Assembly: GCA_022548915.1 (NCBI GenBank)
Contig: JAKZES010000008.1
Span: forward strand, 62,001 to 126,000
DNA length: 64,000 nt
Source of the DNA: Verrucomicrobiaceae bacterium E54
Lineage (GTDB): Bacteria > Verrucomicrobiota > Verrucomicrobiia > Verrucomicrobiales > Akkermansiaceae
Reading direction: 5' to 3'
The number at the start of each line of letters is the position of its first letter. Within the stretch, counting starts at the first letter, position 1. Both the position numbers and the translations under genes were made by a program. Shown here piece after piece: positions 1-64,000 of this stretch. Under the pieces are notes generated by a model. It was not told the origin of the DNA. It saw only the letters and a program-made list of their open reading frames with translations, and ran no database searches.

Positions 1-479
1 ATGAAATCTCCCTGACCATCCTGATTCCACCGAATCACGCCGCTTACCTCCTCGTCTTCTTTGAGGCCGACTTCCCAGATCCCGCTTTTGAAACGAATCG
101 CCGGGCCATCTTGCGGATTGTCTCGGACTTCAGACAACAGCACCCGGAATTCCCCGAAGTCGCCGTTTGGGATTTCTGTGATTTTCACCCGGTCAACTGC
201 GAGTCCATCACCGCCGAGGGTTCCACCGGGAAGATGAAGTACTGGATCGATGGCACCCACGCAACCGAGACCGTCGGAAATTGGATGATTGAATGTATCG
301 TGACCGGAAAACCAGTCACGCCCATTGAAGGCGAAGGCCCTTACGGCACCCGTGTCACTCCGGAAAACATGGAACTCATTTCGCAGGCCTTTTTCCGCGG
401 TTACGAGCGCTACACCAGAACCCACCCGGAAGACACAAGATGGACCATTCAAATGCTCGAAGAAGCCGGCAAACCCTGA
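1..479 (+). CDS. SGNH-like polysaccharide acyltransferase partner, C-terminal part only
   Basis: The reading frame is already open at the left edge (first whole codon at base 3), so only the last ~159 residues are present. The segment is clearly paralogous to the complete protein at 7944-9149: both carry WDF-DFHP-NC, then MKYW, then a D-x-x-H motif (DGTH here, DFNH there), then YGTR-TP. D-x-x-H is the usual block V (catalytic Asp/His) of SGNH hydrolase-fold enzymes such as the AlgJ/AlgX/DltD-like partners of MBOAT acyltransferases. The likely role is O-acylation of an exported polysaccharide. Whether an MBOAT gene lies next to it cannot be seen. The SGNH fold and acyl-transfer role are inferred from motifs and from the paralogue's neighbour. 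Confidence 0.6.
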   Translation, partial: EISLTILIPPNHAAYLLVFFEADFPDPAFETNRRAILRIVSDFRQQHPEFPEVAVWDFCDFHPVNCESITAEGSTGKMKYWIDGTHATETVGNWMIECIVTGKPVTPIEGEGPYGTRVTPENMELISQAFFRGYERYTRTHPEDTRWTIQMLEEAGKP

Positions 480-529
480 GTCCGCACTCCCGGGAATAAG
501 GCCGCTCCCCCAAGATAGACGGTCCGTCA

Positions 530-1456
530 CTACTTGAGGATCCAGCCGAGCACACAAATCACCAACGCAATCAGGAGCGCTATCGGCAACCACTGCCTGA
601 CACGTCGTTTTCTCCTCTCCTGCCTCGTCTCATGGTGGGCGCGATGGATTGCCTCGACCAACCGGAACGCGGACCGGACCGCCTGGGGAGAATCCAGCAA
701 GCCGGTGATCGTCTGAAACATCATCTGGGTCATCATCGACTGGTCCCTTTCAGCCGGATTCGCCCCCGCGACCCGGCCTTCCTTCTCCGCGGAGACCTTC
801 TTCCAGTTCCGCGTGCGCATCCTCGCCCAATAGCCGGCAGCGGGGTCAAACGCGATCTTGCCCGCCGCGGCGATACGCAGCAGATACGCCTCGTCCCAAG
901 CGGTACAAACCGGGTCGCGCCAGGCAGCCCGGGCGACTTCGGTCCGGAAAATCCCGTGAATGATGAAACAGTCCCGCGTGATTGTCTCCCTCGTCAACAA
1001 GCGCTCGAACACATCATCGGACATCAATCCCTCGCCGTAGGTCATCGGCTTCTTCATCGCAATGGGACGACTACCCTCATCCATGTGCCTTACCTGCGCT
1101 GCAGCCAACACAGCATCAGGGTGCCGCCCGAGAGCGTCCAACAGGATGCCGACCGCCCCGTCGTCGAGGCGATCATGAGCGCCCACCCAATGAAAGAACT
1201 CCGTATCACACTCGAAGAGGGCGTGGCGGAAGTTTGCAAACGCACCAATATTCTTCTGATGCCGGATGTAGACGCACCCGTCGTGCTCCGCCGCGAACCG
1301 CTCACACAACTCGCGAGTCCCATCGGTCGAGCAGTTGTCGTAGATCAACAGGCGCTCCGTCTGGCCCACGCACGACTCGAGGGCCTCCACGATATATCGC
1401 TCCTCATTGAATACGGGAACCGCCGTCGTCAGCGAACTCAAGTCAATATCCGACAT
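530..1456 (-). CDS. GT2-family glycosyltransferase with C-terminal membrane anchor
   Basis: This 308-residue protein opens with a GT-A nucleotide-sugar binding fold: VPVFNEERYI near residue 13, then YDNCSTDGT near residue 40, the classic family 2 pattern. An acidic AHDRLDD stretch near residue 93 replaces the usual DxD metal-binding site. The last ~25 residues form one hydrophobic helix (LPIALLIALVICVLGWIL) preceded by a cluster of Arg/Lys, so the enzyme is probably tethered to the inner face of the cytoplasmic membrane. It is the last gene of the CDP-sugar operon and probably transfers the modified sugar, or a neighbouring residue, to a lipid-linked glycan. Donor and acceptor cannot be read from the sequence. 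Confidence 0.85.
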   Translation of the reverse strand: MSDIDLSSLTTAVPVFNEERYIVEALESCVGQTERLLIYDNCSTDGTRELCERFAAEHDGCVYIRHQKNIGAFANFRHALFECDTEFFHWVGAHDRLDDGAVGILLDALGRHPDAVLAAAQVRHMDEGSRPIAMKKPMTYGEGLMSDDVFERLLTRETITRDCFIIHGIFRTEVARAAWRDPVCTAWDEAYLLRIAAAGKIAFDPAAGYWARMRTRNWKKVSAEKEGRVAGANPAERDQSMMTQMMFQTITGLLDSPQAVRSAFRLVEAIHRAHHETRQERRKRRVRQWLPIALLIALVICVLGWILK

Positions 1457-1497
1457 GATGTCCGAACCGCTTCGCCTTTACATTCAGCTTCCACCCA

Positions 1498-2238
1498 TCA
1501 GCGGATCCGCCTCAGGTAGCCTCCTCCTGCCACGCTGATCAGGATCTTGTCGTCCAAGCCGCGATCAACCTCGAAGGCATCGGTTTCCTTCAGGTATTCG
1601 TTCACCGCGGTCCGGGGATTATCGCCGGGAGCCCAGGGCCTGTCCGAGGAAAACTCCGCCGGAAGATCCTCGACCACCGTGTCAAAGACCACACAGTAAC
1701 TATCTTTCGTCACCAGGGGGGCGAAGGCCCGCAACTCGGCAAGGACATGCTCATGGGTGTGATTGCTGTCCAGCAGTACCATCACCCGCCTGCGGCCCTC
1801 TGCCTCGATCCGCACCTGCCCGACAACCTCCGGAGCAATGCTGGAGCCCTCGATCATGCGGATTCGGCGTGCCATGGGATGCGCCTCGATCGCCTTCCGG
1901 TTGTGCTCGCGAATCTCGATGTCAACGGCCACGACTTTGGCATCAGCGGGACCGCCGCAAGCCGCGTTGAGTTCAAGCATGGATGCGGAGAAGATGATTG
2001 ATCCTCCATGGGCAATGCCGGTTTCAATGATGAGGTCGGGCTGAACCGAATAGATCAGCTCCTGCGTTGCCACGATATCCTGCGGGTACTGGATGATGGG
2101 TCGGCCCATCCACCGGAAATTGTAGGAGTACTTCGCCGGTATGCTCGCCTCCATGAACCCGGCGGCAGCACGTTTCAACCCCTCATCGGCTCCATTGGCC
2201 GCGATCCGTCCGGCAACTTCTTCTTCAAATGGTCTCAT
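1498..2238 (-). CDS. CmcI-type (cephalosporin hydroxylase family) methyltransferase
   Basis: This 246-residue protein has the layout of the CmcI/rhamnosyl O-methyltransferase family. IIETGIAHGGSIIF near residue 70 is the SAM-binding glycine loop, VVAVDIEI the following acidic strand, and VMVLLDSNHTHEHV near residue 155 the metal/catalytic Asp-His region. In polysaccharide clusters such proteins usually O-methylate deoxysugars despite the hydroxylase family name. Its ATG overlaps the stop of the upstream methyltransferase as ATGA (2235-2238), so the two are probably translationally coupled. It is the second of three methyltransferases in the operon, pointing to a heavily methylated sugar. The exact position methylated is unknown. 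Confidence 0.75.
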   Translation of the reverse strand: MRPFEEEVAGRIAANGADEGLKRAAAGFMEASIPAKYSYNFRWMGRPIIQYPQDIVATQELIYSVQPDLIIETGIAHGGSIIFSASMLELNAACGGPADAKVVAVDIEIREHNRKAIEAHPMARRIRMIEGSSIAPEVVGQVRIEAEGRRRVMVLLDSNHTHEHVLAELRAFAPLVTKDSYCVVFDTVVEDLPAEFSSDRPWAPGDNPRTAVNEYLKETDAFEVDRGLDDKILISVAGGGYLRRIR

Positions 2239-3290
2239 AACTGGTCAATTGCGATCAATCGGTATTGGTTCCGGGTCATCGCCCGAATCTCTTCAAGATA
2301 ATTGGAGTTCATCACACACAGGTTCGAACCCGGCTCAAGGAGTTCGAAAACCCGTTCCGGGTTCTTCACCTCGATGCCGGTGGCCGGCAAATAGCGTCCC
2401 TGTTTCACGGGGTTGATATCGAACACCTGATCGACCGCCACCCCCGCTCGCTCGGCCATCAGGGAGAAAATCACTCCCTTCGAAGACCCTCCCCAGATGG
2501 CCGATCTTCCTTCGCGCAACCGGCTCACGCTGGATTCGATACCAGCGGCAAAGTCCTCCGGGAAATCCACCATATCGACCATCGCCGGTGTCATCACCGA
2601 GGAAAGGTCGGCAACCACGTAGAGATACTGCTCTCCAAAGACCCGCCCCGACTCCAGCACCCGGCCGAAGATGCGGTGGAAGTCACTCAGGCGAAAATAG
2701 TTCACATGCTCGTAGAACACATCAAACCACGAACGGTGCTCCATGATCCAGTCGAAGCACGGCACCTCAATGTAGATCAGCCCCTTGCCTCCGTTGGACT
2801 CACACAGATGCTCCAGGAAGGCAACGGGATCTGGGATATGCTCCAATACGTGACGCAGGATCAGGGCGTCACCCCGCAGCCCCGTCGCAGGTCCGAAATA
2901 CTCCTTCCGGATCCCCGGGTCGTCACCCTCATAGGTCGGATCGAGGCCGGTCACCGTGAATCCGGACTCCCTCAAATGCCGCAGAAACCAGCCCTTCCCA
3001 CACCCGACCTCGATGAGATCCATGCTTTCGAAGTGGCCGCGGATGATTTCCGTCACCCGATCGAGGTGCGCCCGGAAACTTCCACTAACCGCCTGTTCGT
3101 TCTGGTAGTCCGCATCGTAGTCGACCCGCGACGGATCGAAGTCCGCGTTGAAAATCAGCCCCGTTTTCAGGTCCTGCACCAGGCGCATGTCCCCCCTGGG
3201 GCAGTCCCGCGCCTCTTCCGCCGTCGGATAGACGACGTTCTGAAAAACCGGAAGTCCGGCCACACGGTAGAGTTCCTGAATCTGGCTCAT
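2235..3290 (-). CDS. SAM-dependent methyltransferase with C-terminal sugar C-methyltransferase-like domain
   Basis: This is a class I methyltransferase of about 351 residues. LIEVGCGKGWFLRHL (~95-110) is motif I, GLDPTYEG gives the motif II acid, and LRHVLEHIPDPVAFLEHL is typical of the Methyltransf_23 group. The C-terminal half (AIWGGSSKGVIFSLM ... GRYLPATGIEV) resembles the C-terminal domain of sugar C-methyltransferases and matches the equivalent part of the protein at 4190-5419. Unlike that protein it has no N-terminal cysteine zinc cluster. I chose the ATG at 3290 because it forms an ATGA overlap with the upstream stop; an in-frame ATG at 3299 is possible. It may act on a second sugar or be a diverged duplicate of the 4190-5419 gene. 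Confidence 0.75.
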   Translation of the reverse strand: MSQIQELYRVAGLPVFQNVVYPTAEEARDCPRGDMRLVQDLKTGLIFNADFDPSRVDYDADYQNEQAVSGSFRAHLDRVTEIIRGHFESMDLIEVGCGKGWFLRHLRESGFTVTGLDPTYEGDDPGIRKEYFGPATGLRGDALILRHVLEHIPDPVAFLEHLCESNGGKGLIYIEVPCFDWIMEHRSWFDVFYEHVNYFRLSDFHRIFGRVLESGRVFGEQYLYVVADLSSVMTPAMVDMVDFPEDFAAGIESSVSRLREGRSAIWGGSSKGVIFSLMAERAGVAVDQVFDINPVKQGRYLPATGIEVKNPERVFELLEPGSNLCVMNSNYLEEIRAMTRNQYRLIAIDQL

Positions 3291-4129
3291 GACAGACATT
3301 GCTTCAGCTTCTCCCGCGATCCCCAGAACGACATCGCTTCGTAATCAGGATAGGGATAACGCCCCAGATTCAGTTTCAACTCCCAGCCATTCTCCTCCAG
3401 CCACTCCTCGACCTGCTCCCGCACGGTCTTCGGTCTTCCCGAGCAGATATTCACCACCCCGTGGTCACCGCCACCCAGGGTGAGTCGAACCAAAGCATCC
3501 GCGACTTCGGTCACCGGCACGAAGTCGCGTACCTGTTCGCCGCCCGACATGTCCAGAACCCCGGTCCCCTTTGCCGCAGCAGCAAGCTGCGGCAACAAGG
3601 CCCTCTCCGATTGCCCCTCTCCATAAACATAAAATATCCGCCCCCACGTCAGCCCAAACGCCGACTGCTCGCGCCGTTGTTCCAACCATCGCCGCAACCG
3701 GTCCTTGGATATCCCGTAGGCCGTGTCCGGAGCCGCCTCCATACCTTCCCAAAGCTCCCCTTCCCGGATCCCGTACTCGAGACAGGTTCCGGCGACGGTC
3801 AGCGACTTCAGACCGGCCGCGAGCAATTCGCCAAGGAAGGCCTTGTGCGCCGGCAGTTCCTCAACCAGGTGGGACTCCTTTCGAAAATTCGGAAGGCCGC
3901 CCCAGGCGAGGTGGATCACCCGGTCGGGACAACCCAACTTCTCGTATGCGCCTTTCGGATCGTCGCGAATATCAAGATGGCGACTCTCCGGTGCGTCCTC
4001 CAGCGCACGGGCCGCCGCCACGATTTTCACAGGCTCCTCGCGAAGCCTGGCCATGACATGCCGGCCCAGAAAACCGGTTGCTCCGGTGACGACCACCGTT
4101 TCTCGTAGATCCTCTGGCTGTACCTTCAC
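3287..4129 (-). CDS. NAD(P)-dependent epimerase/dehydratase (extended SDR), probable 4-ketoreductase
   Basis: This 280-residue protein has the extended-SDR signature: VTGATGFLGRHV near residue 14 (dinucleotide-binding loop), a TCLEYG segment near 115, and YGISK near 138 (catalytic Tyr and Lys). The final third (VRDFVPVTEVADALV) is the typical substrate-domain strand. In CDP/dTDP-deoxysugar pathways this position is usually filled by the reductase that converts the C-methylated 4-keto sugar to the final nucleotide sugar. That assignment follows from its place directly downstream of the C-methyltransferase and is inference. A 60-bp gap separates it from that gene, whereas downstream it overlaps the next gene by 4 bp. 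Confidence 0.8.
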   Translation of the reverse strand: MKVQPEDLRETVVVTGATGFLGRHVMARLREEPVKIVAAARALEDAPESRHLDIRDDPKGAYEKLGCPDRVIHLAWGGLPNFRKESHLVEELPAHKAFLGELLAAGLKSLTVAGTCLEYGIREGELWEGMEAAPDTAYGISKDRLRRWLEQRREQSAFGLTWGRIFYVYGEGQSERALLPQLAAAAKGTGVLDMSGGEQVRDFVPVTEVADALVRLTLGGGDHGVVNICSGRPKTVREQVEEWLEENGWELKLNLGRYPYPDYEAMSFWGSREKLKQCLS

Positions 4130-4189
4130 GCAACACTCATTTCTCTGTGGCCATCAGGGGCTGCCGACAAGCCGTTATTGGGAGGTTCT

Positions 4190-5419
4190 TCATCCATGAA
4201 TCTCCAACCCCGGCACCGCCGTCACCAACTTTGTGCCGCCTCTTCGCAGCACTTCAAGCTGGGACATCAACTCATCCTTGAGGTTCCAGGGGAAGATGAT
4301 CACGTAATCCGGTGCACTTTCCAGCAGCACGCTCTCTTCGACGATAGGAATCCGGCTACCTGGGAGGAACTTTCCCTGCTTTCCGGGACTGCGATCTGCC
4401 ACGAACTCGATCAGGTCGCCCCGGACCCCCGCAAAATTGAGCAATGTGTTTCCCTTTGCGGCGGCTCCGTAACCGGCGACGCGCTTGCCCTTCCTCCGGG
4501 CGTCCACGAGAAACTCGATGAACCCCATCTTCACCGACTCCGCCTTCGGTTGGAAACCCTCATAGAACGCACGCTGGGTCATTCCCGCGGACTTCTCCAA
4601 CTCCAGCAGGTCCCTGACCTCCGCGCTCACGAGGCGATCGATCCCATCGAGTCGATCCGCAAAAATCCTCAGACTCCCGCCATGGGTCGGCAATCGCTCG
4701 ACATCGATGATCCGCAGGCCATTCGCTTCAAAGATGGCCTTCACCGCAGTCAGCGAGAGGTAGGAAAAGTGCTCATGGTAAATCGTGTCAAACTGGCAAC
4801 CCTCGACCAGCTCCAGCAAGTGGGGGAACTCGAAGCTCGCCACACCGGACGGCTTGAGCAGTTCGGCAAACCCACTGACGAAGTCGTTGATGTCGGGCAC
4901 GTGGGCGAGCACGTTGTTGGCGATCATCAAATCCGCCGCCCAACCCTGACGCGCCAGATTGGCTCCGACACGGCGGCCGAAAAACTCCTCGACCACCTCG
5001 ATTCCGCGATTCCTGGCCAGCTCCGCAGTGCTGTGGGTCGGTTCGATGCCAAGGCACGGGATCCCCCGCTCCTGCACATACTGGAGAAGATAGCCGTCGT
5101 TCGACGCGACCTCGACCACACGTGAATCGCCATTCAGCCCGAAACGATCGGACGCCTCACCCACGAACCGCTCGCAGTGCCGCAGCCAGCTTTCCGACAT
5201 GGCGCTGAAGTAGCCGTAATCCGGGTCGAAGAGCGCATCGGCACGCGTGAAATCCTCCGTCTGCACCAGCCAGCAATTCTCGCACACGCCCACCCGCAGG
5301 GGGAACCAGAGCTCCGGCTCAGAGAGCTTGGCGGGTGTCAGATACGCGTTGGAGGGGGGCGCACTCCCGAGATCGAGGAAGGGCAGACGAACCGGGGTCT
5401 GACAATGGCGGCAATTCAC
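4190..5419 (-). CDS. Sugar C-methyltransferase (NovU/TylCIII-type, three domains)
   Basis: The ~409-residue protein shows the full three-part architecture. An N-terminal zinc-type cluster (CRHC near residue 3, CENC near residue 47) matches Methyltransf_13. A SAM-binding core (VVEVASNDGYLLQY, then GIEPTHST, then NNVLAHVPDINDFV) follows. A C-terminal domain contains VAGYGAAAKGNTLLNF, the Methyltransf_14 signature. Characterised relatives methylate carbon 3 of a 4-keto-6-deoxy nucleotide sugar. The GTG start at 5419 is chosen because it gives a GTGA overlap with the epimerase stop and places the first Cys at residue 3, as in the family; a longer frame to 5500 would run far into the upstream gene. 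With RfbF/RfbG upstream, a branched CDP-6-deoxyhexose is the likely product. Confidence 0.85.
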   Translation of the reverse strand: MNCRHCQTPVRLPFLDLGSAPPSNAYLTPAKLSEPELWFPLRVGVCENCWLVQTEDFTRADALFDPDYGYFSAMSESWLRHCERFVGEASDRFGLNGDSRVVEVASNDGYLLQYVQERGIPCLGIEPTHSTAELARNRGIEVVEEFFGRRVGANLARQGWAADLMIANNVLAHVPDINDFVSGFAELLKPSGVASFEFPHLLELVEGCQFDTIYHEHFSYLSLTAVKAIFEANGLRIIDVERLPTHGGSLRIFADRLDGIDRLVSAEVRDLLELEKSAGMTQRAFYEGFQPKAESVKMGFIEFLVDARRKGKRVAGYGAAAKGNTLLNFAGVRGDLIEFVADRSPGKQGKFLPGSRIPIVEESVLLESAPDYVIIFPWNLKDELMSQLEVLRRGGTKLVTAVPGLEIHG

Positions 5420-5976
5420 GGCGCGACCCCTTGAAACGATTCCTCCAGCATGGGGCAATCGGAATCTTTCTCCGACATGACCGAAATCCCCAACGGCCAC
5501 TCGATGCCAGCCCGCGGATCGCGGGGATTGATCCGGAATTCGGACGACGGCTCATAGGCCGCGGTATGGAAGTAGAGCATCTCGCAATCCTCGCCCAAGG
5601 TCTGGAACCCGTGGGCAAAGCCTTCCGGAATCACCAGTGCCCGCCGGTTCTCCGCGCTGAGCACCTCGCCATGCCACTGGAGGAAGGTGGGCGATCCCTT
5701 GCGCAGATCGAGAGCCACGTCGAAGACCTCGCCCCGCACACAACTGACCACCTTCAACTCGGCGTGCGGTGGCAGCTGACTGTGCATCCCCCGCACCGCC
5801 CCCAATTCCCGGGTGAGTGTGCGATTGACCTGTACGATTCGGCGCCCGGCCAGTACGCCCGCAAGTTCGTCCTCGCAGAACATCCGCTCGAACCAGCCTC
5901 TTGCATCGCCAAGACGATTCCGCTCGAAAAGAGCCAGGCTTTCGGGGGATCCGTCGACCAGGGGCAACTGCTTCAC
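5416..5976 (-). CDS. dTDP-4-dehydrorhamnose 3,5-epimerase family protein (RfbC/RmlC-like)
   Basis: This is a single cupin domain of 186 residues, the usual RmlC length. Visible family features are FERNRLGDARGWFER, the VNRTLTR...VRGMHSQ segment carrying the general-base His, RGEVFDVALDLRKGSPTF, and IPEGFAHGFQTL with the C-terminal YFHTAAYEP. The start is the GTG at 5976, which overlaps the stop of rfbG as GTGA; an upstream extension would fall inside rfbG. Here it follows CDP-glucose 4,6-dehydratase rather than RmlB, so it probably epimerises a CDP-4-keto-6-deoxyhexose at C3 and/or C5 before or together with C-methylation. Confidence 0.85.
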   Translation of the reverse strand: MKQLPLVDGSPESLALFERNRLGDARGWFERMFCEDELAGVLAGRRIVQVNRTLTRELGAVRGMHSQLPPHAELKVVSCVRGEVFDVALDLRKGSPTFLQWHGEVLSAENRRALVIPEGFAHGFQTLGEDCEMLYFHTAAYEPSSEFRINPRDPRAGIEWPLGISVMSEKDSDCPMLEESFQGVAP

Positions 5977-7052
5977 GAAAGTTCCCCGGTGAAGTCTTCG
6001 ATCTGCCGCAGCGTGACGGCACTCATGTCCTCCCCGGCAAGAAATGCCCGGTGCCACTCGACGGTCTTCTCCAAAGACTTTCGCAATCCCCATCGAGGCC
6101 GCCATCCGAGGCGACTCCGAGCCTTTGAGCTGTCGAGCTTGAGCAATCCCGCCTCGTGAGGTTCGTCCCGTCCCGGGTCAGCCAACACACTGGCCCCCTC
6201 ACCCCAGATCTCGGCAATCATCGCCGCCACCTCCCCGACTCGCGCCCCGTTCCCGTCCTCGGGACCGAAATTCCAGCTCTCCACGAAACCACCGGCACCC
6301 TCCATCATTCGCTCGGCGAGCAACAAGTAGCCGTGCAGCGGATCCAGCACGTGCTGCCAGGGCCGGACGGCATCCGGATTCCGCAGTTTCACCGTCTCAC
6401 CTGCTTCGAAGGCCTCGAGGCATCCCGGAACCAGTCGGTCGTCGGACCAGTCTCCACCACCGATGACGTTGCCTGCCCGGGCCGTCGAGACTCGCGCCGC
6501 TCCGGCCGCGGAAAAGAAACTCGCCCGGTAGGCGTCGGTCGCCAGTTCGGCGGCCGCCTTGCTCGCACTGTACGGATCGCGCCCACCCAGTCGGTCCACC
6601 TCACGATACGGATGCTCCCACTCGCGGTTGTGGTAGACCTTGTCGGTGGTCACCACGACGATGGCACGGATCGAGTCGATCCCCCGTGCAGCCTCGAGCA
6701 CGTGCAGCGTGCCCATCACATTCGTCTGGAACGTCTCGAGGGGTCGCAGGTAGCTCTCGCGCACCAGCGGTTGCGCCGCCAGATGGAAAAGGACGTCCGG
6801 ACGCGCCCGGGTCATGGCAGTCGTCAGCGCCGGCAGATCAGCCAGATCGGCGCGAACGTCCGATGCTTGCGCAGCAGCCACCCCCGCCACCTCGCAGAGC
6901 GACGGACTCCGGAGGGGATCCAGCGCGAAGCCGTGCACCTCCGCCCCCATCCGGGACAACCACAGCGAGAGCCATCCGCCCTTGAAGCCGGTGTGCCCCG
7001 TGAGAAACACCCGCTTCCCGTTCCACTGTCGTGCGTCTACCACTGCTTCCAT
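5973..7052 (-). CDS. rfbG: CDP-glucose 4,6-dehydratase
   Basis: The 359-residue protein carries the diagnostic RfbG N-terminus FLTGHTGFKGGWLSLWL (residues ~14-30), then VTTDKVY, YSASK (catalytic Tyr/Lys) and ARAGNVIGGGDW. It converts CDP-glucose to CDP-4-keto-6-deoxyglucose, the branch point for most CDP-deoxysugars. The ATG at 7052 gives normal family length and is preceded by GGGGAA about 8 bases upstream; it overlaps the end of rfbF by 16 bp. Fourth-position GTG (7043) is a less likely alternative. Confidence 0.95.
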   Translation of the reverse strand: MEAVVDARQWNGKRVFLTGHTGFKGGWLSLWLSRMGAEVHGFALDPLRSPSLCEVAGVAAAQASDVRADLADLPALTTAMTRARPDVLFHLAAQPLVRESYLRPLETFQTNVMGTLHVLEAARGIDSIRAIVVVTTDKVYHNREWEHPYREVDRLGGRDPYSASKAAAELATDAYRASFFSAAGAARVSTARAGNVIGGGDWSDDRLVPGCLEAFEAGETVKLRNPDAVRPWQHVLDPLHGYLLLAERMMEGAGGFVESWNFGPEDGNGARVGEVAAMIAEIWGEGASVLADPGRDEPHEAGLLKLDSSKARSRLGWRPRWGLRKSLEKTVEWHRAFLAGEDMSAVTLRQIEDFTGELS

Positions 7053-7807
7053 GGTGCGTTCCCCGACTCCCAGAGACTCTCCAGGTGCATCTTGTCCCTC
7101 AAGGTATCCATCGGTTGCCAGAACCCGGGATGCTCGTAGCACATCAGATTCCCCTCCGCCGCGAGAGTCTGAAGAGGCTCGGCCTCCCAAGTCGTCATGT
7201 CGCCCTTGATCAGGTCGATGCACCTGGGGGAAAGCACGAAGTAGCCCCCGTTGATCCATCCACCATCGCCACCGGGTTTCTCGATGAAACCGTGCACCCG
7301 GTTCCCGTCACGCTTCAGTGCCCCGTATCGGCCGGGAGGGCGAACCGCCGTGACGGTCGCCATCTTTCCATGCTGACGGTGAAATGCCATCAACGCCTGG
7401 ATATCGATATCCGATACACCATCCCCGTAGGTGAAACAGAAATCTTCGTTGGGTGGGAGAAAGTCACCAACCCGCGCGAGACGCCCACCTGTCATGGTGG
7501 CCTCGCCCGTGTCCACCATGGTCACGCGCCACGGTTCGGCATTCCGCTGGTGGACCTCCATCTCATTGCTCGCCATATCAATCGTCACATCCGACTGGTG
7601 CAGGAAGTAGTTGGCGAAGTACTCCTTGATGACATAGCCCTTGTAACCACAGCAAATGATGAATTCCGTCACTCCATGAAAGGAATACGATTTCATGATG
7701 TGCCATAGAATCGGCTTACCCCCGATCTCAATCATCGGCTTCGGTTTCAATCCTGTCTCCTCCGAGATCCGTGTACCGAGTCCTCCTGCCAGAATTACTG
7801 CCCTCAT
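7037..7807 (-). CDS. rfbF: Glucose-1-phosphate cytidylyltransferase
   Basis: The 256-residue protein has the sugar-nucleotidyltransferase signature LAGGLGTRISEETGLKPKPM at its N-terminus, FCFTYGDGVSDID near residue 125 (metal-binding Asp), and GFIEKPGGDGGWINGGYFV. These match RfbF, which makes CDP-glucose from CTP and glucose-1-phosphate. It is the first gene of the minus-strand polysaccharide operon, so the 7808-7943 gap should hold the operon promoter. It commits glucose-1-phosphate to the CDP-deoxysugar route completed by the downstream genes. Confidence 0.95.
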   Translation of the reverse strand: MRAVILAGGLGTRISEETGLKPKPMIEIGGKPILWHIMKSYSFHGVTEFIICCGYKGYVIKEYFANYFLHQSDVTIDMASNEMEVHQRNAEPWRVTMVDTGEATMTGGRLARVGDFLPPNEDFCFTYGDGVSDIDIQALMAFHRQHGKMATVTAVRPPGRYGALKRDGNRVHGFIEKPGGDGGWINGGYFVLSPRCIDLIKGDMTTWEAEPLQTLAAEGNLMCYEHPGFWQPMDTLRDKMHLESLWESGNAPWKQW

Positions 7808-7943
7808 TGCGTAGCGTCGGCTTCAATTTCCAATATTCCACGTGACCAAGTCCACCACGGATTCTCCTTCAAGCCGCAGAAGCCGGGGAAATCGCGTCAT
7901 TACCCCGATTGACAGCGTATGCGGCGTCGCCCATACACGCCAA
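7808..7943. promoter_or_regulatory. Divergent intergenic region between rfbF and the SGNH/MBOAT pair
   Basis: This 136-bp gap separates two divergent transcription units that both serve surface-polysaccharide synthesis. Promoters for both directions are expected here. The stretch near 7828-7842 (AATTTCCAATATTCC) is the least GC-rich part and the best place for a -10 box reading towards rfbF. I do not see boxes convincing enough to assign. Confidence 0.35.
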
Positions 7944-9149
7944 ATGTCGGCCGTGAGCAGGTATCTCAGGGGGCTGTCGGTGGCCCTGGGCTCAGCCTTG
8001 CTCGGCTGCATCCTCATCAACCTGTGGGTGGATCCATGGCGGGTCACCCCCACTCCGTTGAGCTCCGAAACCCTCGAACCCTACCGCGACATCTCCTCGC
8101 AGATCCGCACCGGGAAGTGCGGGCTGGTCCGCTCCGCCTCCTCGATCGGCGTCGCCCTCATCGGCTCGTCGCGCGTCGCCAACGGCCTCGACCCCCTCGA
8201 CCCCCGCTGGGCACGGGACGATGTCTACAACCTCGCCTGCCCGGCCGGGTTCATCTACGAGACCGACGCGATGTTCCGCTACCTGGTCGAGCGCCATCAA
8301 CCGGAACTCGTCATCATCGGCATCGACCCGGGAGACCTCAGCTCCGACTTCGACAGCCGGGTGGTGGGCGACTACGCCGCCTCGCCGCTCGGTCCGGAGC
8401 GCCTGGCCCTCGACCGGCAGATCCGCTACCTCACCGGCGTTTCGACACTCGAAGCCTCGATCCAGACGCTCCACCGCAAGTCCGCCGGCCAACTTCCGCA
8501 GTACGACTCTCGGGGCCTGCGGCGCCGGCGCCCGCCCCTGCCCTTCAGCCAGCTCGAATTCCTCGCACGCGCACTCGAAGGCGAGAAGATGTTCGACTTC
8601 CCGGAGGCCGGGCGGCTCGATGGCGCACTGCTGCCGGAAAAGGCCGAACTCCTTGCCGGGATCATCACCACCTGCCGGGAGCGCGACATCCGGCTGATCC
8701 TCTTCATCCACCCGGAGCACGCGCTGGTGCACGCCCGGGCCGACTCACCCCCGCTACTCCCCTACTCGGCGGAGCGCAGGGCAATCACCGAAATCGTGGC
8801 TGGGATGAACCAGGACGCGCCCACCGACCAACACGTCGATCTCTGGGACTTCGGCGATTTCCATCCGATCAACTGCGACCCGCTTCCGGCCGACGAACAG
8901 GACCGCATGAAATACTGGTTGGATTTCAACCATTTCACCCTCGAGATCGGCGGAGTGATGCTGGCCCGCATGCTCGGCTGGCCGGTCGAGCTTGAGATTG
9001 GCGAGGATTACGGAACCCGCCTCACGCCCGATACCTTCGACTCGTGGGTGGAAAGGTCGAAGCAGGGCTATCGGCGCTATGTCGAGGGGCCGGGACGTGA
9101 CGACCTCGCGTGGAGGCGGCGGGTGGTGAAGGGAACGGATGACGAGTAG
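7944..9149 (+). CDS. SGNH-like, membrane-anchored polysaccharide O-acyltransferase partner
   Basis: About 401 residues. One N-terminal transmembrane helix (GSALLGCILINLWV, ~15-28) would leave the rest in the periplasm. VALIGSSRVANGLDP near residue 80 resembles SGNH block I with Ser as nucleophile, and MKYWLDFNHF near residue 330 supplies the D-x-x-H Asp/His. Topology and gene pairing match AlgJ/AlgX- or DltD-like partners of MBOAT proteins, which complete acetyl transfer to a glycan outside the membrane. The MBOAT gene starts 2 bp after its stop. The ATG at 7944 was chosen because the frame upstream is polar and unlike the family; neither candidate start has a strong ribosome site. A truncated paralogue lies at 1-479. 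Confidence 0.7.
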   Translation: MSAVSRYLRGLSVALGSALLGCILINLWVDPWRVTPTPLSSETLEPYRDISSQIRTGKCGLVRSASSIGVALIGSSRVANGLDPLDPRWARDDVYNLACPAGFIYETDAMFRYLVERHQPELVIIGIDPGDLSSDFDSRVVGDYAASPLGPERLALDRQIRYLTGVSTLEASIQTLHRKSAGQLPQYDSRGLRRRRPPLPFSQLEFLARALEGEKMFDFPEAGRLDGALLPEKAELLAGIITTCRERDIRLILFIHPEHALVHARADSPPLLPYSAERRAITEIVAGMNQDAPTDQHVDLWDFGDFHPINCDPLPADEQDRMKYWLDFNHFTLEIGGVMLARMLGWPVELEIGEDYGTRLTPDTFDSWVERSKQGYRRYVEGPGRDDLAWRRRVVKGTDDE

Positions 9150-9151
9150 GC

Positions 9152-10681
9152 ATGCTGTTCAATTCCTACATCTACCTGCTGCTCTTCCTGCCCGCGGTGC
9201 TGCTGGGCTACCAGCTGCTGCGGCGGGCGCCCTTCTGCGCCTCCGTCGTCTTCCTCTCCGCCGCCAGCCTGATCTACTACGGTTACTGGGATTGGACCAA
9301 CCTGTGGATCATCGGGGCGTCCTGCCTCTTCAACTTCTCGTGCGGGCGCTTCCTTTCCCGGCACCGTGCCAGCAGGTCCGGGCGGCTCATCCTCACGGCC
9401 GGCGTCACCGCCAACCTCGGGCTTCTCGCCTGGTACAAGTATGCCGGATTCCTCGCCAAGGCCGTCGCCGCCGTCAGCGAAAGCGGACTCCCCATCCCCG
9501 AGTTCGTCCTGCCGCTCGGCATCTCCTTCTTCACCTTCCAACAGATCGCCTACCTCGTCGACGCCTGGCGCGGTGAAACCGAGGAATACCACTTCGCCGA
9601 CTACCTGCTCTTCGTCACCTTCTTTCCCCAGCTGATCGCCGGGCCCATCGTCCACCACCGGGAAATGCTGCCGCAGTTCAAGCGGCACCAGGGACTCGGG
9701 CTGCGGCCGACCGACCTCGCCGTCGGCTCGACCCTGCTCTTCCTCGGGCTGTTCAAGAAGGTGGTGCTGGCCGACTACCTTGCCCGGACGGCCAATCCGA
9801 TCTTCGAGCTGGCACACGGCGGCGACCGCTACATCACCTTCGGCGAAGCATGGGCCGCCGCACTTTCCTACACGCTGCAGATCTACTTCGACTTCTCGGC
9901 CTACTCCGACATGGCAATCGGATCGGCGCGCCTGTTCGGCATCCGCCTCCCGGTCAATTTCCACTCGCCCTACAAGGCGGCTTCCATCATCGATTTCTGG
10001 CGGCGCTGGCACATCACGCTGTCCCGCTTTCTCCGCGACTACCTCTACATCCCGCTGGGTGGAAACCGCCTCGGGAACGCCCGCCGCTACACCAACCTGA
10101 TGACGACCATGCTGATCGGCGGCCTGTGGCACGGCGCGGGATGGACCTTCATCCTGTGGGGCGGACTCCACGGCCTCTACCTGTGCATCAATCACGCCTG
10201 GCACTGGCTCGGCCGCCGCTTCTCCCTTCCGAAGATCCCCCGTCCGGTCGCGGTGCTGATCACCTTCCTCGCCGTGGTCGTCGCCTGGGTTCCCTTCCGC
10301 GCCGGCAGCTTCGAAATCACCAGCGAGGGCAGCATGACCGATGCCCTGCAAACGAGCGGCATCATCCTCGCCTCGATGTTCGGCTTCCAGGGATTCGACC
10401 TGTGGGCTCCGGATGCGGTGATCGTCGCGACCTCGACCCGCGCATGGCGGCCGATCCTCCTCGGGCTTCTGCTGGTCTGGGCCTTTCCCAACACCCAGCA
10501 ATTCATGCGCCGCTATTTTCCCGCGCTCGGCCTCGGCGAACTGCCCGGCGGGGCGCTCGGCCCGCGTCGACGCTGGCAGTGGCGGCCCACGCTCGTCTGG
10601 CTTCTGTTCATCCTCGCCATCCTGTATGCCGTGAGCCGCGACTTCGACAAGATCAGCGAGTTCATCTACTTCCAGTTCTGA
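9152..10681 (+). CDS. MBOAT-family O-acyltransferase (AlgI-like)
   Basis: A multi-pass membrane protein of 509 residues with many hydrophobic helices. The MBOAT hallmarks are clear: PQLIAGPIVHH near residue 155, FWRRWHITLSRFLRDYLY near 285, and GGLWHGAGWTFILWGG near 330, whose His is the catalytic residue. AlgI/PatA/DltB-type proteins move an acyl group, usually acetyl, across the membrane and hand it to a periplasmic SGNH or dedicated transferase; here that is the gene ending 2 bp upstream. Target glycan and acyl donor are not visible, but the neighbours indicate an O-antigen or exopolysaccharide. Confidence 0.93.
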   Translation: MLFNSYIYLLLFLPAVLLGYQLLRRAPFCASVVFLSAASLIYYGYWDWTNLWIIGASCLFNFSCGRFLSRHRASRSGRLILTAGVTANLGLLAWYKYAGFLAKAVAAVSESGLPIPEFVLPLGISFFTFQQIAYLVDAWRGETEEYHFADYLLFVTFFPQLIAGPIVHHREMLPQFKRHQGLGLRPTDLAVGSTLLFLGLFKKVVLADYLARTANPIFELAHGGDRYITFGEAWAAALSYTLQIYFDFSAYSDMAIGSARLFGIRLPVNFHSPYKAASIIDFWRRWHITLSRFLRDYLYIPLGGNRLGNARRYTNLMTTMLIGGLWHGAGWTFILWGGLHGLYLCINHAWHWLGRRFSLPKIPRPVAVLITFLAVVVAWVPFRAGSFEITSEGSMTDALQTSGIILASMFGFQGFDLWAPDAVIVATSTRAWRPILLGLLLVWAFPNTQQFMRRYFPALGLGELPGGALGPRRRWQWRPTLVWLLFILAILYAVSRDFDKISEFIYFQF

Positions 10682-10684
10682 CCC

Positions 10685-11539
10685 GTGAAACCCCGCCTCA
10701 TCGCCATCATCAAGGGCGGCCTCGGCAACCAGCTGTTCGGCTACGCCGCCGCCCGCGCCCTCGCGAGGCGCGACGGCCGGAAGCTGCTGATCGACGACTC
10801 CTCGGGTTTCGCCCGTGACGACTACGGGCGATCGTTTCGACTCGATCGCTTTCCCATCGAGGCCGACCCGGCCCCGGCGGATGCACGCCTTGGCGACCCG
10901 AAGGGACTTCGCCACCGCTGGACCCGCTCGATCAACAAGCTCCTGCCACCCTTCTGGAAAGACTACGTCAAAGAGGCCCCCGGTCGCCCGCCGGAGCAAT
11001 TGACATCATTCCACTCGAAGCGGCAAACCCTCCACCTCAACGGATACTGGCAGAGCGAAGCCTACTTCGCCGACATCGCCAATTCCCTCCGTCGCGAACT
11101 CCAGCCACCCGCTTCCGGTGACGATGAGTTGGAAAGGGGTCTTCAAACCGGCGACACCGTGATGCTCCACATCCGGCGAATCCGCTACGCGCCCCGCCTG
11201 GATTCAGGCTACTACACGCGCGGCATCCATGCCGCGGCGGAAACCCTGGATTCGCCTCGCTTCGAGGTCTTCGGTGACGATCTCGACTGGGCAAGGGAGC
11301 GCCTCGAGTTCGGAGACCACCCGGTCCGCTTCCACGATCCTGCCGACGACGAACTCATCGACTTCCGCCGCATGACGCTTTGTCGCCACGCCATTGTTGC
11401 CAACAGCTCCTTCAGTTGGTGGGCCGCATGGCTGCAGCCGCCTGGCGGGCAGGTTTGGACACCCGACAACCCCGGCTGGCCGCTGCGCCCGGCCGCAGGA
11501 TGGACAACGGTCGCGAACAAATTGGAGTACGACGCCTGA
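10685..11539 (+). CDS. GT11-family (alpha-1,2-fucosyltransferase-like) glycosyltransferase
   Basis: The 284-residue protein has the GT11 motifs in order: IKGGLGNQLFGYA at residue ~10, HIRR near 162 (the GDP-fucose-contacting HxRR motif), FEVFGDDLDWA near 194, and IVANSSFSWWAAWL near 238. Family members transfer L-fucose from GDP-fucose to galactose, but many bacterial members are uncharacterised. After HIRR the usual GDY is replaced by IRY, so donor specificity may differ. GTG start 3 bp after the MBOAT stop puts it in the same operon as the acylation pair. Confidence 0.85.
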   Translation: MKPRLIAIIKGGLGNQLFGYAAARALARRDGRKLLIDDSSGFARDDYGRSFRLDRFPIEADPAPADARLGDPKGLRHRWTRSINKLLPPFWKDYVKEAPGRPPEQLTSFHSKRQTLHLNGYWQSEAYFADIANSLRRELQPPASGDDELERGLQTGDTVMLHIRRIRYAPRLDSGYYTRGIHAAAETLDSPRFEVFGDDLDWARERLEFGDHPVRFHDPADDELIDFRRMTLCRHAIVANSSFSWWAAWLQPPGGQVWTPDNPGWPLRPAAGWTTVANKLEYDA

Positions 11540-11581
11540 CGACTCCCTGGTGTAAACCGACGGGCAGGCGCCGGAAGGAAC

Positions 11582-11598
11582 GCGCGACGCTGTCGCGC
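11582..11598. repeat. REP-like palindrome, copy 1
   Basis: GCGCGAC-GCT-GTCGCGC is a perfect 7-bp hairpin in the gap after the GT11 gene. The same core recurs in opposite orientation at 11700 and again at 59837, always outside genes. Confidence 0.6.
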
Positions 11599-11699
11599 AT
11601 CGTCTGGTCCCTACGGGCGCGGATCTCCCAAACGGACAGATGACCTGACACGTCCCGAACCCCGCCGCCGCCACCTGCGCCACTCCTCCCCCGCACTTG

Positions 11700-11716
11700 G
11701 CGCGACAGCGTCGCGC
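11700..11716. repeat. REP-like palindrome, copy 2 (opposite orientation)
   Basis: GCGCGAC-AGC-GTCGCGC is the reverse complement of copy 1, 101 bp away in the same convergent intergenic gap (11540-11773). The two could also pair with each other as a larger stem-loop, BIME-style, and may serve as a bidirectional transcript end. Confidence 0.6.
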
Positions 11717-11773
11717 GCTCCTCTTCCCACGACCACCTTCAGCCTCGCCAGTTCCACCGCCCTTCAAGCCGGG

Positions 11774-12406
11774 CTACAACTTCTTGATCCGCAGATTGCG
11801 GAACCACACCGGGTCCATGTGGTCCTGGAGCAGGATCGGCGACTCCGGCACACCGAAATCCTCGCGCTTCTTGTACTTGCTCGCCTCGAAGCGCTGCTGC
11901 CAGTCGTCGGTCGATTGGTCCAGCGAGACCACCAGCTTTCCGTTCAGCCAGTGCTCGAGCTTCGATCCCTTGGCGACAATCTTGCCGTGGTTCCACTCGC
12001 CGACCGGCTTGATCGGCTTGTCGTCGGGAGCGGCGGCCAGGTCGTAGAACGATGCCGACCGCCGCGACGCCTTCTTGCGGTCGGGATGCTTGTCGTCGTC
12101 GAGGATCTGATACTCCAGCCCGATGTTCCTTTGCACGCGGTACTTCACCCCGCTGTTCCCCTTCTCGGAGATCTTCCATTCGAACTCCAGAACGAAATCC
12201 TTGAACCGGGAGGTCGTGACGATGTCGCCCCCGCGGCCCGCGCGGTGAATCGTGCCATCCTCCACGACCCAGCCCTTCGTCACCGGATCGCCATCGAGCG
12301 TCGTCCAGCCCTTGAGGGTCTTGCCGTCGAAAAGGTCGATCCATTCCTCCCCGGCGGCGCTAACGGCAGACAGGAGGAGGCAGAAGCTGAACAGGCGGAA
12401 AATCAT
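11774..12406 (-). CDS. Secreted DUF1080 (3-keto-disaccharide hydrolase-like) protein
   Basis: About 210 residues starting with a signal peptide (MIFRLFSFCLLLSAVSAAGE). The mature protein begins EWIDLFDGKTLKGW, the hallmark of DUF1080, and continues with FVLEFEWKISEKGNSGVKYR and the C-terminal FRNLRIKKL typical of these concanavalin-like jelly rolls. Family members are abundant in Verrucomicrobiota and Planctomycetota, and some hydrolyse 3-keto-glycosides; the specific substrate here is unknown. The ATG at 12406 gives a standard signal peptide; a GTG at 12427 is the alternative. It stands alone, convergent with the polysaccharide genes and divergent from the transpeptidase gene. Confidence 0.85.
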   Translation of the reverse strand: MIFRLFSFCLLLSAVSAAGEEWIDLFDGKTLKGWTTLDGDPVTKGWVVEDGTIHRAGRGGDIVTTSRFKDFVLEFEWKISEKGNSGVKYRVQRNIGLEYQILDDDKHPDRKKASRRSASFYDLAAAPDDKPIKPVGEWNHGKIVAKGSKLEHWLNGKLVVSLDQSTDDWQQRFEASKYKKREDFGVPESPILLQDHMDPVWFRNLRIKKL

Positions 12407-12512
12407 GATCGTGAATGGTGGGAGCACCCCTGAAACGCCACGAACCGGTGCTTCCTGTCAACCACCCGTCCTTGACCCCGCTCCATCGGCGGGTATCTCT
12501 TCCGCCATCGCC

Positions 12513-13121
12513 ATGAAACGCCTTGCCGCCATCCTGCTACCGGTCCTGCTGCTCGCCTCCTGCGATTTCGGGGGATCGACGCAGAGCCGCTACCTCTCCG
12601 CCTACGGCCCGCCACAACCGAACCAACGGGCACCCGAGGATCCGGGCGCGGCGCTTCCCGACGACGTCTCCTACTGGGCGGGCGACGGGATCTCCGGCAG
12701 CCCCCTGATCAAGATCGACCTGAGCGCCCAGAAGGCCTTCTTCTACAAGAGCGGCAAACTGGTGGGGGTCTCGAGGATCTCCACCGGCGACGACGGCTAC
12801 GAGACCCCGCCCGGATCCTTCAAGATCACCCAGAAGAGCAAGAACCACCGGTCGAACCTCTACGGGGTCTTCAAGGACAAGCGCACCGGGGAGATCGTCA
12901 ACGACGACGTGGACACCTCGAAGGACAAGACGCCGCCCGGTTGCGTCTATGTCGGCGCGCCCATGCCCTATTTCATGCGTTTCAACGGCGGCATCGGCAT
13001 GCACACCGGCTACCTCCCCGGCTACAATGCCTCCCACGGCTGCGTGAGGATGCCCCACAAGATGGCCAAGGTGTTCTTCGAGAATGTGAGCATCGGGACC
13101 CCGGTGATCGTGGAGCGATGA
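12513..13121 (+). CDS. L,D-transpeptidase (YkuD domain) lipoprotein
   Basis: The 202-residue protein has a lipoprotein signal (LLPVLLLASC, modified Cys at ~17) followed by a proline-rich spacer. The YkuD catalytic domain begins around residue 65 (IKIDLSAQKAFFYKSGKL) and ends with IGMHTGYLPGYNASHGCVRM, containing the catalytic His and Cys. Such enzymes cross-link peptidoglycan or attach proteins to it. Start ATG 12513 gives the expected signal peptide. Its stop overlaps the start of the rhodanese gene as ATGA (13118-13121). Confidence 0.9.
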   Translation: MKRLAAILLPVLLLASCDFGGSTQSRYLSAYGPPQPNQRAPEDPGAALPDDVSYWAGDGISGSPLIKIDLSAQKAFFYKSGKLVGVSRISTGDDGYETPPGSFKITQKSKNHRSNLYGVFKDKRTGEIVNDDVDTSKDKTPPGCVYVGAPMPYFMRFNGGIGMHTGYLPGYNASHGCVRMPHKMAKVFFENVSIGTPVIVER

Positions 13122-13474
13122 GCGGCCTGCCCGATCCCGAGACCACTGCTGAAGTTTCCGTCGAGGACGTCGACTCGCTCGCGGAAGCCATCGAATCCGG
13201 GGGAATCGTCCTCCTCGATTGCCGGGAAGACGACGAATGGGAGATCAACCGCCTGCCCAACGCCCGGCTCGCCCCGCTCTCCCGGTTCGCCACGGCCGCC
13301 GCCGGGGTGCTCGGCAACGGCAACACTCCGTGCATCATCTACTGCCACCACGGCATGCGCTCGCTGCGGGCCACCGAGTGGCTGCGCAGCCACGGCCACA
13401 GCCGGGTGTGGTCGATGCAGGGAGGCATCCATGCATGGTCGGAACGGATCGATCCTGATGTCCCGAAATACTGA
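13118..13474 (+). CDS. Single-domain rhodanese-like sulfurtransferase
   Basis: A 118-residue protein forming one rhodanese domain: GGIVLLDCREDDEWEINRLP at residues ~28-47, then IIYCHHGMRSLRATEWL near 73 with Cys as the first residue of the active loop (CHHGMRS), and VWSMQGGIHAWSE near the end. It probably carries persulfide sulfur or senses redox state; the partner is unknown. It overlaps the L,D-transpeptidase gene by 4 bp and is followed 18 bp later by dtd. Confidence 0.88.
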   Translation: MSGLPDPETTAEVSVEDVDSLAEAIESGGIVLLDCREDDEWEINRLPNARLAPLSRFATAAAGVLGNGNTPCIIYCHHGMRSLRATEWLRSHGHSRVWSMQGGIHAWSERIDPDVPKY

Positions 13475-13492
13475 TCCTCCGGGACCGAATTC

Positions 13493-13948
13493 ATGAGAGC
13501 CGTCATCCAGCGTTGTTCCGAGGCATCGGTGGCCATCGATGGCGAGCGGGTCGCCGAGATCGCCGCCGGGATGCTGGTGCTGCTGGGCGTCGAGGGAAGC
13601 GATGGCGAGGAAGACCTCGAGTGGCTGGTCGGGAAGATCGGACGCATGCGGATTTTCGGCGATGCCGATGGGAAGATGAACCTCGCCCTGTCCGACCTGC
13701 CCGGGGCGGGCGTGATCGTCGTCAGCCAGTTCACGCTCCACGCCTCGACCCGCAAGGGCAACCGCCCGTCATTCATCCGGGCCGCCGCGCCCGATCACTC
13801 CGAGCCGCTTTACGAGCGGTTCTGCGAACGCCTGGAAACCGAACTCTCCCGACCGGTGGCCCGCGGTCGCTTCGGTGCCGACATGAAGGTGGCACTGGTC
13901 AACGACGGCCCGGTGACGATCGTGATCGACAGCAAGGCGAGGGAGTGA
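13493..13948 (+). CDS. dtd: D-aminoacyl-tRNA deacylase
   Basis: The 151-residue protein matches Dtd over its full length. MRAVIQRCSEASVAI starts it, VVSQFTLHASTRKGNRPSF carries the SQFTL active-site motif (~78-96), and VNDGPVTIVID near the C-terminus is the second conserved loop. Dtd hydrolyses D-aminoacyl-tRNAs (and Gly-tRNA-Ala), keeping D-residues out of proteins. Third gene of a short plus-strand run with the L,D-transpeptidase and rhodanese. Confidence 0.95.
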   Translation: MRAVIQRCSEASVAIDGERVAEIAAGMLVLLGVEGSDGEEDLEWLVGKIGRMRIFGDADGKMNLALSDLPGAGVIVVSQFTLHASTRKGNRPSFIRAAAPDHSEPLYERFCERLETELSRPVARGRFGADMKVALVNDGPVTIVIDSKARE

Positions 13949-13953
13949 TGGGG

Positions 13954-14082
13954 AATGACAGAAATACCCAAACACCCAAGCACGAAGGTCGTGGAGACCG
14001 CCTGACCGCGCGGACAAGACCTCGACCGGAAACTTCGGATTTGGGCGTTCTTTTCGGCCCTTGGGTGTTTCGTCATTCGTCC
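13954..14082. repeat. Inverted pair of heptad-like repeats behind dtd
   Basis: The left arm (13954-13988) reads in 7-bp steps AATGACA, GAAATAC, CCAAACA, CCCAAGC, ACGAAGG. The right arm (14060-14082), read on the minus strand, is ACGAATG, ACGAAAC, ACCCAAG. Both share AATGAC and ACACCCAAG in inverted orientation around ~80 bp of non-coding sequence. It lies between two convergent genes, so it might act as a transcript end, but arm composition resembles the AATGACG-type tracts elsewhere in the window. Confidence 0.5.
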
Positions 14083-14092
14083 GCCCCGCGGA

Positions 14093-15334
14093 CTACTCCT
14101 TGATACGGACGGCGGTGCCGCAGTAGGTGCAGTTGAACCAGCGGAAGAAGACCGCGTGGAGCGCCAGGGCGAAGATGTAGCCGAGCAGGGGAATGTGGTG
14201 GGCCTTGCGGTTTTTGAGGCACTGGCGGGGCGCAAGCAGGCGTTGCGAGCAGACGCGGCACCGCACCCGGAAGGAAATCGCGAAGTAGAGGATTCCGAAG
14301 ACCGGCACCGCAATCGGAAAGGCGATCAGCCATTGGGGCACCCACTCGAACCCTTCCTTGGAGACATCGGACAGGATGAGCAGGGGCGCCGCAACGACAG
14401 CCAGGGGAATCGAGACCTGGAGCAGCAGCACCGTGATGCAACCGATCAACACCTTCAATCCGCGGTCGTGCAGCACCCCGCGAACGTATCTTTTCGACTT
14501 CGGATCCCTGCCCCGGTTCGTCGTCTCCTTGGCGGTCCGGATCAGGCGCGTTCGCTCATCGATCTCCGGTCGCGCCGGAGGAGAGGGATCGTCGTGGGTT
14601 TCATCGATGTGACGCACCCGGGAGGCATCGAAGCCGACCTTTTCGGTCGACCGGAAGTCGGCCACCTGCACCACTCCCGACGCACGCCGTTTCGGCATGC
14701 CGGCCAGTTCGCGTTTCTTCTCTCCGACCGAGACATTCACCTCGAGATCACTTTCGGCCCGGTTGAGGAGCGGCGCGGCGAGGATCTCGGCCGGACGGAT
14801 TCCGGCATCGGCGAGCATCCGGTTGGAAATCGGCAGCGCGACCGGGGCGCGGTCGAGCATTTCCTGGACATCGGGGTCGGCCTCGAAATTCACCGGCGTA
14901 TCCAGGCGCTCAGCCGTCGCCTCCTTCACCGGCTCGTCCTCCAAAGCGGGTGAGGTCTTCGCGGCCGTCTTCTTTGCGGCATTCTTCGCCGACTTGCGGG
15001 CGGTCTTCTTGGTCGACTTGCGGGTCGTCTTCTTTGCAGTCTTGCGGCTGGTCTTCTTCGCTGCCTTGCGGGCCGTCTTCTTTGCGGCCTTCCTGGTCGC
15101 GGCCTTCTTCGTCGCCGAAGCACCCCCGTCCCGGGTGGAGGCGATCCATTCCCGGACCCTTTCCAAGGGTGGCGAATCAGTCGCCAGTTCCAGCATCTCG
15201 TTGGCCTGCACCAGTTCCCGGTGCACCACCTCGGGATCCGCCGAGAGAAGATCCTGGTCGCTCTCGAAGCCTGCGGCTTCGAGAAGATCCAGTTCCTCTG
15301 CGGCGAGGTTGGGGCTGATCGAGAGTTTCGCCAT
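14093..15334 (-). CDS. Lysine-rich H1-like membrane protein with zinc-ribbon-type cysteines; function unknown
   Basis: The 413-residue protein joins four unlike parts. Residues ~10-65 (AAEELDLLEAAGFES...) resemble a helix-hairpin-helix DUF4332-type domain. Residues ~75-125 are repeated KKTARKAAKK/KKTTRK blocks like eukaryotic H1 tails and bacterial nucleoid proteins. A polar middle follows, and from ~300 there are two or three transmembrane helices (VLIGCITVLLLQVSIPLAVV; WLIAFPIAVPVFGILYFAI) with CRVC and CTYC pairs on either side of the last, suggesting a zinc knuckle. DNA- or RNA-binding at the membrane is a possible reading. I do not recognise a named family. Confidence 0.65.
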   Translation of the reverse strand: MAKLSISPNLAAEELDLLEAAGFESDQDLLSADPEVVHRELVQANEMLELATDSPPLERVREWIASTRDGGASATKKAATRKAAKKTARKAAKKTSRKTAKKTTRKSTKKTARKSAKNAAKKTAAKTSPALEDEPVKEATAERLDTPVNFEADPDVQEMLDRAPVALPISNRMLADAGIRPAEILAAPLLNRAESDLEVNVSVGEKKRELAGMPKRRASGVVQVADFRSTEKVGFDASRVRHIDETHDDPSPPARPEIDERTRLIRTAKETTNRGRDPKSKRYVRGVLHDRGLKVLIGCITVLLLQVSIPLAVVAAPLLILSDVSKEGFEWVPQWLIAFPIAVPVFGILYFAISFRVRCRVCSQRLLAPRQCLKNRKAHHIPLLGYIFALALHAVFFRWFNCTYCGTAVRIKE

Positions 15335-15391
15335 GAAGGAGGCGGGAGGTAAGCCCCGACGCTAGCGAAACCGCGTCGGGGCACAAGCCCA

Positions 15392-18082
15392 TCATCCGAG
15401 CGCCTCGATCATCTCCTCGAGCTGACCGAGCTTCTCGCGCCACTCCTCCAGCCGGGCCTTTTCCTGATCGACCACCGCAGCCGGTGCCCGCTCGACGAAA
15501 CTCGCGTTGCCCAGCTTGCCTTCCGACTTCTTCACCTCTCCCCGGATCTTCTCGATCTCCCTGCCGAGGCGCTCACGCTCGGCCTCGACATCGATCAGGC
15601 CATCGAGCGGCATCGCCACCTCGCCCACATCCGTCAGCGCCGCCGGGGTTCCCTTGGGCGCCTCGTATGCGTCCTCCAACTCGATCTCCCCCGCCCCGGC
15701 GAGCAGGGCGAGCACGTCCTTCTCCGACGAAAGCCAGTCCGGCGCGCCCTTCACGACAAGGCGCACGTCGCGACGCGACGCCACGTTGTATTCGGCCTTG
15801 AGGTTCCGGAGCTTCCCCGCCGAAGCATAGATCGCCGACGCCCGCTTGGCTGCCTCGTGCGACTCCCGCCCTGCAAGCAACGGCTCGCTCGCCAGCGTCC
15901 GGCTCATGAGGAACTCTCCCTCGGGAACATAGCCCATCCGTTCGGAAAGCTCCTCGGTCACGTGCGGCATGTAGGGGTGCAACAACTGGAGGAAGCGCGA
16001 CATGGTCGCGTCGAACACCGCCAGCGTGACCTCGCGGGCGTCCGCGGACGCATCGTCACGCAGGTCTCCCTTCACCGCCTCGAGGAACTTGTCGCAGAAC
16101 TCGCTCCACAGGAATTCGTAGAGCCGCTGCGAGATCTCGCCGAATCGATAGTCCGCGTACAACCCCTCCAGATCCACCGCCAGGCGATCCAGCTTCGCCA
16201 TGATATCCAAATGGTAGGGCCGCAAGGCCTCTTGCTTTGGAACTTGGAACTTGGAACTTGGAACTTCGCCGCTTGCCATCTGCCGGAACCGGCAGGCGTT
16301 GTAGAGTTTATTGGCGAAATTCCGCCCTTCCTCGATCTGAGTTTCGTCGAAGCGGATGTCCGTGCCCACCGGCGCGATCCGCATCAGACCGAAGCGCAGT
16401 CCGTCGGCACCATACTTGTCCATCAGGTCGATCGGGTCCGGCGAGTTGCCCAGCGACTTGCTCATCTTGCGCCCCTTGAGGTCGCGGATGAGCGCGGTGA
16501 AATACACGTTCTTGAAGGGCAGCCGCTCCTCGAAGCGGTAGCCCGCCATGATCATCCGTGCGACCCAGAAGAACAGGATGTCCGGACCGGTCACCAGGTC
16601 GGTGGTCGGGTAGAACTTCTCCAGAGTCTCGCTGCGCTCGCCAACATCCGACATCGTCGCGAAGGGCCAGAGCCAGGAGCTGAACCAGGTGTCCATCACG
16701 TCCTCGTCGCGGACCCACGCGTTCTCGTCGGCCGGAGGCTCGACACCGACGTGGATGTCGCCCTTTTCAAAGTCCGACATGTCGAGCGACTCGGCGCCCT
16801 TCAGCGCGTCGAGCTTGTCCTTGCGGTACCACACCGGGATCTGGTGGCCCCACCACAGTTGGCGGCTGATGCACCAGTCCTGGATGTTCTCCAGCCAGTG
16901 GGCGTAGGTCTTCGCCCAGCGAGCCGGGCGGAAAGTGATGTCACCGTCGGCGACCGCCTTCGCGGCCTCCTCGACGCAGGGATATTTCAGGAACCACTGC
17001 ATCGAGATCCGCGGCTCGACCGGCACGTCGGCCCGCTCCGAGAAGCCGACGTTGTTCTCGTATTCCTCGACCTCGAGCAGCAGACCCATTTCCTCGAGCT
17101 TCTTCGCCGCCACCTTGCGCGCCTTGAAGCGGTCGAGACCGTCGAGGTCCGGGCAGTCGGGGCAGTTCACGGTGCCGTCCGGGTGGAGCACGTCGATGAT
17201 GTCGAGGTCGTTCTTGATCCCGATCTCGAAGTCCGCCTTGTCGTGCGCCGGGGTGATCTTCAGCGCGCCGGTGCCGAATTCGATGTCGACATGTTCGTCG
17301 GCGACGACCGGAATCTCCGCTTCGGGAAACGGTCTGCGGACCTTGCGGCCGATGTGTTTCGCGTAGCGCGGATCCTTCGGATTCACCGCCACCGCCACGT
17401 CGCCCATCAGGGTCTCGGGACGGGTCGTGGAAATGTGCAGGTACTCGCCCGGTTCATCCACCAACTCGTAGCGCATCGTGTAGAGCTTCGAGCGCTGCGG
17501 CTTCATGATCACCTCCTCGTCGGAGAGGGCGGTGAGCGAGACCGGGCACCAGTTCACCATCCGCTTGCCGCGGTAGATCAGGCCCTGCTTGAAGAGTTCG
17601 ACGAAGACGTGGCTCACCCATTCGGTGTAGCCTTCATCCATGGTGAAGCGCTCGCGCGACCAGTCGCAGGAGCAACCGAGGCGCTTGAGTTGCTTGATGA
17701 TGATCCCCCCGTGGTGCTCCTTGAAGTCCCAAACCTTTTCCAGGAACGCCTCGCGTCCCAGGTCGCGGCGGCTCTTGCCCTCCTCCTCGCGCAACTGGCG
17801 CTCGACCTTGGTCTGGGTCGCGATGCCGGCGTGGTCGGTGCCGGGCAGCCAAAGCACCTCCCGGCCCTCCTGGCGCGCGCGGCGGGCGAGGATGTCCTGC
17901 AGCGAGTTGTTCAGCACGTGGCCGAGGTGCAGGATGCCGGTGACGTTCGGCGGCGGGATGACGATCGAGTAAGCCGGCTTGTCCGAGGACGGATCGGCCT
18001 CGAAACACTTCCCTTCCAGCCAAGCGGCATACCACTTCGCTTCCACAGACTGAGGCTCATACGCTTTCGCCAGTTCGGACAT
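15392..18082 (-). CDS. valS: Valyl-tRNA synthetase
   Basis: The 896-residue class Ia synthetase has PPPNVTGILHLGHVLNN (HIGH motif, ~38-54), editing-domain sequence in the middle, GRKMSKSLGNS near residue 535 (KMSKS), an anticodon-binding domain, and a C-terminal coiled coil (EAERERLGREIEKIRGEVKKSEG). ATG 18082 gives the normal N-terminus (MSELAKAYEPQSVEAKWY). Odd feature: between the catalytic and anticodon-binding domains (~604-616) the linker SSKFQVPKQ is encoded by four copies of a 7-bp repeat that also occurs at 36950-36991. A terminator-like hairpin lies in its leader (18152-18225). Confidence 0.97.
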   Translation of the reverse strand: MSELAKAYEPQSVEAKWYAAWLEGKCFEADPSSDKPAYSIVIPPPNVTGILHLGHVLNNSLQDILARRARQEGREVLWLPGTDHAGIATQTKVERQLREEEGKSRRDLGREAFLEKVWDFKEHHGGIIIKQLKRLGCSCDWSRERFTMDEGYTEWVSHVFVELFKQGLIYRGKRMVNWCPVSLTALSDEEVIMKPQRSKLYTMRYELVDEPGEYLHISTTRPETLMGDVAVAVNPKDPRYAKHIGRKVRRPFPEAEIPVVADEHVDIEFGTGALKITPAHDKADFEIGIKNDLDIIDVLHPDGTVNCPDCPDLDGLDRFKARKVAAKKLEEMGLLLEVEEYENNVGFSERADVPVEPRISMQWFLKYPCVEEAAKAVADGDITFRPARWAKTYAHWLENIQDWCISRQLWWGHQIPVWYRKDKLDALKGAESLDMSDFEKGDIHVGVEPPADENAWVRDEDVMDTWFSSWLWPFATMSDVGERSETLEKFYPTTDLVTGPDILFFWVARMIMAGYRFEERLPFKNVYFTALIRDLKGRKMSKSLGNSPDPIDLMDKYGADGLRFGLMRIAPVGTDIRFDETQIEEGRNFANKLYNACRFRQMASGEVPSSKFQVPKQEALRPYHLDIMAKLDRLAVDLEGLYADYRFGEISQRLYEFLWSEFCDKFLEAVKGDLRDDASADAREVTLAVFDATMSRFLQLLHPYMPHVTEELSERMGYVPEGEFLMSRTLASEPLLAGRESHEAAKRASAIYASAGKLRNLKAEYNVASRRDVRLVVKGAPDWLSSEKDVLALLAGAGEIELEDAYEAPKGTPAALTDVGEVAMPLDGLIDVEAERERLGREIEKIRGEVKKSEGKLGNASFVERAPAAVVDQEKARLEEWREKLGQLEEMIEALG
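16239..16266. repeat. In-frame heptanucleotide tract (GGAACTT x4) inside valS
   Basis: Four perfect tandem copies of GGAACTT on the plus strand, which is AAGTTCC in the coding direction. They encode part of SSKFQVPKQ in the domain linker of ValRS. Six copies of the same unit occur at 36950-36991, about 20.7 kb away. Confidence 0.9.
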
Positions 18083-18151
18083 CGCGGCGGAGCCATGCCA
18101 GAGCCTCCGCTCTTTGTAAAGACGGGCGCACGCGCGCTCACTTGCCGCATC

Positions 18152-18225
18152 CGGAAAAACAAGAGGCCCGGCCGACACCGCGCTGGAAAAAACCCAAAAA
18201 CCAACGCGAAATCAAACCGGGCCTC
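18152..18225 (-). terminator. Terminator-like hairpin in the valS leader (rho-valS gap)
   Basis: On the minus strand the arms at 18217-18225 and 18163-18171 pair perfectly (GAGGCCCGG / CCGGGCCTC) across a 45-nt loop, immediately followed by TTGTTTTT. This is the layout of an intrinsic terminator 70 bp before the valS ATG. It could simply end rho transcripts or be an attenuator of valS; the long loop leaves room for an alternative fold. No T-box consensus is visible. The rest of the 312-bp gap (18083-18394) is comparatively AT-rich at 18290-18390 and likely contains the valS promoter. Confidence 0.45.
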
Positions 18226-18394
18226 CCTACCTTGAGGCGTGAGCCCCTCGGCAAAAGTATGTCGCTTCTCGCAAAGCTTACATGGGGAGAAACGCCACCG
18301 ACCCCGGATTGTTTCAGAAAAATTGCAAGAGACTACGATTTTTTACGCAGTCGGGCCGTGAAAAAGCACCAGAATCAACGGATCAAAACAGCCT

Positions 18395-20239
18395 CTATCC
18401 CTTGATTTCCAACAACATTTGAGGATTGTTGGGGAATTTCTTCAGGAAGAACAAAAGTCGCTCCATGGCCTCCACGGGGCGGTGTCCGGACAGGCCCCGG
18501 CGGATCATGTGGATCTTGTGCAGGGTGTGCTCGGGCAGCAGGAGTTCCTCCCGCCGGGTGCCCGACTTGAAGATGTCCACGGCCGGGTAGATGTAGTTCT
18601 CCGCGACCTTCCGGTCGAGGACCAGCTCCATGTTGCCGGTGCCCTTGAACTCCTGGAAAATGGCATCGTCCGCCCGGCTGTTGGTCTGGACCAGGGCGGT
18701 GGCGAGGATGGTCAACGAGCCTCCCTCGCGGGTGTTCCGGGCGGCGGCGAAAAGACGGCGCGGGGTTTCGAGCGCCCCGACCATGACGCCCCCGGAGCCG
18801 ATGCCGCGGCCCTTGCCGCGCTTGCCGCCCGCGGCGTTGTTGTAGGCCCTCGCCAGCCGCGTGATCGAGTCCATCACGAGAAAAACATGCTTCCCGCCCT
18901 CGACCAGCCGCTTGGCCCGCTCGATCGCGATCTCGGCAATGCGGGTGTGGTTGCGCGGGTGCTCGTCATTCGAGCTGGCGTAGATTTCCACATTCGGCAA
19001 CGCCCGCCGGAACTCGGTGACCTCCTCCGGCCGTTCGTCGACCAGCAGCACCATTGGGTGCAGCGTTTCGTCGTGCAACTCCTGCACCGCCTCGGCGACA
19101 TGCAGCAGCAGGGTGGTCTTGCCTGAACGGGGAGGCGACACGATCAAACCGCGCTGACCGCGACCGACCGGTGAGATCAGGTCGATCACCCGGGTGGTGT
19201 AGCGCTCGGGCACCGTTTCGAACGAGATCCGCTTGTTCGGGTTGATCGCCTTCAGCTCCTCAAAGGCGGGCAGCTTGCGCGATTCGTCGGGATCGAGGTC
19301 GTTGACGCTGGTCAGTTCCACCAACTGCGGGCCGCGCGGGCCCTGCTGGCTCAGCCCCTTGAGCCAGAAGCCGACCCGCAAGCCGTAGCGCCGAACCAGA
19401 TCCGGTGAGACAAAAACGTCGTCGCGAGCCTGCTCGAACTTCTTCGACGGCTGACGCAGGAACCCAAACCCCTTGGGGGCCAACTCCAGCAGCCCGTCGA
19501 CCTCGACCTTCGGCCCTTCGAGCACCGCAGGACGCAACTCCACCTCGTCGGATCCGCCTTCTCCTCCACCCTCGCCGTCATCACCACCACGACGGTTGCG
19601 CCGACGGCGGCGGCGGCGGCGGCGCTTGCCACCCCCTTCGTTGCCATCCTCGCGGGACTCGTTGCCCGAGCCGTGGCGATCCTGGCGGTCGCCCCGCTCA
19701 TTGCGGTCCTCGCGGTCCTCGCGGTCGCCTCGGTCGTTCCGGTCGCCTCGATCCTCGCGGTCGTTGCGGTCGTTGCGGTCTTCACCGCTTCCCCGATCCT
19801 CGCGATCCTTCCGGTCCGAACGCTTCACGGGACCACCGCCGGGCACGCGCCCGAATCGAACCTCCTTCTCGCCTTCCGCACCTCCGGCCGCGGTTTCGCC
19901 GCCCGCATCCGGCTTGGGTTCGGCCTTCGGCTCCGGGCCGGGTTCCTGCCTCGAACTTCCCGGGTCTGGAACGCTTGAGAAATTCAGCTCCGCCTGGGGC
20001 GGCTCCATCCGCGTTTCGGTGGATGGCCCGGCCTTCTTCGGCTCCGCGGGGGATGGAGCTTCCGCGGGGGTGTCCTTCACCTTGGCGGTCTTCCGCGCGG
20101 CGACTTTCTTCGCCGTCTTTTTCGCGGCCTTGGTGGCCGCCTTCTTCGCGGTCTTGCTGGCTGCCTTCTTGGCCGCTTTCTTCGCCGGGCGGGTTGCCCC
20201 GGCTTTGGCTGCGGATTCGCGCTTGGTGTCGTCGCTCAT
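18395..20239 (-). CDS. rho: Transcription termination factor Rho with long disordered N-terminal extension
   Basis: The C-terminal ~380 residues are canonical Rho: an RNA-binding OB fold (LLELAPKGFGFLRQ), Walker A (SPPRSGKTTLLLHV, ~370), Walker B (KHVFLVMDSIT), and the Q/R-loop region (TALVQTNSRADDAIFQEFKG). The 614-residue length exceeds E. coli Rho by ~195, all N-terminal: a Lys/Ala H1-like block (~10-52), a Pro/Glu spacer, an Asp-Arg/Asn-Arg repeat block (~137-190) and an Arg run (KRRRRRRRRRNRRGG, ~207). Such extensions occur in Rho of several phyla and in tested cases increase RNA binding or drive condensation; whether that holds here is inference. Likely the first gene of the rho-valS segment. 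Confidence 0.96.
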   Translation of the reverse strand: MSDDTKRESAAKAGATRPAKKAAKKAASKTAKKAATKAAKKTAKKVAARKTAKVKDTPAEAPSPAEPKKAGPSTETRMEPPQAELNFSSVPDPGSSRQEPGPEPKAEPKPDAGGETAAGGAEGEKEVRFGRVPGGGPVKRSDRKDREDRGSGEDRNDRNDREDRGDRNDRGDREDREDRNERGDRQDRHGSGNESREDGNEGGGKRRRRRRRRRNRRGGDDGEGGGEGGSDEVELRPAVLEGPKVEVDGLLELAPKGFGFLRQPSKKFEQARDDVFVSPDLVRRYGLRVGFWLKGLSQQGPRGPQLVELTSVNDLDPDESRKLPAFEELKAINPNKRISFETVPERYTTRVIDLISPVGRGQRGLIVSPPRSGKTTLLLHVAEAVQELHDETLHPMVLLVDERPEEVTEFRRALPNVEIYASSNDEHPRNHTRIAEIAIERAKRLVEGGKHVFLVMDSITRLARAYNNAAGGKRGKGRGIGSGGVMVGALETPRRLFAAARNTREGGSLTILATALVQTNSRADDAIFQEFKGTGNMELVLDRKVAENYIYPAVDIFKSGTRREELLLPEHTLHKIHMIRRGLSGHRPVEAMERLLFFLKKFPNNPQMLLEIKG

Positions 20240-20259
20240 GGAAATGAAATCGGGTGCGG

Positions 20260-21012
20260 TCAGTCCTCGAGTTGCGCGAGGACTTCGTCGGTGACGTCGA
20301 AGTTGGTGAAGACGTGGATCACGTCGGCGTGGTCATCGAGTTTGTCGTAAAGGTTCATGACCTGCCTGGCCCGACCGAGTTCATCGACCTCGATCGGATT
20401 CTGCGGCAGGGAGACCAGCTTCTGGGTCTTCGGCTCGAAGCCTTGCTCGCGCAATGAATCGGCCACAGCCGCGAGTTGGGTAGGATCGGTGAGGATCACA
20501 TGCTCATCCTCCTCCATTTGCACGTCGTCGGCCCCGGCGGTGATGGCCGCCTCCATGATCGGATCCTCCTCGACACCCTCGGCGGCAATGCGGATCTCAC
20601 CCTTGCGGTCGAACTGATAGGCGACGCTGCCCGGCTCGGCGACGCTGCCGCCGCCCTTGGTGAAGATCGACCTCATGTCGGCGGCGGTGCGGTTGAGATT
20701 GTCGGTGGCCGCCTCGATCAGAAAGGCGATCCCCTCCGGCCCGTAGCCCTCGTAGGTGGCCTCCTGGATGGCCTCGCCACCGAGTTCTCCGGTGCCCTTC
20801 TTCACCGCCCGCTCGATCTTGTCCTTCGGCATCGACACCGCCTTGGCGTTGTCGATCGCGGCGCGGAGCCGGGGATTCATCGTCGGGTCGCCCCCGCCAT
20901 CGCGCGCGGCGATGGCGATTTCGTGGGCACACTTGCTGAAGACCTTGCCGCGGACGACGTCGACACGGGCCTTGATGTGCTTAACCTTGGACCACTTGTT
21001 GTGACCTGCCAT
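20260..21012 (-). CDS. yebC: YebC/PmpR family translation/transcription regulator
   Basis: The 250-residue protein begins MAGHNKWSKVKHIKARVD, the invariant YebC N-terminus, and continues with NPRLRAAIDNAKAVSMPKD, TYEGYGPEGIAFLIEAATDN and GSVAYQFDRKG. YebC proteins have been linked to relief of ribosome stalling at proline runs and in some species to gene regulation. ATG 21012 is set by the family N-terminus; sequence further upstream does not match. It ends 20 bp before rho begins, so the two may be co-transcribed. Confidence 0.94.
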   Translation of the reverse strand: MAGHNKWSKVKHIKARVDVVRGKVFSKCAHEIAIAARDGGGDPTMNPRLRAAIDNAKAVSMPKDKIERAVKKGTGELGGEAIQEATYEGYGPEGIAFLIEAATDNLNRTAADMRSIFTKGGGSVAEPGSVAYQFDRKGEIRIAAEGVEEDPIMEAAITAGADDVQMEEDEHVILTDPTQLAAVADSLREQGFEPKTQKLVSLPQNPIEVDELGRARQVMNLYDKLDDHADVIHVFTNFDVTDEVLAQLED

Positions 21013-21449
21013 GAGGAAGGAAGGGAAACCCGATCGCGGAATGAATGAACCCATCCCGCGAAGGAGGAAGAACGATGGAGAAACGCCGGAAAGGGTGACC
21101 CCGCACGGAACTGCCGCAATGCGGCGGGTGGCGGAAACCCGAACCGTAGCAAGCTGTTCAAACACAGCCGCCGCCTCGGTCGGACACACGCAGATTGACC
21201 AGCCCACCCGGCTTTGGCAAAGGAAATCTTCCGCAGTGGCTCCTTCCAGGAGCGATGGCAGGGCAGGTCGGCCCGGGGCCGACAGTTCGCGGTCGGCATC
21301 CCCCATTCCGGCTGCCAAAATGAATGGAGAGACTGGAGGCAGTGGGACCGAGCCGCAGTTGTCGCGGTTCCACGAGTTCAAGGCGGCCCGTTCCGAGCGA
21401 CGAGGACGTCGCCACGCCCCGGCATGGCGCTCGCAGAGCGCCACTCCAC
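21013..21449. other. 437-bp non-coding gap between trpS and yebC with several hairpins
   Basis: No credible gene was found on either strand. The gap holds compact palindromes: GTCGGCCC-G-GGGCCGAC at 21267-21283, a GGCTCC/GGAGC hairpin near 21240-21255, and TGGCGCTC-GCA-GAGCGCCA at 21425-21443. The last lies 7 bp beyond the trpS stop in the minus direction and could end its transcript, although no T-run follows. The remainder should contain the yebC promoter. A structured leader or small RNA is possible but not demonstrated. Confidence 0.5.
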
Positions 21450-22415
21450 TCAAGCCAGCCCCACCGCTTTGCGCACCCGGTCGATCACCTTGGCTGCCTC
21501 CTCGCGGGCCCGCCCGGCACCCTTGGCGAGCACTTCGTCGACGTAGCCAGGATCCGCCAGCAGTTCCTCCCGGCGCTGACGCATCGGGGCGAAATACTCC
21601 CAGTAGGCCTCTGCCAGGCGTTTCTTGAAGTCACCGTAGCCGACACCCCCGCTCTGGTGATCGGCCACCATTTTCGCGTAGTCCTCCTCGCTGGCGAAGA
21701 GCCGGAACAAGGGCAGGATGAGCGAGCCGTCGACCGGCTTCGGGTCCTCGACCGGGGTCGAGTCGGTCTTGATCCGCATGATGAGCTTCTTCGACGGTTT
21801 CTCGTCACCGAACAGCGGGAGCGTGTTGTGGTAGCTCTTGCTCATCTTCTGGCCATCGAGCCCGGGCACCACGGCCATGCTCTCGGAAATCATCGGCTCC
21901 GGCACCACCAGCGTGTCCTCGCCATAGGCATCGTTGATCTTCCCGGCGAGATCACGGGTCATCTCGAGGTGCTGCTTCTGGTCGCGGCCGACCGGAACAA
22001 GATTCGAATCGTAGAGCAGGATGTCCGCCGCCATCAGCACCGGGTAGGCGAAGAGTCCGTGGGTCGGCGCGATCCCCTTGGCGGTCTTGTCCTTGTACGA
22101 GTGTGCCTTTTCCAGCATGCTCACCGGGCAGACGCTGGAAAGGATCCAGGCCAGCTCGTTGACCTCCGGCACATCCGATTGCCGGAAAAACACCGAACGC
22201 TCCGGGTCGAGGCCGCAGGCGAGGAAATCGATGGCCAGTTCGCGGGTGTGGTCGCGCAGGGCGTCGGCGTCCCGGACCGTCGTCATCGCATGGTAGTTGG
22301 CGATGAAGTAGAAGGCCTCGCCCTGCTCCTGCAGGCGCACCGCCGGCTCCATCGCGCCGAAGTAGTTGCCGATGTGGAGTTTGCCGCTCGGCTGGAGACC
22401 CGTCAGAATTCGCAT
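21450..22415 (-). CDS. trpS: Tryptophanyl-tRNA synthetase
   Basis: This 321-residue class Ic synthetase starts MRILTGLQPSGKLHIGNYFG, which carries the HIGH-equivalent HIGN, and has PVGRDQKQHLEMTRDLA near residue 150 and GLDGQKMSKSYHN near 197 (KMSKS). Length is normal. ATG 22415 gives the standard N-terminus; a longer in-frame extension upstream lacks homology. Transcribed divergently from the membrane-redox gene at 22508. Confidence 0.97.
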   Translation of the reverse strand: MRILTGLQPSGKLHIGNYFGAMEPAVRLQEQGEAFYFIANYHAMTTVRDADALRDHTRELAIDFLACGLDPERSVFFRQSDVPEVNELAWILSSVCPVSMLEKAHSYKDKTAKGIAPTHGLFAYPVLMAADILLYDSNLVPVGRDQKQHLEMTRDLAGKINDAYGEDTLVVPEPMISESMAVVPGLDGQKMSKSYHNTLPLFGDEKPSKKLIMRIKTDSTPVEDPKPVDGSLILPLFRLFASEEDYAKMVADHQSGGVGYGDFKKRLAEAYWEYFAPMRQRREELLADPGYVDEVLAKGAGRAREEAAKVIDRVRKAVGLA

Positions 22416-22507
22416 CGGGCGGACGATGGAAATTCCCACCGCGGCGGTCAAGATCCGCCCTGCGCGAAGTCCACTTGCGGGAATCACGGAGCGGACTACC
22501 CTCCGCC

Positions 22508-23488
22508 ATGGTCATCGATTGCACCGGCAGCCAATGCGGCGTCCCGAGATGGATGCCACGGATTCTCGTCGCTGCCGGGATCTATCACGTCCTTTTCGCC
22601 GTCTGGGTCGTCTGCTGGCCGAACATCTACTTCGACTGGATCGGCTGCGATCGCCCGAATCACCCGATGCTCTGGCGCGGTCTGGGATTCCTCTCCGGGG
22701 CCTTCGGGGTCGGATTCCTCATCGCCGCCCGGAAACCGATCCGTCACTGGCCACTGGTCCTGATCGGCTTCATCAAGTTCAACCTGGTCATCATCACCCT
22801 CGCAGTCGGTCTCTTCGAGGGTCCCCTGCCCCGCGAGATCATCGGCCTGGTGCTTCTCGACGACCTGATCTGGTGGTTCCCCTTCGCGGCGATCCTGTGG
22901 GCCAGCGCCCAGGCCCACGCCGGGCGGCCTCCGTCCGGGGCCCCGCCCCTCACGCTGGAGGAGGCAGGCGAACGCTACAAACTCTCTTCGGGCGAAACTT
23001 TGGGCGAAGCGGCCTCACAGCGGACCCTGGTCCTCGTCTTCCTCCGCCACTTCGGCTGCACCTTCACGCGCAAGATCCTGCGGGAACTCGAGGACCTGAA
23101 GCGGGAAGCCGACCGCCACGACGCACGCTTGGTGCTCGTGCACATGCTGGCACCGGGAGATGAAAGCGAGTACATTGACGAGCGGCGGGAGATCGCCCGG
23201 ATCGCCGACCCGATGTGCGAACTCTACCGGTCCTTCGGCCTCGGCAAGGGGGGCTTTCTCGAATTGTTTGGTCCCCGCGTCTGGATTCCCCTGATCGCCG
23301 CACTCGTCAAGGGATGCGGCGTGGGCCACCTGGCGGGCGACGGACTGCAACTGCCCGGTGCGTTCCTTCTGCGCGACGGCAAGATCATCCGCGGTCAGCG
23401 GGCCCGCACCCAGGCCGACCTTCCCGACCTGCCGGGGCTTTTCAAAGGGTTGCAAGATGGCCCGGGGACTGAAAGCGTCCCCGCGTGA
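22508..23488 (+). CDS. Membrane protein fused to an AhpC/TSA-type (peroxiredoxin-like) domain
   Basis: About 326 residues. The first ~140 contain four hydrophobic helices (e.g. ILVAAGIYHVLFAVWVVCW). From ~165 a thioredoxin-fold domain follows: LVLVFLRHFGCTFTRKILRELEDL, then a substrate-loop region and LPGAFLLRDGKIIRG, as in PRXL2/SelL-like AhpC-TSA proteins. In that group the active site is often C-x-x-C or U-x-x-C; here it is C-T-F-T, with only the first Cys. The fusion suggests a membrane-bound thiol reductase or peroxidase of unknown substrate. Its stop overlaps the GTG of the next gene as GTGA. Confidence 0.65.
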   Translation: MVIDCTGSQCGVPRWMPRILVAAGIYHVLFAVWVVCWPNIYFDWIGCDRPNHPMLWRGLGFLSGAFGVGFLIAARKPIRHWPLVLIGFIKFNLVIITLAVGLFEGPLPREIIGLVLLDDLIWWFPFAAILWASAQAHAGRPPSGAPPLTLEEAGERYKLSSGETLGEAASQRTLVLVFLRHFGCTFTRKILRELEDLKREADRHDARLVLVHMLAPGDESEYIDERREIARIADPMCELYRSFGLGKGGFLELFGPRVWIPLIAALVKGCGVGHLAGDGLQLPGAFLLRDGKIIRGQRARTQADLPDLPGLFKGLQDGPGTESVPA

Positions 23489-24189
23489 GCCCGCTCGCCA
23501 ACAAGACCATCCTCCTCACCGGAGCTTCCAGTGGCATCGGTCAAGCCACCGCCCGCGGCCTGCTCGACCGCGGTGCCCGGGTCATCGGCGTCTCGCGCCG
23601 GCCCGATTCGCTCAGCCAAGGCATCATCCCGATCAAGGCCGACCTCACGAGCCGCGACGACATCCAGCAGATCTTCCGTCAGATCGACCGCATCGACGCG
23701 CTGGTGAACAACGCCGGCATCGCCTACCTGTCGCGGATCATCGATGGCAACCCGGCCGACTGGGAGGAGATGTGGCGCGTGAATGTCTTCGCCTTGTCCC
23801 TCTGCTCGCAACTCGCCCTCCGCCATTTCCCGAAAAAAGGCGGGCGCATCGTCAACATCTCCTCGATGAGCGGGCACCGGGTGCCTCCCACCGGAGGCTT
23901 CTACGCGCCGACGAAATTCGCGGTCCGGGCGATCAGCGACGCCATGCGCCTTGAAATCAAGGCCTCCGGCTTGCCGGTGCAGGTGGGATGCGTGTCGCCG
24001 GGCTTTGTGGACACACCACTGCTCGACCACTACTTCCGCGGGCGTGAGGAGGCCCTGCAGAAGACGCGCGAGGCCATGACGATGCTGGAGCCCGAGGATG
24101 TCGCCCGCTGCGTGATTCAGTTGCTCGAAACGCCGGACCACGTCGAAATCGGCGACATCCTGCTCCGCAGTGCCGAACAGAAGGTTTGA
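23485..24189 (+). CDS. Short-chain dehydrogenase/reductase
   Basis: A 234-residue classical SDR: LLTGASSGIGQATARGL (cofactor loop), LVNNAGIAYLS (NNAG), IVNISSMSG (catalytic Ser) and YAPTKFAVRA (catalytic Tyr-x-x-x-Lys), followed by VSPGFVDTPL. Arg residues after the second strand (VSRRPDS) favour NADP(H). The GTG start at 23485 overlaps the previous stop as GTGA. Substrate not predictable; the previous gene's redox domain hints at a shared pathway. Confidence 0.9.
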   Translation: MSPLANKTILLTGASSGIGQATARGLLDRGARVIGVSRRPDSLSQGIIPIKADLTSRDDIQQIFRQIDRIDALVNNAGIAYLSRIIDGNPADWEEMWRVNVFALSLCSQLALRHFPKKGGRIVNISSMSGHRVPPTGGFYAPTKFAVRAISDAMRLEIKASGLPVQVGCVSPGFVDTPLLDHYFRGREEALQKTREAMTMLEPEDVARCVIQLLETPDHVEIGDILLRSAEQKV

Positions 24190-24193
24190 GCCC

Positions 24194-25060
24194 GTGCTTG
24201 CCGCCCTGAAATTCAGCGCCCTCGGCGACATCGCCTCGACCGTGCCCTACCTGCGGGCCATGGATCCGACGCCCTGCATCATCACCTCGCCGCTTGGAAA
24301 GGCCTACCTGCAGGATGAGTTCAGCGATTTCATCGTTCTCGACAAGACCTCGTTCAAGTCGCACGTCGACACGATCCTGGAGGTCAGGCGCCGCAAGTTC
24401 AGCGACATCGTCGACTTCCAGGGCAACAAGCGCTGCCGGCTCATCGGAAGGACCTCGGGAAGCCGGGTTCACGATGCCGTCACCCACTTCGTCCAGCGCA
24501 GCTCGCCCCCGCCCTACGTGGCCGACATCATCGACCGGGCCGTGGCGCAGCTCGACTGCAAGCCGAAGCAGCTCACCCACATCATCTTCAACGCCGGATC
24601 GAGTCCCCGCTGGACTTCCAAGCGACTGCCGGTTTCGAAATGGTGCGAGTTCGCCGCGATCCTCAACGAGCGCTTCGGCCTGCCGATCAAGCTCGTCGGC
24701 TCCGCCGAAGAGCGGCCCTACATCCAGACCATCGTCGATGCCTTGCCGGGCGACGCGGAGAACCTCGCCGGCGAGACGGGGTTTCCGGAGCTGAAGAAGG
24801 TCATCCGCGAGGCGACCCTGACGGTTTCGACCGACTCGGCCGCCCTCCATATTTCCAAGTCCGAGGGAACGCCGACCATCGGACTGTTTGGCGCGACCGC
24901 ATTGGGCGGCAAGATGCGCTTCCCGTGGACGGTCGGCATCTACGACCGCGTCCGCTTCCCGGACGGCAATCTGCCCATCGCCGACCCCGAACCGCGGGCC
25001 TACTACGATCACATCGACCTCCGGGAAGGCCTCGAGGCCCTGGAGAAATACCTGCCCTGA
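24194..25060 (+). CDS. Glycosyltransferase family 9 (heptosyltransferase-like)
   Basis: About 288 residues. The N-terminus LAALKFSALGDIASTVPYL is the GT9 acceptor-domain signature. The C-terminal ADP-heptose-binding half has FNAGSSPRWTSKRLPVSKW and STDSAALHISKSEGTPTIGLFG, typical of WaaC/WaaF/WaaQ proteins that extend the lipopolysaccharide inner core. GTG at 24194, 5 bp after the SDR stop, gives the family N-terminus. The rfaE2-type gene two positions downstream supports heptose metabolism. Acceptor unknown. Confidence 0.85.
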   Translation: MLAALKFSALGDIASTVPYLRAMDPTPCIITSPLGKAYLQDEFSDFIVLDKTSFKSHVDTILEVRRRKFSDIVDFQGNKRCRLIGRTSGSRVHDAVTHFVQRSSPPPYVADIIDRAVAQLDCKPKQLTHIIFNAGSSPRWTSKRLPVSKWCEFAAILNERFGLPIKLVGSAEERPYIQTIVDALPGDAENLAGETGFPELKKVIREATLTVSTDSAALHISKSEGTPTIGLFGATALGGKMRFPWTVGIYDRVRFPDGNLPIADPEPRAYYDHIDLREGLEALEKYLP

Positions 25061-25111
25061 GCCGCTGCCCGGCTTCCGGCTTTGTTCTTGCGCGGCCAGA
25101 GGCCGGAAAAG

Positions 25112-26143
25112 ATGGTGCCCCCCGTGACCGCCCCGACCCGTTCAAGCTCCTGGCTTTTCCCCGATCTGGGGCCGACGGCGGAAGACCTCGCCCTGAGAGC
25201 CCTCGCACAAACCTCGGACGGCCGCTTCCGTAGCGGGCAGAACGGGGTGCAAGCGGTGGCGGCCACCGGCGATGGAAAGGTGGAATTCGTCGGCCTGGCT
25301 GACTCCACCCTCGCGCACATCACCTCCTCCATGGGCTATCCGGCCTACTATCCGGTGCCCCCGCTCGGCGAACCCTCACCGGTGAAGGCGATCCTGATGG
25401 ATCTCGATGGCACCACGGTCCATAGCGAGGAGTTCTGGATCTGGATCATCCAGACCACCATCGCCCGACTCATCGGCGACGATGCCTTTGAGCTGGAGGA
25501 GGCGGACATCCCCTTCGTCTCGGGTCATTCCGTTTCCGAGCACCTCGGCCACTGCATCGCCAAATATTGCCCGGAGAAGTCACTTGCCGATGCCCGGCGC
25601 ATCTACTTCGAAACCACCGAGCAGGAAATGGAGGCCATCCTCGCCGGCCGCGGGCGTCCCGGCGCGTTCCAACCGGCACCGGGGATCAAGGAGTTCCTCC
25701 TCGAGCTGAAGGCGCGCGGTATCCGCATCGCGCTGGTGACTTCGGGCCTGTATGCGAAGGCCTACCCGGAGATCCTCGATGCTTTCTCCACCCTCGGACT
25801 TGGCGATCCGGAAGAGTTCTACGACTCGATCATCACCGCCGGCACCGCGGTGGGCCGGGGCAAGGCCGGAACGATGGGTGAGCTTTCACCGAAGCCGCAT
25901 CCGTGGCTCTACGCCGAGAGCCTGCGCGTCGGGCTCGGCATCGATTTCGTCGAACGGAGTTCGGTGATCGGCATCGAGGACAGCGGAGCCGGGGTGTGCG
26001 CCGTGCGCCTCAGCGGCATCCGGACCTTCGGACTCGCCCACGGCAACATCCGCGAATCCGGCACCGAAGGCCTGTGCCACGCGGTCGTCGAATCGTTTGA
26101 CGAGGTCCTCGGCTACATCGACAGCCGGGCCCGCACCGGATAG
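25112..26143 (+). CDS. HAD-superfamily hydrolase with an N-terminal extension
   Basis: About 343 residues. A HAD phosphatase domain begins at ~90: AILMDLDGTTVHSEEFW (motif I with both catalytic Asp), LVTSGLYAK (motif II), KPHPWLYAESL (motif III Lys) and GIEDSGAGVCAV (motif IV). The ~85 residues before it (LFPDLGPTAEDLALRAL ... VEFVGLADSTLAHI) match nothing I recognise. The ATG at 25112 follows GGAAAAG and is preferred; ATG 25331 would remove the extension. Between GT9 and rfaE2, a sugar-phosphate phosphatase role such as GmhB-like is possible, but GmhB is shorter and the sequence does not prove it. Confidence 0.75.
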   Translation: MVPPVTAPTRSSSWLFPDLGPTAEDLALRALAQTSDGRFRSGQNGVQAVAATGDGKVEFVGLADSTLAHITSSMGYPAYYPVPPLGEPSPVKAILMDLDGTTVHSEEFWIWIIQTTIARLIGDDAFELEEADIPFVSGHSVSEHLGHCIAKYCPEKSLADARRIYFETTEQEMEAILAGRGRPGAFQPAPGIKEFLLELKARGIRIALVTSGLYAKAYPEILDAFSTLGLGDPEEFYDSIITAGTAVGRGKAGTMGELSPKPHPWLYAESLRVGLGIDFVERSSVIGIEDSGAGVCAVRLSGIRTFGLAHGNIRESGTEGLCHAVVESFDEVLGYIDSRARTG

Positions 26144-26161
26144 ACTCCGCCCCCACCCATC

Positions 26162-26647
26162 ATGTCCACCACGGGAAAACTCAAACCTTGGGATGAAGCC
26201 GCCTCCATGCTCAAGGCGTGGAAGGATGACGGCATGACCGTCGTCTTCACCAACGGCTGCTTCGACGTCCTGCACGCCGGCCACGTCGACTACCTCGAAG
26301 CCTCCCGCAAGCTCGGCGACAAGCTCGTGCTCGGCCTCAACTCGGATGCCTCCGTGCAGCGACTCAAGGGCGAGTCCCGTCCCATCTGCGACGAACCGGC
26401 CCGGGCCCGCCTGCTGTGTGCCCTCGAATGCATCGACCTGGTCGTCGTTTTCGACCAGGACACGCCCACCGAGCTCATCGCCGCACTGCGGCCGAACATT
26501 CTCGTCAAGGGGGCGGACTGGGAAGGCAAGCAACTGCCCGGCAGCGAGCTGGTCGACAAGGTCGAGTTCATGCCCTTCCTCGAAGGATGGAGCACCACCA
26601 ACGTCGTCGACCGCATCCGCGAGTTGATCGAACAAGGCCACCTCTAA
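26162..26647 (+). CDS. rfaE2: D-glycero-beta-D-manno-heptose 1-phosphate adenylyltransferase
   Basis: This 161-residue stand-alone nucleotidyltransferase has TVVFTNGCFDVLHAGHVDYL (HxGH motif) near residue 26, LNSDASVQRLKG, DTPTELIAALRPNILVKGADW and the C-terminal GWSTTNVVDRI signature specific to the HldE C-terminal/RfaE2 domain. It makes ADP-heptose for lipopolysaccharide core. The kinase half (RfaE1) is not in the window. Twelve bases separate it from plsY. Confidence 0.93.
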   Translation: MSTTGKLKPWDEAASMLKAWKDDGMTVVFTNGCFDVLHAGHVDYLEASRKLGDKLVLGLNSDASVQRLKGESRPICDEPARARLLCALECIDLVVVFDQDTPTELIAALRPNILVKGADWEGKQLPGSELVDKVEFMPFLEGWSTTNVVDRIRELIEQGHL

Positions 26648-26659
26648 CCGCGATCGACC

Positions 26660-27376
26660 ATGACGCTCTGGCTCTGCCCCCTCTTCGCCTTCCTGCTCGG
26701 ATCGATTCCCTTCGGCCTGATCATCGCCCGCATGAAGGGCATCGACATCCGTGCCCACGGCTCCGGCAACATCGGGGCGACCAACGTGCTGCGGGTCGTC
26801 GGCAAGCAGTACGGCATCACCTGCCTGATCCTCGATCTGCTCAAGGGACTGATCCCCACCCTGCTCGGCATCAGCCTCATCCGCTTCGTCGATGCCTCCG
26901 GCCAACTCAACGGCAACCCGATGGCGATTGCTTCGCTTGAAACCCACGCCCACGTCTTCCCCGCCGCGAGCCAGTGGAAGGCGCAGACGCTGCAGGTGCT
27001 CACCGGCCTGCTCGCCATCCTCGGCCACAACTATTCCCCTTGGGTCGGCTTCAAGGGCGGCAAGGGCATCGCCACCTCCGCCGGCGTCCTGATCGCCCTG
27101 ATGCCCTTCGCGGTCATCCTTCTGGTGGTGGTGTGGCTCGTGACCTTCTTCCTCACCCGCTACGTTTCGCTCGCCTCGATCGTCGCCGCCGCGGCGATCA
27201 CACCGCTCATGCTCTACGGTTCCTGGCACCACGGAAAACTCCAGGACGGCACCTGGAACAAGCCGCTTTTCGCATTCACGCTTCTCATCTCCGTTCTCGC
27301 CATCTGGAAGCACCGCACTAACATCCAACGACTCCGCGAAGGGACCGAACACCGCTTCGAACGCAGGAAGAAGTAA
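26660..27376 (+). CDS. plsY: Glycerol-3-phosphate acyltransferase PlsY
   Basis: A 238-residue polytopic membrane protein with the PlsY motifs: LLGSIPFGLIIAR and HGSGNIGATNVLRVVGK (motif 1), a loop with LGHNYSPWVGFKGGKGIATSAGVL (motif 2, glycine-rich), and the basic C-terminus HRTNIQRLREGTEHRF. It transfers acyl from acyl-phosphate to glycerol-3-phosphate, the first step of phospholipid synthesis. A ~45-residue loop with MAIASLETHAHVFP around 95-120 makes it slightly longer than usual. gpsA, which supplies the substrate, follows. Confidence 0.96.
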   Translation: MTLWLCPLFAFLLGSIPFGLIIARMKGIDIRAHGSGNIGATNVLRVVGKQYGITCLILDLLKGLIPTLLGISLIRFVDASGQLNGNPMAIASLETHAHVFPAASQWKAQTLQVLTGLLAILGHNYSPWVGFKGGKGIATSAGVLIALMPFAVILLVVVWLVTFFLTRYVSLASIVAAAAITPLMLYGSWHHGKLQDGTWNKPLFAFTLLISVLAIWKHRTNIQRLREGTEHRFERRKK

Positions 27377-27411
27377 GGTCCGTGCCCTCGTTGTCAGCCC
27401 TTTTCCCCAAC

Positions 27412-28413
27412 ATGACTTTCCAAAAAGCCGCCATTCTCGGAGCCGGGTCGCTCGGCACCTCCCTCGCCAAACTGCTCGCGCCCAAGCTCGATCCGGTCCT
27501 GCTGGTGTCGGTGGAGGCCGACGTCGTCGAGGGCATCAACCGCGACCACCGGAACCCGAAATACCTGACCGACATCGAGCTGCCACACAACATCCGCGCC
27601 ACCGGTGACCCGCGCGAGGCGCTCGACCAACCACTCGTCATCTTCGCGGTGCCCACCAGCGCCATCCGACCGGTCGCCGAGGAACTCGCCGGACTCGGCC
27701 TGCCCGCCACCACCCCGCTGCTTTCCTGCGCCAAGGGCATCGAACGCAACACCGGCGAACGGATGAGCGAAATCCTGCGCGACGTGTTTGCCGAAAATCC
27801 GATCGGCATCCTGACCGGGCCGAACCACGCCGAGGAAATCGCCAAGGAGCTCATTACCTGCGCGGTCGTCGCTTCCGAGGACGAAGCGCTGGCCAAATCG
27901 CTGCAGGATCTCTTCACGCTGCCTCATTTCCGCACCTACACCACCCACGACGTCGCCGGCATCGAGCTCGGCGGCGCGGTCAAGAACGTCTACGCGCTGG
28001 CTGCCGGCATGGCCCACGGCATCGGCGCTGGCGACAATGCGGTGGCCGCGCTGGTCACCCGCGCGTTGGCCGAGATGGTCCGCATCGGCACCGCGCTCGG
28101 CGGCGAAAAGGAGACCTTCGCCGGGCTTTCGGGCGTCGGCGACCTGATCGTGACCTGTTTCTCGGAGCACTCGCGCAACCACCGCGTCGGCCACGCGATC
28201 GGTTCCGGCAAGACGCTCAAGGAAGCCGTCGACTCACTGGGCATGGTGGCCGAGGGCGTGCCCAACACCCTGTCGATCCACGAGGCCGCCCGCAAGGCGG
28301 GGGTGCGCACGCCCATCCTCGACAGCGTCTACGCCGTGCTCTACGAGGACAAGCCGGCGGCCGAGGCGATGCGCGAGTTGCTGCAGCGCGATCCCCGTCC
28401 CGAGGTGGAATAG
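27412..28413 (+). CDS. gpsA: NAD(P)-dependent glycerol-3-phosphate dehydrogenase
   Basis: The 333-residue protein shows AAILGAGSLGTSLAKLL (Rossmann loop), FAVPTSAIRPVAEEL, SCAKGIE, LTGPNHAEEIA, and AGIELGGAVKNVYALAAGMAHGIGAGDN containing the catalytic Lys. It reduces dihydroxyacetone phosphate to sn-glycerol-3-phosphate for PlsY. ATG 27412 gives the family N-terminus; a GTG 30 bp upstream is in frame but adds unrelated residues. Confidence 0.97.
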   Translation: MTFQKAAILGAGSLGTSLAKLLAPKLDPVLLVSVEADVVEGINRDHRNPKYLTDIELPHNIRATGDPREALDQPLVIFAVPTSAIRPVAEELAGLGLPATTPLLSCAKGIERNTGERMSEILRDVFAENPIGILTGPNHAEEIAKELITCAVVASEDEALAKSLQDLFTLPHFRTYTTHDVAGIELGGAVKNVYALAAGMAHGIGAGDNAVAALVTRALAEMVRIGTALGGEKETFAGLSGVGDLIVTCFSEHSRNHRVGHAIGSGKTLKEAVDSLGMVAEGVPNTLSIHEAARKAGVRTPILDSVYAVLYEDKPAAEAMRELLQRDPRPEVE

Positions 28414-28440
28414 AAGGCGGGACTCCCCGTCCAGCCACCG

Positions 28441-28460
28441 GACGAGCGAGGGCGCTCGTC
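28441..28460. terminator. 8-bp perfect hairpin after gpsA
   Basis: GACGAGCG-AGGG-CGCTCGTC, 28 bp beyond the gpsA stop. No T-run follows, so it is either a weak or Rho-assisted end, or a processing/stability hairpin before the next gene. Confidence 0.4.
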
Positions 28461-28515
28461 TCCACGCTTTTCCCTCGGCAATCCGCACAATCCCCCCTAG
28501 ATCTCCCGCGCCCTC

Positions 28516-29142
28516 ATGGACGCCCTCCCGAAAGCCGACCTGGAAAAGAAAGACGGCATCATCCGCCGCCTCTACAACTGGACCGTCTCGTGGGCGGACA
28601 AGCCCAGCGGTGCCTGGGCCCTGTTCCTCATCGCCTTCGCCGAGTCGTCCTTCTTTCCCATCCCCCCCGACGTCCTGCTGCTCGCCCTGTGCTTCGGCGC
28701 GCGCGAGAAGTGGTTCAAGTATGCGGCCATCTGCACCGCCGGCTCGGTCCTCGGCGGCATCGCCGGTTGGTACATCGGCTGGGGCCTGCGCGAACCGGTG
28801 GCGATTCCGCTGCTGAACCTCTTCGACAGCGGTGGCGAAACCCGCGAGCAGATCGAGATGTGGTACGACGAATACGGTTTCTGGGGCATCCTCCTCGCCG
28901 CCATCACGCCCATCCCCTACAAGGTCTTCACCGTCTTCTCGGGCATGATGAACTACAGCCTGCCGGTGCTGATCGGCGCCTCGGTGATCGGCCGCGGCTT
29001 TCGCTTCATCGTGGTCGCCGCCGTCGTCCGCTACTTCGGGCAGCGCTTCCGCCCCTTCATCGAGAAGAACCTGGAATGGTGCTTCGTCGCCTTCGGCATC
29101 CTCCTCGTCGGCGGGATCGTGGCGCTCAAGCTGCTGCGCTGA
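28516..29142 (+). CDS. YqaA/DedA-type VTT-domain membrane protein
   Basis: A 208-residue protein with ~5 hydrophobic helices. FFPIPPDVLLLALCFG near residue 46 and LAAITPIPYKVFTVFSGMM near 133 are the paired half-helix/re-entrant motifs of the VTT/DedA superfamily, and the short form matches YqaA. DedA-family proteins are implicated in lipid-carrier recycling or lipid scrambling, which would suit its position after plsY-gpsA. Activity of YqaA itself is not established. Confidence 0.85.
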   Translation: MDALPKADLEKKDGIIRRLYNWTVSWADKPSGAWALFLIAFAESSFFPIPPDVLLLALCFGAREKWFKYAAICTAGSVLGGIAGWYIGWGLREPVAIPLLNLFDSGGETREQIEMWYDEYGFWGILLAAITPIPYKVFTVFSGMMNYSLPVLIGASVIGRGFRFIVVAAVVRYFGQRFRPFIEKNLEWCFVAFGILLVGGIVALKLLR

Positions 29143-29146
29143 ATCA

Positions 29147-29214
29147 GGAGCGCGGCTTTGCAAGCCGCTTCATCTGCCGAGCGCGAGTTCAAGCGGCTTG
29201 CAAAGCCGCACTCC
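29147..29214. terminator. Large inverted repeat between convergent genes
   Basis: Arms at 29147-29170 and 29191-29214 are reverse complements over 24 bp with one mismatch (core GCGGCTTTGCAAGCCGCTT), with a 20-bp loop. It lies exactly between the convergent yqaA-like and lolA-like genes and is a plausible bidirectional transcript end, or a REP-type element. Confidence 0.6.
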
Positions 29215-29221
29215 CCACCGG

Positions 29222-29923
29222 TCAGCGCTCGCCCGGCACCACGCGCCTGGGTCGATCGAAGCTGAGCTTGCTGCGACTCGCCGTCCGGTCGCCGTTCATC
29301 GTCGAGACATCCATCTCCTTGAGTGTGTAGCCATCACCGACCTTCTGGACCTCCCTCACCTCGAAACGCTTGAGCCGCTTGCCGCTGCGGTCGAATCCCT
29401 CGATCTTCATGAAGGCACCCGAGTCCTTGTGGATCCACACGTAGATGGCCGCGTAGGCACCCTTGTTGCCGGGATTGTTGACGCGGATCTTCCAGCAATC
29501 GTTGCGGCTCACCCGCTCGTCGCCCTCCAGCTTGGGATTTGGCCAGTAGAGGAAACGGAAGGCAAGATCCTCGTAGGTCAGGTCCGTTCCGGCGATCGAT
29601 TCCTCGAGTTGACCGGCGGGAAAAGCCCGCTGCTTGCCGTCGACGATCTCGAACAGATCGAACTGATCGTCGCCGAGTCGCATGTGGAAGCGCTTCCGGC
29701 CCTCACCGGTGGTGAACTGGATGTTCTCACCCCGCAGGAACAGCGAAATCGGCAACTTGGTGCGTCCCTTGCTGATTTCCCCATGCAGATCGCTTTGCTG
29801 CAGCGTCGCCGCAATCCGCGCCCGCTCCATCAACTGCCCGGCGTCCTGACCCCAGGCGGGGGCGGTCATCAGACCCACCGCCGCCATCCTCAAAATCCAT
29901 GATTTCATCATCTGCATGACCAT
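29222..29923 (-). CDS. LolA-like outer-membrane lipoprotein-sorting protein
   Basis: About 233 residues with a signal peptide (ILRMAAVGLMTAPAWGQD). The mature part fits the LolA-like/outer-membrane lipoprotein-sorting fold: short beta strands such as ISLFLRGENIQFTTGEG, LAFRFLYWPNP, and YVWIHKDSGAFMKIEGFDRSG. It would act in the periplasm as a lipid or lipoprotein carrier; whether it is the true LolA is uncertain. The ATG at 29923 is chosen because GGAGGGGAA lies 7-15 bases upstream, a clear ribosome site; further in-frame ATGs follow at 29917, 29911 and 29908. Confidence 0.7.
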   Translation of the reverse strand: MVMQMMKSWILRMAAVGLMTAPAWGQDAGQLMERARIAATLQQSDLHGEISKGRTKLPISLFLRGENIQFTTGEGRKRFHMRLGDDQFDLFEIVDGKQRAFPAGQLEESIAGTDLTYEDLAFRFLYWPNPKLEGDERVSRNDCWKIRVNNPGNKGAYAAIYVWIHKDSGAFMKIEGFDRSGKRLKRFEVREVQKVGDGYTLKEMDVSTMNGDRTASRSKLSFDRPRRVVPGER

Positions 29924-30081
29924 CGCTTGTTCCCCTCCGACGCGCAAGCCCGCCCCGCTGTTCAAAAAATCGGAGGGAATCCGGCGGCAAATTGCCTCAT
30001 TTTTTGTATTGGAGCTTGCCGGGAAACGAGCGGCTCCGTTGGATTCTCCACGACGCTTTCGTCTGATTCCCCACGACCCCC

Positions 30082-31074
30082 ATGAGTCTCCGCACCCAGC
30101 TCTCGGACCTGCTACCTTCGCTCCTGCCCAACAATCCGTCGGAGGCGATCAAAGGAACCGAGCTGATCCGCCTGGTCCGACTGCAACTCACGGGCAACTA
30201 CTCGGATGCCTCGCTGCGCTACCACTTTTCGATCATGTCCTGCGACCCGGCCTCGCCGATCGCCAAGGTCGAGAAGGGTCAGGGCTACTACCGCCGCACC
30301 GCCCCCGTGCCGGCACTCTCCGGAGCCCAGGAACTCGTCGCACTCAGCCAGGGCAGGCTCGAAGACCTCAGCGACAACCGCGAGGCCGTCGACCACGCCC
30401 TGGAGCGGGTCAAAAAATTCCGCGCCATCGTGCGCCGCTACAATGAGGTCAACGGGCACTTCCCCTTCGAATTTCGCAATGCCTTCACCTCCGGCTCCCC
30501 GCTCGGCAACCTGTGGAAGTTCCCCGAGATGGTCGTGGTCGACTGGCAGACCGGCGACGAGGAATCCGATGCCGAAATGGCGCTCGACGCCCGCATGCTG
30601 GCCCTCAAGCAGCGGCTGGGCCTGCCCCCCTTCCGCATCTGCTCCACCCGGCTCCGCATCCAGGCCTCGCTCCACGGCTTCCGTGAGGACTTTTTCCATG
30701 CCCTGTCGTCGGCCATGTGGACCCAGGGAGGCGACCTGATCTACGCCACCCCGATCGAGGACGAGGCCCTGGCCGACGGGTTGCGGGCGCTCAACGCCGC
30801 CTTCGGCGTCGGCGTCAGCTCCTTCGGCATCACCATCGAGGTCCTCGACGATCTCCCGCGGGCCGCCAACATCCTCAACGCCCACCCCAAGGAGACCGAG
30901 GCGCTGATGGAACGGCTCAACTTCGACCGGATCGCCGCCCCGCGCTACCGCGACCACATCGACTGGTCGGCGCTGGACTCCCTGCGCCGCGAAAGCGACG
31001 AGGCCGCCGCGCTCATCGAGTGGCTCACCGGCTGCATCGAGTCCGGCAGCGCCTCCCATTACTCTCCAAAGTAG
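30082..31074 (+). CDS. Uncharacterised protein with a putative N-terminal winged helix
   Basis: A 330-residue soluble protein that I do not recognise. Residues ~1-72 (SDLLPSLLPNNPSEAIKGTE ... KGQGYYRR) look like a winged-helix unit. Residues 120-160 (FPFEFRNAF...WKFPEMVVVDW) and 230-260 alternate strands and helices in a way that could fit a nuclease-like core, but no catalytic motif is firm. It has no signal peptide or membrane segment. It is transcribed on its own, divergently from the lolA-like gene across a 158-bp AT-richer gap, and an 8-bp stem terminator-like hairpin follows at 31079-31107. Confidence 0.6.
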   Translation: MSLRTQLSDLLPSLLPNNPSEAIKGTELIRLVRLQLTGNYSDASLRYHFSIMSCDPASPIAKVEKGQGYYRRTAPVPALSGAQELVALSQGRLEDLSDNREAVDHALERVKKFRAIVRRYNEVNGHFPFEFRNAFTSGSPLGNLWKFPEMVVVDWQTGDEESDAEMALDARMLALKQRLGLPPFRICSTRLRIQASLHGFREDFFHALSSAMWTQGGDLIYATPIEDEALADGLRALNAAFGVGVSSFGITIEVLDDLPRAANILNAHPKETEALMERLNFDRIAAPRYRDHIDWSALDSLRRESDEAAALIEWLTGCIESGSASHYSPK

Positions 31075-31078
31075 TCGA

Positions 31079-31107
31079 GGCCCCGCCTTGCCCTTGGACG
31101 CGGGGCC
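31079..31107. terminator. GC-rich hairpin before purL
   Basis: GGCCCCGC (31079-31086) pairs with GCGGGGCC (31100-31107) over a 13-nt loop in the gap between the unknown gene and purL. No T-run follows. Likely a transcript end or RNA-stability element. Confidence 0.4.
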
Positions 31108-31128
31108 GCTACGCTCTCCGACTTTCCG

Positions 31129-34100
31129 ATGCACCGCGTTTTCGTCGAAAAGAGAGCTGAGTTCGCCAATGAAGCCCGCCGCCTTCTGCGCGAACTCCAG
31201 GAGTCTCTCGAACTCCGCCATCTGAACGGGCTCCGCCTCGTCCAGCGCTACGACCTCGAAGGCCTCGAGGATGCCGAGTTCGATCTGGCCGTGGCCAACG
31301 TGCTCTCCGAGCCGCAGACCGATGTCGCACTCCGGGAGCTGGCGATCCCCGACGGTACTCGCGCGTTCGCCGTCGAGTATCTGCCGGGGCAGTTCGACCA
31401 GCGGGCCGACTCCGCCGCCCAGTGCCTCCAGATCCTCACCGGAAAGGAGCGCCCGGTCGTGGCCTCGGCCCGCGTGATCCTGCTCGAGGGCTCTATCTCC
31501 GAGGCCGAACTCGACGCGATCAAGCGCTACGTGATCAACGCCGTGGATTCGCACGAAGCGTCGATGGCCCTGCCGGACACGCTCGACCATCCAACCCCTC
31601 CGCCACCGGACGTGGAGCTTCTCGAAGGCTTCGGCGAGCGCGATCCCGCGACGGTGCGCGCGGATCTCGGCCTCGCAATGTCGGCCGAGGACGTGGCGTT
31701 CTGCCAGAAGTACTTCTCGGGCGAAGAGCAGCGCGACCCGTCGATCACCGAGATCCGGATGCTCGACACCTACTGGTCGGATCATTGCCGCCACACAACT
31801 TTCCTGACGCGGATCGAGGACGTCACCTTCGACGAGGGCACCGAACCCATCCAGCGGGCGTGGAAGACCTACCTCGACGTCCGCGGGAAGCTCGGCCGCG
31901 AGGAAAAGCCGGTCACCCTGATGGATATCGCCCTCGCCGGCATGCGAGAGCTGCGCGCCTCGGGCGAACTCGACAACCTCGAGGAGTCCGAGGAGATCAA
32001 TGCCGCCTCGATCATCGTTCCGGTCGAGATCTCCCCCACTCCCGGCTCCACGCTCTCCGCCCCCCGCTCCGAGGAATGGCTGATCCAGTTCAAGAACGAG
32101 ACCCACAACCACCCGACCGAGATCGAGCCCTTCGGCGGTGCCGCCACCTGTCTCGGCGGCTGCATCCGCGACCCGCTCTCCGGGCGTTCCTACGTCTATC
32201 AGGCGATGCGCGTCACCGGTGCCGCCAATCCACTCGCCCCCTTCTCGGAAACGCTTCCGGGGAAGCTGCCGCAGCGGAAAATCTGCCAGATTGCGGCGGA
32301 AGGCTACGCCTCCTACGGAAACCAGATCGGCCTCGCCACCGGACAGGTCGCCGAGGTCTATCACCCCGGCTACCTCGCGAAGCGCATGGAAATCGGGGCG
32401 GTGGTGGCCGCCGCGCCGCGGGAAAACGTCTTCCGCGGCAGCCCGTCAGCCGGCGACCTCATCCTGCTCATCGGCGGCCGCACCGGACGTGACGGCGTCG
32501 GCGGTGCCACCGGATCCTCGAAGGAACACGACGACTCCGCGCTCGAGAATTCCGCCGAGGTCCAGAAGGGCGACGCCCCGACCGAACGCAAGATCCAGCG
32601 CCTCTTCCGCAACGCCGATCTGGCCAGGCGCATCAAGATCTGCAACGACTTCGGCGCCGGCGGCGTGTCGGTCGCCATCGGCGAAATCGCCCCCTCGCTC
32701 GACATCGAACTCGATGCGGTGACCAAGAAATACGACGGTCTCGATGGCACCGAGTTGGCCATCTCCGAGTCGCAGGAGCGCATGGCCGTGTGCGTCGACC
32801 CGGCGGATCTCGACTTCTTTGTCGCCGCCTCCGACGCCGAGAATCTCGAATGCACCCATGTTGCCACCGTCGCCGACCACGGGCGCCTGCGCATGACCTG
32901 GCGCGGCAAGACGATCGTCGATCTCTCCCGCGCCTTCCTCGACACCAACGGCGTCCAACAGAGCGCCACCATCCACGTCAACTCACCCACACCGCCGAAG
33001 GACAACGATCACTGCTCACCGATCACTGATCACTTGGCGCAGCTCAACCACTGCTCCCAGAAGGGCCTCGGCGAAATGTTCGACGGCTCGGTGGGTGCCG
33101 GCACCGTGCTCTGGCCTTTCGGCGGCGAAAGGCAGCTCACGCCGCCCGATGCCATGGTGGCGAAGCTCCCCCTGCTCGAAGGCGACACCGACACCTGCTC
33201 CTACATGAGCTGGGCCTACGATCCGTATCGTAGTTCCGATTCCCCCTTCCACGGTTCGGCATGGGCCGTCACCGAGTCCGCTCTCAAGTGTGTTGCCGCC
33301 GGAGCGCGCCTGTCCGACATCCGCCTGACCCTGCAGGAATATTTTCCCAAGCTCGGCGACGATCCGTCCCGCTGGGGACTCCCCTTCGCTGCATTGCTCG
33401 GCGCCTTCGATGCCCAGCATGGCCTGCGTCTCGCCGCCATCGGCGGCAAGGACTCGATGTCGGGTTCCTTCAACGAGCTCGACGTCCCGCCGACGCTGGT
33501 CTCCTTCGCTCTTGCGCCGGGTCAGGCCAGCCTCGCGCTCTCCCCCGAATTCAAGGAAGCCGGCTCCACCGTGAGCCTCGTCGAGGTACCTCCGACCGAA
33601 GAAGGACTTCCCGACTACCCTGCCATCCTCGCCCTCGCGACCCAACTCCACGGCCTCAACAAGTCCGGTGGCATCCTTTCCATGAAGCATGTCGGCAGCC
33701 CGGGCCTCGCCCATGCCCTCGCCGTCTGCTGCTTCGGCAACCACCTCGGCTTCCAACGGACCGCCGATCTCCGAATCGGCACCCCCCCCATGCCGGCCGC
33801 CTTCCTCATCGAGCACAGCGAACCCCTGCACCCCTCGCTCGGTGCCGTCGAGATCGGCTCCGTCACCGACGAGCCCATCCTCGAACTCGGCCATCAATCC
33901 CACTCCCTCGATGACCTCCTGAAGGCCTGGACCGGCACCCTCGAACCCGTCTATCCCACCCGGCCCGAGGAAACCCCCGTCTCATCGGTTCCCGCCGATC
34001 TTCCGATCGCATCTCCGCCTTCCCCACTCCGCGCTCCCCGCTCCCCGCTCCCTGCCCCCAAGGTCGTGATCCCGGCCTTCCCGGGCACCAACTCGGAGTA

Positions 34101-34851
34101 TGACTCCGCCAAGGCCTTCCGCGAAGCCGGGGCAGAAAGCGAAATCCTCGTCTTCCGCAACCTCACCGCCGCCCACCTCGACGAGTCCCTCGCCGCTCTG
34201 GCCGCGAAAATCCGCGAGTCGCAGATCCTTTTCCTGCCAGGCGGCTTCAGCTCCGGGGACGAACCCGACGGCTCCGCCAAGTTCATCACCGCCGTGCTGC
34301 GCAGCCCCCGAGTCGCCGAGGCCGTGATGGACCTGCTGCAGAACCGCGACGGCCTCATCCTCGGCATCTGCAACGGCTTCCAGGCCCTGATCAAGACCGG
34401 CCTCGTTCCCTACGGCGAGATCCGCGAGCCCGACCCGGCATCACCCACTCTGTTCCACAACGACATCGGTCGTCACGTCTCGTGCTACGCGCGCACCCGC
34501 ATCGCTTCCACCCTTTCCCCGTGGTTCGCCGGGTGCCGCGAGGGCGACCTTCATCGGGTCCCCGTTTCCCATGGCGAGGGCAAGTTCATCGCCGACGCCG
34601 AGACCCTCCAACAGCTTGCAGCCGCCGGGCAGATCGCGACCCAGTACTGCGACGCCGACGGCCGGCCTTCAATGGACATCGCCCACAACCCGAACGGCTC
34701 GCACGCGGCCGTCGAGGGCCTCACCAGCCCCTGCGGCCGGGTGCTTGGAAAAATGGGCCACACCGAGCGCCGCGGCACCCACGTCGCGAAAAACATCCCC
34801 GGCAACAAGCACCAACCGCTCTTCAAGGCCGGCGTGCGCTGGTTCTCGTAA
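31129..34851 (+). CDS. purL: Phosphoribosylformylglycinamidine synthase, single-chain long form
   Basis: The 1240-residue enzyme combines a PurS-like start, two AIRS-type synthase halves and a C-terminal glutaminase. Landmarks are YWSDHCRHTTF (~217), FKNETHNHPTEIEPFGGAAT (~322), NVCSQKGL-like NHCSQKGLGEMFD (~642), and the glutaminase with FPGTNSEYDSA (~985) and nucleophile C1081 in LGICNGFQ. It converts FGAR, glutamine and ATP to FGAM in purine synthesis. Three linkers are built from 7-bp tandem repeats (32031-32073, 33007-33034, 34014-34055), all in frame. Flanked by hairpins, it appears monocistronic. Confidence 0.97.
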   Translation: MHRVFVEKRAEFANEARRLLRELQESLELRHLNGLRLVQRYDLEGLEDAEFDLAVANVLSEPQTDVALRELAIPDGTRAFAVEYLPGQFDQRADSAAQCLQILTGKERPVVASARVILLEGSISEAELDAIKRYVINAVDSHEASMALPDTLDHPTPPPPDVELLEGFGERDPATVRADLGLAMSAEDVAFCQKYFSGEEQRDPSITEIRMLDTYWSDHCRHTTFLTRIEDVTFDEGTEPIQRAWKTYLDVRGKLGREEKPVTLMDIALAGMRELRASGELDNLEESEEINAASIIVPVEISPTPGSTLSAPRSEEWLIQFKNETHNHPTEIEPFGGAATCLGGCIRDPLSGRSYVYQAMRVTGAANPLAPFSETLPGKLPQRKICQIAAEGYASYGNQIGLATGQVAEVYHPGYLAKRMEIGAVVAAAPRENVFRGSPSAGDLILLIGGRTGRDGVGGATGSSKEHDDSALENSAEVQKGDAPTERKIQRLFRNADLARRIKICNDFGAGGVSVAIGEIAPSLDIELDAVTKKYDGLDGTELAISESQERMAVCVDPADLDFFVAASDAENLECTHVATVADHGRLRMTWRGKTIVDLSRAFLDTNGVQQSATIHVNSPTPPKDNDHCSPITDHLAQLNHCSQKGLGEMFDGSVGAGTVLWPFGGERQLTPPDAMVAKLPLLEGDTDTCSYMSWAYDPYRSSDSPFHGSAWAVTESALKCVAAGARLSDIRLTLQEYFPKLGDDPSRWGLPFAALLGAFDAQHGLRLAAIGGKDSMSGSFNELDVPPTLVSFALAPGQASLALSPEFKEAGSTVSLVEVPPTEEGLPDYPAILALATQLHGLNKSGGILSMKHVGSPGLAHALAVCCFGNHLGFQRTADLRIGTPPMPAAFLIEHSEPLHPSLGAVEIGSVTDEPILELGHQSHSLDDLLKAWTGTLEPVYPTRPEETPVSSVPADLPIASPPSPLRAPRSPLPAPKVVIPAFPGTNSEYDSAKAFREAGAESEILVFRNLTAAHLDESLAALAAKIRESQILFLPGGFSSGDEPDGSAKFITAVLRSPRVAEAVMDLLQNRDGLILGICNGFQALIKTGLVPYGEIREPDPASPTLFHNDIGRHVSCYARTRIASTLSPWFAGCREGDLHRVPVSHGEGKFIADAETLQQLAAAGQIATQYCDADGRPSMDIAHNPNGSHAAVEGLTSPCGRVLGKMGHTERRGTHVAKNIPGNKHQPLFKAGVRWFS
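32031..32073. repeat. Degenerate heptad tract (CTCCNNG-type) in purL
   Basis: In 7-bp register from 32039: CTCCCGG, CTCCACG, CTCTCCG, CCCCCCG, CTCCGAG, with one more CTCCCCC unit offset by a base upstream. It encodes the linker PTPGSTLSAPRS just before the conserved EEWLIQFKNETHNHP. Confidence 0.55.
33007..33034. repeat. Heptad tract (GATCACT-type) in purL
   Basis: Four consecutive units: GATCACT, GCTCACC, GATCACT, GATCACT. They encode DHCSPITDHL in a linker that joins the two synthase halves, directly before the conserved CSQKGLGEMFD segment. Confidence 0.85.
34014..34055. repeat. Heptad tract (TCCCCGC-type) in purL
   Basis: Six consecutive units: TCCGCCT, TCCCCAC, TCCGCGC, TCCCCGC, TCCCCGC, TCCCTGC. 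They encode SPLRAPRSPLPAP in the linker between the synthase and glutaminase domains. Confidence 0.85.
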
Positions 34852-34875
34852 CGCAAGGGCGGACGCTCCTTTCGC

Positions 34876-35340
34876 TCACATTCCCTGCTTGCGCATCAGC
34901 TCGCTGAGTTGCTTCTGGAAGGACTCGATGTCTTCCTGCGACGGGCGGTAGCCGGGCGTGTCGGGATCGAGGCCGGGGCGGCCCATCTGGTCGATCATCC
35001 ACACGGCGGTCTCGCCGTCGGAAAAGGTCACCTTGCCGCTCACCACCGCTCCGGGGATGGCGATGCTGTCGATGCTGACGTTCACGGCACCCGGGGACAT
35101 CTCGGGCACGGCATCCACCAAGGTCTCGTCCTCGGGCTTCCCGTCGGACTCCTCCTCCTCCTTCTCCTCGAGGATTTCGATTCCGAGATCGAGCACCATG
35201 AAGCGGGCATCCATGTAGGTGATCGTCAGGGAATACTCGTCCTTCAACCGGCGTTGGAGGTCGGCGATCGAGGCCCCTTCCGCCGCCCATTGCTGGAGCG
35301 ACTGCTTTTGTTCCTCGGTGAGCTGGCTGGCGCTGAACAT
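34876..35340 (-). CDS. Small acidic uncharacterised protein
   Basis: A 154-residue protein I do not recognise. The N-terminus (LTEEQKQSLQQWAAEGASIA) looks like a short helical HTH-like unit. An acidic coil (EILEEKEEEESDGKPEDE, ~55-72) follows, then a small beta-rich segment (VSIDSIAIPGAVVSGKVTFSDGETAVWMIDQMGR) and a helical C-terminus. No signal peptide. It faces purL tail-to-tail (24-bp gap). Confidence 0.6.
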   Translation of the reverse strand: MFSASQLTEEQKQSLQQWAAEGASIADLQRRLKDEYSLTITYMDARFMVLDLGIEILEEKEEEESDGKPEDETLVDAVPEMSPGAVNVSIDSIAIPGAVVSGKVTFSDGETAVWMIDQMGRPGLDPDTPGYRPSQEDIESFQKQLSELMRKQGM

Positions 35341-35393
35341 CAGGGCGATTCAGAACCGCTGCGCGGGATTGCCAAGCGGAAACCGTCGGCACC

Positions 35394-35825
35394 TTACCGA
35401 CTCACACCTTCGCGGCGGGCCTCGACCGCGAGCCGGAAGGCCTGGCGGTCCCCGTGGCGACGGATCGAAAACTTCACGCAGCGCCGCTGACCGGGCTCCG
35501 GACACCAGGTGGCCTGCCAGAAGAAATACGTCTCCCCGTTGCTGGCGGAGACCGCGACCTTCGACACCCCGACCACTCCCGACGAGTTGCGCGCCGACTT
35601 CAGGCAGACCCGGGGACCGGACTCGCGCTCGTCGAGACGCTCGATCAGGGCGTTGCGCCAGGCGCGGGCGACGCGATAAGCCTCGCGCGTTCCGCCGTGC
35701 ACGCGATCGGCGAAGAACTTGCCGTATTTCCGGCCACGACGCTGCAGCCTAACCTGCCAGCCGTGGGTGCTGGCGCCCGGCAGATCGATGCGCGCGATCG
35801 CATACGTGTCCTCAGGCGTCGTCAT
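35394..35825 (-). CDS. Tandem AP2/ERF-like DNA-binding domain protein
   Basis: A 143-residue protein made almost entirely of two AP2-like units. Unit 1 (~8-63): GWQVRLQRRGRKYGKFFADR then GGTREAYRVARAWRNAL. Unit 2 (~80-138): SSGVVGVSK, FFWQATWCPEPGQRR, KFSIRRHGDRQAFRLAVEAR. The order of strands, conserved W/R/K positions and closing alanine-rich helix match bacterial AP2 domains, best known from homing endonucleases and plant ERF factors. It is basic and has no nuclease domain, so it is probably a DNA-binding regulator. The target is unknown. Confidence 0.65.
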   Translation of the reverse strand: MTTPEDTYAIARIDLPGASTHGWQVRLQRRGRKYGKFFADRVHGGTREAYRVARAWRNALIERLDERESGPRVCLKSARNSSGVVGVSKVAVSASNGETYFFWQATWCPEPGQRRCVKFSIRRHGDRQAFRLAVEARREGVSR

Positions 35826-35895
35826 GAGTTTCGTTGAAGTTCGGGTTCTACGAATGGCTTGTCAACGAAACCCGTGGGGCGGATTGCGGCACGCC

Positions 35896-36894
35896 TCAAC
35901 GACCGGCCGCATCGGGCAACAGGGCATTTACCATGATCCGCGCCACTTCCGTGCCCGAATAGTCGCGGTGATTCCTTTCCCATCCCTTGCGGGCGATCGC
36001 CTCGCGGGCCTCGCGGTCGCCGACGAACCGCCGGACCCTTTCAACGAGTTCGTCGATGCCCTCGAAGTAAACGATCTCATCCTCGGCGTAGAGCTTCTCC
36101 AGTCCCGCCCCACGCGGGGTGAGGGTGAGGATGCCGTTGCCCATCAACTCGGCAATGCGTGACGAGGAATAGAGTTCGACATCGTTGCGCCGGGAAAGGT
36201 TGAGCGCCATTTTCGAGCGGCGGATGACTTGTTCCTTCTCCCAACCCATGATCAGCGGCCGGTCGAGGCAGCCGTAGTAGCCGAGGCTCAGGTCGGGCAG
36301 CCGCGCCTTCAGCTCCTCGAGAAAGGCCCTGCGTTCCGGTTGCCCCTTGTCGCGACCGAAGAACAGGAGGTCGTGCACCATTTCTCCGTCGGGCGTCTCG
36401 AAGGCGCGATGGCATTCGATGCCCGCATCGACCGCGCTGGGAATGAAGTGGGCCGGGCAATCCGCCGTGGCGAACGACTCCAGCAAGGGACCGCCGGTCG
36501 AACAGAAAAGCGCGTCCAGCACCGGCACCCGGTCGCGCAGGTGGCGGGTGGGCTCCTCGTCCCAGAGCGGGTCGACATACCAGAGGCCGATCCGGATCTC
36601 CGGAAGGAGGTGGCGGATCTCGCGCAGGGTGTCGGCCGAAATCCACTGGGCATGGCCGAGGATCAGCAGGTCGGGATGCACGTTCCGGCATGTTTCGATC
36701 AGCGCCTTTTGGGTCCTGCCCTTGCCGAAGGTCTTGCTCCCGGTCGGCGAAAACATCCGTGCCCGGTCGTTGATCGAGAACGGATAGACAAAGTGCCCGA
36801 GCCGCACGAGGCCGTGGTGGATTTTCTGATCCTGGTTCCACAGGTGCGCCCCGTCCTTGTCGAACTGGAGGTTGCAGGCGTGGACGATGCGCAT
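35896..36894 (-). CDS. CgeB-like GT-B glycosyltransferase
   Basis: A 332-residue protein starting MRIVHACNLQFDKDGAHLWN. The C-terminal half has LFFGRDKGQPERRAFLEEL, SKMALNLSRRNDVELYSSSRIAELMGNGILTLTP and EDEIVYFEGIDELVERV, which is the donor-domain pattern of CgeB/Glyco_trans_1_2 proteins. No membrane helix. It is divergent from the GT4 gene at 37005 and separated from it by an inverted heptad repeat, so the two probably act in the same glycan pathway. Substrates unknown. Confidence 0.8.
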   Translation of the reverse strand: MRIVHACNLQFDKDGAHLWNQDQKIHHGLVRLGHFVYPFSINDRARMFSPTGSKTFGKGRTQKALIETCRNVHPDLLILGHAQWISADTLREIRHLLPEIRIGLWYVDPLWDEEPTRHLRDRVPVLDALFCSTGGPLLESFATADCPAHFIPSAVDAGIECHRAFETPDGEMVHDLLFFGRDKGQPERRAFLEELKARLPDLSLGYYGCLDRPLIMGWEKEQVIRRSKMALNLSRRNDVELYSSSRIAELMGNGILTLTPRGAGLEKLYAEDEIVYFEGIDELVERVRRFVGDREAREAIARKGWERNHRDYSGTEVARIMVNALLPDAAGR

Positions 36895-36914
36895 GGGCGC
36901 AGCCTACGGCGGCG

Positions 36915-36942
36915 AAGTTCCAAGTGAGAAGTTCCAAGTGCC
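36915..36942. repeat. Heptad tract, inverted arm
   Basis: Four 7-bp units AAGTTCC, AAGTGAG, AAGTTCC, AAGTGCC on the plus strand: the reverse complement of the GGAACTT array that starts 8 bp further on. Together they can form a long hairpin with a 7-nt loop (AAACCCT). Confidence 0.85.
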
Positions 36943-36949
36943 AAACCCT

Positions 36950-36991
36950 GGAACTTGGAACTTGGAACTTGGAACTTGGAACTTGGAACTT
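36950..36991. repeat. Heptad array GGAACTT x6
   Basis: Six perfect tandem copies ending 13 bp before the ATG of the GT4 gene. It shares its unit with the tract inside valS (16239-16266). Read in the GT4 frame it would give LELGTWNLELGTW, but a normal ATG lies downstream at 37005, so it is treated as untranslated leader. Confidence 0.92.
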
Positions 36992-37004
36992 GAAGCTCCG
37001 AGCC

Positions 37005-38033
37005 ATGTTCCGGGTTTGTCATGTGCTTGCCAGCGTCGGCGAAAAGGGTGGGCTCGAGAAGAACGTGATCGAACTCGCGAATCGCCAGGCGTCGCTGGGG
37101 CACGAGGTGAGCGCCGTGGCCGACGAGACCATGCGTCCTCACTTCTCCAAGGACGTCCGCTTCATCCCCCACCCCATGCGGGCGGGCCGCCTGAATCCCC
37201 TGAACCGGGCGGCGCTGCGCAAGCGCATCCTTTCGACCCGTGCCCAGATCGTCCACGCCCACGCCAACAAGGCCGGGGCACTGGTGCGCTCGATCCGAAA
37301 GGGTCTCGGCCGGATGAAGCGGGTGGCGACCGTCCAGAACATCAAGCGCAGTCCGGCACCGTTCCGCGACTACGACGCCGTGATCACCGCCTCGGCCCAG
37401 GTGCGCGACTCTCTGGGCGGCATCCCCGCCACCGTCATTTGGAATTCGATCGAGCCTCCACCGTCCGGCACGCGGGAAGCCGCCCTGGCCACCGATCCAC
37501 CCTTTGTCGGTGGGGATGAACCGGTGTTCTGCACCGTCGGCCGGCTGGTCCCCGCCAAGGGAATGGACCTCCTTCTGGAAGCCACCGCCCGGGTTCCCGG
37601 TTTCAAGCTCTGGATCGTCGGCGACGGCAACCAGCGGAAACAGCTGGAGCAGATCATTGCGAAGCAGGAGTTGTCCGACCGGGTCTGGATGGCCGGTCAT
37701 CGCGATGACGCGGTCGGGCTGATGGGGTGCGCGGATCTCTTCATCGTCGCCTCCCGCAACGAAGGCGGGCCCTACACCCTGGCCGAGGCCCTTCACATGC
37801 AGGTGCCGTGCATTTCGACGAAGGTCGGGTTCGCCCCCGAATTCCTGCCCGAAGAGGCGCTGATGGACACCCACTCGGTCGACGAGCTCGAGCGGGGTCT
37901 GCGCCTGGCTCTTGAGAAACCCGACGCTCTGAAGGCGAAGCTTGAGCCGTCCTACAAACTGGTCGCCCGCGAGGTGACCCTCGATGCAATGACCCGCAAG
38001 GTACTCGCGCTCTACGAGAGAATCACCGGGTGA
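37005..38033 (+). CDS. GT4-family glycosyltransferase
   Basis: The 342-residue GT-B enzyme begins MFRVCHVLASVGEKGGLEKNV, the acceptor-side glycine loop of GT4. The donor half shows FCTVGRLVPAKGMDLLLEA, LWIVGDGNQRKQLEQI, RVWMAGHRDDAVGLMG and VASRNEGGPYTLAEAL, which is the E-x7-E nucleotide-sugar site with a replaced first Glu region. ATG 37005 is the natural start; an upstream in-frame ATG would translate the heptad array. Its end overlaps the convergent HAD gene by 11 bp. Confidence 0.88.
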   Translation: MFRVCHVLASVGEKGGLEKNVIELANRQASLGHEVSAVADETMRPHFSKDVRFIPHPMRAGRLNPLNRAALRKRILSTRAQIVHAHANKAGALVRSIRKGLGRMKRVATVQNIKRSPAPFRDYDAVITASAQVRDSLGGIPATVIWNSIEPPPSGTREAALATDPPFVGGDEPVFCTVGRLVPAKGMDLLLEATARVPGFKLWIVGDGNQRKQLEQIIAKQELSDRVWMAGHRDDAVGLMGCADLFIVASRNEGGPYTLAEALHMQVPCISTKVGFAPEFLPEEALMDTHSVDELERGLRLALEKPDALKAKLEPSYKLVAREVTLDAMTRKVLALYERITG

Positions 38034-38619
38034 GTGCCATCTCGGCAGTGAGCCAGCATTCGAAGGCTGCGTGATCTTCGAGGTCGTAGTGGTGGGTTCG
38101 CAGGCCCAGCGCCCGTCCGGTTTCCACATTCGCCGACAGGTCGTCGATGTAACGGGTCGACGCGGGCTCGAGCCCGTGATCGGCGATCGCCCGCTGATAG
38201 ATTTCGGGTTCGGGTTTGAGGCACCCGGCCTCGAAGGAATAGGTTCCGGCTTCGAAATGCCGGAAGATGTCGTATTCCTCGAGCATCCACGGACAATGGA
38301 TGGCATTGGTGTTGGAAAAGAGAAGCAACCGGTGACCGTCCGCCGCCAGGCGCTCCACCGCATCCCACATCGGAAGATTCGGGGTGAACACGTCGCGCCA
38401 GGCACGCTCGAATTCTTCCCTCGTCACCGATGGACCGAAGATGCCGAGCGCCCGGGCCAGATAGTCTTCATGCGCGATGTCGCCCCTCTCGAACGCATCC
38501 TTGTCCTCGAGCAAGGCGTCGAGCGCCGAGACACTGGAACCCGCGGGCAACAGACTTTCCAAGGTGCCTTCAAAGTCGAAGTCCAACAGTACTTTTCCGA
38601 TGTCGAAGAGGAAGGTCAT
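38023..38619 (-). CDS. HAD-superfamily hydrolase (YihX/haloacid dehalogenase-like)
   Basis: A 198-residue HAD protein: TFLFDIGKVLLDFDFEG (motif I; the first Asp is kept and the second replaced by Gly-Lys, as in several YihX-like members), LLLFSNTNAIH (motif II), CLKPEPEIYQRA (motif III) and YIDDLSANVETG (motif IV). YihX-type enzymes dephosphorylate sugar phosphates such as alpha-glucose-1-phosphate. The ATG at 38619 gives the family N-terminus. The region just upstream (38641-38654) contains a two-unit AATGACG/AATGAAA remnant. Confidence 0.85.
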   Translation of the reverse strand: MTFLFDIGKVLLDFDFEGTLESLLPAGSSVSALDALLEDKDAFERGDIAHEDYLARALGIFGPSVTREEFERAWRDVFTPNLPMWDAVERLAADGHRLLLFSNTNAIHCPWMLEEYDIFRHFEAGTYSFEAGCLKPEPEIYQRAIADHGLEPASTRYIDDLSANVETGRALGLRTHHYDLEDHAAFECWLTAEMALTR

Positions 38620-38640
38620 GGGGGAGTTGAACAGTTTCCG

Positions 38641-38654
38641 AATGACGAATGAAA
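38641..38654. repeat. Two-unit AATGACG-type heptad remnant
   Basis: AATGACG followed by AATGAAA in the 62-bp gap upstream of the HAD gene. The units match those flanking the four-helix-bundle gene (55016-55043), but with only two copies chance cannot be excluded. Confidence 0.35.
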
Positions 38655-38681
38655 CGGGTGCCGGGATTCGAATCGGGGGGA

Positions 38682-39788
38682 TCAGCGCCGGGCGATCTGC
38701 TCGAGGATGTAGCGGGCGGCGGTCAGGGCCCCGGCATTCCGGCCGTGCCGGGCGAGGCTCTGCTTCATGCGACGCCACAGCGCGGCGCGGTCGGCGAGCA
38801 GTGCGGCGGTGTGACGATGGATCGCCTCGGGAGAATCCGCCAGTTCGCCGCCACCGATCCGCCGCAGCAGCGCCAGGTTTCCCTCCTCCTGCCCCGGCAC
38901 GAGGTGGTGGACGAGCATCGGGCAGGTCGCGGCGATGGCCTCGTGCACGGTGGCCCCGCCCGCCTTGCCGATGACGAGGTGATGACTGCCGAGAAGCTCG
39001 GGCACGCGTCGGGTCCAGCCCTTGATCCTCACCCTTCCGGGGAAGCGCTCCTTGATCTCGCGGGCACGCTTGAAGAGCAGGCGGACGTTCTTCCCGAGGA
39101 CGATGGTGATCCGGGTGTCCGGATGGGCGTGGAGCACCGCCTTCGAGATCCTCCTCACATGCGGCAACTTGGCGGTGGCAAAATAGAGGACATCGAAGGG
39201 ATTCACCGCCGCATCCGGTGCGAGTGGACGGAGCCTCGAGATGGAAGGGGGCACCGGAAAGCCGGTCTCAACGACGCGCGACGCCTCGAGACCATGATCG
39301 ATCATGATGTCCCGGGTGAAATGATCGGTGACCAGCCATCGGGTGCCGGGTGCCTTCAACCAGGCGGCATTGATCTCGATCGAATCGGTGACGGCTGTGA
39401 AGACCGGCACCGGCTTGCCCCGGGCGGTGCCGATCCGGTCGAGGAAATACGGATAAAGCGGGTAGGTGGAGACCACTGCGTCCGGGTTGAAATCGTCCAT
39501 CATTCCGGCAAGCGCCGCCTCCGAACGCCGCATGAAGGGCATCCGCTGGCGGGAGAAATCGACATCGGCCGTAGCCCGGTAGATCCGGCTCCAGAGGCGC
39601 GGTTGATGGGTGGTGACGAAGCGGTAGGCCTTGCAGAGGTTGCGGGTGGTCCACGGGATGCCCACCATGCAGGGATCGGCCACGCGGGCCTCGGCGCCCA
39701 GATCGCCGAAGGCGAGCGCCAGATTGCGGGCCGCGCTGTTGTGGCCTTCGCCGAAAGCAGCGGTGACGATCAGGATTCGGGCGGGCAT
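38682..39788 (-). CDS. MGDG-synthase-like (GT28) glycosyltransferase
   Basis: A 368-residue GT-B enzyme: ILIVTAAFGEGHNSAARNLA at the N-terminus is the hallmark of the monogalactosyldiacylglycerol-synthase/processive diacylglycerol glucosyltransferase group, as is VTDSIEINAAWLKAP (~130). The donor site carries LVIGKAGGATVHEAIAATCPML and PGQEEGNLALL (~265-300). Such enzymes put sugars on diacylglycerol in the cytoplasmic membrane. The acceptor here could be a lipid or another carrier. It ends 63 bp from the HAD gene on the same strand and may share a transcript. Confidence 0.83.
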   Translation of the reverse strand: MPARILIVTAAFGEGHNSAARNLALAFGDLGAEARVADPCMVGIPWTTRNLCKAYRFVTTHQPRLWSRIYRATADVDFSRQRMPFMRRSEAALAGMMDDFNPDAVVSTYPLYPYFLDRIGTARGKPVPVFTAVTDSIEINAAWLKAPGTRWLVTDHFTRDIMIDHGLEASRVVETGFPVPPSISRLRPLAPDAAVNPFDVLYFATAKLPHVRRISKAVLHAHPDTRITIVLGKNVRLLFKRAREIKERFPGRVRIKGWTRRVPELLGSHHLVIGKAGGATVHEAIAATCPMLVHHLVPGQEEGNLALLRRIGGGELADSPEAIHRHTAALLADRAALWRRMKQSLARHGRNAGALTAARYILEQIARR

Positions 39789-39864
39789 GCGGGGCGAGGT
39801 CGAAAAGTTCTAGGCTGGCGTGGGGGGTTGCGTCGAATGGCAATTCGGGCTTTCGTCCCCCCGG

Positions 39865-40971
39865 GTGAACGATCGAGGGAAAAGAAAGGAGCTGAAGGTC
39901 ATCGAGGACGAGGCAACGCCCTCGGAGGACGTCCTTCGGCTCAAGAGCACCGACGAAGCCGTCGAAGCCGAACCCGTGGACCGCCTGCCGGTGGCTCCGC
40001 CCCCGGAAGAGGCCACCCGCCTGGATGCCGGTGGCACCGACGAGGAACGCCGCACCCACGAGCCGGATATCGACGTCATCATCGACGCCGAGGAGGAGGC
40101 CCGCGACCCTGAGGAGGAATGGGTCGGGACCCGCAAGCCGGTGCCCTACGGCTGGTTCGTGCTGATCGCCCTGATCGTGGTGCTCGCCGTGGTCGGCTCG
40201 ACCTTGGTTGGCCGGAACGACGAACCCGGCACCGGAGAAGTCGCGCGCGAGGCGGCGAGCGAACGGGTCGAGGCCGACGTCACCGCCGAACTCGAGGCCG
40301 AGGCCCTGGTCGCGGAGGTCGAAGGCCGGATCACCCGCTATCTCGCCGCCGGCACGGTCGAGGAGTTGCTTCCCCACGTCCGCCATCCGGACCGGGTCGA
40401 GCCCTTGATCCGCGAATGGTATCGGAACAGAAACATCGAACCGCGCGAGTTCCGGAGACTGATGGTTTTCGAACCTCTCAATATCGGCACGAGCACCTTC
40501 TGGAAGTCGGTGGTGACGGTGGCATCCGGCAACGGAGACCAGGAGGAACTGGAGCCCATTCTTCTCGAACAAACCGGTCCCGATTCGGTGCGGATCGACT
40601 GGGAAACCTCGGTCCGCCACCAACCGATGCCATGGGACGAGTTCGTCAGCGAACGCCCCGAAGGCCAGGCCATGGATTTCCGGGTCAAGGTGGCGCCGGA
40701 TCTTCGCGGCTTTTACAGCCACGAGTTCCGCGATGATCAGGTGTGGAGGGGATTCGAGCTCACCGCCCCCGACGCGGAGGACTTCATGATCGGCTACCTG
40801 AAGCGGGGCAGCGACCTCGAGCGGAAGATGTACGAGCTCTACCTCGACAACGGCAAACGGGCGATGACGCTGATTCTGCGGTTGTCGATCCCCGAAGGCA
40901 CCCAGTCGCCACGGGGGGTGGTGATCGAAAAAATCGTCAGCCCCCATTGGCTGATCGTCGATTCCGATTGA
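39865..40971 (+). CDS. Single-pass membrane protein of unknown function
   Basis: About 368 residues. An acidic, proline-containing cytoplasmic tail of ~90 residues precedes one transmembrane helix (YGWFVLIALIVVLAVVGSTLV, ~95-115). The periplasmic part begins with a helical Glu/Ala-rich stretch and contains YLAAGTVEELLPHVRHPDRVEPLIREWY, then a beta-rich domain ending IEKIVSPHWLIVDSD. Verrucomicrobial genomes carry many such anchored proteins, and I do not recognise a named domain. Start uncertain: GTG 39865 is chosen, while GTG 39820 is in frame. It lies 52 bp before the phosphatase-superfamily gene. Confidence 0.6.
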   Translation: MNDRGKRKELKVIEDEATPSEDVLRLKSTDEAVEAEPVDRLPVAPPPEEATRLDAGGTDEERRTHEPDIDVIIDAEEEARDPEEEWVGTRKPVPYGWFVLIALIVVLAVVGSTLVGRNDEPGTGEVAREAASERVEADVTAELEAEALVAEVEGRITRYLAAGTVEELLPHVRHPDRVEPLIREWYRNRNIEPREFRRLMVFEPLNIGTSTFWKSVVTVASGNGDQEELEPILLEQTGPDSVRIDWETSVRHQPMPWDEFVSERPEGQAMDFRVKVAPDLRGFYSHEFRDDQVWRGFELTAPDAEDFMIGYLKRGSDLERKMYELYLDNGKRAMTLILRLSIPEGTQSPRGVVIEKIVSPHWLIVDSD

Positions 40972-41023
40972 TGCCTCCTCGCCGCTTGATGGACGGGATC
41001 GAGACTGCCAGTTTCCCCCCGTT

Positions 41024-43207
41024 GTGAGTTCCGAAGCCCAGAAACACCGGACTGGTCGCGGCGTCGCCGTCGGGATCGCCGTGTTCCTCGTGCTTCAGTT
41101 CGGGGCGGCGTTGTGGCGCCTTACCCACTCGGGCGGGATGGACAACAAGTTCAGCCGGATCGCCATCGAGGACCACCGGGGTTACGTGATCTCCCAGAAT
41201 CTCCACGCGCTGCTCGCCTACGCCCTGATCGGCCTGGCCGGATGGCTGGTCGTGATGCCGGTGGCGACCTTCCTCCGACGTCGCTTGAGGAGGAAAATCC
41301 CGGCCGCCGTCATCGGCTTCGGCGGGGCCTTCCTGCTCCATGGCTACTTCATGTTCCGGCTCGCCCACGCCCGACCGTATTTCACCGGCGACGCATCGTT
41401 TGGCGACTGGTACTACGGCATCCTCCGGCTGCCGCCGGAACCATGGCAAACCTGGGTCAACGGATTCATCTTCGACACCCTTCCCATCATCGGACTTTTC
41501 GCCGTCACCCTCTGGTGGTTCATCCGCTTCCGTCCAGCCGGTCGCCTGATCTTCGGCGGCCTGATGCTCCTGCTCGCCATCCTGGGTTTCGTGGAACAGC
41601 ACGGCTTCACCGGATCGGCAATGGTTTCGGAGAATTCGGGAACGAAACCCCTCAACGTCATCTTCATCGGCTCGGATTCCTTGCGGGGCGACCGGCTGGG
41701 CTACGCCGGCTACCGGCCGGGCCGCACCGACGGCCCCGCGGCCGATGGAGTCTCGCCCAACATCGACCGGTGGGCTGCGGACGCAGTGGTGTTCGACGCC
41801 TGCCGGACACCCATCGGATCGACGCTCGAATCCGGCGTCTCGCTGATGACATCGTCCTATCCCCACACCCACGGGCTGCGCCAGATGTTCGCCAGCCGCG
41901 ATCAGATCGAGGGCCTTGACCGGAAGACCACGGCGCTTGCCGAAATCCTGCGCGAGCACGGCTACGAAACCGCCGCCATCGGCGACTGGTGCGCCGGCTA
42001 CTACCAGCTCACCCCGCTGGGCTTCGACGAGATCGACGTCTCGAGTTTCGACAGCTTCCGGATCTACGTCAGCCAGGTGGTGCTGATGGCCCATTTCGTG
42101 GTGCCCCTTTACTTCGACAACGAGCTCGGCAGCCGGCTCTTTCCCCAGATCCGGTCCTTCGCCCAGTTCGTCACTCCCGAAGTGGTGACCGAAAGGGTCG
42201 AGAAGAAGATCCAGCGGCAGGCCATGAGCGGCCGGCCCTTTTTCTGGCACGTGTTCTATTCCTGCAATCACCTCCCCTACCGATCGGCGGAACCCTACAA
42301 CCGGATGTTCAGCGATCCCGACTACGCAGGTCCCAACACGACCGGCGTCGACTTCGACATCGACGCCTTCATCGGCGGCACCGACGTCGAGACGAAGTGG
42401 TCCGCCCTGCCCGAGAAGGAGGTCCGGCAGATCCGAGCGCTCTTCGATGGATGCACCCGGCAGTTTGATACGAACTTCGGCCGGGTCATCCGGTCCCTCG
42501 ACGAGCATGGCCTGCTGGACCACACCATCGTCGTGCTGGTGTCCGACCACGGCGATGACCTCTATGGCCCCGGACTCACCCTCGGGCACGGACTCAGTTT
42601 CAACGGCGCCGACCCCTCCTACCACGTGCCCCTCGCAATCCGGGTGCCGGATCGTCCGGCGCACCGGTTCCACGAACCGGTCCGGACCCTCGATGTTGCC
42701 CCAACCATCACCGGCCTGCTGGGGATTGAGACTCCGGACGAATGGGAAGGTCGCGATCTCGGCCCATGGCTGCGGAATCCCGCCAAGGCCTCACCGCTCC
42801 CGTTCTACGGAGAAACCCAGTTCCCCTTCATCCAGTTCCGGGTCCCCGGCATCGAACGTCCCCAGCTCCCGCCGATGGATGGACTCACCGAAGTCGATGC
42901 GGATTTCAACCATCAGTTCGTGCTGCGCCCGGACTTCAGGGACCTGGTCATCGATTCGAAGCAACGCTGCCTGCGGACGCGCGATTGGAAGGTGGTCTGC
43001 ACTCCCACGGTTTCGGGGGGCCGGCACTTCCAGCTTTTCCACACCGCCACCGATCCCCACTGCCGCAGGGACCTGGCCGCCGAGCGGCCCGAGGTTATCG
43101 AGCCCATGAAACGGGCCTTGAATGCCTGGATCGATGACCGGGTCGAAACCTTGATCCCGGAAATTTTTCCGGATGGAGAACCGGCGGGATCAGATCCCCA
43201 GCACTGA
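41024..43207 (+). CDS. Membrane-bound alkaline-phosphatase-superfamily (sulfatase-fold) transferase or hydrolase
   Basis: The 727-residue protein has ~4 N-terminal transmembrane helices and then a sulfatase-fold domain: FIGSDSLRGDRLGYAGY (metal Asp ~218), LMTSSYPHTHGLRQM, and VLVSDHGDD (~508, metal Asp/His). Aligning on SYPHTHG, the usual sulfatase C/S-x-P-S-R nucleophile is replaced by T-L-E-S-G, leaving Thr ~267. A Thr nucleophile behind membrane helices is the design of LtaS/EptA-type phospho-transferases rather than formylglycine sulfatases. So phosphoethanolamine or phosphoglycerol transfer to an envelope glycan is plausible, but unproven. GTG start; C-terminus overlaps ald by 18 bp tail-to-tail. 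Confidence 0.75.
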   Translation: MSSEAQKHRTGRGVAVGIAVFLVLQFGAALWRLTHSGGMDNKFSRIAIEDHRGYVISQNLHALLAYALIGLAGWLVVMPVATFLRRRLRRKIPAAVIGFGGAFLLHGYFMFRLAHARPYFTGDASFGDWYYGILRLPPEPWQTWVNGFIFDTLPIIGLFAVTLWWFIRFRPAGRLIFGGLMLLLAILGFVEQHGFTGSAMVSENSGTKPLNVIFIGSDSLRGDRLGYAGYRPGRTDGPAADGVSPNIDRWAADAVVFDACRTPIGSTLESGVSLMTSSYPHTHGLRQMFASRDQIEGLDRKTTALAEILREHGYETAAIGDWCAGYYQLTPLGFDEIDVSSFDSFRIYVSQVVLMAHFVVPLYFDNELGSRLFPQIRSFAQFVTPEVVTERVEKKIQRQAMSGRPFFWHVFYSCNHLPYRSAEPYNRMFSDPDYAGPNTTGVDFDIDAFIGGTDVETKWSALPEKEVRQIRALFDGCTRQFDTNFGRVIRSLDEHGLLDHTIVVLVSDHGDDLYGPGLTLGHGLSFNGADPSYHVPLAIRVPDRPAHRFHEPVRTLDVAPTITGLLGIETPDEWEGRDLGPWLRNPAKASPLPFYGETQFPFIQFRVPGIERPQLPPMDGLTEVDADFNHQFVLRPDFRDLVIDSKQRCLRTRDWKVVCTPTVSGGRHFQLFHTATDPHCRRDLAAERPEVIEPMKRALNAWIDDRVETLIPEIFPDGEPAGSDPQH

Positions 43208-44302
43208 GGCAGCCGAACCAACCGCAATCCCGTGGGCCTCGCCCACCGGGCCACAGGTCAGCCTTCCCCCGTGGCAGTTGATTCCACCCAGCAGGTCCGG
43301 GTGCCTTGAACAAGCGCCCGCCACCCCTTCCTCGGCAAGCAGGGCGACCCAGCGCTGGGTCACGTTGCACAGGGCCTGCGTCGCGGTCCGGGCATAAGCA
43401 CCCGGCATGTTGGCGACGCAGTAGTGGATCACGTCCTCCTCCACGAAAGTCGGTGCCTGGTGGGTCGTCGGCCGGGTGGTCTCGGCGCAGCCGCCCTGAT
43501 CGACGGCGATGTCGACAAACACGCTCCCCGGCGGCATCGCCCGGAGCATTTCGCGGGTGATTAACTTCGGTGCGGCAGCCCCGGGCACCAGCACGGCCCC
43601 GATCACCAGGTCGACGCGTGGCAGCAACTCGACGAGGTTGGTTTCGTTCGAATACACGGTGCGGGTTCCGTCCATGGTGATGTCCAGAAAGCGCATCCGG
43701 TCGAAGTCCACCTCGAGGATGGTCACGTCGGCCCCGATCCCCTTGGCCACCCGCGCGGCATTCACACCGGCGGTTCCTCCGCCGATGACCACCACCCGCC
43801 CCGGTGCGACCCCGGGCACGCCACCCAGCAGGATCCCCCGCCCGCCCGCGTGCTTCGCGAGGTGGTAGGAGCCCACGATCGATGACATCCGGCCCGCGAT
43901 CTCGCTCATCGGCTCGAGCAGCGGCAGGTGGCCGTTCACCTCGATCGTCTCATAGGCGATGGCCGTGCATCCGGACTTCATCAGGCCCTCGGTGAGGTCC
44001 TTTGATGCCGCCAGATGAAGGTAGGTGAAAAGGATGTGGCGGGGCTCGAGCATCGCGACCTCCGCGGGCTGCGGCTCCTTCACCTTCACGATCATCTCGG
44101 CCTCGCCGAAGACCGCCTCCGCGTCGGGAACGATGCGGGCTCCCTGGGCTTCATACTGGTGATCGGTGTAACTGGAGCCCTCACCGGCAGAGCTTTCGAC
44201 AAGCACCTCGTGGCCGCGGCGGACCAGTTCCCCGACCGCCCCCGGAATCATCGACACCCGGTGCTCCTGCGCTTTGATCTCCCTCGGAATGCCAATCTTC
44301 AT
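43190..44302 (-). CDS. ald: Alanine dehydrogenase
   Basis: A 370-residue protein aligned end-to-end with Ald: [34 protein letters not shown] (active-site Lys/His region), [25 protein letters not shown] (NAD-binding loop), [24 protein letters not shown] and [15 protein letters not shown]. It interconverts L-alanine and pyruvate plus ammonia. The stop overlaps the convergent gene by 18 bp. Some family members are annotated as transhydrogenase-like, but motif order fits Ald. Confidence 0.95.
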
Positions 44303-44385
44303 ATGCGGGAGAATCTAAGCACACCGATCCCCCGTGTCGTGACCGAAAACCCCGCCATCGAAGGAATTTCTGGATAGAAACCGAC

Positions 44386-45900
44386 CTAAAGTGCGGCGTG
44401 CCTCCGGCTGTGGGCCGCGGAGAATCCGTAGATGGCGATCACCACAAAGCAGATGAACGGCAGATAGAACGAACCTCGAGTGGCTGAAGTTCCGAGGAAC
44501 GTTTCCATGTCCATGATCCCGCCCTGGAGCCGGGGCATGAAGGCCCCGCCGACAATCGCAAGAATCAGGCCCGCCGACGCGATCTTGGCGTCCGGGCCCA
44601 ACCCGTCGAGTGCGATGCCGTAGATGGTCGGGAACATCAACGACATGCAGGCCGAGATGGCCATCAGGCTGTAGAGTCCGGACATGCCCCCGAGGTGGAT
44701 CGCCCCCAAGGTCGCGAGCATCGCACCAATGGAGAGGATCAGCAGGAGTTTCCCCGGTGAGAGATACTTCAGGAAGAAGGTGCAGATGAAGCGGCTGCTG
44801 AGAAAGATCACCATCGCCCCGATGTTGTGGTTCTGGGCGGTTGCCTTGCTCATTCCCAGTTCGTTCTGGGCATACTGGATGATGAAGGTCCAGCACATGA
44901 TCTGGGCACCGACATAGAAGGTCTGGGCGACGACTCCGCCCAGGTAGAGCGGGTTGCGGAAAAGGCGTCCCAGAATGGCCGCAAGCGGCGAGTCCTCCCG
45001 TTCATCGTCGCCGTGCGAGGTGTGCGGCAGCTTGTTGACCAGAAAAAGCACCATCACTCCGATCACCACGAATCCGATGATCATGTACGGCGTGGAGACG
45101 ATTTTCAGGTCATGTTGCTGGAGTTCGGAGTGAGACACCCCCGCAAAGGTTGCAATCTTGCCCTCCTTGTAATCTCCGAGCGCCTCGGAAAGGTCGAGCT
45201 TCGCCGCGCCATCCTGCGCGTAGTGCTCGGAGACGTAGGCCCCGAGCACGGGGTCCTTGATCGGCTCCTCTTGTTCCGCCTCGAAGATCGGCAGCACGGC
45301 ATGCTCGGTCTCGGCCTTCTCGACCGGCCCATACTGGACCTGATAGGCATCGAAGTCGTTGCGGAAATCCTCGATCTGGAGATTCGAGAGGATGAACACG
45401 CTGGCCACCGTCATCCCGGTGAGCGAGCCGATCGGATTGAATGCCTGGGCGAGGTTGAGCCGCCGGGTGGCGGTCTTCGGATCCCCCATCGAAAGAATGT
45501 ACGGGTTGGCCGTGGTTTCGAGAAACGCCAGGCCGAAGGTGAGGATGTAGAGCGCGATGAGGAACAGGTTGAAGCTGGCATTCGATGCCGCCGGCACGCA
45601 CAACAGGGCACCCATCGAGTAGAGGACCAGGCCCAGGATGATGCCCGAGCGGTAGCTGAACCGCCGGATGAAGAGCGCCGCAGGAATGGCCATGGTGCCG
45701 TAACCGCCGTAAAAGGCCATCTGCACCCAGCTGCTCTGCGCGTTGTTGATTACGAATACATCCTTGAACGCGGCAACCAGGGGATTCGTGATGTCGTTCG
45801 CAAATCCCCACAGCGAGAAGAGGGAGGTGACGAGGATGAAGGAAACGAGAAACTTCCGGGGTACGACCGGGGCATCGGTCGGGGCGCTGGACTGGCTCAT
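44386..45900 (-). CDS. FucP-family sugar:H+ symporter (MFS)
   Basis: A 504-residue MFS transporter with ~12 transmembrane helices. The N-terminus SLFSLWGFANDITNPLVAAFKDVF and ETTANPYILSMGDPKTATRRLNLAQAFNPIGSLTG are typical of the L-fucose/glucose-galactose permease group. A ~90-residue hydrophilic loop (residues ~190-275) between the two halves is longer than in E. coli FucP. Likely substrate is a hexose or deoxyhexose; given fucosylated glycans in the neighbourhood, L-fucose is possible but not shown. Confidence 0.85.
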   Translation of the reverse strand: MSQSSAPTDAPVVPRKFLVSFILVTSLFSLWGFANDITNPLVAAFKDVFVINNAQSSWVQMAFYGGYGTMAIPAALFIRRFSYRSGIILGLVLYSMGALLCVPAASNASFNLFLIALYILTFGLAFLETTANPYILSMGDPKTATRRLNLAQAFNPIGSLTGMTVASVFILSNLQIEDFRNDFDAYQVQYGPVEKAETEHAVLPIFEAEQEEPIKDPVLGAYVSEHYAQDGAAKLDLSEALGDYKEGKIATFAGVSHSELQQHDLKIVSTPYMIIGFVVIGVMVLFLVNKLPHTSHGDDEREDSPLAAILGRLFRNPLYLGGVVAQTFYVGAQIMCWTFIIQYAQNELGMSKATAQNHNIGAMVIFLSSRFICTFFLKYLSPGKLLLILSIGAMLATLGAIHLGGMSGLYSLMAISACMSLMFPTIYGIALDGLGPDAKIASAGLILAIVGGAFMPRLQGGIMDMETFLGTSATRGSFYLPFICFVVIAIYGFSAAHSRRHAAL

Positions 45901-45979
45901 GGGTTGGGAAAGCTGAGGCTGGGGGTTAGATCAGCAGTTCGCCGCCCCACTGACAAAGCAATTCCCGCCGCAGCACCCC

Positions 45980-46462
45980 TCAGGGATCGGCGGGCTGAGG
46001 CTCCGCCGGTCCTTCCGACTCACCACCCGTGGCGGCATCCTCGATGCGCTCCCCGACCTTCTTGAGAAACCGTCCGGTGGCCTCGGCTCCCTTGCGGACT
46101 CCTTCCTCCGTCTTCTCACCCGCCGTCTGGAGGGCCTCCCCGGTCTTTTCGGCCGCGGTGGCGACCCCTTCGCGGGTTTTCTCGCCCGCGGTCTGAAGTC
46201 CCGTGCCGGTGGCCTCGATCGCCTGGTCGACCCGCTCGCCCACCGTCGGGCTTTCCTCCGCATCTTCCTCCGGTTCGGGCACGGGCAGTGCGGGCGGCAC
46301 CTCGGGTGCGGAGGGCTCGGTCGTCACATCCCCGGACGATTCCGCGACTGCCTCCTCCTGCTCCACCACCACCGTCGCCCGGGGGGCCTTCTCCTGCTTC
46401 TCGCATCCTGGCAGCGCCAGGACGGCGAGGCCGATCCACCACACGTTCCTCTTCATCCTCAC
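45980..46462 (-). CDS. Lipoprotein with LEA/apolipoprotein-like amphipathic repeats
   Basis: A 160-residue protein with a lipoprotein signal (LAVLALPGC, Cys at ~20), an acidic proline-rich spacer (~30-70), and three to four ~11-residue helical repeats of the form GEKTREGVATAAEKTGEAL (~85-140). The repeats resemble LEA group 3 and YtxH/entericidin-like envelope proteins, which are typically surface-tethered and stress related. Repeat DNA is also conserved in 33-bp steps, suggesting recent expansion. Function unknown. Confidence 0.65.
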   Translation of the reverse strand: MRMKRNVWWIGLAVLALPGCEKQEKAPRATVVVEQEEAVAESSGDVTTEPSAPEVPPALPVPEPEEDAEESPTVGERVDQAIEATGTGLQTAGEKTREGVATAAEKTGEALQTAGEKTEEGVRKGAEATGRFLKKVGERIEDAATGGESEGPAEPQPADP

Positions 46463-46495
46463 GATGTTGAACTACTTCCCGAGGAAGGGCAATGA

Positions 46496-48220
46496 TCAGT
46501 AAACGTCGCGCTGGTAGCGCTTGTCCTTCTTGAGCTGCTTGACGAAGGCCTCGGCTTCCTCGGCGCCCATCCCACCGTGCTTCTCGGCGATCATGTGCAA
46601 TGCGGAGTCCACGTCCTTGGCCATCCGCGAGGCGTCGCCGCAAACGTAGAATGAAGCCCCGTCCTGAAGCCACTTCCACATCTCCCCACCCTGCTGGAGC
46701 ATGAGGTGCTGGACATAGACCTTGTCCTTCTGGTCACGCGACCACGCGAGGTCGAGCTTCTGGAGCGTTCCGTCCTTCTGGAAGGCCGTGAGTTCCTCCT
46801 CGTAGAGAAAGTCGGTCTCGCGGTGCGGATTGCCGAACAGCAGCCAGTTGCCGCCCTTGGCGCCGGAGATCCGCCGCTCTTCAAGGAACGCACGGAACGG
46901 CGCGATCCCGGTCCCCGGGCCGACCATGATGATCGGTGTGTCGCCACTCCCGGGCAGACGGAAGGCCTTGTTGGAATGCACGTAGACGCCCGGCTGCTCG
47001 CCCTCGGCGCGATCCGCGAGGTAGGTCGTGCAGATGCCGCCGCGCTTCCGCCCGTGAGTCTCGTAACGCACGATGCCGGCACAGAGGTGGACTTCGCCCG
47101 GATGGGCATTGGGGCTCGAGGCAATCGAATAAAGCCGTGGCTGAAGCCTCTTGAGAACGCCCACGAAATCCTCGCCATCGGAAAAGTCCGCGGGATGATC
47201 GCAGACGAGATCGATCAGGTCGCGCCCCCAGACGAATTCCTCGTAAGCCTCCATGTCGTCGGCCTCCACCAGCGCCCGCAGGAACGGCGAGCCGCTCCGG
47301 GGCTGCCACTTGGTGATGATCGACTTGTTGATCGTGCCGATGTCGTAGGACCGGATCAGCGCCTCCCGCAACGGGCCTTCGGTGCCGTCCGGCAGGGGCA
47401 CGTCGGTATCCGTCTTGAACGGGAGATTCGCCAGGATCTCGTCCACCACCTCCGGCGGGTTTGCCGGCATCAGCCCGAGAGCATCGCCCACCTCATATTC
47501 GAGGCCCGAACCCTCGAGCGAGAGTTCGACGTGGTGGGTTTCCCTGGCCCCTCCCTTGTTGAGGTTGAAGTTCCGCAGGATGCGCGAGGGGAAAAGCCGA
47601 TGCTTCGAGTAGCCCTCCTCGGTCTGGTCCAGTGCATCGACCTGCGCCGGCATCACCTGAACCTCGGGCGCCAGCACGCTGATGATGCCTTCGTACCACT
47701 GCTTGAACTCGTCATCGAAATCGACGTCGCAGTCGATCCGGTCGACGATGCGCTTCGCGCCGAGCGCGGCGAAGCGTTCGTCGATGTCGATCCCGCACTT
47801 GCAGAAGTCCGGGTAGTCGGTGTCGCCGAGCGCGAGGACGGAATAGGACACCCCCTCGAGCTTCGGGGCCTCGTCACTCAGGATCCATTCGTAGAAATCG
47901 GCCGCATTGTCCGGCGGCTCACCGTCCCCGTAGGTCGAGGTGATGATGAGCACGTTGCTCTCCTTGGGAAGGCGGTCGCGGTCGTAGTCCGCCATGTCGA
48001 AGCTCTCGGGCTCGAAGTTGCCCTTCTTCAGCCGCTTGACGAGCTTTCGTGCCAGCCCTTCGGCATTGCCGGTCTGCGAACCCCAGAGAATGGTCGCCGG
48101 CACGGCGGGTCCACCCGGGGCACTGGGGATGGCCGCTCCGGCCAGCGCCTTGCTGAGAAAGTCTTCGAGCCACAGTCGCTGTTCGGCAGTAAAGGGAGCA
48201 TCGTCAGGGAGTCGAATCAT
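46496..48220 (-). CDS. CysJ/P450-reductase-like NADPH flavoprotein
   Basis: The ~574-residue diflavin protein has an N-terminal flavodoxin domain (WGSQTGNAEGLARKLVKRL, ITSTYGDGEPPDNA, LALGDTDYPDFCKCG), an FAD/connecting domain (RLYSIASSPNAHPGEVHL, GGICTTYLAD), and a C-terminal NADPH domain (IIMVGPGTGIAPFRAFLEER, YVCGDASRMAKDVDSAL, ending RYQRDVY). It moves electrons NADPH-FAD-FMN to a partner, usually the CysI sulfite reductase hemoprotein; no CysI gene is in the window. The ATG at 48220 starts MIRLPDDAPFTAEQRLWLEDF; a frame extending to 48271 adds unrelated residues. Confidence 0.87.
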   Translation of the reverse strand: MIRLPDDAPFTAEQRLWLEDFLSKALAGAAIPSAPGGPAVPATILWGSQTGNAEGLARKLVKRLKKGNFEPESFDMADYDRDRLPKESNVLIITSTYGDGEPPDNAADFYEWILSDEAPKLEGVSYSVLALGDTDYPDFCKCGIDIDERFAALGAKRIVDRIDCDVDFDDEFKQWYEGIISVLAPEVQVMPAQVDALDQTEEGYSKHRLFPSRILRNFNLNKGGARETHHVELSLEGSGLEYEVGDALGLMPANPPEVVDEILANLPFKTDTDVPLPDGTEGPLREALIRSYDIGTINKSIITKWQPRSGSPFLRALVEADDMEAYEEFVWGRDLIDLVCDHPADFSDGEDFVGVLKRLQPRLYSIASSPNAHPGEVHLCAGIVRYETHGRKRGGICTTYLADRAEGEQPGVYVHSNKAFRLPGSGDTPIIMVGPGTGIAPFRAFLEERRISGAKGGNWLLFGNPHRETDFLYEEELTAFQKDGTLQKLDLAWSRDQKDKVYVQHLMLQQGGEMWKWLQDGASFYVCGDASRMAKDVDSALHMIAEKHGGMGAEEAEAFVKQLKKDKRYQRDVY

Positions 48221-48324
48221 GTCGAGAAATGGTCCGGCTTGGGCGGGGGCGCAAGATGCGTGTGCCCGCAATCGCGTTCAAGCCTGTTTCATGCCAGTCG
48301 CCGCACTCTCTGGCCTCGCTCCCG

Positions 48325-49398
48325 TCAACGTTCCAGCAGCTTGAGCATTCTCGGCAACATCTTGCGGTAGAGCGTGTTGCGCCCGCCCCGCGACAACTGC
48401 TCGCCGATCAGGTCGGCCGGTGCGTCGGGATCGGCCGGTCCCGGTGCCTCGAAGTCGTGCCCGGGACTGCGCAGGGTCCGCATCAGGTGGCTCGATCCCG
48501 CTTCCCGGGAAACCTCGACACGAACGTCGCCGGCGGAGATTTCAAGGAGCCCGAGGGCCGCCGCATCGGAATCGGCCACCAGCACCGCTTCGATCGTGTG
48601 GCCCCCCTCGGTTTCAAACGAGAAGCCATCCTTGCGCCCGTCGGCGAGCCCGAGTTCGAGGCCATCGCGCCATCCCGCCTGGTTCGCCAACCATGCCAGG
48701 AGTTGCAGGGCGGTGAGGCGGTGCTTGGGGTGATGGACGATCCGTATGGAATCCACCGAGTCGAGGGATGCCAGCGCCACCGGATCATCGAAGAGCGAGG
48801 CCACGGAGACCCGGAACTGGTAGCAGCGCGTCCACGAAAGATCCTGCACCACGAGCCGCGACGAGCTGTCGTTGGCCTCGAGAATCCGCTCCAGCGAGGG
48901 CATCGGTTCACTCCAGTCCGAGCTATCGAACACGAAGCGGTCGATCAGGCTGTAAAATCTCTCGTTGAAGATCGGACTCAGCTCCCCCTGCCACCACAGG
49001 ATCAGCGGCAGATCCGAGTTGAGATGGGCGAAGACGGTGTTGCGGAGCCGTCCGGTCGCCCGCCCTGCCAGATGAAAGGCGATCTGTTCGCAGCAGACCG
49101 ACTTGCGGCCGTCGCGAAGGTGGCAGTGCGCGGTGATCCATGCCCGGATCGAGGTCTCGGGGGCGTCGTCCTCGATTCCGATCAGCAGCGCCCGGCAGGC
49201 ATGCTCGCGGGTGAGTTCCCTCACCGCCTGCGAATTCCGGACCAGGCAGTCCGGCTCCTCGGAATACACCGCCAGGTTGATCAACGACGCGTTGGTCCGC
49301 GCATCGTCCGCCTCCCAGAGCCGGTGCAGTTCATGGTCGATCTCGCCGATCGCCACTTCCTGTCCGAGCTCGGGATGGATGGAAAGCGTCTCACTCAT
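48325..49398 (-). CDS. opcA: OpcA-family glucose-6-phosphate dehydrogenase assembly protein
   Basis: A 357-residue protein with the OpcA layout: ARTNASLINLAVYSEEP near the N-terminus, EQIAFHLAGRATGRLRNTVFAHLNSDLPLILWWQGE in the middle, and FDSSDWSEP (~157). OpcA promotes G6PDH assembly or redox activation in cyanobacteria and actinobacteria. It starts 9 bp after the zwf stop, so they form one operon, which supports the call. Confidence 0.9.
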   Translation of the reverse strand: MSETLSIHPELGQEVAIGEIDHELHRLWEADDARTNASLINLAVYSEEPDCLVRNSQAVRELTREHACRALLIGIEDDAPETSIRAWITAHCHLRDGRKSVCCEQIAFHLAGRATGRLRNTVFAHLNSDLPLILWWQGELSPIFNERFYSLIDRFVFDSSDWSEPMPSLERILEANDSSSRLVVQDLSWTRCYQFRVSVASLFDDPVALASLDSVDSIRIVHHPKHRLTALQLLAWLANQAGWRDGLELGLADGRKDGFSFETEGGHTIEAVLVADSDAAALGLLEISAGDVRVEVSREAGSSHLMRTLRSPGHDFEAPGPADPDAPADLIGEQLSRGGRNTLYRKMLPRMLKLLER

Positions 49399-49407
49399 GT
49401 CCTTGAA

Positions 49408-50940
49408 TCAAAGCCTGCGCCACGCGTGACCGTCCGCCTTCAAGAGGTCGTCGGCTTCCTTCGGCCCCCAGCTCCCGGCGACGAACTCGGTCATCGGCGG
49501 TGGATTGTCACTGGCGTGCCAGGCGCGCTGGATGTGATCGATGAAGCGCCACGCCTCCTCGACCTCGTCACGGCGGGCGAACAAGGTCGCATCCCCCGCC
49601 ATCGCGTCGAGCAGCAGGCGCTCGTAGGCCTCCGGGCTGCCCTTGCCGAAGCTCGTCGAGTAGTGGAAATCCATCTTCACCGGCTCGAGCCGCAGGTTCG
49701 TGCCGGGCAGCTTCGAGACCATCCGGAGGGAAATCCCCTCGTCCGGCTGGATGCGGATGACCAGCACGTTCGAACCGGTCGTCCCGCCGGGCAAGGCACT
49801 GAAAAGCACGTCCGGCGCTTCCTTGAAATGCACCGAGATTTCCGTCGCCTTCTTCGGCAGCCGCTTGCCCATCCGGATGTAGAAGGGAACGCCGCTCCAG
49901 CGCCAGACGTCGATCCGCAGCCGCAGCGCCACGTAGGCCTCGGTCATGCTCTCCGGGTCGACCCGATCCTCCTCGCGGTAGCCCGGCACCCCCCGCCCGT
50001 CGATGCTGCCGGCCACGTATTGGCCGCGCACCACGTTCTCCGCGACCTTCTCCGGCGTGTCCCATTGGCGCAGGGATCGAAGCACCTTCACCTTCTCGTC
50101 GCGCACACCGTCGGCACTCAGATCCGTGGGCGGCTCCATCGCGACCAGGCTGAGCAACTGCAGGAGGTGGTTCTGGACCATGTCGCGAAGCGCGCCCGCG
50201 GTGTCGTAATACCCGCCGCGCCCGCCCTCCATGCCGAGGTTTTCCGAGCAGGTGATCTGGACCTGCTCGATGTAGCGGCTGTTCCAAAGCGGCTCGAAGA
50301 TCGCGTTGGCAAAGCGCAGCACCATCAGGTTCTGCGCCGTCTCCTTGCCGAGGTAGTGGTCGATCCGGTAGGTGTCCTTCTCCTCGAAGGTCCGGTTCAC
50401 GACCTCGTTGAGGTGCTGGGCCGTCGCCAGGTCGGTGCCGAAGGGCTTCTCGACAATCACCCTCGACCAGCACCCGTCGCGGCAGGCGTTCAGCCCAGCC
50501 TGCTTGAGGTAGTCGAGGATGTCGTCGAAGAAATCCGGCGCACTGGCGATGTAGAACAAGCGGTTGCCCTTGCCTCCGCGTTCGCGGTCGATCTCGTCCA
50601 AGCGATCGGCCAGGCTCTTGTAGCCGTCAAGGTCGCCGAACTCGCTGCGGTGGTACTCGATGTTGCCGACGAAGCTCGACCAGATCGCGTCGTCGTGACC
50701 CGAGCGGGAAACCTTGCGGTTCACCTCCTCGAGCCCCTCGCGAAAGACCTGGTCACTCTTGTCGCGGCGGGCGAAGCCGACGATCCTCACCCCCGGCGGC
50801 AGCTCGCCATCGACGGCGAGGTTGTAGAGCGCGGGGATCAGCTTGCGGTGGGTCAGGTCGCCGGTGGCGCCGAAGATCACCACGGTGCACGGCTCCGCAC
50901 TATTGCGGGAAACCAGGTGTTCGCGAAAGGGATTGGTCAT
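49408..50940 (-). CDS. zwf: Glucose-6-phosphate 1-dehydrogenase
   Basis: The 510-residue protein shows VIFGATGDLTHRKLIPALYNL (NADP loop), VIVEKPFGTDLATAQHLNEV and RIDHYLGKETAQNLMVLRFAN (catalytic RIDHYLGKE, ~198-206), and the conserved C-terminal dimer segment. First step of the oxidative pentose phosphate pathway, supplying NADPH, perhaps also for the diflavin protein downstream. Followed directly by opcA. Confidence 0.97.
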   Translation of the reverse strand: MTNPFREHLVSRNSAEPCTVVIFGATGDLTHRKLIPALYNLAVDGELPPGVRIVGFARRDKSDQVFREGLEEVNRKVSRSGHDDAIWSSFVGNIEYHRSEFGDLDGYKSLADRLDEIDRERGGKGNRLFYIASAPDFFDDILDYLKQAGLNACRDGCWSRVIVEKPFGTDLATAQHLNEVVNRTFEEKDTYRIDHYLGKETAQNLMVLRFANAIFEPLWNSRYIEQVQITCSENLGMEGGRGGYYDTAGALRDMVQNHLLQLLSLVAMEPPTDLSADGVRDEKVKVLRSLRQWDTPEKVAENVVRGQYVAGSIDGRGVPGYREEDRVDPESMTEAYVALRLRIDVWRWSGVPFYIRMGKRLPKKATEISVHFKEAPDVLFSALPGGTTGSNVLVIRIQPDEGISLRMVSKLPGTNLRLEPVKMDFHYSTSFGKGSPEAYERLLLDAMAGDATLFARRDEVEEAWRFIDHIQRAWHASDNPPPMTEFVAGSWGPKEADDLLKADGHAWRRL

Positions 50941-51009
50941 GAAACAGGTCGGCGGTTTCGCCCAACTTCATCGAATGGAAAAGACAAATGGCAACGAATT
51001 CCCGGAACG

Positions 51010-51034
51010 AAAAACGCCCGGGAAACCCCGGGCG
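51010..51034 (-). terminator. Rho-independent terminator after rpsD
   Basis: In the minus direction, CGCCCGGG-GTTT-CCCGGGCG (51034-51015) forms a perfect 8-bp GC stem with a 4-nt loop followed by TTTTT (51014-51010). It lies 30 bp beyond the rpsD stop and before zwf, closing the rpsM-rpsK-rpsD operon. Confidence 0.88.
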
Positions 51035-51064
51035 CCTTCGAAAATCGCGGAGCGAGCGGAGTCC

Positions 51065-51676
51065 TCAGCGTGAGTAGAGCTCGACGATGAGCTGCTCGTT
51101 GACGAGCGGATCGATGTCGGAACGCTCGGGCACCCGCTCGACGGTGGCCTCCATGGTCTCGCGGTCGAGAGTCAGCCAGTCGACCAGCGGCACCGACTGG
51201 GTGAGGTCCATCATGCGCAGCGCAAGCTGCTGGGCGGACGGCTTGGGCCCAACCTTGATCTTGTCACCCGGCTTGACCTGGTAGCTCGCGATGTCGACCG
51301 CTTCGCCATTCACCAGGATGTGGCCGTGATTGACCATCTGGCGGGCCGCGGCCCGTGTGTTGGCGAAGCCCAGGCGGTAGCAGACGTTGTCGAGACGCAG
51401 CTCGAGAAGTTGCAGGAGGATCTCACCGGTCACTCCACGACGCTGCGCGGCGGTCTCGTAGTAACCGCGGAACTGCTTCTCCAGAACGCCGTACTGGAAG
51501 CGAAGCTTCTGCTTTTCGCCGAGGGCGATCGAGTAGTCACTCTTCTTCTTGCGACCCGCGCGGAGGCCGTGCTGGCCTGGCGGGAACATGCGGCGCTCAA
51601 GCGCCTTCGAGGGACCGAAGAGGGCCACGCCGAAGCGGCGGCTGATCTTGGTGCGGGGACCGGTGTAACGAGCCAT
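51065..51676 (-). CDS. rpsD: 30S ribosomal protein S4
   Basis: The 203-residue protein starts MARYTGPRTKISRRFGVALFG, has RMFPPGQHGL and the S4 RNA-binding domain with LELRLDNVCYRLGFANTRAAARQMVNHGHILVNG (~97-130), and ends IVELYSR. It binds 16S rRNA early in 30S assembly. Third gene of the rpsM-rpsK-rpsD run; a strong terminator follows and rpoA is absent. Confidence 0.98.
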   Translation of the reverse strand: MARYTGPRTKISRRFGVALFGPSKALERRMFPPGQHGLRAGRKKKSDYSIALGEKQKLRFQYGVLEKQFRGYYETAAQRRGVTGEILLQLLELRLDNVCYRLGFANTRAAARQMVNHGHILVNGEAVDIASYQVKPGDKIKVGPKPSAQQLALRMMDLTQSVPLVDWLTLDRETMEATVERVPERSDIDPLVNEQLIVELYSR

Positions 51677-51700
51677 GATTCAGAAAATCGTTGGAGACAA

Positions 51701-52345
51701 TTAAACGCGACGGGCCTTCTTCGGGCGGCAGCCGTTGTGCGGGATGGCGGTCACGTCCTTGATCGAGATGATCTCGACGCCGAGGGCCTGAACGGCGCGG
51801 ACGGCGGACTCGCGGCCGGAGCCGGGACCCTTGACCCGGACTTCCGCTTCCTTGAGACCGTGCCCCATCGCCTGGCGGCAGGCGTCCTGCGACACCACCT
51901 GCGCGGCGTAGGCCGTGCTCTTGCGGGACCCCTTGAAGCCCATCTTGCCGGCGCTCGACCAGCCGATGGTGTTGCCCGAGGCGTCGGTGACGTTGACCAG
52001 GGTGTTGTTGAAGGTGGCGGTGACGTGGACAATGCCCTTGGTCACATTCTTCGACTTCTTGGCCTTGTGGATCTTCAGCTGGCCCTCCTCGGCACCGGCG
52101 ATCTCGGCGAAGATGTCGCGCTTCTCCTCCTTCTTGGAGCCGGCTCCCTCCTCACCCTCCTTGGGACCTTCGCCCGCAGGTGCCTTCTCGTCAGCCTTGG
52201 GAGCCTTCGCCTCGGCGGCGGGAGCTTTCTGCTCGGCCTTGGGTTCCTCGCTCGGGGCGGCGGGTGCGCCTTTCTCGGCGGCAGCCGGCTTTTCCTCGGC
52301 TTCCTCGGCCGCGGGCACTTCTTTCTTGGTCTCGTCGTCAGCCAT
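51701..52345 (-). CDS. rpsK: 30S ribosomal protein S11 with a ~90-residue acidic/Lys-rich N-terminal extension
   Basis: The last ~120 residues are ordinary S11: [37 protein letters not shown], and the C-terminal [18 protein letters not shown]. Before them, residues ~1-93 ([19 protein letters not shown]...) form a low-complexity Glu/Ala/Lys/Pro tail, making 214 residues instead of ~129. The ATG at 52345 is the only sensible start between rpsM and the core domain, and the tail shows clean codon use, so I regard it as translated. What it binds is unknown. Confidence 0.95.
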
Positions 52346-52377
52346 GTTCGGTGATGGTTCGGGGTCGCGTCGCCAGC

Positions 52378-52746
52378 TTACTTCTGCACACCCACCGTGC
52401 GGCGCCGGCCCTTCCGGGTGCGGGCGTTGGTGCGGGTGCGCTGGCCGCGGACGGGCAGGCCCCGCTTGTGACGGATGCCACGCACGCAGTTGATCGAGGT
52501 GAGCCGCTTGAGCTGTGACTGCTTTTCCCGGCGAAGGTCGCCTTCGATGATGATCTCCTCGCTCTGGATGACCCCGCCGATCTTGACCAGCTGGTCTTCG
52601 GTGAGCTGACCGGTCCGGATGTTCGGGTCGATCCCGGCATGATCCAGGATGCGCGACGCCGTGGACGGGCCGATGCCATAAATGTAAAGCAGAGAAGCCT
52701 CGATGCGCTTCTCGTTGGGGATCTCGATACCGAAGATTCGTGCCAT
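52378..52746 (-). CDS. rpsM: 30S ribosomal protein S13
   Basis: The 122-residue protein matches S13 throughout: [34 protein letters not shown] (helix-two-turn-helix start), [33 protein letters not shown] near the C-terminus. First gene of the rpsM-rpsK-rpsD operon, so its promoter should lie in 52747-53064. Confidence 0.98.
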
Positions 52747-53064
52747 GGGGACTCTGTGTTGAGCGAAATTCGCTCCGATGGAAGTGACGACGCCGAAGCG
52801 CGCACCACAGCGGAGCGGGCGGGCTGTTTACCAGAGGATTGCGGGCTGACAAGTGGGAAATGGAAATTTTCCGAGGCTTTCACCCCTCCCCGCCATCGCT
52901 GCCGGGATCCCCCGCCGAGTCCGCCGCCACGAGGTCACTCACTCGGCACTTCCTCAAGCGGCGGCCGTGGCTTCCGCACAAGCTTCGGCAGACCGCGGTT
53001 TCTAGCGACTCGACAAAACGAAGCGCCGCTCTAGCGTCGCTCTCAAGCCGTATCCCGCAGCTCC
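52747..53064. promoter_or_regulatory. 318-bp divergent gap between rpsM and moxR
   Basis: No gene found. It must contain the ribosomal-protein operon promoter (minus) and the MoxR operon promoter (plus). A CGCTCCG...CGGAGCG inverted pair spans 52771-52817 in the rpsM leader and might be a structured, S4-responsive leader, but I cannot show homology to a known autoregulatory site. Confidence 0.4.
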
Positions 53065-54116
<1,052 letters not shown>

Positions 54117-54120
<4 letters not shown>

Positions 54121-55016
54121 GCCAGGACCCCTACGACTTCCTCGACCACGACCTGCTCTCCCGGCTCGGATCACTGCCGGTCGAGAGCCGGATGCCGATG
54201 GTCGGCAACGTCGCCGGCAAGCACCGCTCGCCGCATCGCGGCTCGTCGGTCGAGTTCGCCGAATACCGGAAATACGTGCCGGGCGACGACACCCGGCGCC
54301 TCGACTGGAAGGCTTTCGCCCGCTCGGACCGTTTCTACATCAAGGAATTCGAGGCCGACACCAACCTCCGCGCCTATTTCGTGGTCGACGCCTCCGGCTC
54401 GATGAATTTTTCCGGCCACGGCGAAAGCAAGGTCGAGTTCGCCCGGCGCATTGCCGCATCGCTCTCCTATCTGCTGGTCAACCAGGGTGATGCCGCCGGA
54501 CTTTCACTCTGCACGGAGAAGCTCCACCTCGAGATCCCACCAAGCCGGCGCGCCGCGCACCTCCAGCGGATCTTCGACACCCTCAAGGATCTCGAGCCCG
54601 AAGGTGAAACCGGCCTGGTCGATGCGCTGCACACGATCGCCGAGAAGATCGCCCAGCGCGCCTTCGTCGTGATCCTCTCCGACCTATTCACCGATCCCGG
54701 CGGCTTCTCCGACGCCCTCCAGCACCTGCGCTATCGCAAGCACGACATCTCGGTCTTCCACCTGATGGATCCGCAGGAACTCAGCTTCGATTTCGAGCGA
54801 CCGCACCGCTTCGTCGACCTGGAGGATAATACGTCACTCGTCGTAGAACCCACGCTGGTGGCCGAGGAATACCACACGGCCCTGAACGACTTCATGAAGG
54901 CCGTGCGTGACAAGTGCCACGACGCCAATGCCGACTACCAACTCGTCCCCACCGACACCCCGCTCGAACCGTTGCTGCGCGAGTTCCTGACCGCACGGCT
55001 GCCGAAGGGGAAATGA
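54117..55016 (+). CDS. DUF58 domain protein
   Basis: The 299-residue protein has the DUF58 signature HRGSSVEFAEYRKYVPGDDTRRLDWKAFARSDRFYIKEFE (~40-80 in pieces) and a VWA-like fold with a complete metal site start DASGSMNF (~90). DUF58 proteins couple to MoxR and BatA-type proteins. GTG 54117 overlaps the moxR stop by 4 bp. Its TGA lies at the edge of a heptad array (from 55016), which marks the insertion point of the four-helix-bundle gene. Confidence 0.93.
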
Positions 55017-55050
55017 ATGTCAAATGACGAATGTTAAATGACTAATGGAT
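55016..55050. repeat. AATG-type heptad array upstream of (and into) the four-helix-bundle gene
   Basis: Five consecutive 7-bp units: AATGTCA, AATGACG, AATGTTA, AATGACT, AATGGAT. The first overlaps the DUF58 stop by one base, and the fifth supplies the ATG of the next gene (55045). An inverted counterpart lies at 55438-55465. Confidence 0.85.
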
Positions 55051-55419
55051 GAAGAGGACCCAGCCAAACCACCTTACGACCTTGAAGAACGCACGCTTGA
55101 GTTCGCGCTCGATGTCCGGCGTTGCGTCGGGTCATGGGCGTGGACTCGTTGGCAGTGGTCAGACATCGATCAACTCCTTCGCTCCTCAGGTTCGGTTGCG
55201 TCCAACTACGCGGAAGCCAACAACTCGTCAACGAAGCCAGAGTTCCGTCACCGCATCAGCGTATGCCGACGGGAGTCGAGCGAAAGCCGGCTCTGGGTCC
55301 AGATTCTCGGCTCAACCACGAAGCAAGCTGAACCAAAAGAGCAGCTACGGGAGCTATTCAACGAGGCCGACGAACTCACCCGGATTTTTGCCACCATCTA
55401 CCGCAATTCGAAGCCTTGA
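55045..55419 (+). CDS. Four-helix-bundle protein (S23 rRNA-intervening-sequence protein / Avd-like family)
   Basis: The 124-residue protein has the family landmarks: YDLEERTLEFALDVRRCV (helix 1), IDQLLRSSGSVASNYAEANN (helix 2, the most conserved block), FRHRISVCRRESSESRLWVQIL (helix 3), and a final helix EADELTRIFATIYRNS. Such proteins are encoded in 23S rRNA intervening sequences and resemble the Avd accessory protein of diversity-generating retroelements; their biochemical role is unclear. This copy interrupts the MoxR/DUF58/BatA operon, and its ATG sits in the fifth unit of a heptad array. An inverted array follows its stop. Codons include more A/T than neighbours, consistent with acquisition. 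Confidence 0.85.
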   Translation: MDEEDPAKPPYDLEERTLEFALDVRRCVGSWAWTRWQWSDIDQLLRSSGSVASNYAEANNSSTKPEFRHRISVCRRESSESRLWVQILGSTTKQAEPKEQLRELFNEADELTRIFATIYRNSKP

Positions 55420-55437
55420 ATGTCCGATCCGTGCTTT

Positions 55438-55465
55438 TGACAGTTAACATTTAGCATTTTTCATT
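55438..55465. repeat. Inverted AATG-type heptad array after the four-helix-bundle gene
   Basis: Read on the minus strand from 55465: AATGAAA, AATGCTA, AATGTTA, ACTGTCA. AATGTTA is identical to unit 3 of the upstream array and the others share AATG/TCA positions. It ends 3 bp before the TTG start of the BatA-like gene. Confidence 0.82.
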
Positions 55466-55468
55466 CCC

Positions 55469-57463
55469 TTGTATTTCCAGCAAACATGGATGCTCTGGGG
55501 GCTGCTGGCGGCCTCGATCCCGGTCATCATTCACCTCCTGAACCGCCGCCGGCACAAGACGGTGAAGTGGGCGGCGATGCAGTTCCTGCTCAAGGCGACC
55601 CGCGAGTCCCGGGGCAAGAAGCGGCTGCGCCACATCCTCATCCTGATCTGCCGCACCCTCGGGATTGCCGCGCTGGTGGCGGCGGCCTCGCTGCCGCTGG
55701 TCGGCGGATTTTTCGGCATGGGCGCCGGCAAACCGGATCTGGTCGTCCTCGTCCTCGACCGCTCCGCCAGCATGGAGGCCAAGCCCGAGAACAGCGGCCT
55801 GTCGCGGCGTGCCCTCGCCATCCAGCGCATCCGTGACGCGGTGGCCGATCTGAGCGGCACCCGCCTGGTGCTCATCGACAGCGCTTCGGGCGCGCCCCAG
55901 GAAGTGCCCACCCCGGAGGTGCTGGGAGAGCTTTCCTCGACCGCTGCCACCGACTCGGCTGCCGATCTTCCGGATCTGCTGACCACGGCCGCAAACTTCC
56001 TCGCCGAAACGCCCGGGCGCGCCGAACTGTGGGTCGCTTCCGATCTGCAGCTGTCGAACTGGCTGCCGGAAGACGACCGCTGGACCCGCGCCCGCGCATC
56101 GCTGGAGAGCCTGCCCCAACCCCCGCGGGTCCGCGTGCTCGCGGTGAGCGGCGAGAGTGCGGGCAACCAGAGCCTGAGGATTCTCAGCTCCCGCCGGAAC
56201 GGAGATCGGCTCGAGCTCGAGCTGGAGATCGCCCGCAACGGCCCGGCCCTCTCCCCGCTGGGCGTTCCGGTCACCACGACCCTCAACGGCGCCCGATCCA
56301 CCGACAGCGTCACCGTCACCGGACAGCAACTGCGCTTCCTCAAGACCCTGCCCACGCCGGAAACCGACGAGAGCGGCTTCGGCTGGATCTCGATCCCCGG
56401 CGACGGCAACCCTCGCGACAACGTGGCCTACTTCGCCTACGGACCGGCCCTCCCGGTGACTTCCGGCGTCGTCGCCCAACCTGGCGAGGCCGCCGATTAC
56501 CTTTCGCTTGCCGCCGCTCCCGACGGCTTCGGCGGCCAGACCTCGGAACGGATCGGCCCCGACGCCCTGTCCGGCAAGATCGTCGATGAAACCGCCGCGC
56601 TTTTCTGGGCCGCCCCGCTGCCGGCCGGACCGATTGCCGAAAGACTCGAGCAATTCGTCCGGGATGGCGGACAACTGCTGGTGTTTCCCCCGGACACCGA
56701 CGCCGACACCGAGTTTCTCGGGATCACCTGGTCGGAGATCCAGAATGCTCCCAGCGAACAATTCTTCATCCTCGACAGCTGGGACCGCGCCGACGGTTTG
56801 CTGCGCGACGGCATCGACGGCACCCCGGTGCCGGCCGACCGACTCCGGGCCGTCAAACGGCGCATCCCCCAGGGCGATGCCTCGATCCTCGCCCGCTGGG
56901 ACGACACCGAGCCCTTCATGGTCCGGCAGGTCATCGGCAAAGGCACCGCCTGGTTCATCGGCTCGCTGCCCGACTACAGCTGGTCGAACCTCGGCGATGC
57001 CGACGTGCTCCTGCCCCTCGCCCAGCGTGCCGTGGTCGCGGGCGCGGTCCGATTCGACAGCGGCTACCTGACCCGCGTCGGCGCCAGCGATTCCCTTCCA
57101 GCCCCCAACGAAACAAGGGAGCGCTTCGACAGTTACGCCGACGCTTCCACGGCCCAGGCCGATCACATCGCCGGCGTTTACCGCCTGGGCGATCGTGTGC
57201 GCGCGGTGAACCGGCCCGCCTCTGAAGACCTTGCCGGGCAGATTGAAACGCCGGCCGTCTCACCCCTCTTCGAAGGCCTAAGCTTCTCGCTGTTCGAAGA
57301 CACCAGCAGCTCCGCCCGGGACAACATTTCACGCAGCGTCTGGCGCGCCTTCCTGATTGCGATGCTCTTCTTCCTGCTCGCCGAGGCCCTGCTCTGCCTG
57401 CCGAAAGCCATGCCCCGCATCGAAAGCCCCACCGCCGGCGCCCAACCCTCCACCCCGCGATAG
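55469..57463 (+). CDS. BatA-type aerotolerance-regulator N-domain protein with VWA domain
   Basis: The 664-residue protein begins WMLWGLLAASIPVIIHLLNRRRHK, the BatA N-terminal domain, then a second helix (TLGIAALVAAASLPLVGGFFG), a VWA domain starting LVVLVLDRSASMEAK (MIDAS DxSxS, ~92), a glutamine-amidotransferase-like region, and a C-terminal helix (AFLIAMLFFLLAEALLCL). It is the membrane partner of the MoxR/DUF58 pair. TTG 55469 fits the family start; ATG 55490 would delete the first residues. No ribosome site is visible, probably because the heptad array lies there. Confidence 0.85.
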   Translation: MYFQQTWMLWGLLAASIPVIIHLLNRRRHKTVKWAAMQFLLKATRESRGKKRLRHILILICRTLGIAALVAAASLPLVGGFFGMGAGKPDLVVLVLDRSASMEAKPENSGLSRRALAIQRIRDAVADLSGTRLVLIDSASGAPQEVPTPEVLGELSSTAATDSAADLPDLLTTAANFLAETPGRAELWVASDLQLSNWLPEDDRWTRARASLESLPQPPRVRVLAVSGESAGNQSLRILSSRRNGDRLELELEIARNGPALSPLGVPVTTTLNGARSTDSVTVTGQQLRFLKTLPTPETDESGFGWISIPGDGNPRDNVAYFAYGPALPVTSGVVAQPGEAADYLSLAAAPDGFGGQTSERIGPDALSGKIVDETAALFWAAPLPAGPIAERLEQFVRDGGQLLVFPPDTDADTEFLGITWSEIQNAPSEQFFILDSWDRADGLLRDGIDGTPVPADRLRAVKRRIPQGDASILARWDDTEPFMVRQVIGKGTAWFIGSLPDYSWSNLGDADVLLPLAQRAVVAGAVRFDSGYLTRVGASDSLPAPNETRERFDSYADASTAQADHIAGVYRLGDRVRAVNRPASEDLAGQIETPAVSPLFEGLSFSLFEDTSSSARDNISRSVWRAFLIAMLFFLLAEALLCLPKAMPRIESPTAGAQPSTPR

Positions 57464-57530
57464 CCCGCTCCGGACCGCGAGCTTCAGCTCGCACACCCCC
57501 ACCCACCCACTCCTTCCAACCTCCGGCGTC

Positions 57531-59747
57531 TTGAGCTTCTCCATCTCCAACCTGCACTTCTCGCCGACTCCGATCACACTGGTGATCGGGATCGTCACGC
57601 TGATTTCGATCGCGGCGCTGAGCTTTCTGACCTGGCACCGCAGTCCGCACCGGGGCCGGACCGGCGCGCTCGAAGTCCTGCGCATGCTCGTCGCCCTGCT
57701 GATCGTGCTCCTGTTGTGGAAGCCGGAGTGGCGGACCGTGATCAACCCGGAAAGCAAGCCGGTCATCGCCATCCTCGAGGACAGCTCCGGGTCGATGGAA
57801 ACGCTCGACGCCGAGATCCCGGCTGCCACCGATCCCGGCCAGCCGGTGGTGACCCGCGCCGAGTGGATCGATCAGGTCGTCGACGACGAACTGCGCACCA
57901 CCCTGCAGGCCGACGGCAGCAACGAATTGATCGAACGCCGGATCGCGGCACCCCCGGAAGACGAATCCGCGCTTGCCGGCACCGACCTTTCCGAGCCTTT
58001 CACCCAACTCCTGGAACAGGGCGACAACCTGCGCGCGGTCGTGCTTTTCTCGGACGGCGACTACAACCTCGGCCAGCCGCCCGTCGTCGCCTCCCAAAAG
58101 CTGCTGCAACGCGGAGTCCCGCTCTTCACGGTCCCGGTCGGCAGCGGCAAGCGGCTTCCCGACCTCGACCTGATCTCCGTCACCGCGCCGACCTACGGCA
58201 TCGTCGGCGAAAAGGTGCAGATCCCCTTCACCATCCGCTCGTCCCTCGAGCGAGAAGTCCGCACCGTGGTCCGCCTGCGCGATGAGAACGGCCGCGAACG
58301 GACCAAGGAGGTCGTCCTCCCGCCCGACGCTGAAACCTACGACTCCATCCTCTGGCAGATCGACGCGGAAGGGTCCGCCACCCTCGAACTGACGGTGCCG
58401 ATCGCCGAGGGAGAGCGGATCGACTCCAACAACAGCCGCAAGTTCACCCTTTCCGGGCGTCCGGAATCAATCCGCGTGCTGGTCATCGAAACCCTTCCCC
58501 GCTGGGAATACCGCTACCTGCGCAACGCCCTCTCGCGCGACCCCGGCGTCGATCTTTCCTGCCTGCTCTTCCACCCGCAGCTCGGCATGGGCGACGGCCC
58601 CGACTACATCGCGGAGTTTCCTTCCCTGCCCGAGGAGCTGGCCCGCTACGACGTGATCATGATCGGCGACGTCGGCACCGAGCAGTTGTCCGTCGAGCAG
58701 TGCGGGATGATCGCGGGTCTGGTCGAGAACCAGGCCAGCGGTGTCGTCTTCCTCCCCGGACCGAAGGGCAACCAGCGGTCACTCCTCGACACCCCGCTCG
58801 GCGAATTGATGCCCGTGGTACTGGACATGGACAACCCGCAGGGCATCGTCGACCCGGTCGCCTCGCCACTCGAACTCACCGGTGAAGGCCGCGGCTCGCT
58901 GCTGACCCTGCTTGCGGATACCGAGGAAGGGAATCCCGACGTCTGGCGCTCGCTCCCCGGCTTCTTCTGGCACTCGGCCGTGGTCAAGGCGAAGGGCGGC
59001 ACCGAGGTGCTCGCCGTCCACGCCAACCGCCGCACCAACTTCGGTCCCACCCCCCTCATCGTCACCAGCACCGCCGGCACCGGAAAGGTCCTCTACATGG
59101 GCATCGACTCCGCCTGGCGCTGGCGCCGCGGCGTCGAGGACAAATACCACTACCGCTTCTGGGGTCAGGTCGCTCGCTGGATGTCCTACCAGCGAAACAT
59201 GGCCGCCGGTCAGCGCATCCGCCTGTTCTTCGCCCCCGAGAGACCCGAACCCGGCGACACCGTCACCCTCAATGCCAACGCCTTCGATCCCAACGGCGCA
59301 CCCTTGGAAAAGGGCCAGGTGGCGGTCGATGCGACCCTTCCCGACGGCAGCAGCCAGCGGGTGATTCTCCAGAAGAATGACAGCGCCTGGGGATCCTTCA
59401 GCGGACGCCTGAAGATCACCCAGCCCGGCGAGTGGACGCTCTCGGCGAAGATCGCGGGCGAGAACGGTGAGGCGGTCGAGACCAAGCTGCTCGCCCAGGG
59501 GGTGGAGCTGGAAAAGGTCGGCCAACCGGCCCGGCCCGACGTCCTCGAGGAGATGGCACGCATCGCACGCGGAAGGATGATCCAGCCCGCCAGCCTCGCC
59601 GAGCTGATCCGCGAGATCGCCGCCCTGCCCGAACCGCGCCCGATCGAGAACCGCATCCCGCTCTGGTCGCAGTGGCAGACCGTCGCCCTCGTCGTCCTGC
59701 TGCTCGCCCTCTTCTGGACCGGCCGCAAGCTGAACGGGATGTTCTGA
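57531..59747 (+). CDS. Membrane-anchored VWA / glutamine-amidotransferase-like protein
   Basis: About 738 residues with two N-terminal helices (ITLVIGIVTLISIAALSFLTW; ALEVLRMLVALLIVLLLW), a VWA-like start (VIAILEDSSGSMETL, ~84), a region LVIETLPRWEYRYLRNAL typical of the amidotransferase-like domains of this family, and a C-terminal helix (TVALVVLLLALFWTG). It completes the MoxR-DUF58-BatA set and likely works in the periplasm. Start is set at the TTG 57531, immediately before FSISNLHFSPTPITL; no ATG suits the N-terminal helix. Confidence 0.8.
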   Translation: MSFSISNLHFSPTPITLVIGIVTLISIAALSFLTWHRSPHRGRTGALEVLRMLVALLIVLLLWKPEWRTVINPESKPVIAILEDSSGSMETLDAEIPAATDPGQPVVTRAEWIDQVVDDELRTTLQADGSNELIERRIAAPPEDESALAGTDLSEPFTQLLEQGDNLRAVVLFSDGDYNLGQPPVVASQKLLQRGVPLFTVPVGSGKRLPDLDLISVTAPTYGIVGEKVQIPFTIRSSLEREVRTVVRLRDENGRERTKEVVLPPDAETYDSILWQIDAEGSATLELTVPIAEGERIDSNNSRKFTLSGRPESIRVLVIETLPRWEYRYLRNALSRDPGVDLSCLLFHPQLGMGDGPDYIAEFPSLPEELARYDVIMIGDVGTEQLSVEQCGMIAGLVENQASGVVFLPGPKGNQRSLLDTPLGELMPVVLDMDNPQGIVDPVASPLELTGEGRGSLLTLLADTEEGNPDVWRSLPGFFWHSAVVKAKGGTEVLAVHANRRTNFGPTPLIVTSTAGTGKVLYMGIDSAWRWRRGVEDKYHYRFWGQVARWMSYQRNMAAGQRIRLFFAPERPEPGDTVTLNANAFDPNGAPLEKGQVAVDATLPDGSSQRVILQKNDSAWGSFSGRLKITQPGEWTLSAKIAGENGEAVETKLLAQGVELEKVGQPARPDVLEEMARIARGRMIQPASLAELIREIAALPEPRPIENRIPLWSQWQTVALVVLLLALFWTGRKLNGMF

Positions 59748-59790
59748 TTGGCGGCTGGCATTCCAGCAAGACAGCATCCCCACGCGGACC

Positions 59791-59815
59791 GCGATCCCGC
59801 ATCGCGCGGGATCGC
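59791..59815. terminator. Hairpin between convergent operons
   Basis: GCGATCCCGC (59791-59800) pairs perfectly with GCGGGATCGC (59806-59815) over a 5-nt loop. It lies between the end of the MoxR operon and the end of purT and may stop transcripts from both sides; no T-run is present. Confidence 0.55.
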
Positions 59816-59836
59816 CCCGGAGCCCAAGCAAGGACC

Positions 59837-59853
59837 GCACGACGCTGTCGCGC
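59837..59853. repeat. REP-like palindrome, copy 3
   Basis: GCACGAC-GCT-GTCGCGC, same core and following bases (CACCGTCT versus CATCGTCT) as the copy at 11582, 48 kb away. Confidence 0.55.
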
Positions 59854-59864
59854 ACCGTCTCGAC

Positions 59865-61049
59865 TCACAGTTCGATCGCCATCCGCTCCGCCACCGCCCG
59901 CGCCTTGGCCCGGGCCTCATCGACATCTTTCCCCCGCGCCAGCGTCACCGCCATCCGCCGTTTTCCGGCCACCTCGGGTTTCCCGAAGAGCCGAAGCTGC
60001 GTGTCCGGCTCGGCCAAGGCTTCGGCGAGATTTCCAAAACGGACCTGCTTCGACTGGCCCTCGACCACCACCGCACACGAGGCGCTGGGGCCATGGGTCC
60101 GGATGTTGGGAATCGGCAGCCCGAGGATGGCCCGGGCATGCAGGGAGAACTGACTCAGATCCTGCGAGATCATGGTCACCATCCCGGTGTCGTGGGGTCG
60201 CGGCGACACCTCCGAAAAGATGACCTCGTCGTCCTTGACGAACATCTCGACGCCGAACACGCCGAAGCCCCCGAGAGCAGCGGTGACATCGCCGGCCATC
60301 TGCCGCGCACGGAGCAGCGCCGCCTCACTCATCGGCGCGGGCTGCCAGGACTCCCGATAGTCGCCGTCGACCTGGATGTGGCCGACCGGATCGCAGAACG
60401 ACGTGCCGCCCTGGTGGCGGACCGTGAGAAGCGTGATCTCGTAGTCGAACTCGACGAAGCCCTCGACGATCACCTTGCCCGCCCCGGCGCGACCGCCGGC
60501 CTGCGCATGTTCCCAGGCGGGCTGGATGTCGGCCGGGGATCGCAGGGTGCTCTGGCCCTTTCCTGACGAGGACATGATCGGCTTGACCACGCAGGGCAGG
60601 CCGATCCCCTCGACGGCCGCCCGGTATTCCTCGATCGTCGCGGCGAAGGCATAGGGCGAGGTGCGGCATCCGAGTTCCTCGGCCACCATGCGGCGGATCC
60701 CCTCGCGGTTCATCGTGAGCTGCGTGGCCCGCGCGGTGGGAATGACCGTCGAGAGGCCCTCCTCTTCGATCGCCGCCAGCACGTCCGTCGCGATCGCCTC
60801 GACCTCGGGCACGATCAGGTGCGGCTTCTCCAGCTCGATGACCCGCCGAAGCTCCGCCCCATCGAGCATCGAAAACACATGCGCCCGGTCCGCCACCTGC
60901 ATCGCCGGTGCATTCGGGTAGGCATCGCAGGCGATCACCTCCACTCCGTAGCGCTGCAGCTCGATCACGACCTCCTTGCCCAGTTCCCCCGAGCCGCAGA
61001 GCATGACCCTCTTCGCCCCGGCGGTGAACGGTGTTCCCAATGAACTCAT
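59865..61049 (-). CDS. purT: Formate-dependent phosphoribosylglycinamide formyltransferase
   Basis: The 394-residue ATP-grasp enzyme shows [19 protein letters not shown] (N-domain), [37 protein letters not shown] (ATP-grasp loop, ~150-165), [25 protein letters not shown] and the C-terminal [10 protein letters not shown]. It formylates GAR with free formate and ATP in purine synthesis, complementing purL at 31129. ATG 61049 gives the family N-terminus; divergent from tyrS. Confidence 0.96.
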
Positions 61050-61164
61050 GTGCCAAGAAGAGGAAACCCGACACCGGGAAGGAAGCAAATTTGAGCCACC
61101 TGCTCGTCCGCCCGCCCCCGCTCACGGCTTGCAAACCCCGCCGCGGTCCCCTAGTCCCTCCGGC

Positions 61165-62337
61165 GTGACGCCGGAAGCCCAACTCCAAACGCTTGTCGCC
61201 GGGACCGCCAAGGTGCTCTCCGAGAAGGAACTCCTCGAGCGCCTCAAACTCGGTCGGCCGCTGCGCGTCAAACTCGGCCTCGACCCGACCTCCCCGGACA
61301 TCCACCTCGGTCACACCGTGGCGATGGAGAAACTCCGGCAGTTCCAGGAGTTCGGGCACCAGGTCGTCCTCATCATCGGTGACTTCACCGCCACCATCGG
61401 CGACCCCTCCGGCCGCTCGGCCACCCGCCCGCCCCTGAGCCGCGAGGAGGTGCTCGCCAACGCGAAGACCTACACCGACCAGGCCTTCAAGATCCTCGAC
61501 AAGGACCGCACCGAGGTCGTCTACAATGGCGAATGGTTCCGGAAGATGACCTTCGAGGACGTGCTGCGCCTCAATGCGCGGGTGACGATGCAGCAGATGC
61601 TTCAGCGCGAGGACTTCCGCAACCGCATCGACAAGGGTCAGGAGGTCCGCCTTCACGAGATCCAGTATCCCATCGTCCAGGGATGGGATTCGGTCGAGGT
61701 CCGCGCCGACGTCGAACTCGGCGGCACCGACCAGCTTTTCAACCTCCTCGTCGGCCGCGACCTCCAGAAGGAGGAAGGGCAGCCACAGCAGATCGTCATG
61801 ACGATGCCTCTGCTCGAAGGCCTCGACGGTGTGCGCAAGATGTCGAAGTCCTACGACAACTACGTCGGCGTGAGCGACGAACCGCAGGACATGTTCGGCA
61901 AGCTGATGAGCATCTCCGACGAGTTGATGGCACGCTACTACCTGCTGCTGTTCGGCGAGACGCTCCCGGCCGACGCCCGCCCGATGGAGGCCAAGAAGTC
62001 ACTCGCCGAGAAACTCACCGCCCGCTACCACGGCGACGAAGCCGGCAAGGAGGCGCGTGCGGACTGGGACACCCGATTTTCCAAGAAGAACCTCGTCGAT
62101 GCCGACCTGCCCGAACTCCCCTGCCCCGGCGAGACGACGGTGCTGGCCCTGGCCTCAAGCGCATTCGAGACCGCCTTCGAGCTGAAGAAGTCCAACGGCG
62201 AGCTGCGAAAGCAGTTCATCCTGCCCGGCGCGGTCCAGTTGAACGGCGACAAGCTCACCGACCCAACCGCCATGGTCGCCCCGCAGTCCGGCGACATCCT
62301 CAAGCTCTCGAAGAAGCACGCCGTCCGGTTCATCTAG
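61165..62337 (+). CDS. tyrS: Tyrosyl-tRNA synthetase (TyrZ-type)
   Basis: The 390-residue enzyme has KLGLDPTSPDIHLGHTVAMEKL (HIGH-equivalent HLGH, ~50), GDFTATIGDPSGRSATRPPL, QGWDSVEVRADVELGGTDQLFN, and DGVRKMSKSYDNYVG (KMSKS, ~226), plus a C-terminal S4 domain (FILPGAVQLNGDKLTDP). This is the TyrZ/long-insertion type. The GTG at 61165 gives a normal N-terminus (MTPEAQLQTLVAGTAKV when read as Met). Confidence 0.96.
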   Translation: MTPEAQLQTLVAGTAKVLSEKELLERLKLGRPLRVKLGLDPTSPDIHLGHTVAMEKLRQFQEFGHQVVLIIGDFTATIGDPSGRSATRPPLSREEVLANAKTYTDQAFKILDKDRTEVVYNGEWFRKMTFEDVLRLNARVTMQQMLQREDFRNRIDKGQEVRLHEIQYPIVQGWDSVEVRADVELGGTDQLFNLLVGRDLQKEEGQPQQIVMTMPLLEGLDGVRKMSKSYDNYVGVSDEPQDMFGKLMSISDELMARYYLLLFGETLPADARPMEAKKSLAEKLTARYHGDEAGKEARADWDTRFSKKNLVDADLPELPCPGETTVLALASSAFETAFELKKSNGELRKQFILPGAVQLNGDKLTDPTAMVAPQSGDILKLSKKHAVRFI

Positions 62338-62346
62338 CGCGGGGAG

Positions 62347-62390
62347 CGCCGGCGTCCCTCCGGCGACCCTCAACCACCGCTACGCAGCGG
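62347..62390. terminator. Two small hairpins after tyrS
   Basis: CGCCGG (62347-62352) pairs with CCGGCG (62360-62365), and CCGCT (62377-62381) with AGCGG (62386-62390), in the 83-bp gap between convergent tyrS and the DUF1961-like gene. CCTTTCG downstream is only weakly T-rich. Confidence 0.4.
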
Positions 62391-62420
62391 CGGGGCCTTT
62401 CGTCGCCAGGCCGACCACTG

Positions 62421-63239
62421 TCACGGAGCAGTCTCCGCCGGCGTCGAAACCCGGAAGTTCCGGTAGCGGGCCGATCGGGTGAACATGTGCCGCAGCCCGA
62501 TTCGACCCCCGGTGACCACCGGCAGTTTGTCGTTGCGCAGATGGCAGTGGCGGACCTTATCCGGATTCTCGATCCGCAGGAGGAGATCGCGTTCCCGCTT
62601 GATCACCGTGATGCGGTGCGTCACCCCCGGATCAAAGAGGGACTCGAAACGATAATCGGGCTCGAGCTCCGTTCCCTTCAATCCGGTGCGGTGCGGCATG
62701 TAGCGCCGGCCGCGGATGTAGGAGGTCTCGTCCGTCCCGGAGTTTCCGAAGGCGGCGTAACTCACATGATAGGTATTCATGTGGTCGTAGTAGATCCGCA
62801 TCGACGGCACCCGGCGCTGCTCGCTCCAGCTCGCGATGTCCCTGGCGAACGAGCCCCTGCCGCTGCCGGTGGCCTGGATGTAGAGGATGGTCACGCAGCG
62901 CCGTTCCTCGTCGAGCCGGGTGTAGTCGTACTCGATCTTCAGGTCCCCCTCGAAACTGTCGCGCGTCCACAGCACCATGTGATGCGCGTCGTTCCTGAAC
63001 TCGGGACCCGCGGTCAGCGTCATCCCCTCGGGGCCGTTCGTCACCTTGCCCACCTCGCCGTCGAGAAACCACTTCTGCTCCCAGTCGCCCGTGCCCTCAT
63101 CGGCAAACACCTCCCGCCACGGGCGGTCGTCCGCCTGCTGAAACGCAGCACGCTCGGCGGCATCGTCTCCCGGATCGGCGCACGCCGGCACGGCAGCCAT
63201 CGCCAGCAGCAAGAAAACCCTTCCTGTGTTCCTCATCAT
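62421..63239 (-). CDS. Secreted DUF1961-like (concanavalin-type) protein
   Basis: A 272-residue protein with a signal peptide (VFLLLAMAAVPAC; the Cys could be lipidated). The mature part is a beta-rich, jelly-roll-like domain: GMTLTAGPEFRNDAHHMVLWTRDSFEGDLKIEYDYTRLDE, then ILYIQATGSGRG, SMRIYYDHMNTYHVSYAA and RYRNFRVSTP, the order seen in DUF1961 proteins associated with polysaccharide breakdown. Catalytic residues are not defined for the family. Its ATG overlaps the stop of the upstream gene as ATGA (63236-63239), so they are co-translated. Confidence 0.6.
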   Translation of the reverse strand: MMRNTGRVFLLLAMAAVPACADPGDDAAERAAFQQADDRPWREVFADEGTGDWEQKWFLDGEVGKVTNGPEGMTLTAGPEFRNDAHHMVLWTRDSFEGDLKIEYDYTRLDEERRCVTILYIQATGSGRGSFARDIASWSEQRRVPSMRIYYDHMNTYHVSYAAFGNSGTDETSYIRGRRYMPHRTGLKGTELEPDYRFESLFDPGVTHRITVIKRERDLLLRIENPDKVRHCHLRNDKLPVVTGGRIGLRHMFTRSARYRNFRVSTPAETAP

Positions 63240-64000
63240 CTCATGAAATCGAGAACCTTCTTCCGCTCGCCTTTCTGAATGGTCACCACACCGCGATCAT
63301 AGTCGGCCTGGAGAAAGGGACTCTCCAGCACCTTGGAAGGGGCGTAGTCGACCGGTTGCCCGTTGATCGTCGGCACGGCTGTCTGGCCGGTGTCGAAAGT
63401 CAGGGCATCCGCGTAGATCGTCTCGTATTTCAGTACTCCTCCCTCCATCTCCGGCTCGTTGGCCTTCACCCTCGACTTGAAGGCATCGAAGCCATCGAGA
63501 TCCCGTTTGGCCATGACCTCGAGGATCACCGGGGCGAAGTCGTCGTCCGGCAACACCACCCTGCCCGGTGGAGCCACTCGTGTGGGCCCCTCGATGGACG
63601 GGTTCGAGACCTGCTTCTCGGTGAGCGTGAATTCACTGCCGACCACCCGGATCGCGGCGTAGGCGCCTTCGGTCTCGACAAAGACGAGGTCTCCATCCCG
63701 CACCGGCTCGCCCATTCCCTCGGCCGGCATCCAGACGATCATCGGGCCGCCGCTCTTGTGGCCCTTCAACTTCTGGGTGATCAGGCTGCCCTGGCTCTGC
63801 ACCGACCAGTGGCCGTTGAGCACGTCGCGCGCCCGGCCCGCCGGGCGCACGACCGGGACGATCCGCGCCGCCGGGTTGTCGCCGAAGATGATTCCCTGCC
63901 AGCGCCCCTGGGCGCTGATGTGGATCCAGTCCTCCAGCGGCCGGGCCTCGGTCATGAGCGTGCCGATGGTGAAGGCCGGATCGCAGTAGCTGTAGCGAAC
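63236..64000 (-). CDS. Large uncharacterised, probably polysaccharide-acting protein, C-terminal part only
   Basis: The frame is open to the right edge and beyond, so at least 254 C-terminal residues are present and the true start lies outside. Visible segments are YSYCDPAFTIGTLMTEARPL, HISAQGRWQGIIFGDNPAARIVP and QSQGSLITQKLKGHK, followed by a beta-rich C-terminus ending GERKKVLDFMR. The pattern resembles C-terminal regions of large secreted proteins in verrucomicrobial polysaccharide-utilisation loci, but I cannot name a family. Coupled by ATGA overlap to the DUF1961-like gene. Confidence 0.55.
   Translation of the reverse strand, partial: VRYSYCDPAFTIGTLMTEARPLEDWIHISAQGRWQGIIFGDNPAARIVPVVRPAGRARDVLNGHWSVQSQGSLITQKLKGHKSGGPMIVWMPAEGMGEPVRDGDLVFVETEGAYAAIRVVGSEFTLTEKQVSNPSIEGPTRVAPPGRVVLPDDDFAPVILEVMAKRDLDGFDAFKSRVKANEPEMEGGVLKYETIYADALTFDTGQTAVPTINGQPVDYAPSKVLESPFLQADYDRGVVTIQKGERKKVLDFMR

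Follow-up and report, generated by a model that had tools for sequence, protein, structure and literature searches.

A heptad repeat inside valS of Verrucomicrobiaceae bacterium E54, probably a copy from a family of short dispersed repeats of its genus

Results and Discussion

The valyl-tRNA synthetase (ValRS) gene of Verrucomicrobiaceae bacterium E54 carries a perfect GGAACTT repeat, which is probably an intragenic copy of a genus family of short dispersed repeats and most likely neutral in valS, whereas other copies, standing at gene starts, may act in cis as a leader element. The window, i.e. the whole stretch of DNA that was analysed (64 kb, C244:62001-126000), belongs to a genome of 5.9 Mb in 255 contigs and contains the gene and its repeat as follows:

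15392-18082, minus strand: valS, coding for a valyl-tRNA synthetase of 896 aa with ATG 18082 as start
16239-16266, plus strand: (GGAACTT)4, four perfect units, with the minus-strand reading EVPSSKFQVPK within ValRS

The open reading frame was assigned to ValRS by its Pfam matches (PF00133, PF08264 and PF10458). As the first-pass annotation of this DNA had stated, the four copies are perfect and in frame, and they cover approximately residues 606-615, past the class I core (16-579) and ahead of the Anticodon_1 domain (627-775), which confirms their placement in the linker between the catalytic and the anticodon-binding domains. A second array of the same unit, described as six copies at 36950, is likewise perfect (36950-36991).

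A repeat family of the genus

Using the pattern GGAACTTGGAACTT with at most one mismatch we found nine matches in the window, where 0.01 are expected. The whole genome contains 57 exact 14-mer matches against none of the reversed control and 128 matches of GGAACTTNNNACTTGGAACTT (at most two mismatches) against one, overlapping matches inside one array being counted separately in these genome-wide counts. Both the window count and the genome counts exclude a chance origin. They also support the copying that had been proposed from the two loci in the window, but the source is a genome-wide family and not two loci, so that two-locus copying is replaced by a family of ninety or more clusters. Its commonest form is not the plain array but a 28-bp module, GGMACTT-GGAACTT-CTCACTT-GGAACTT, which can be written as NN-CACTTGGAACTT twice, and the valS tract is this four-heptad module in reverse orientation. 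From 67 sequences of the genome (the window and 66 further stretches) we compiled 94 clusters, 74 of them intergenic and 20 in called genes, some of the latter being due to errors in the called starts (e.g. L248); raw pattern matches in these sequences amounted to 215 compared to none in one Markov-1 shuffle. An Rfam scan of the window gave no family at gathering score.

Within the genus the pattern with at most one mismatch is present in 12 of 18 genomes, E54 included, with no matches of the reversed controls. E54 has 87 matches, followed by G008 (43), G011 (27), G006 (20) and G014 (15), while seven others have 3-14 and six have none. In a draw of 387 genomes from the phylum, a longer pattern with up to three mismatches was found in 15 genomes: six of the seven genus members are positive with 5-87 matches each, and the nine positive genomes outside the genus have 1-3 each, which is no more than for the reversed control (about 20 genomes, mostly with 1-6 matches). 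The module can thus be regarded as a mark of the genus. One genome (G411) has 222 matches of the reversed control, apparently a heptad word of its own in another species, and a looser pattern searched exactly was found in at least 115 stretches, of which 80 were listed, across many phyla.

Position at gene starts and stops

The family is located mainly in spacers, with the ...ACTT 3' end directed toward the coding region at preferred distances. Gene borders were called with a codon-model program of our own, which is known to misplace some starts, and 72 of the 74 intergenic clusters have called neighbours on both sides. Assuming uniform placement in the spacer and taking the last GGAACTT-like heptad as the 3' end, 18 of the 49 start-facing copies end 18-21 nt before the start (2.0 expected) and 16 end 2-7 nt before it (3.7 expected), with five at 8-17 nt (5.9 expected) and ten farther away (31.9 expected). 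A stem of at least 5 bp follows within 22 nt in 15/49 of these copies compared to 14/378 control starts. The stems vary (CGGAGCC, CGCAGCC, CGAGGC, CGGACCC, CCGAGGC) with the pairing kept, and 13 of the 15 belong to the 18-21 nt class, so that the hairpin accounts for most of the difference between the two distance classes; several of the 18-21 nt gaps in E54 have an imperfect hairpin or none. Possibly the hairpin is looped out, in which case the last heptad would effectively stay at much the same distance from the start codon. This spacing suggests that the intergenic copies at starts serve as leader elements that act in cis through the mRNA. An NCBIfam scan of 20 of the 46 downstream genes named tmk, coaD, dapF, panB, trpC, pth, truA, ruvC, glmS, rbfA, mnmA, leuB, pyrD and rsgA, and five of the 20 gave no match.

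At the other end of genes, 10 of the 23 end-facing copies abut the stop codon (-3 to +5 nt; 4.4 expected, P 0.0016), and in five of the listed cases the TGA is completed by the A of AAGTTCC. A role as translation leader alone does not account for these reversed copies, which need another reading, for example a function at the mRNA 3' end or at the DNA level. A replacement of the Shine-Dalgarno sequence is also unsupported, as motifs of this kind are rare anyway, being found at 30/216 starts without and 3/27 starts with the element (window and L045-L078).

Both orientations meet in one spacer of the window, which is composed as follows:

35896-36894, minus strand: gene 3' of the minus-strand module, no NCBIfam match
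36895-37004: divergent spacer of 110 bp holding two opposed copies, i.e. a long inverted repeat
36898-36914, minus strand: imperfect hairpin CGCCGCCGTAGGCTGCG in the gap from module to start codon, failing the 5-bp stem cut-off
36915-36942, minus strand: canonical module GGCACTT-GGAACTT-CTCACTT-GGAACTT, separated by 20 nt from the called start of 35896-36894
36950-36991, plus strand: (GGAACTT)6 array, with 13 nt between it and ATG 37005 of the gene to the right
37005-38033, plus strand: glycosyltransferase-like gene 3' of the plus-strand array, all NCBIfam matches below the curated cut-offs

For the last gene the caller had put the start at GTG 37023 in the same frame as ATG 37005. With two opposed copies sharing one spacer, its RNA can be predicted to fold into a long hairpin, the minimum free energy of 36895-37006 being -51.9 kcal/mol (z -5.0).

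In two relatives, G011 and G006, the module also stands before starts and, reversed, after stops, here without the hairpin. Of the start-facing copies, 11 of 13 in G011 stand 6-13 nt ahead of the start codon, compared to only five of ten within 13 nt in G006, where the rest are at 30-118 nt. These long distances in G006, together with the copies of both genomes that have no hairpin, count against the leader model. Comparison of 20 stretches of G011 with 17 of G006 gave seven pairs that align, and elements at the same site were seen in at least four of them. Judged by eye, the module precedes dapF in 4/18 genomes and the L240 gene, which has no NCBIfam match, in 8/16 genomes plus two partial cases; in 5/16 the latter gene is also followed by a reversed copy.

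A repeat that is selfish and mobile, spread by a transposase in the manner of REP/RAYT or Rickettsia palindromes and found at starts and stops merely as harmless sites, appears rather unlikely to us. It would account for the dispersal in both orientations, in genes and in spacers, and Y1 transposase matches (PF01797) occur in all 18 genus genomes, 17 of them in E54, in numbers that follow those of the module (Spearman 0.62, p 0.006, relatedness being ignored). However, none of the four Y1 loci examined, which include one of the 17 from E54, has a module: L365-L367 carry a different palindrome and for the fourth none was found, a single AAGTTCC in L367 being the only related heptad, and harmless landing alone predicts neither the peaks at 2-7 and 18-21 nt nor the common orthologous sites. 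The palindromes of L365-L367 come in pairs such as CCACGGGG(TTCA)CCCCGTGG.

The intergenic copies might instead be a binding site in double-stranded DNA for a transcription factor or nucleoid protein and not an RNA leader, which we consider unlikely. Both orientations are used, three heptads make up 21 bp or about two helical turns, and in a first count 22 of 66 intergenic clusters were located in divergent spacers. On the other hand, some copies begin a few nucleotides past the upstream stop codon in tandem gene runs, and stems that change but stay paired are easier to read at the RNA level. GGAACTT may resemble -35 sites of ECF sigma factors, and GGA may resemble CsrA sites.

Beyond the leader element itself, we think it doubtful that the four-heptad leader, with or without a looped-out hairpin and at a set effective distance from start codons, serves as a genome-wide translation or mRNA-boundary signal in a genome where most starts lack Shine-Dalgarno-like motifs, with the same process writing heptads into permissive loops of essential enzymes. 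If true, one DNA process would shape both leaders and proteins.

Origin of the repeat in valS

The nearest relative, G014, carries a decayed module at the corresponding site of its valS, with 25/33 bases identical to the module, whereas 20,000 codon shuffles gave 21/33 at best and the valS linkers of six other species match the module at 15 bases or fewer. Five of the eight changes in G014 are at third codon positions. Read in reverse, the module gives EVPSEKFQVPK, compared to EVPSSKFQVPK in ValRS of E54 and DVPGEKAQVPK in that of G014. As G014 keeps this decayed version, a module-like sequence probably stood in the linker of the ancestor common to both, judging from the sequence, and would then have decayed in G014 and been homogenised in the lineage of E54. 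An insertion into valS, as the first-pass annotation had it, is therefore supported by sequence but not by length, since the linkers of E54 and G014 are equally long. The same linker peptide in non-repetitive codons, which it had named as evidence against its reading, is found only in part and in G014 only, the linkers of the other 16 genus genomes being unrelated. Other species have both shorter and longer linkers, and PDB entry 1gax, ValRS from Thermus, is about six residues shorter than E54 in this region; as the E54 linker is no longer than those of relatives, a clean empty site is absent.

With respect to the mechanism, copies might arrive through some copying or repair process and would be kept in genes only if they can be read without stop codons and the loop tolerates them; in the lineage of E54 the third valS heptad would then have been homogenised by slippage or conversion, leading to four perfect units. 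The repeat in valS is most likely a neutral passenger, to be read as a probably harmless extra loop. A structure model of E54 ValRS, poor as a whole (mean pLDDT 60.7, pTM 0.51), has mostly coil between the helices 580-602 and 622-643.

Local replication slippage as the only source, with the valS array grown in place from linker codons and the array at 36950 as a parallel event, is quite improbable. The tract is perfect, seven is the main non-triplet period, and the arrays at L066 (2971-3012) and L076 (3009-3050) drift blockwise (e.g. AAGTTCC, AAACTCC, AAACTCT, GAACTCT), as if by stepwise slippage; nevertheless, the same word is present at some 90 other clusters, and G014 agrees with the module, deviant third unit included, at the 25/33 bases given above. 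Slippage may still be the source of the homogenised third unit. That SSKFQVPK is a selected functional linker is very improbable: the tract is in frame and G014 has a related peptide, but the linker is hypervariable across the genus in sequence and length, which speaks against a conserved linker peptide, and the same reading recurs in unrelated proteins.

Heptads inside other proteins

In-frame copies of the module are also found in leuS, priA, a U32 peptidase gene and imuB- and dnaE-like genes. By eye, the corresponding loop of LeuRS has its default form in 11/17 genomes and is filled in 6/17, with differing heptads in E54 and G011 and a hairpin-type sequence in G014, G017, G015 and G012. In PriA, where the loop was readable in 15/18 genomes, E54 has GAAGTTCC- and GATCACT-type heptads together with hairpins, and other heptad-like fillings are present in G014, G006, G008 and G011. 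Both peptide readings of E54 (L329), SAKSEVPS and LITDHRSLITPAK, are shared with G013 (L332) and absent from the closer relative G014. As G013 is fairly distant, not every loop filling is species-specific. Up to three in-frame heptad-like tracts were seen in purL (31129-34851, plus strand):

32034-32070, plus strand: heptad-like tract, in frame
33006-33034, plus strand: GATCACT tract, in frame, the unit also being present in PriA (L236)
34013-34052, plus strand: CGCTCCC tract, in frame, reading SPPSPLRAPRSPLP

The densest set of heptads seen belongs to the imuB/dnaE-like cluster L055 (C122:60000-66000), which continues in L232 and has seven clusters by pattern at 267-4518.

Comparison with known heptad repeats

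Genus-level intergenic heptads are already known, while the GGAACTT module is newly described here; no published account of it in this genus was found among the matches listed from a partly covered literature. In the parts of the report available to us, the GGGAATC and GGGGA(C/T)T heptamers of Xanthomonas and Nostoc amount to 186 sets in one Xanthomonas genome and 183 in another, most of them with four units, about 90% intergenic and including inverted pairs; they show opposite strand preference at starts and stops within 0-50 bp, overlap with stop codons and are able to form G-quadruplexes, with the G-rich strand upstream of starts being non-coding (PMC4692102). GGAACTT is similar in its 7-nt unit, in its many dispersed sets and in the intergenic position of 74/94 clusters, and in form also in the opposite strand preference, but its GG unit is on the coding strand, and with only two adjacent G it lacks the G-runs of a quadruplex. 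A fixed module with a deviant third unit, peaks in start distance and a paired hairpin are features of the present family for which we saw no counterpart in those parts of the Xanthomonas/Nostoc report (PMC4692102).

The TAACTGA repeats of Beggiatoaceae, with 169 sets of two to six copies of one unit, are mostly located within several nucleotides upstream of start codons, are scattered in other phyla and have been proposed to act in translation, according to the portion of the paper seen (PMC4679880). GGAACTT copies can be equally close to starts (16/49 at 2-7 nt) with a different unit, whereas that portion describes neither a hairpin nor a stop-codon class for TAACTGA (PMC4679880). Rickettsia palindromic elements of about 150 bp are inserted in frame in unrelated metabolic genes, as stated in the accessible part of a review (PMC10969869); our in-frame copies in unrelated conserved genes (valS, leuS, priA, the U32 peptidase gene and imuB/dnaE-like genes) are comparable, but they are 28-bp direct-repeat modules from a mostly intergenic family and not palindromes of that length. 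Borg tandem repeats, in the excerpt used, are genome-specific and occur between genes and inside proteins, as the heptads do, with in-gene units that are multiples of three (PMC9879509), whereas the 7-nt heptads are read through three frames. Seven-base repeats are much favoured in many bacterial genomes. With a fixed module, preferred start distances, a paired hairpin and repeated entry into the same enzyme loops, the present family makes both the formation of such repeats and a putative role as leader directly testable.

Seven-base periods beyond the module

Among runs of at least ten matches with non-triplet periods of 4-17 in coding DNA, 12 were at period 7 and 11 at period 14 in E54 (at most two elsewhere) and six and five in the relatives (again at most two elsewhere), where the E54 stretches had been chosen for repeats and leuS and priA of the relatives because the E54 copies carry heptads. 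For spacers, a general 7-nt periodicity of the genus is weak: the lag-7 excess reaches z 5.6 in loci of relatives that include the dapF and L240 sites and z 3.2 in the window, falling to z 1.4 without the GGAACTT spacer, and where loci were selected without regard to repeats, period 7 barely exceeds periods 8 and 9. In the window, a tract of GAATGTC/AAATGAC heptads (55015-55047) starts within the stop codon of the gene at 54117-55016.
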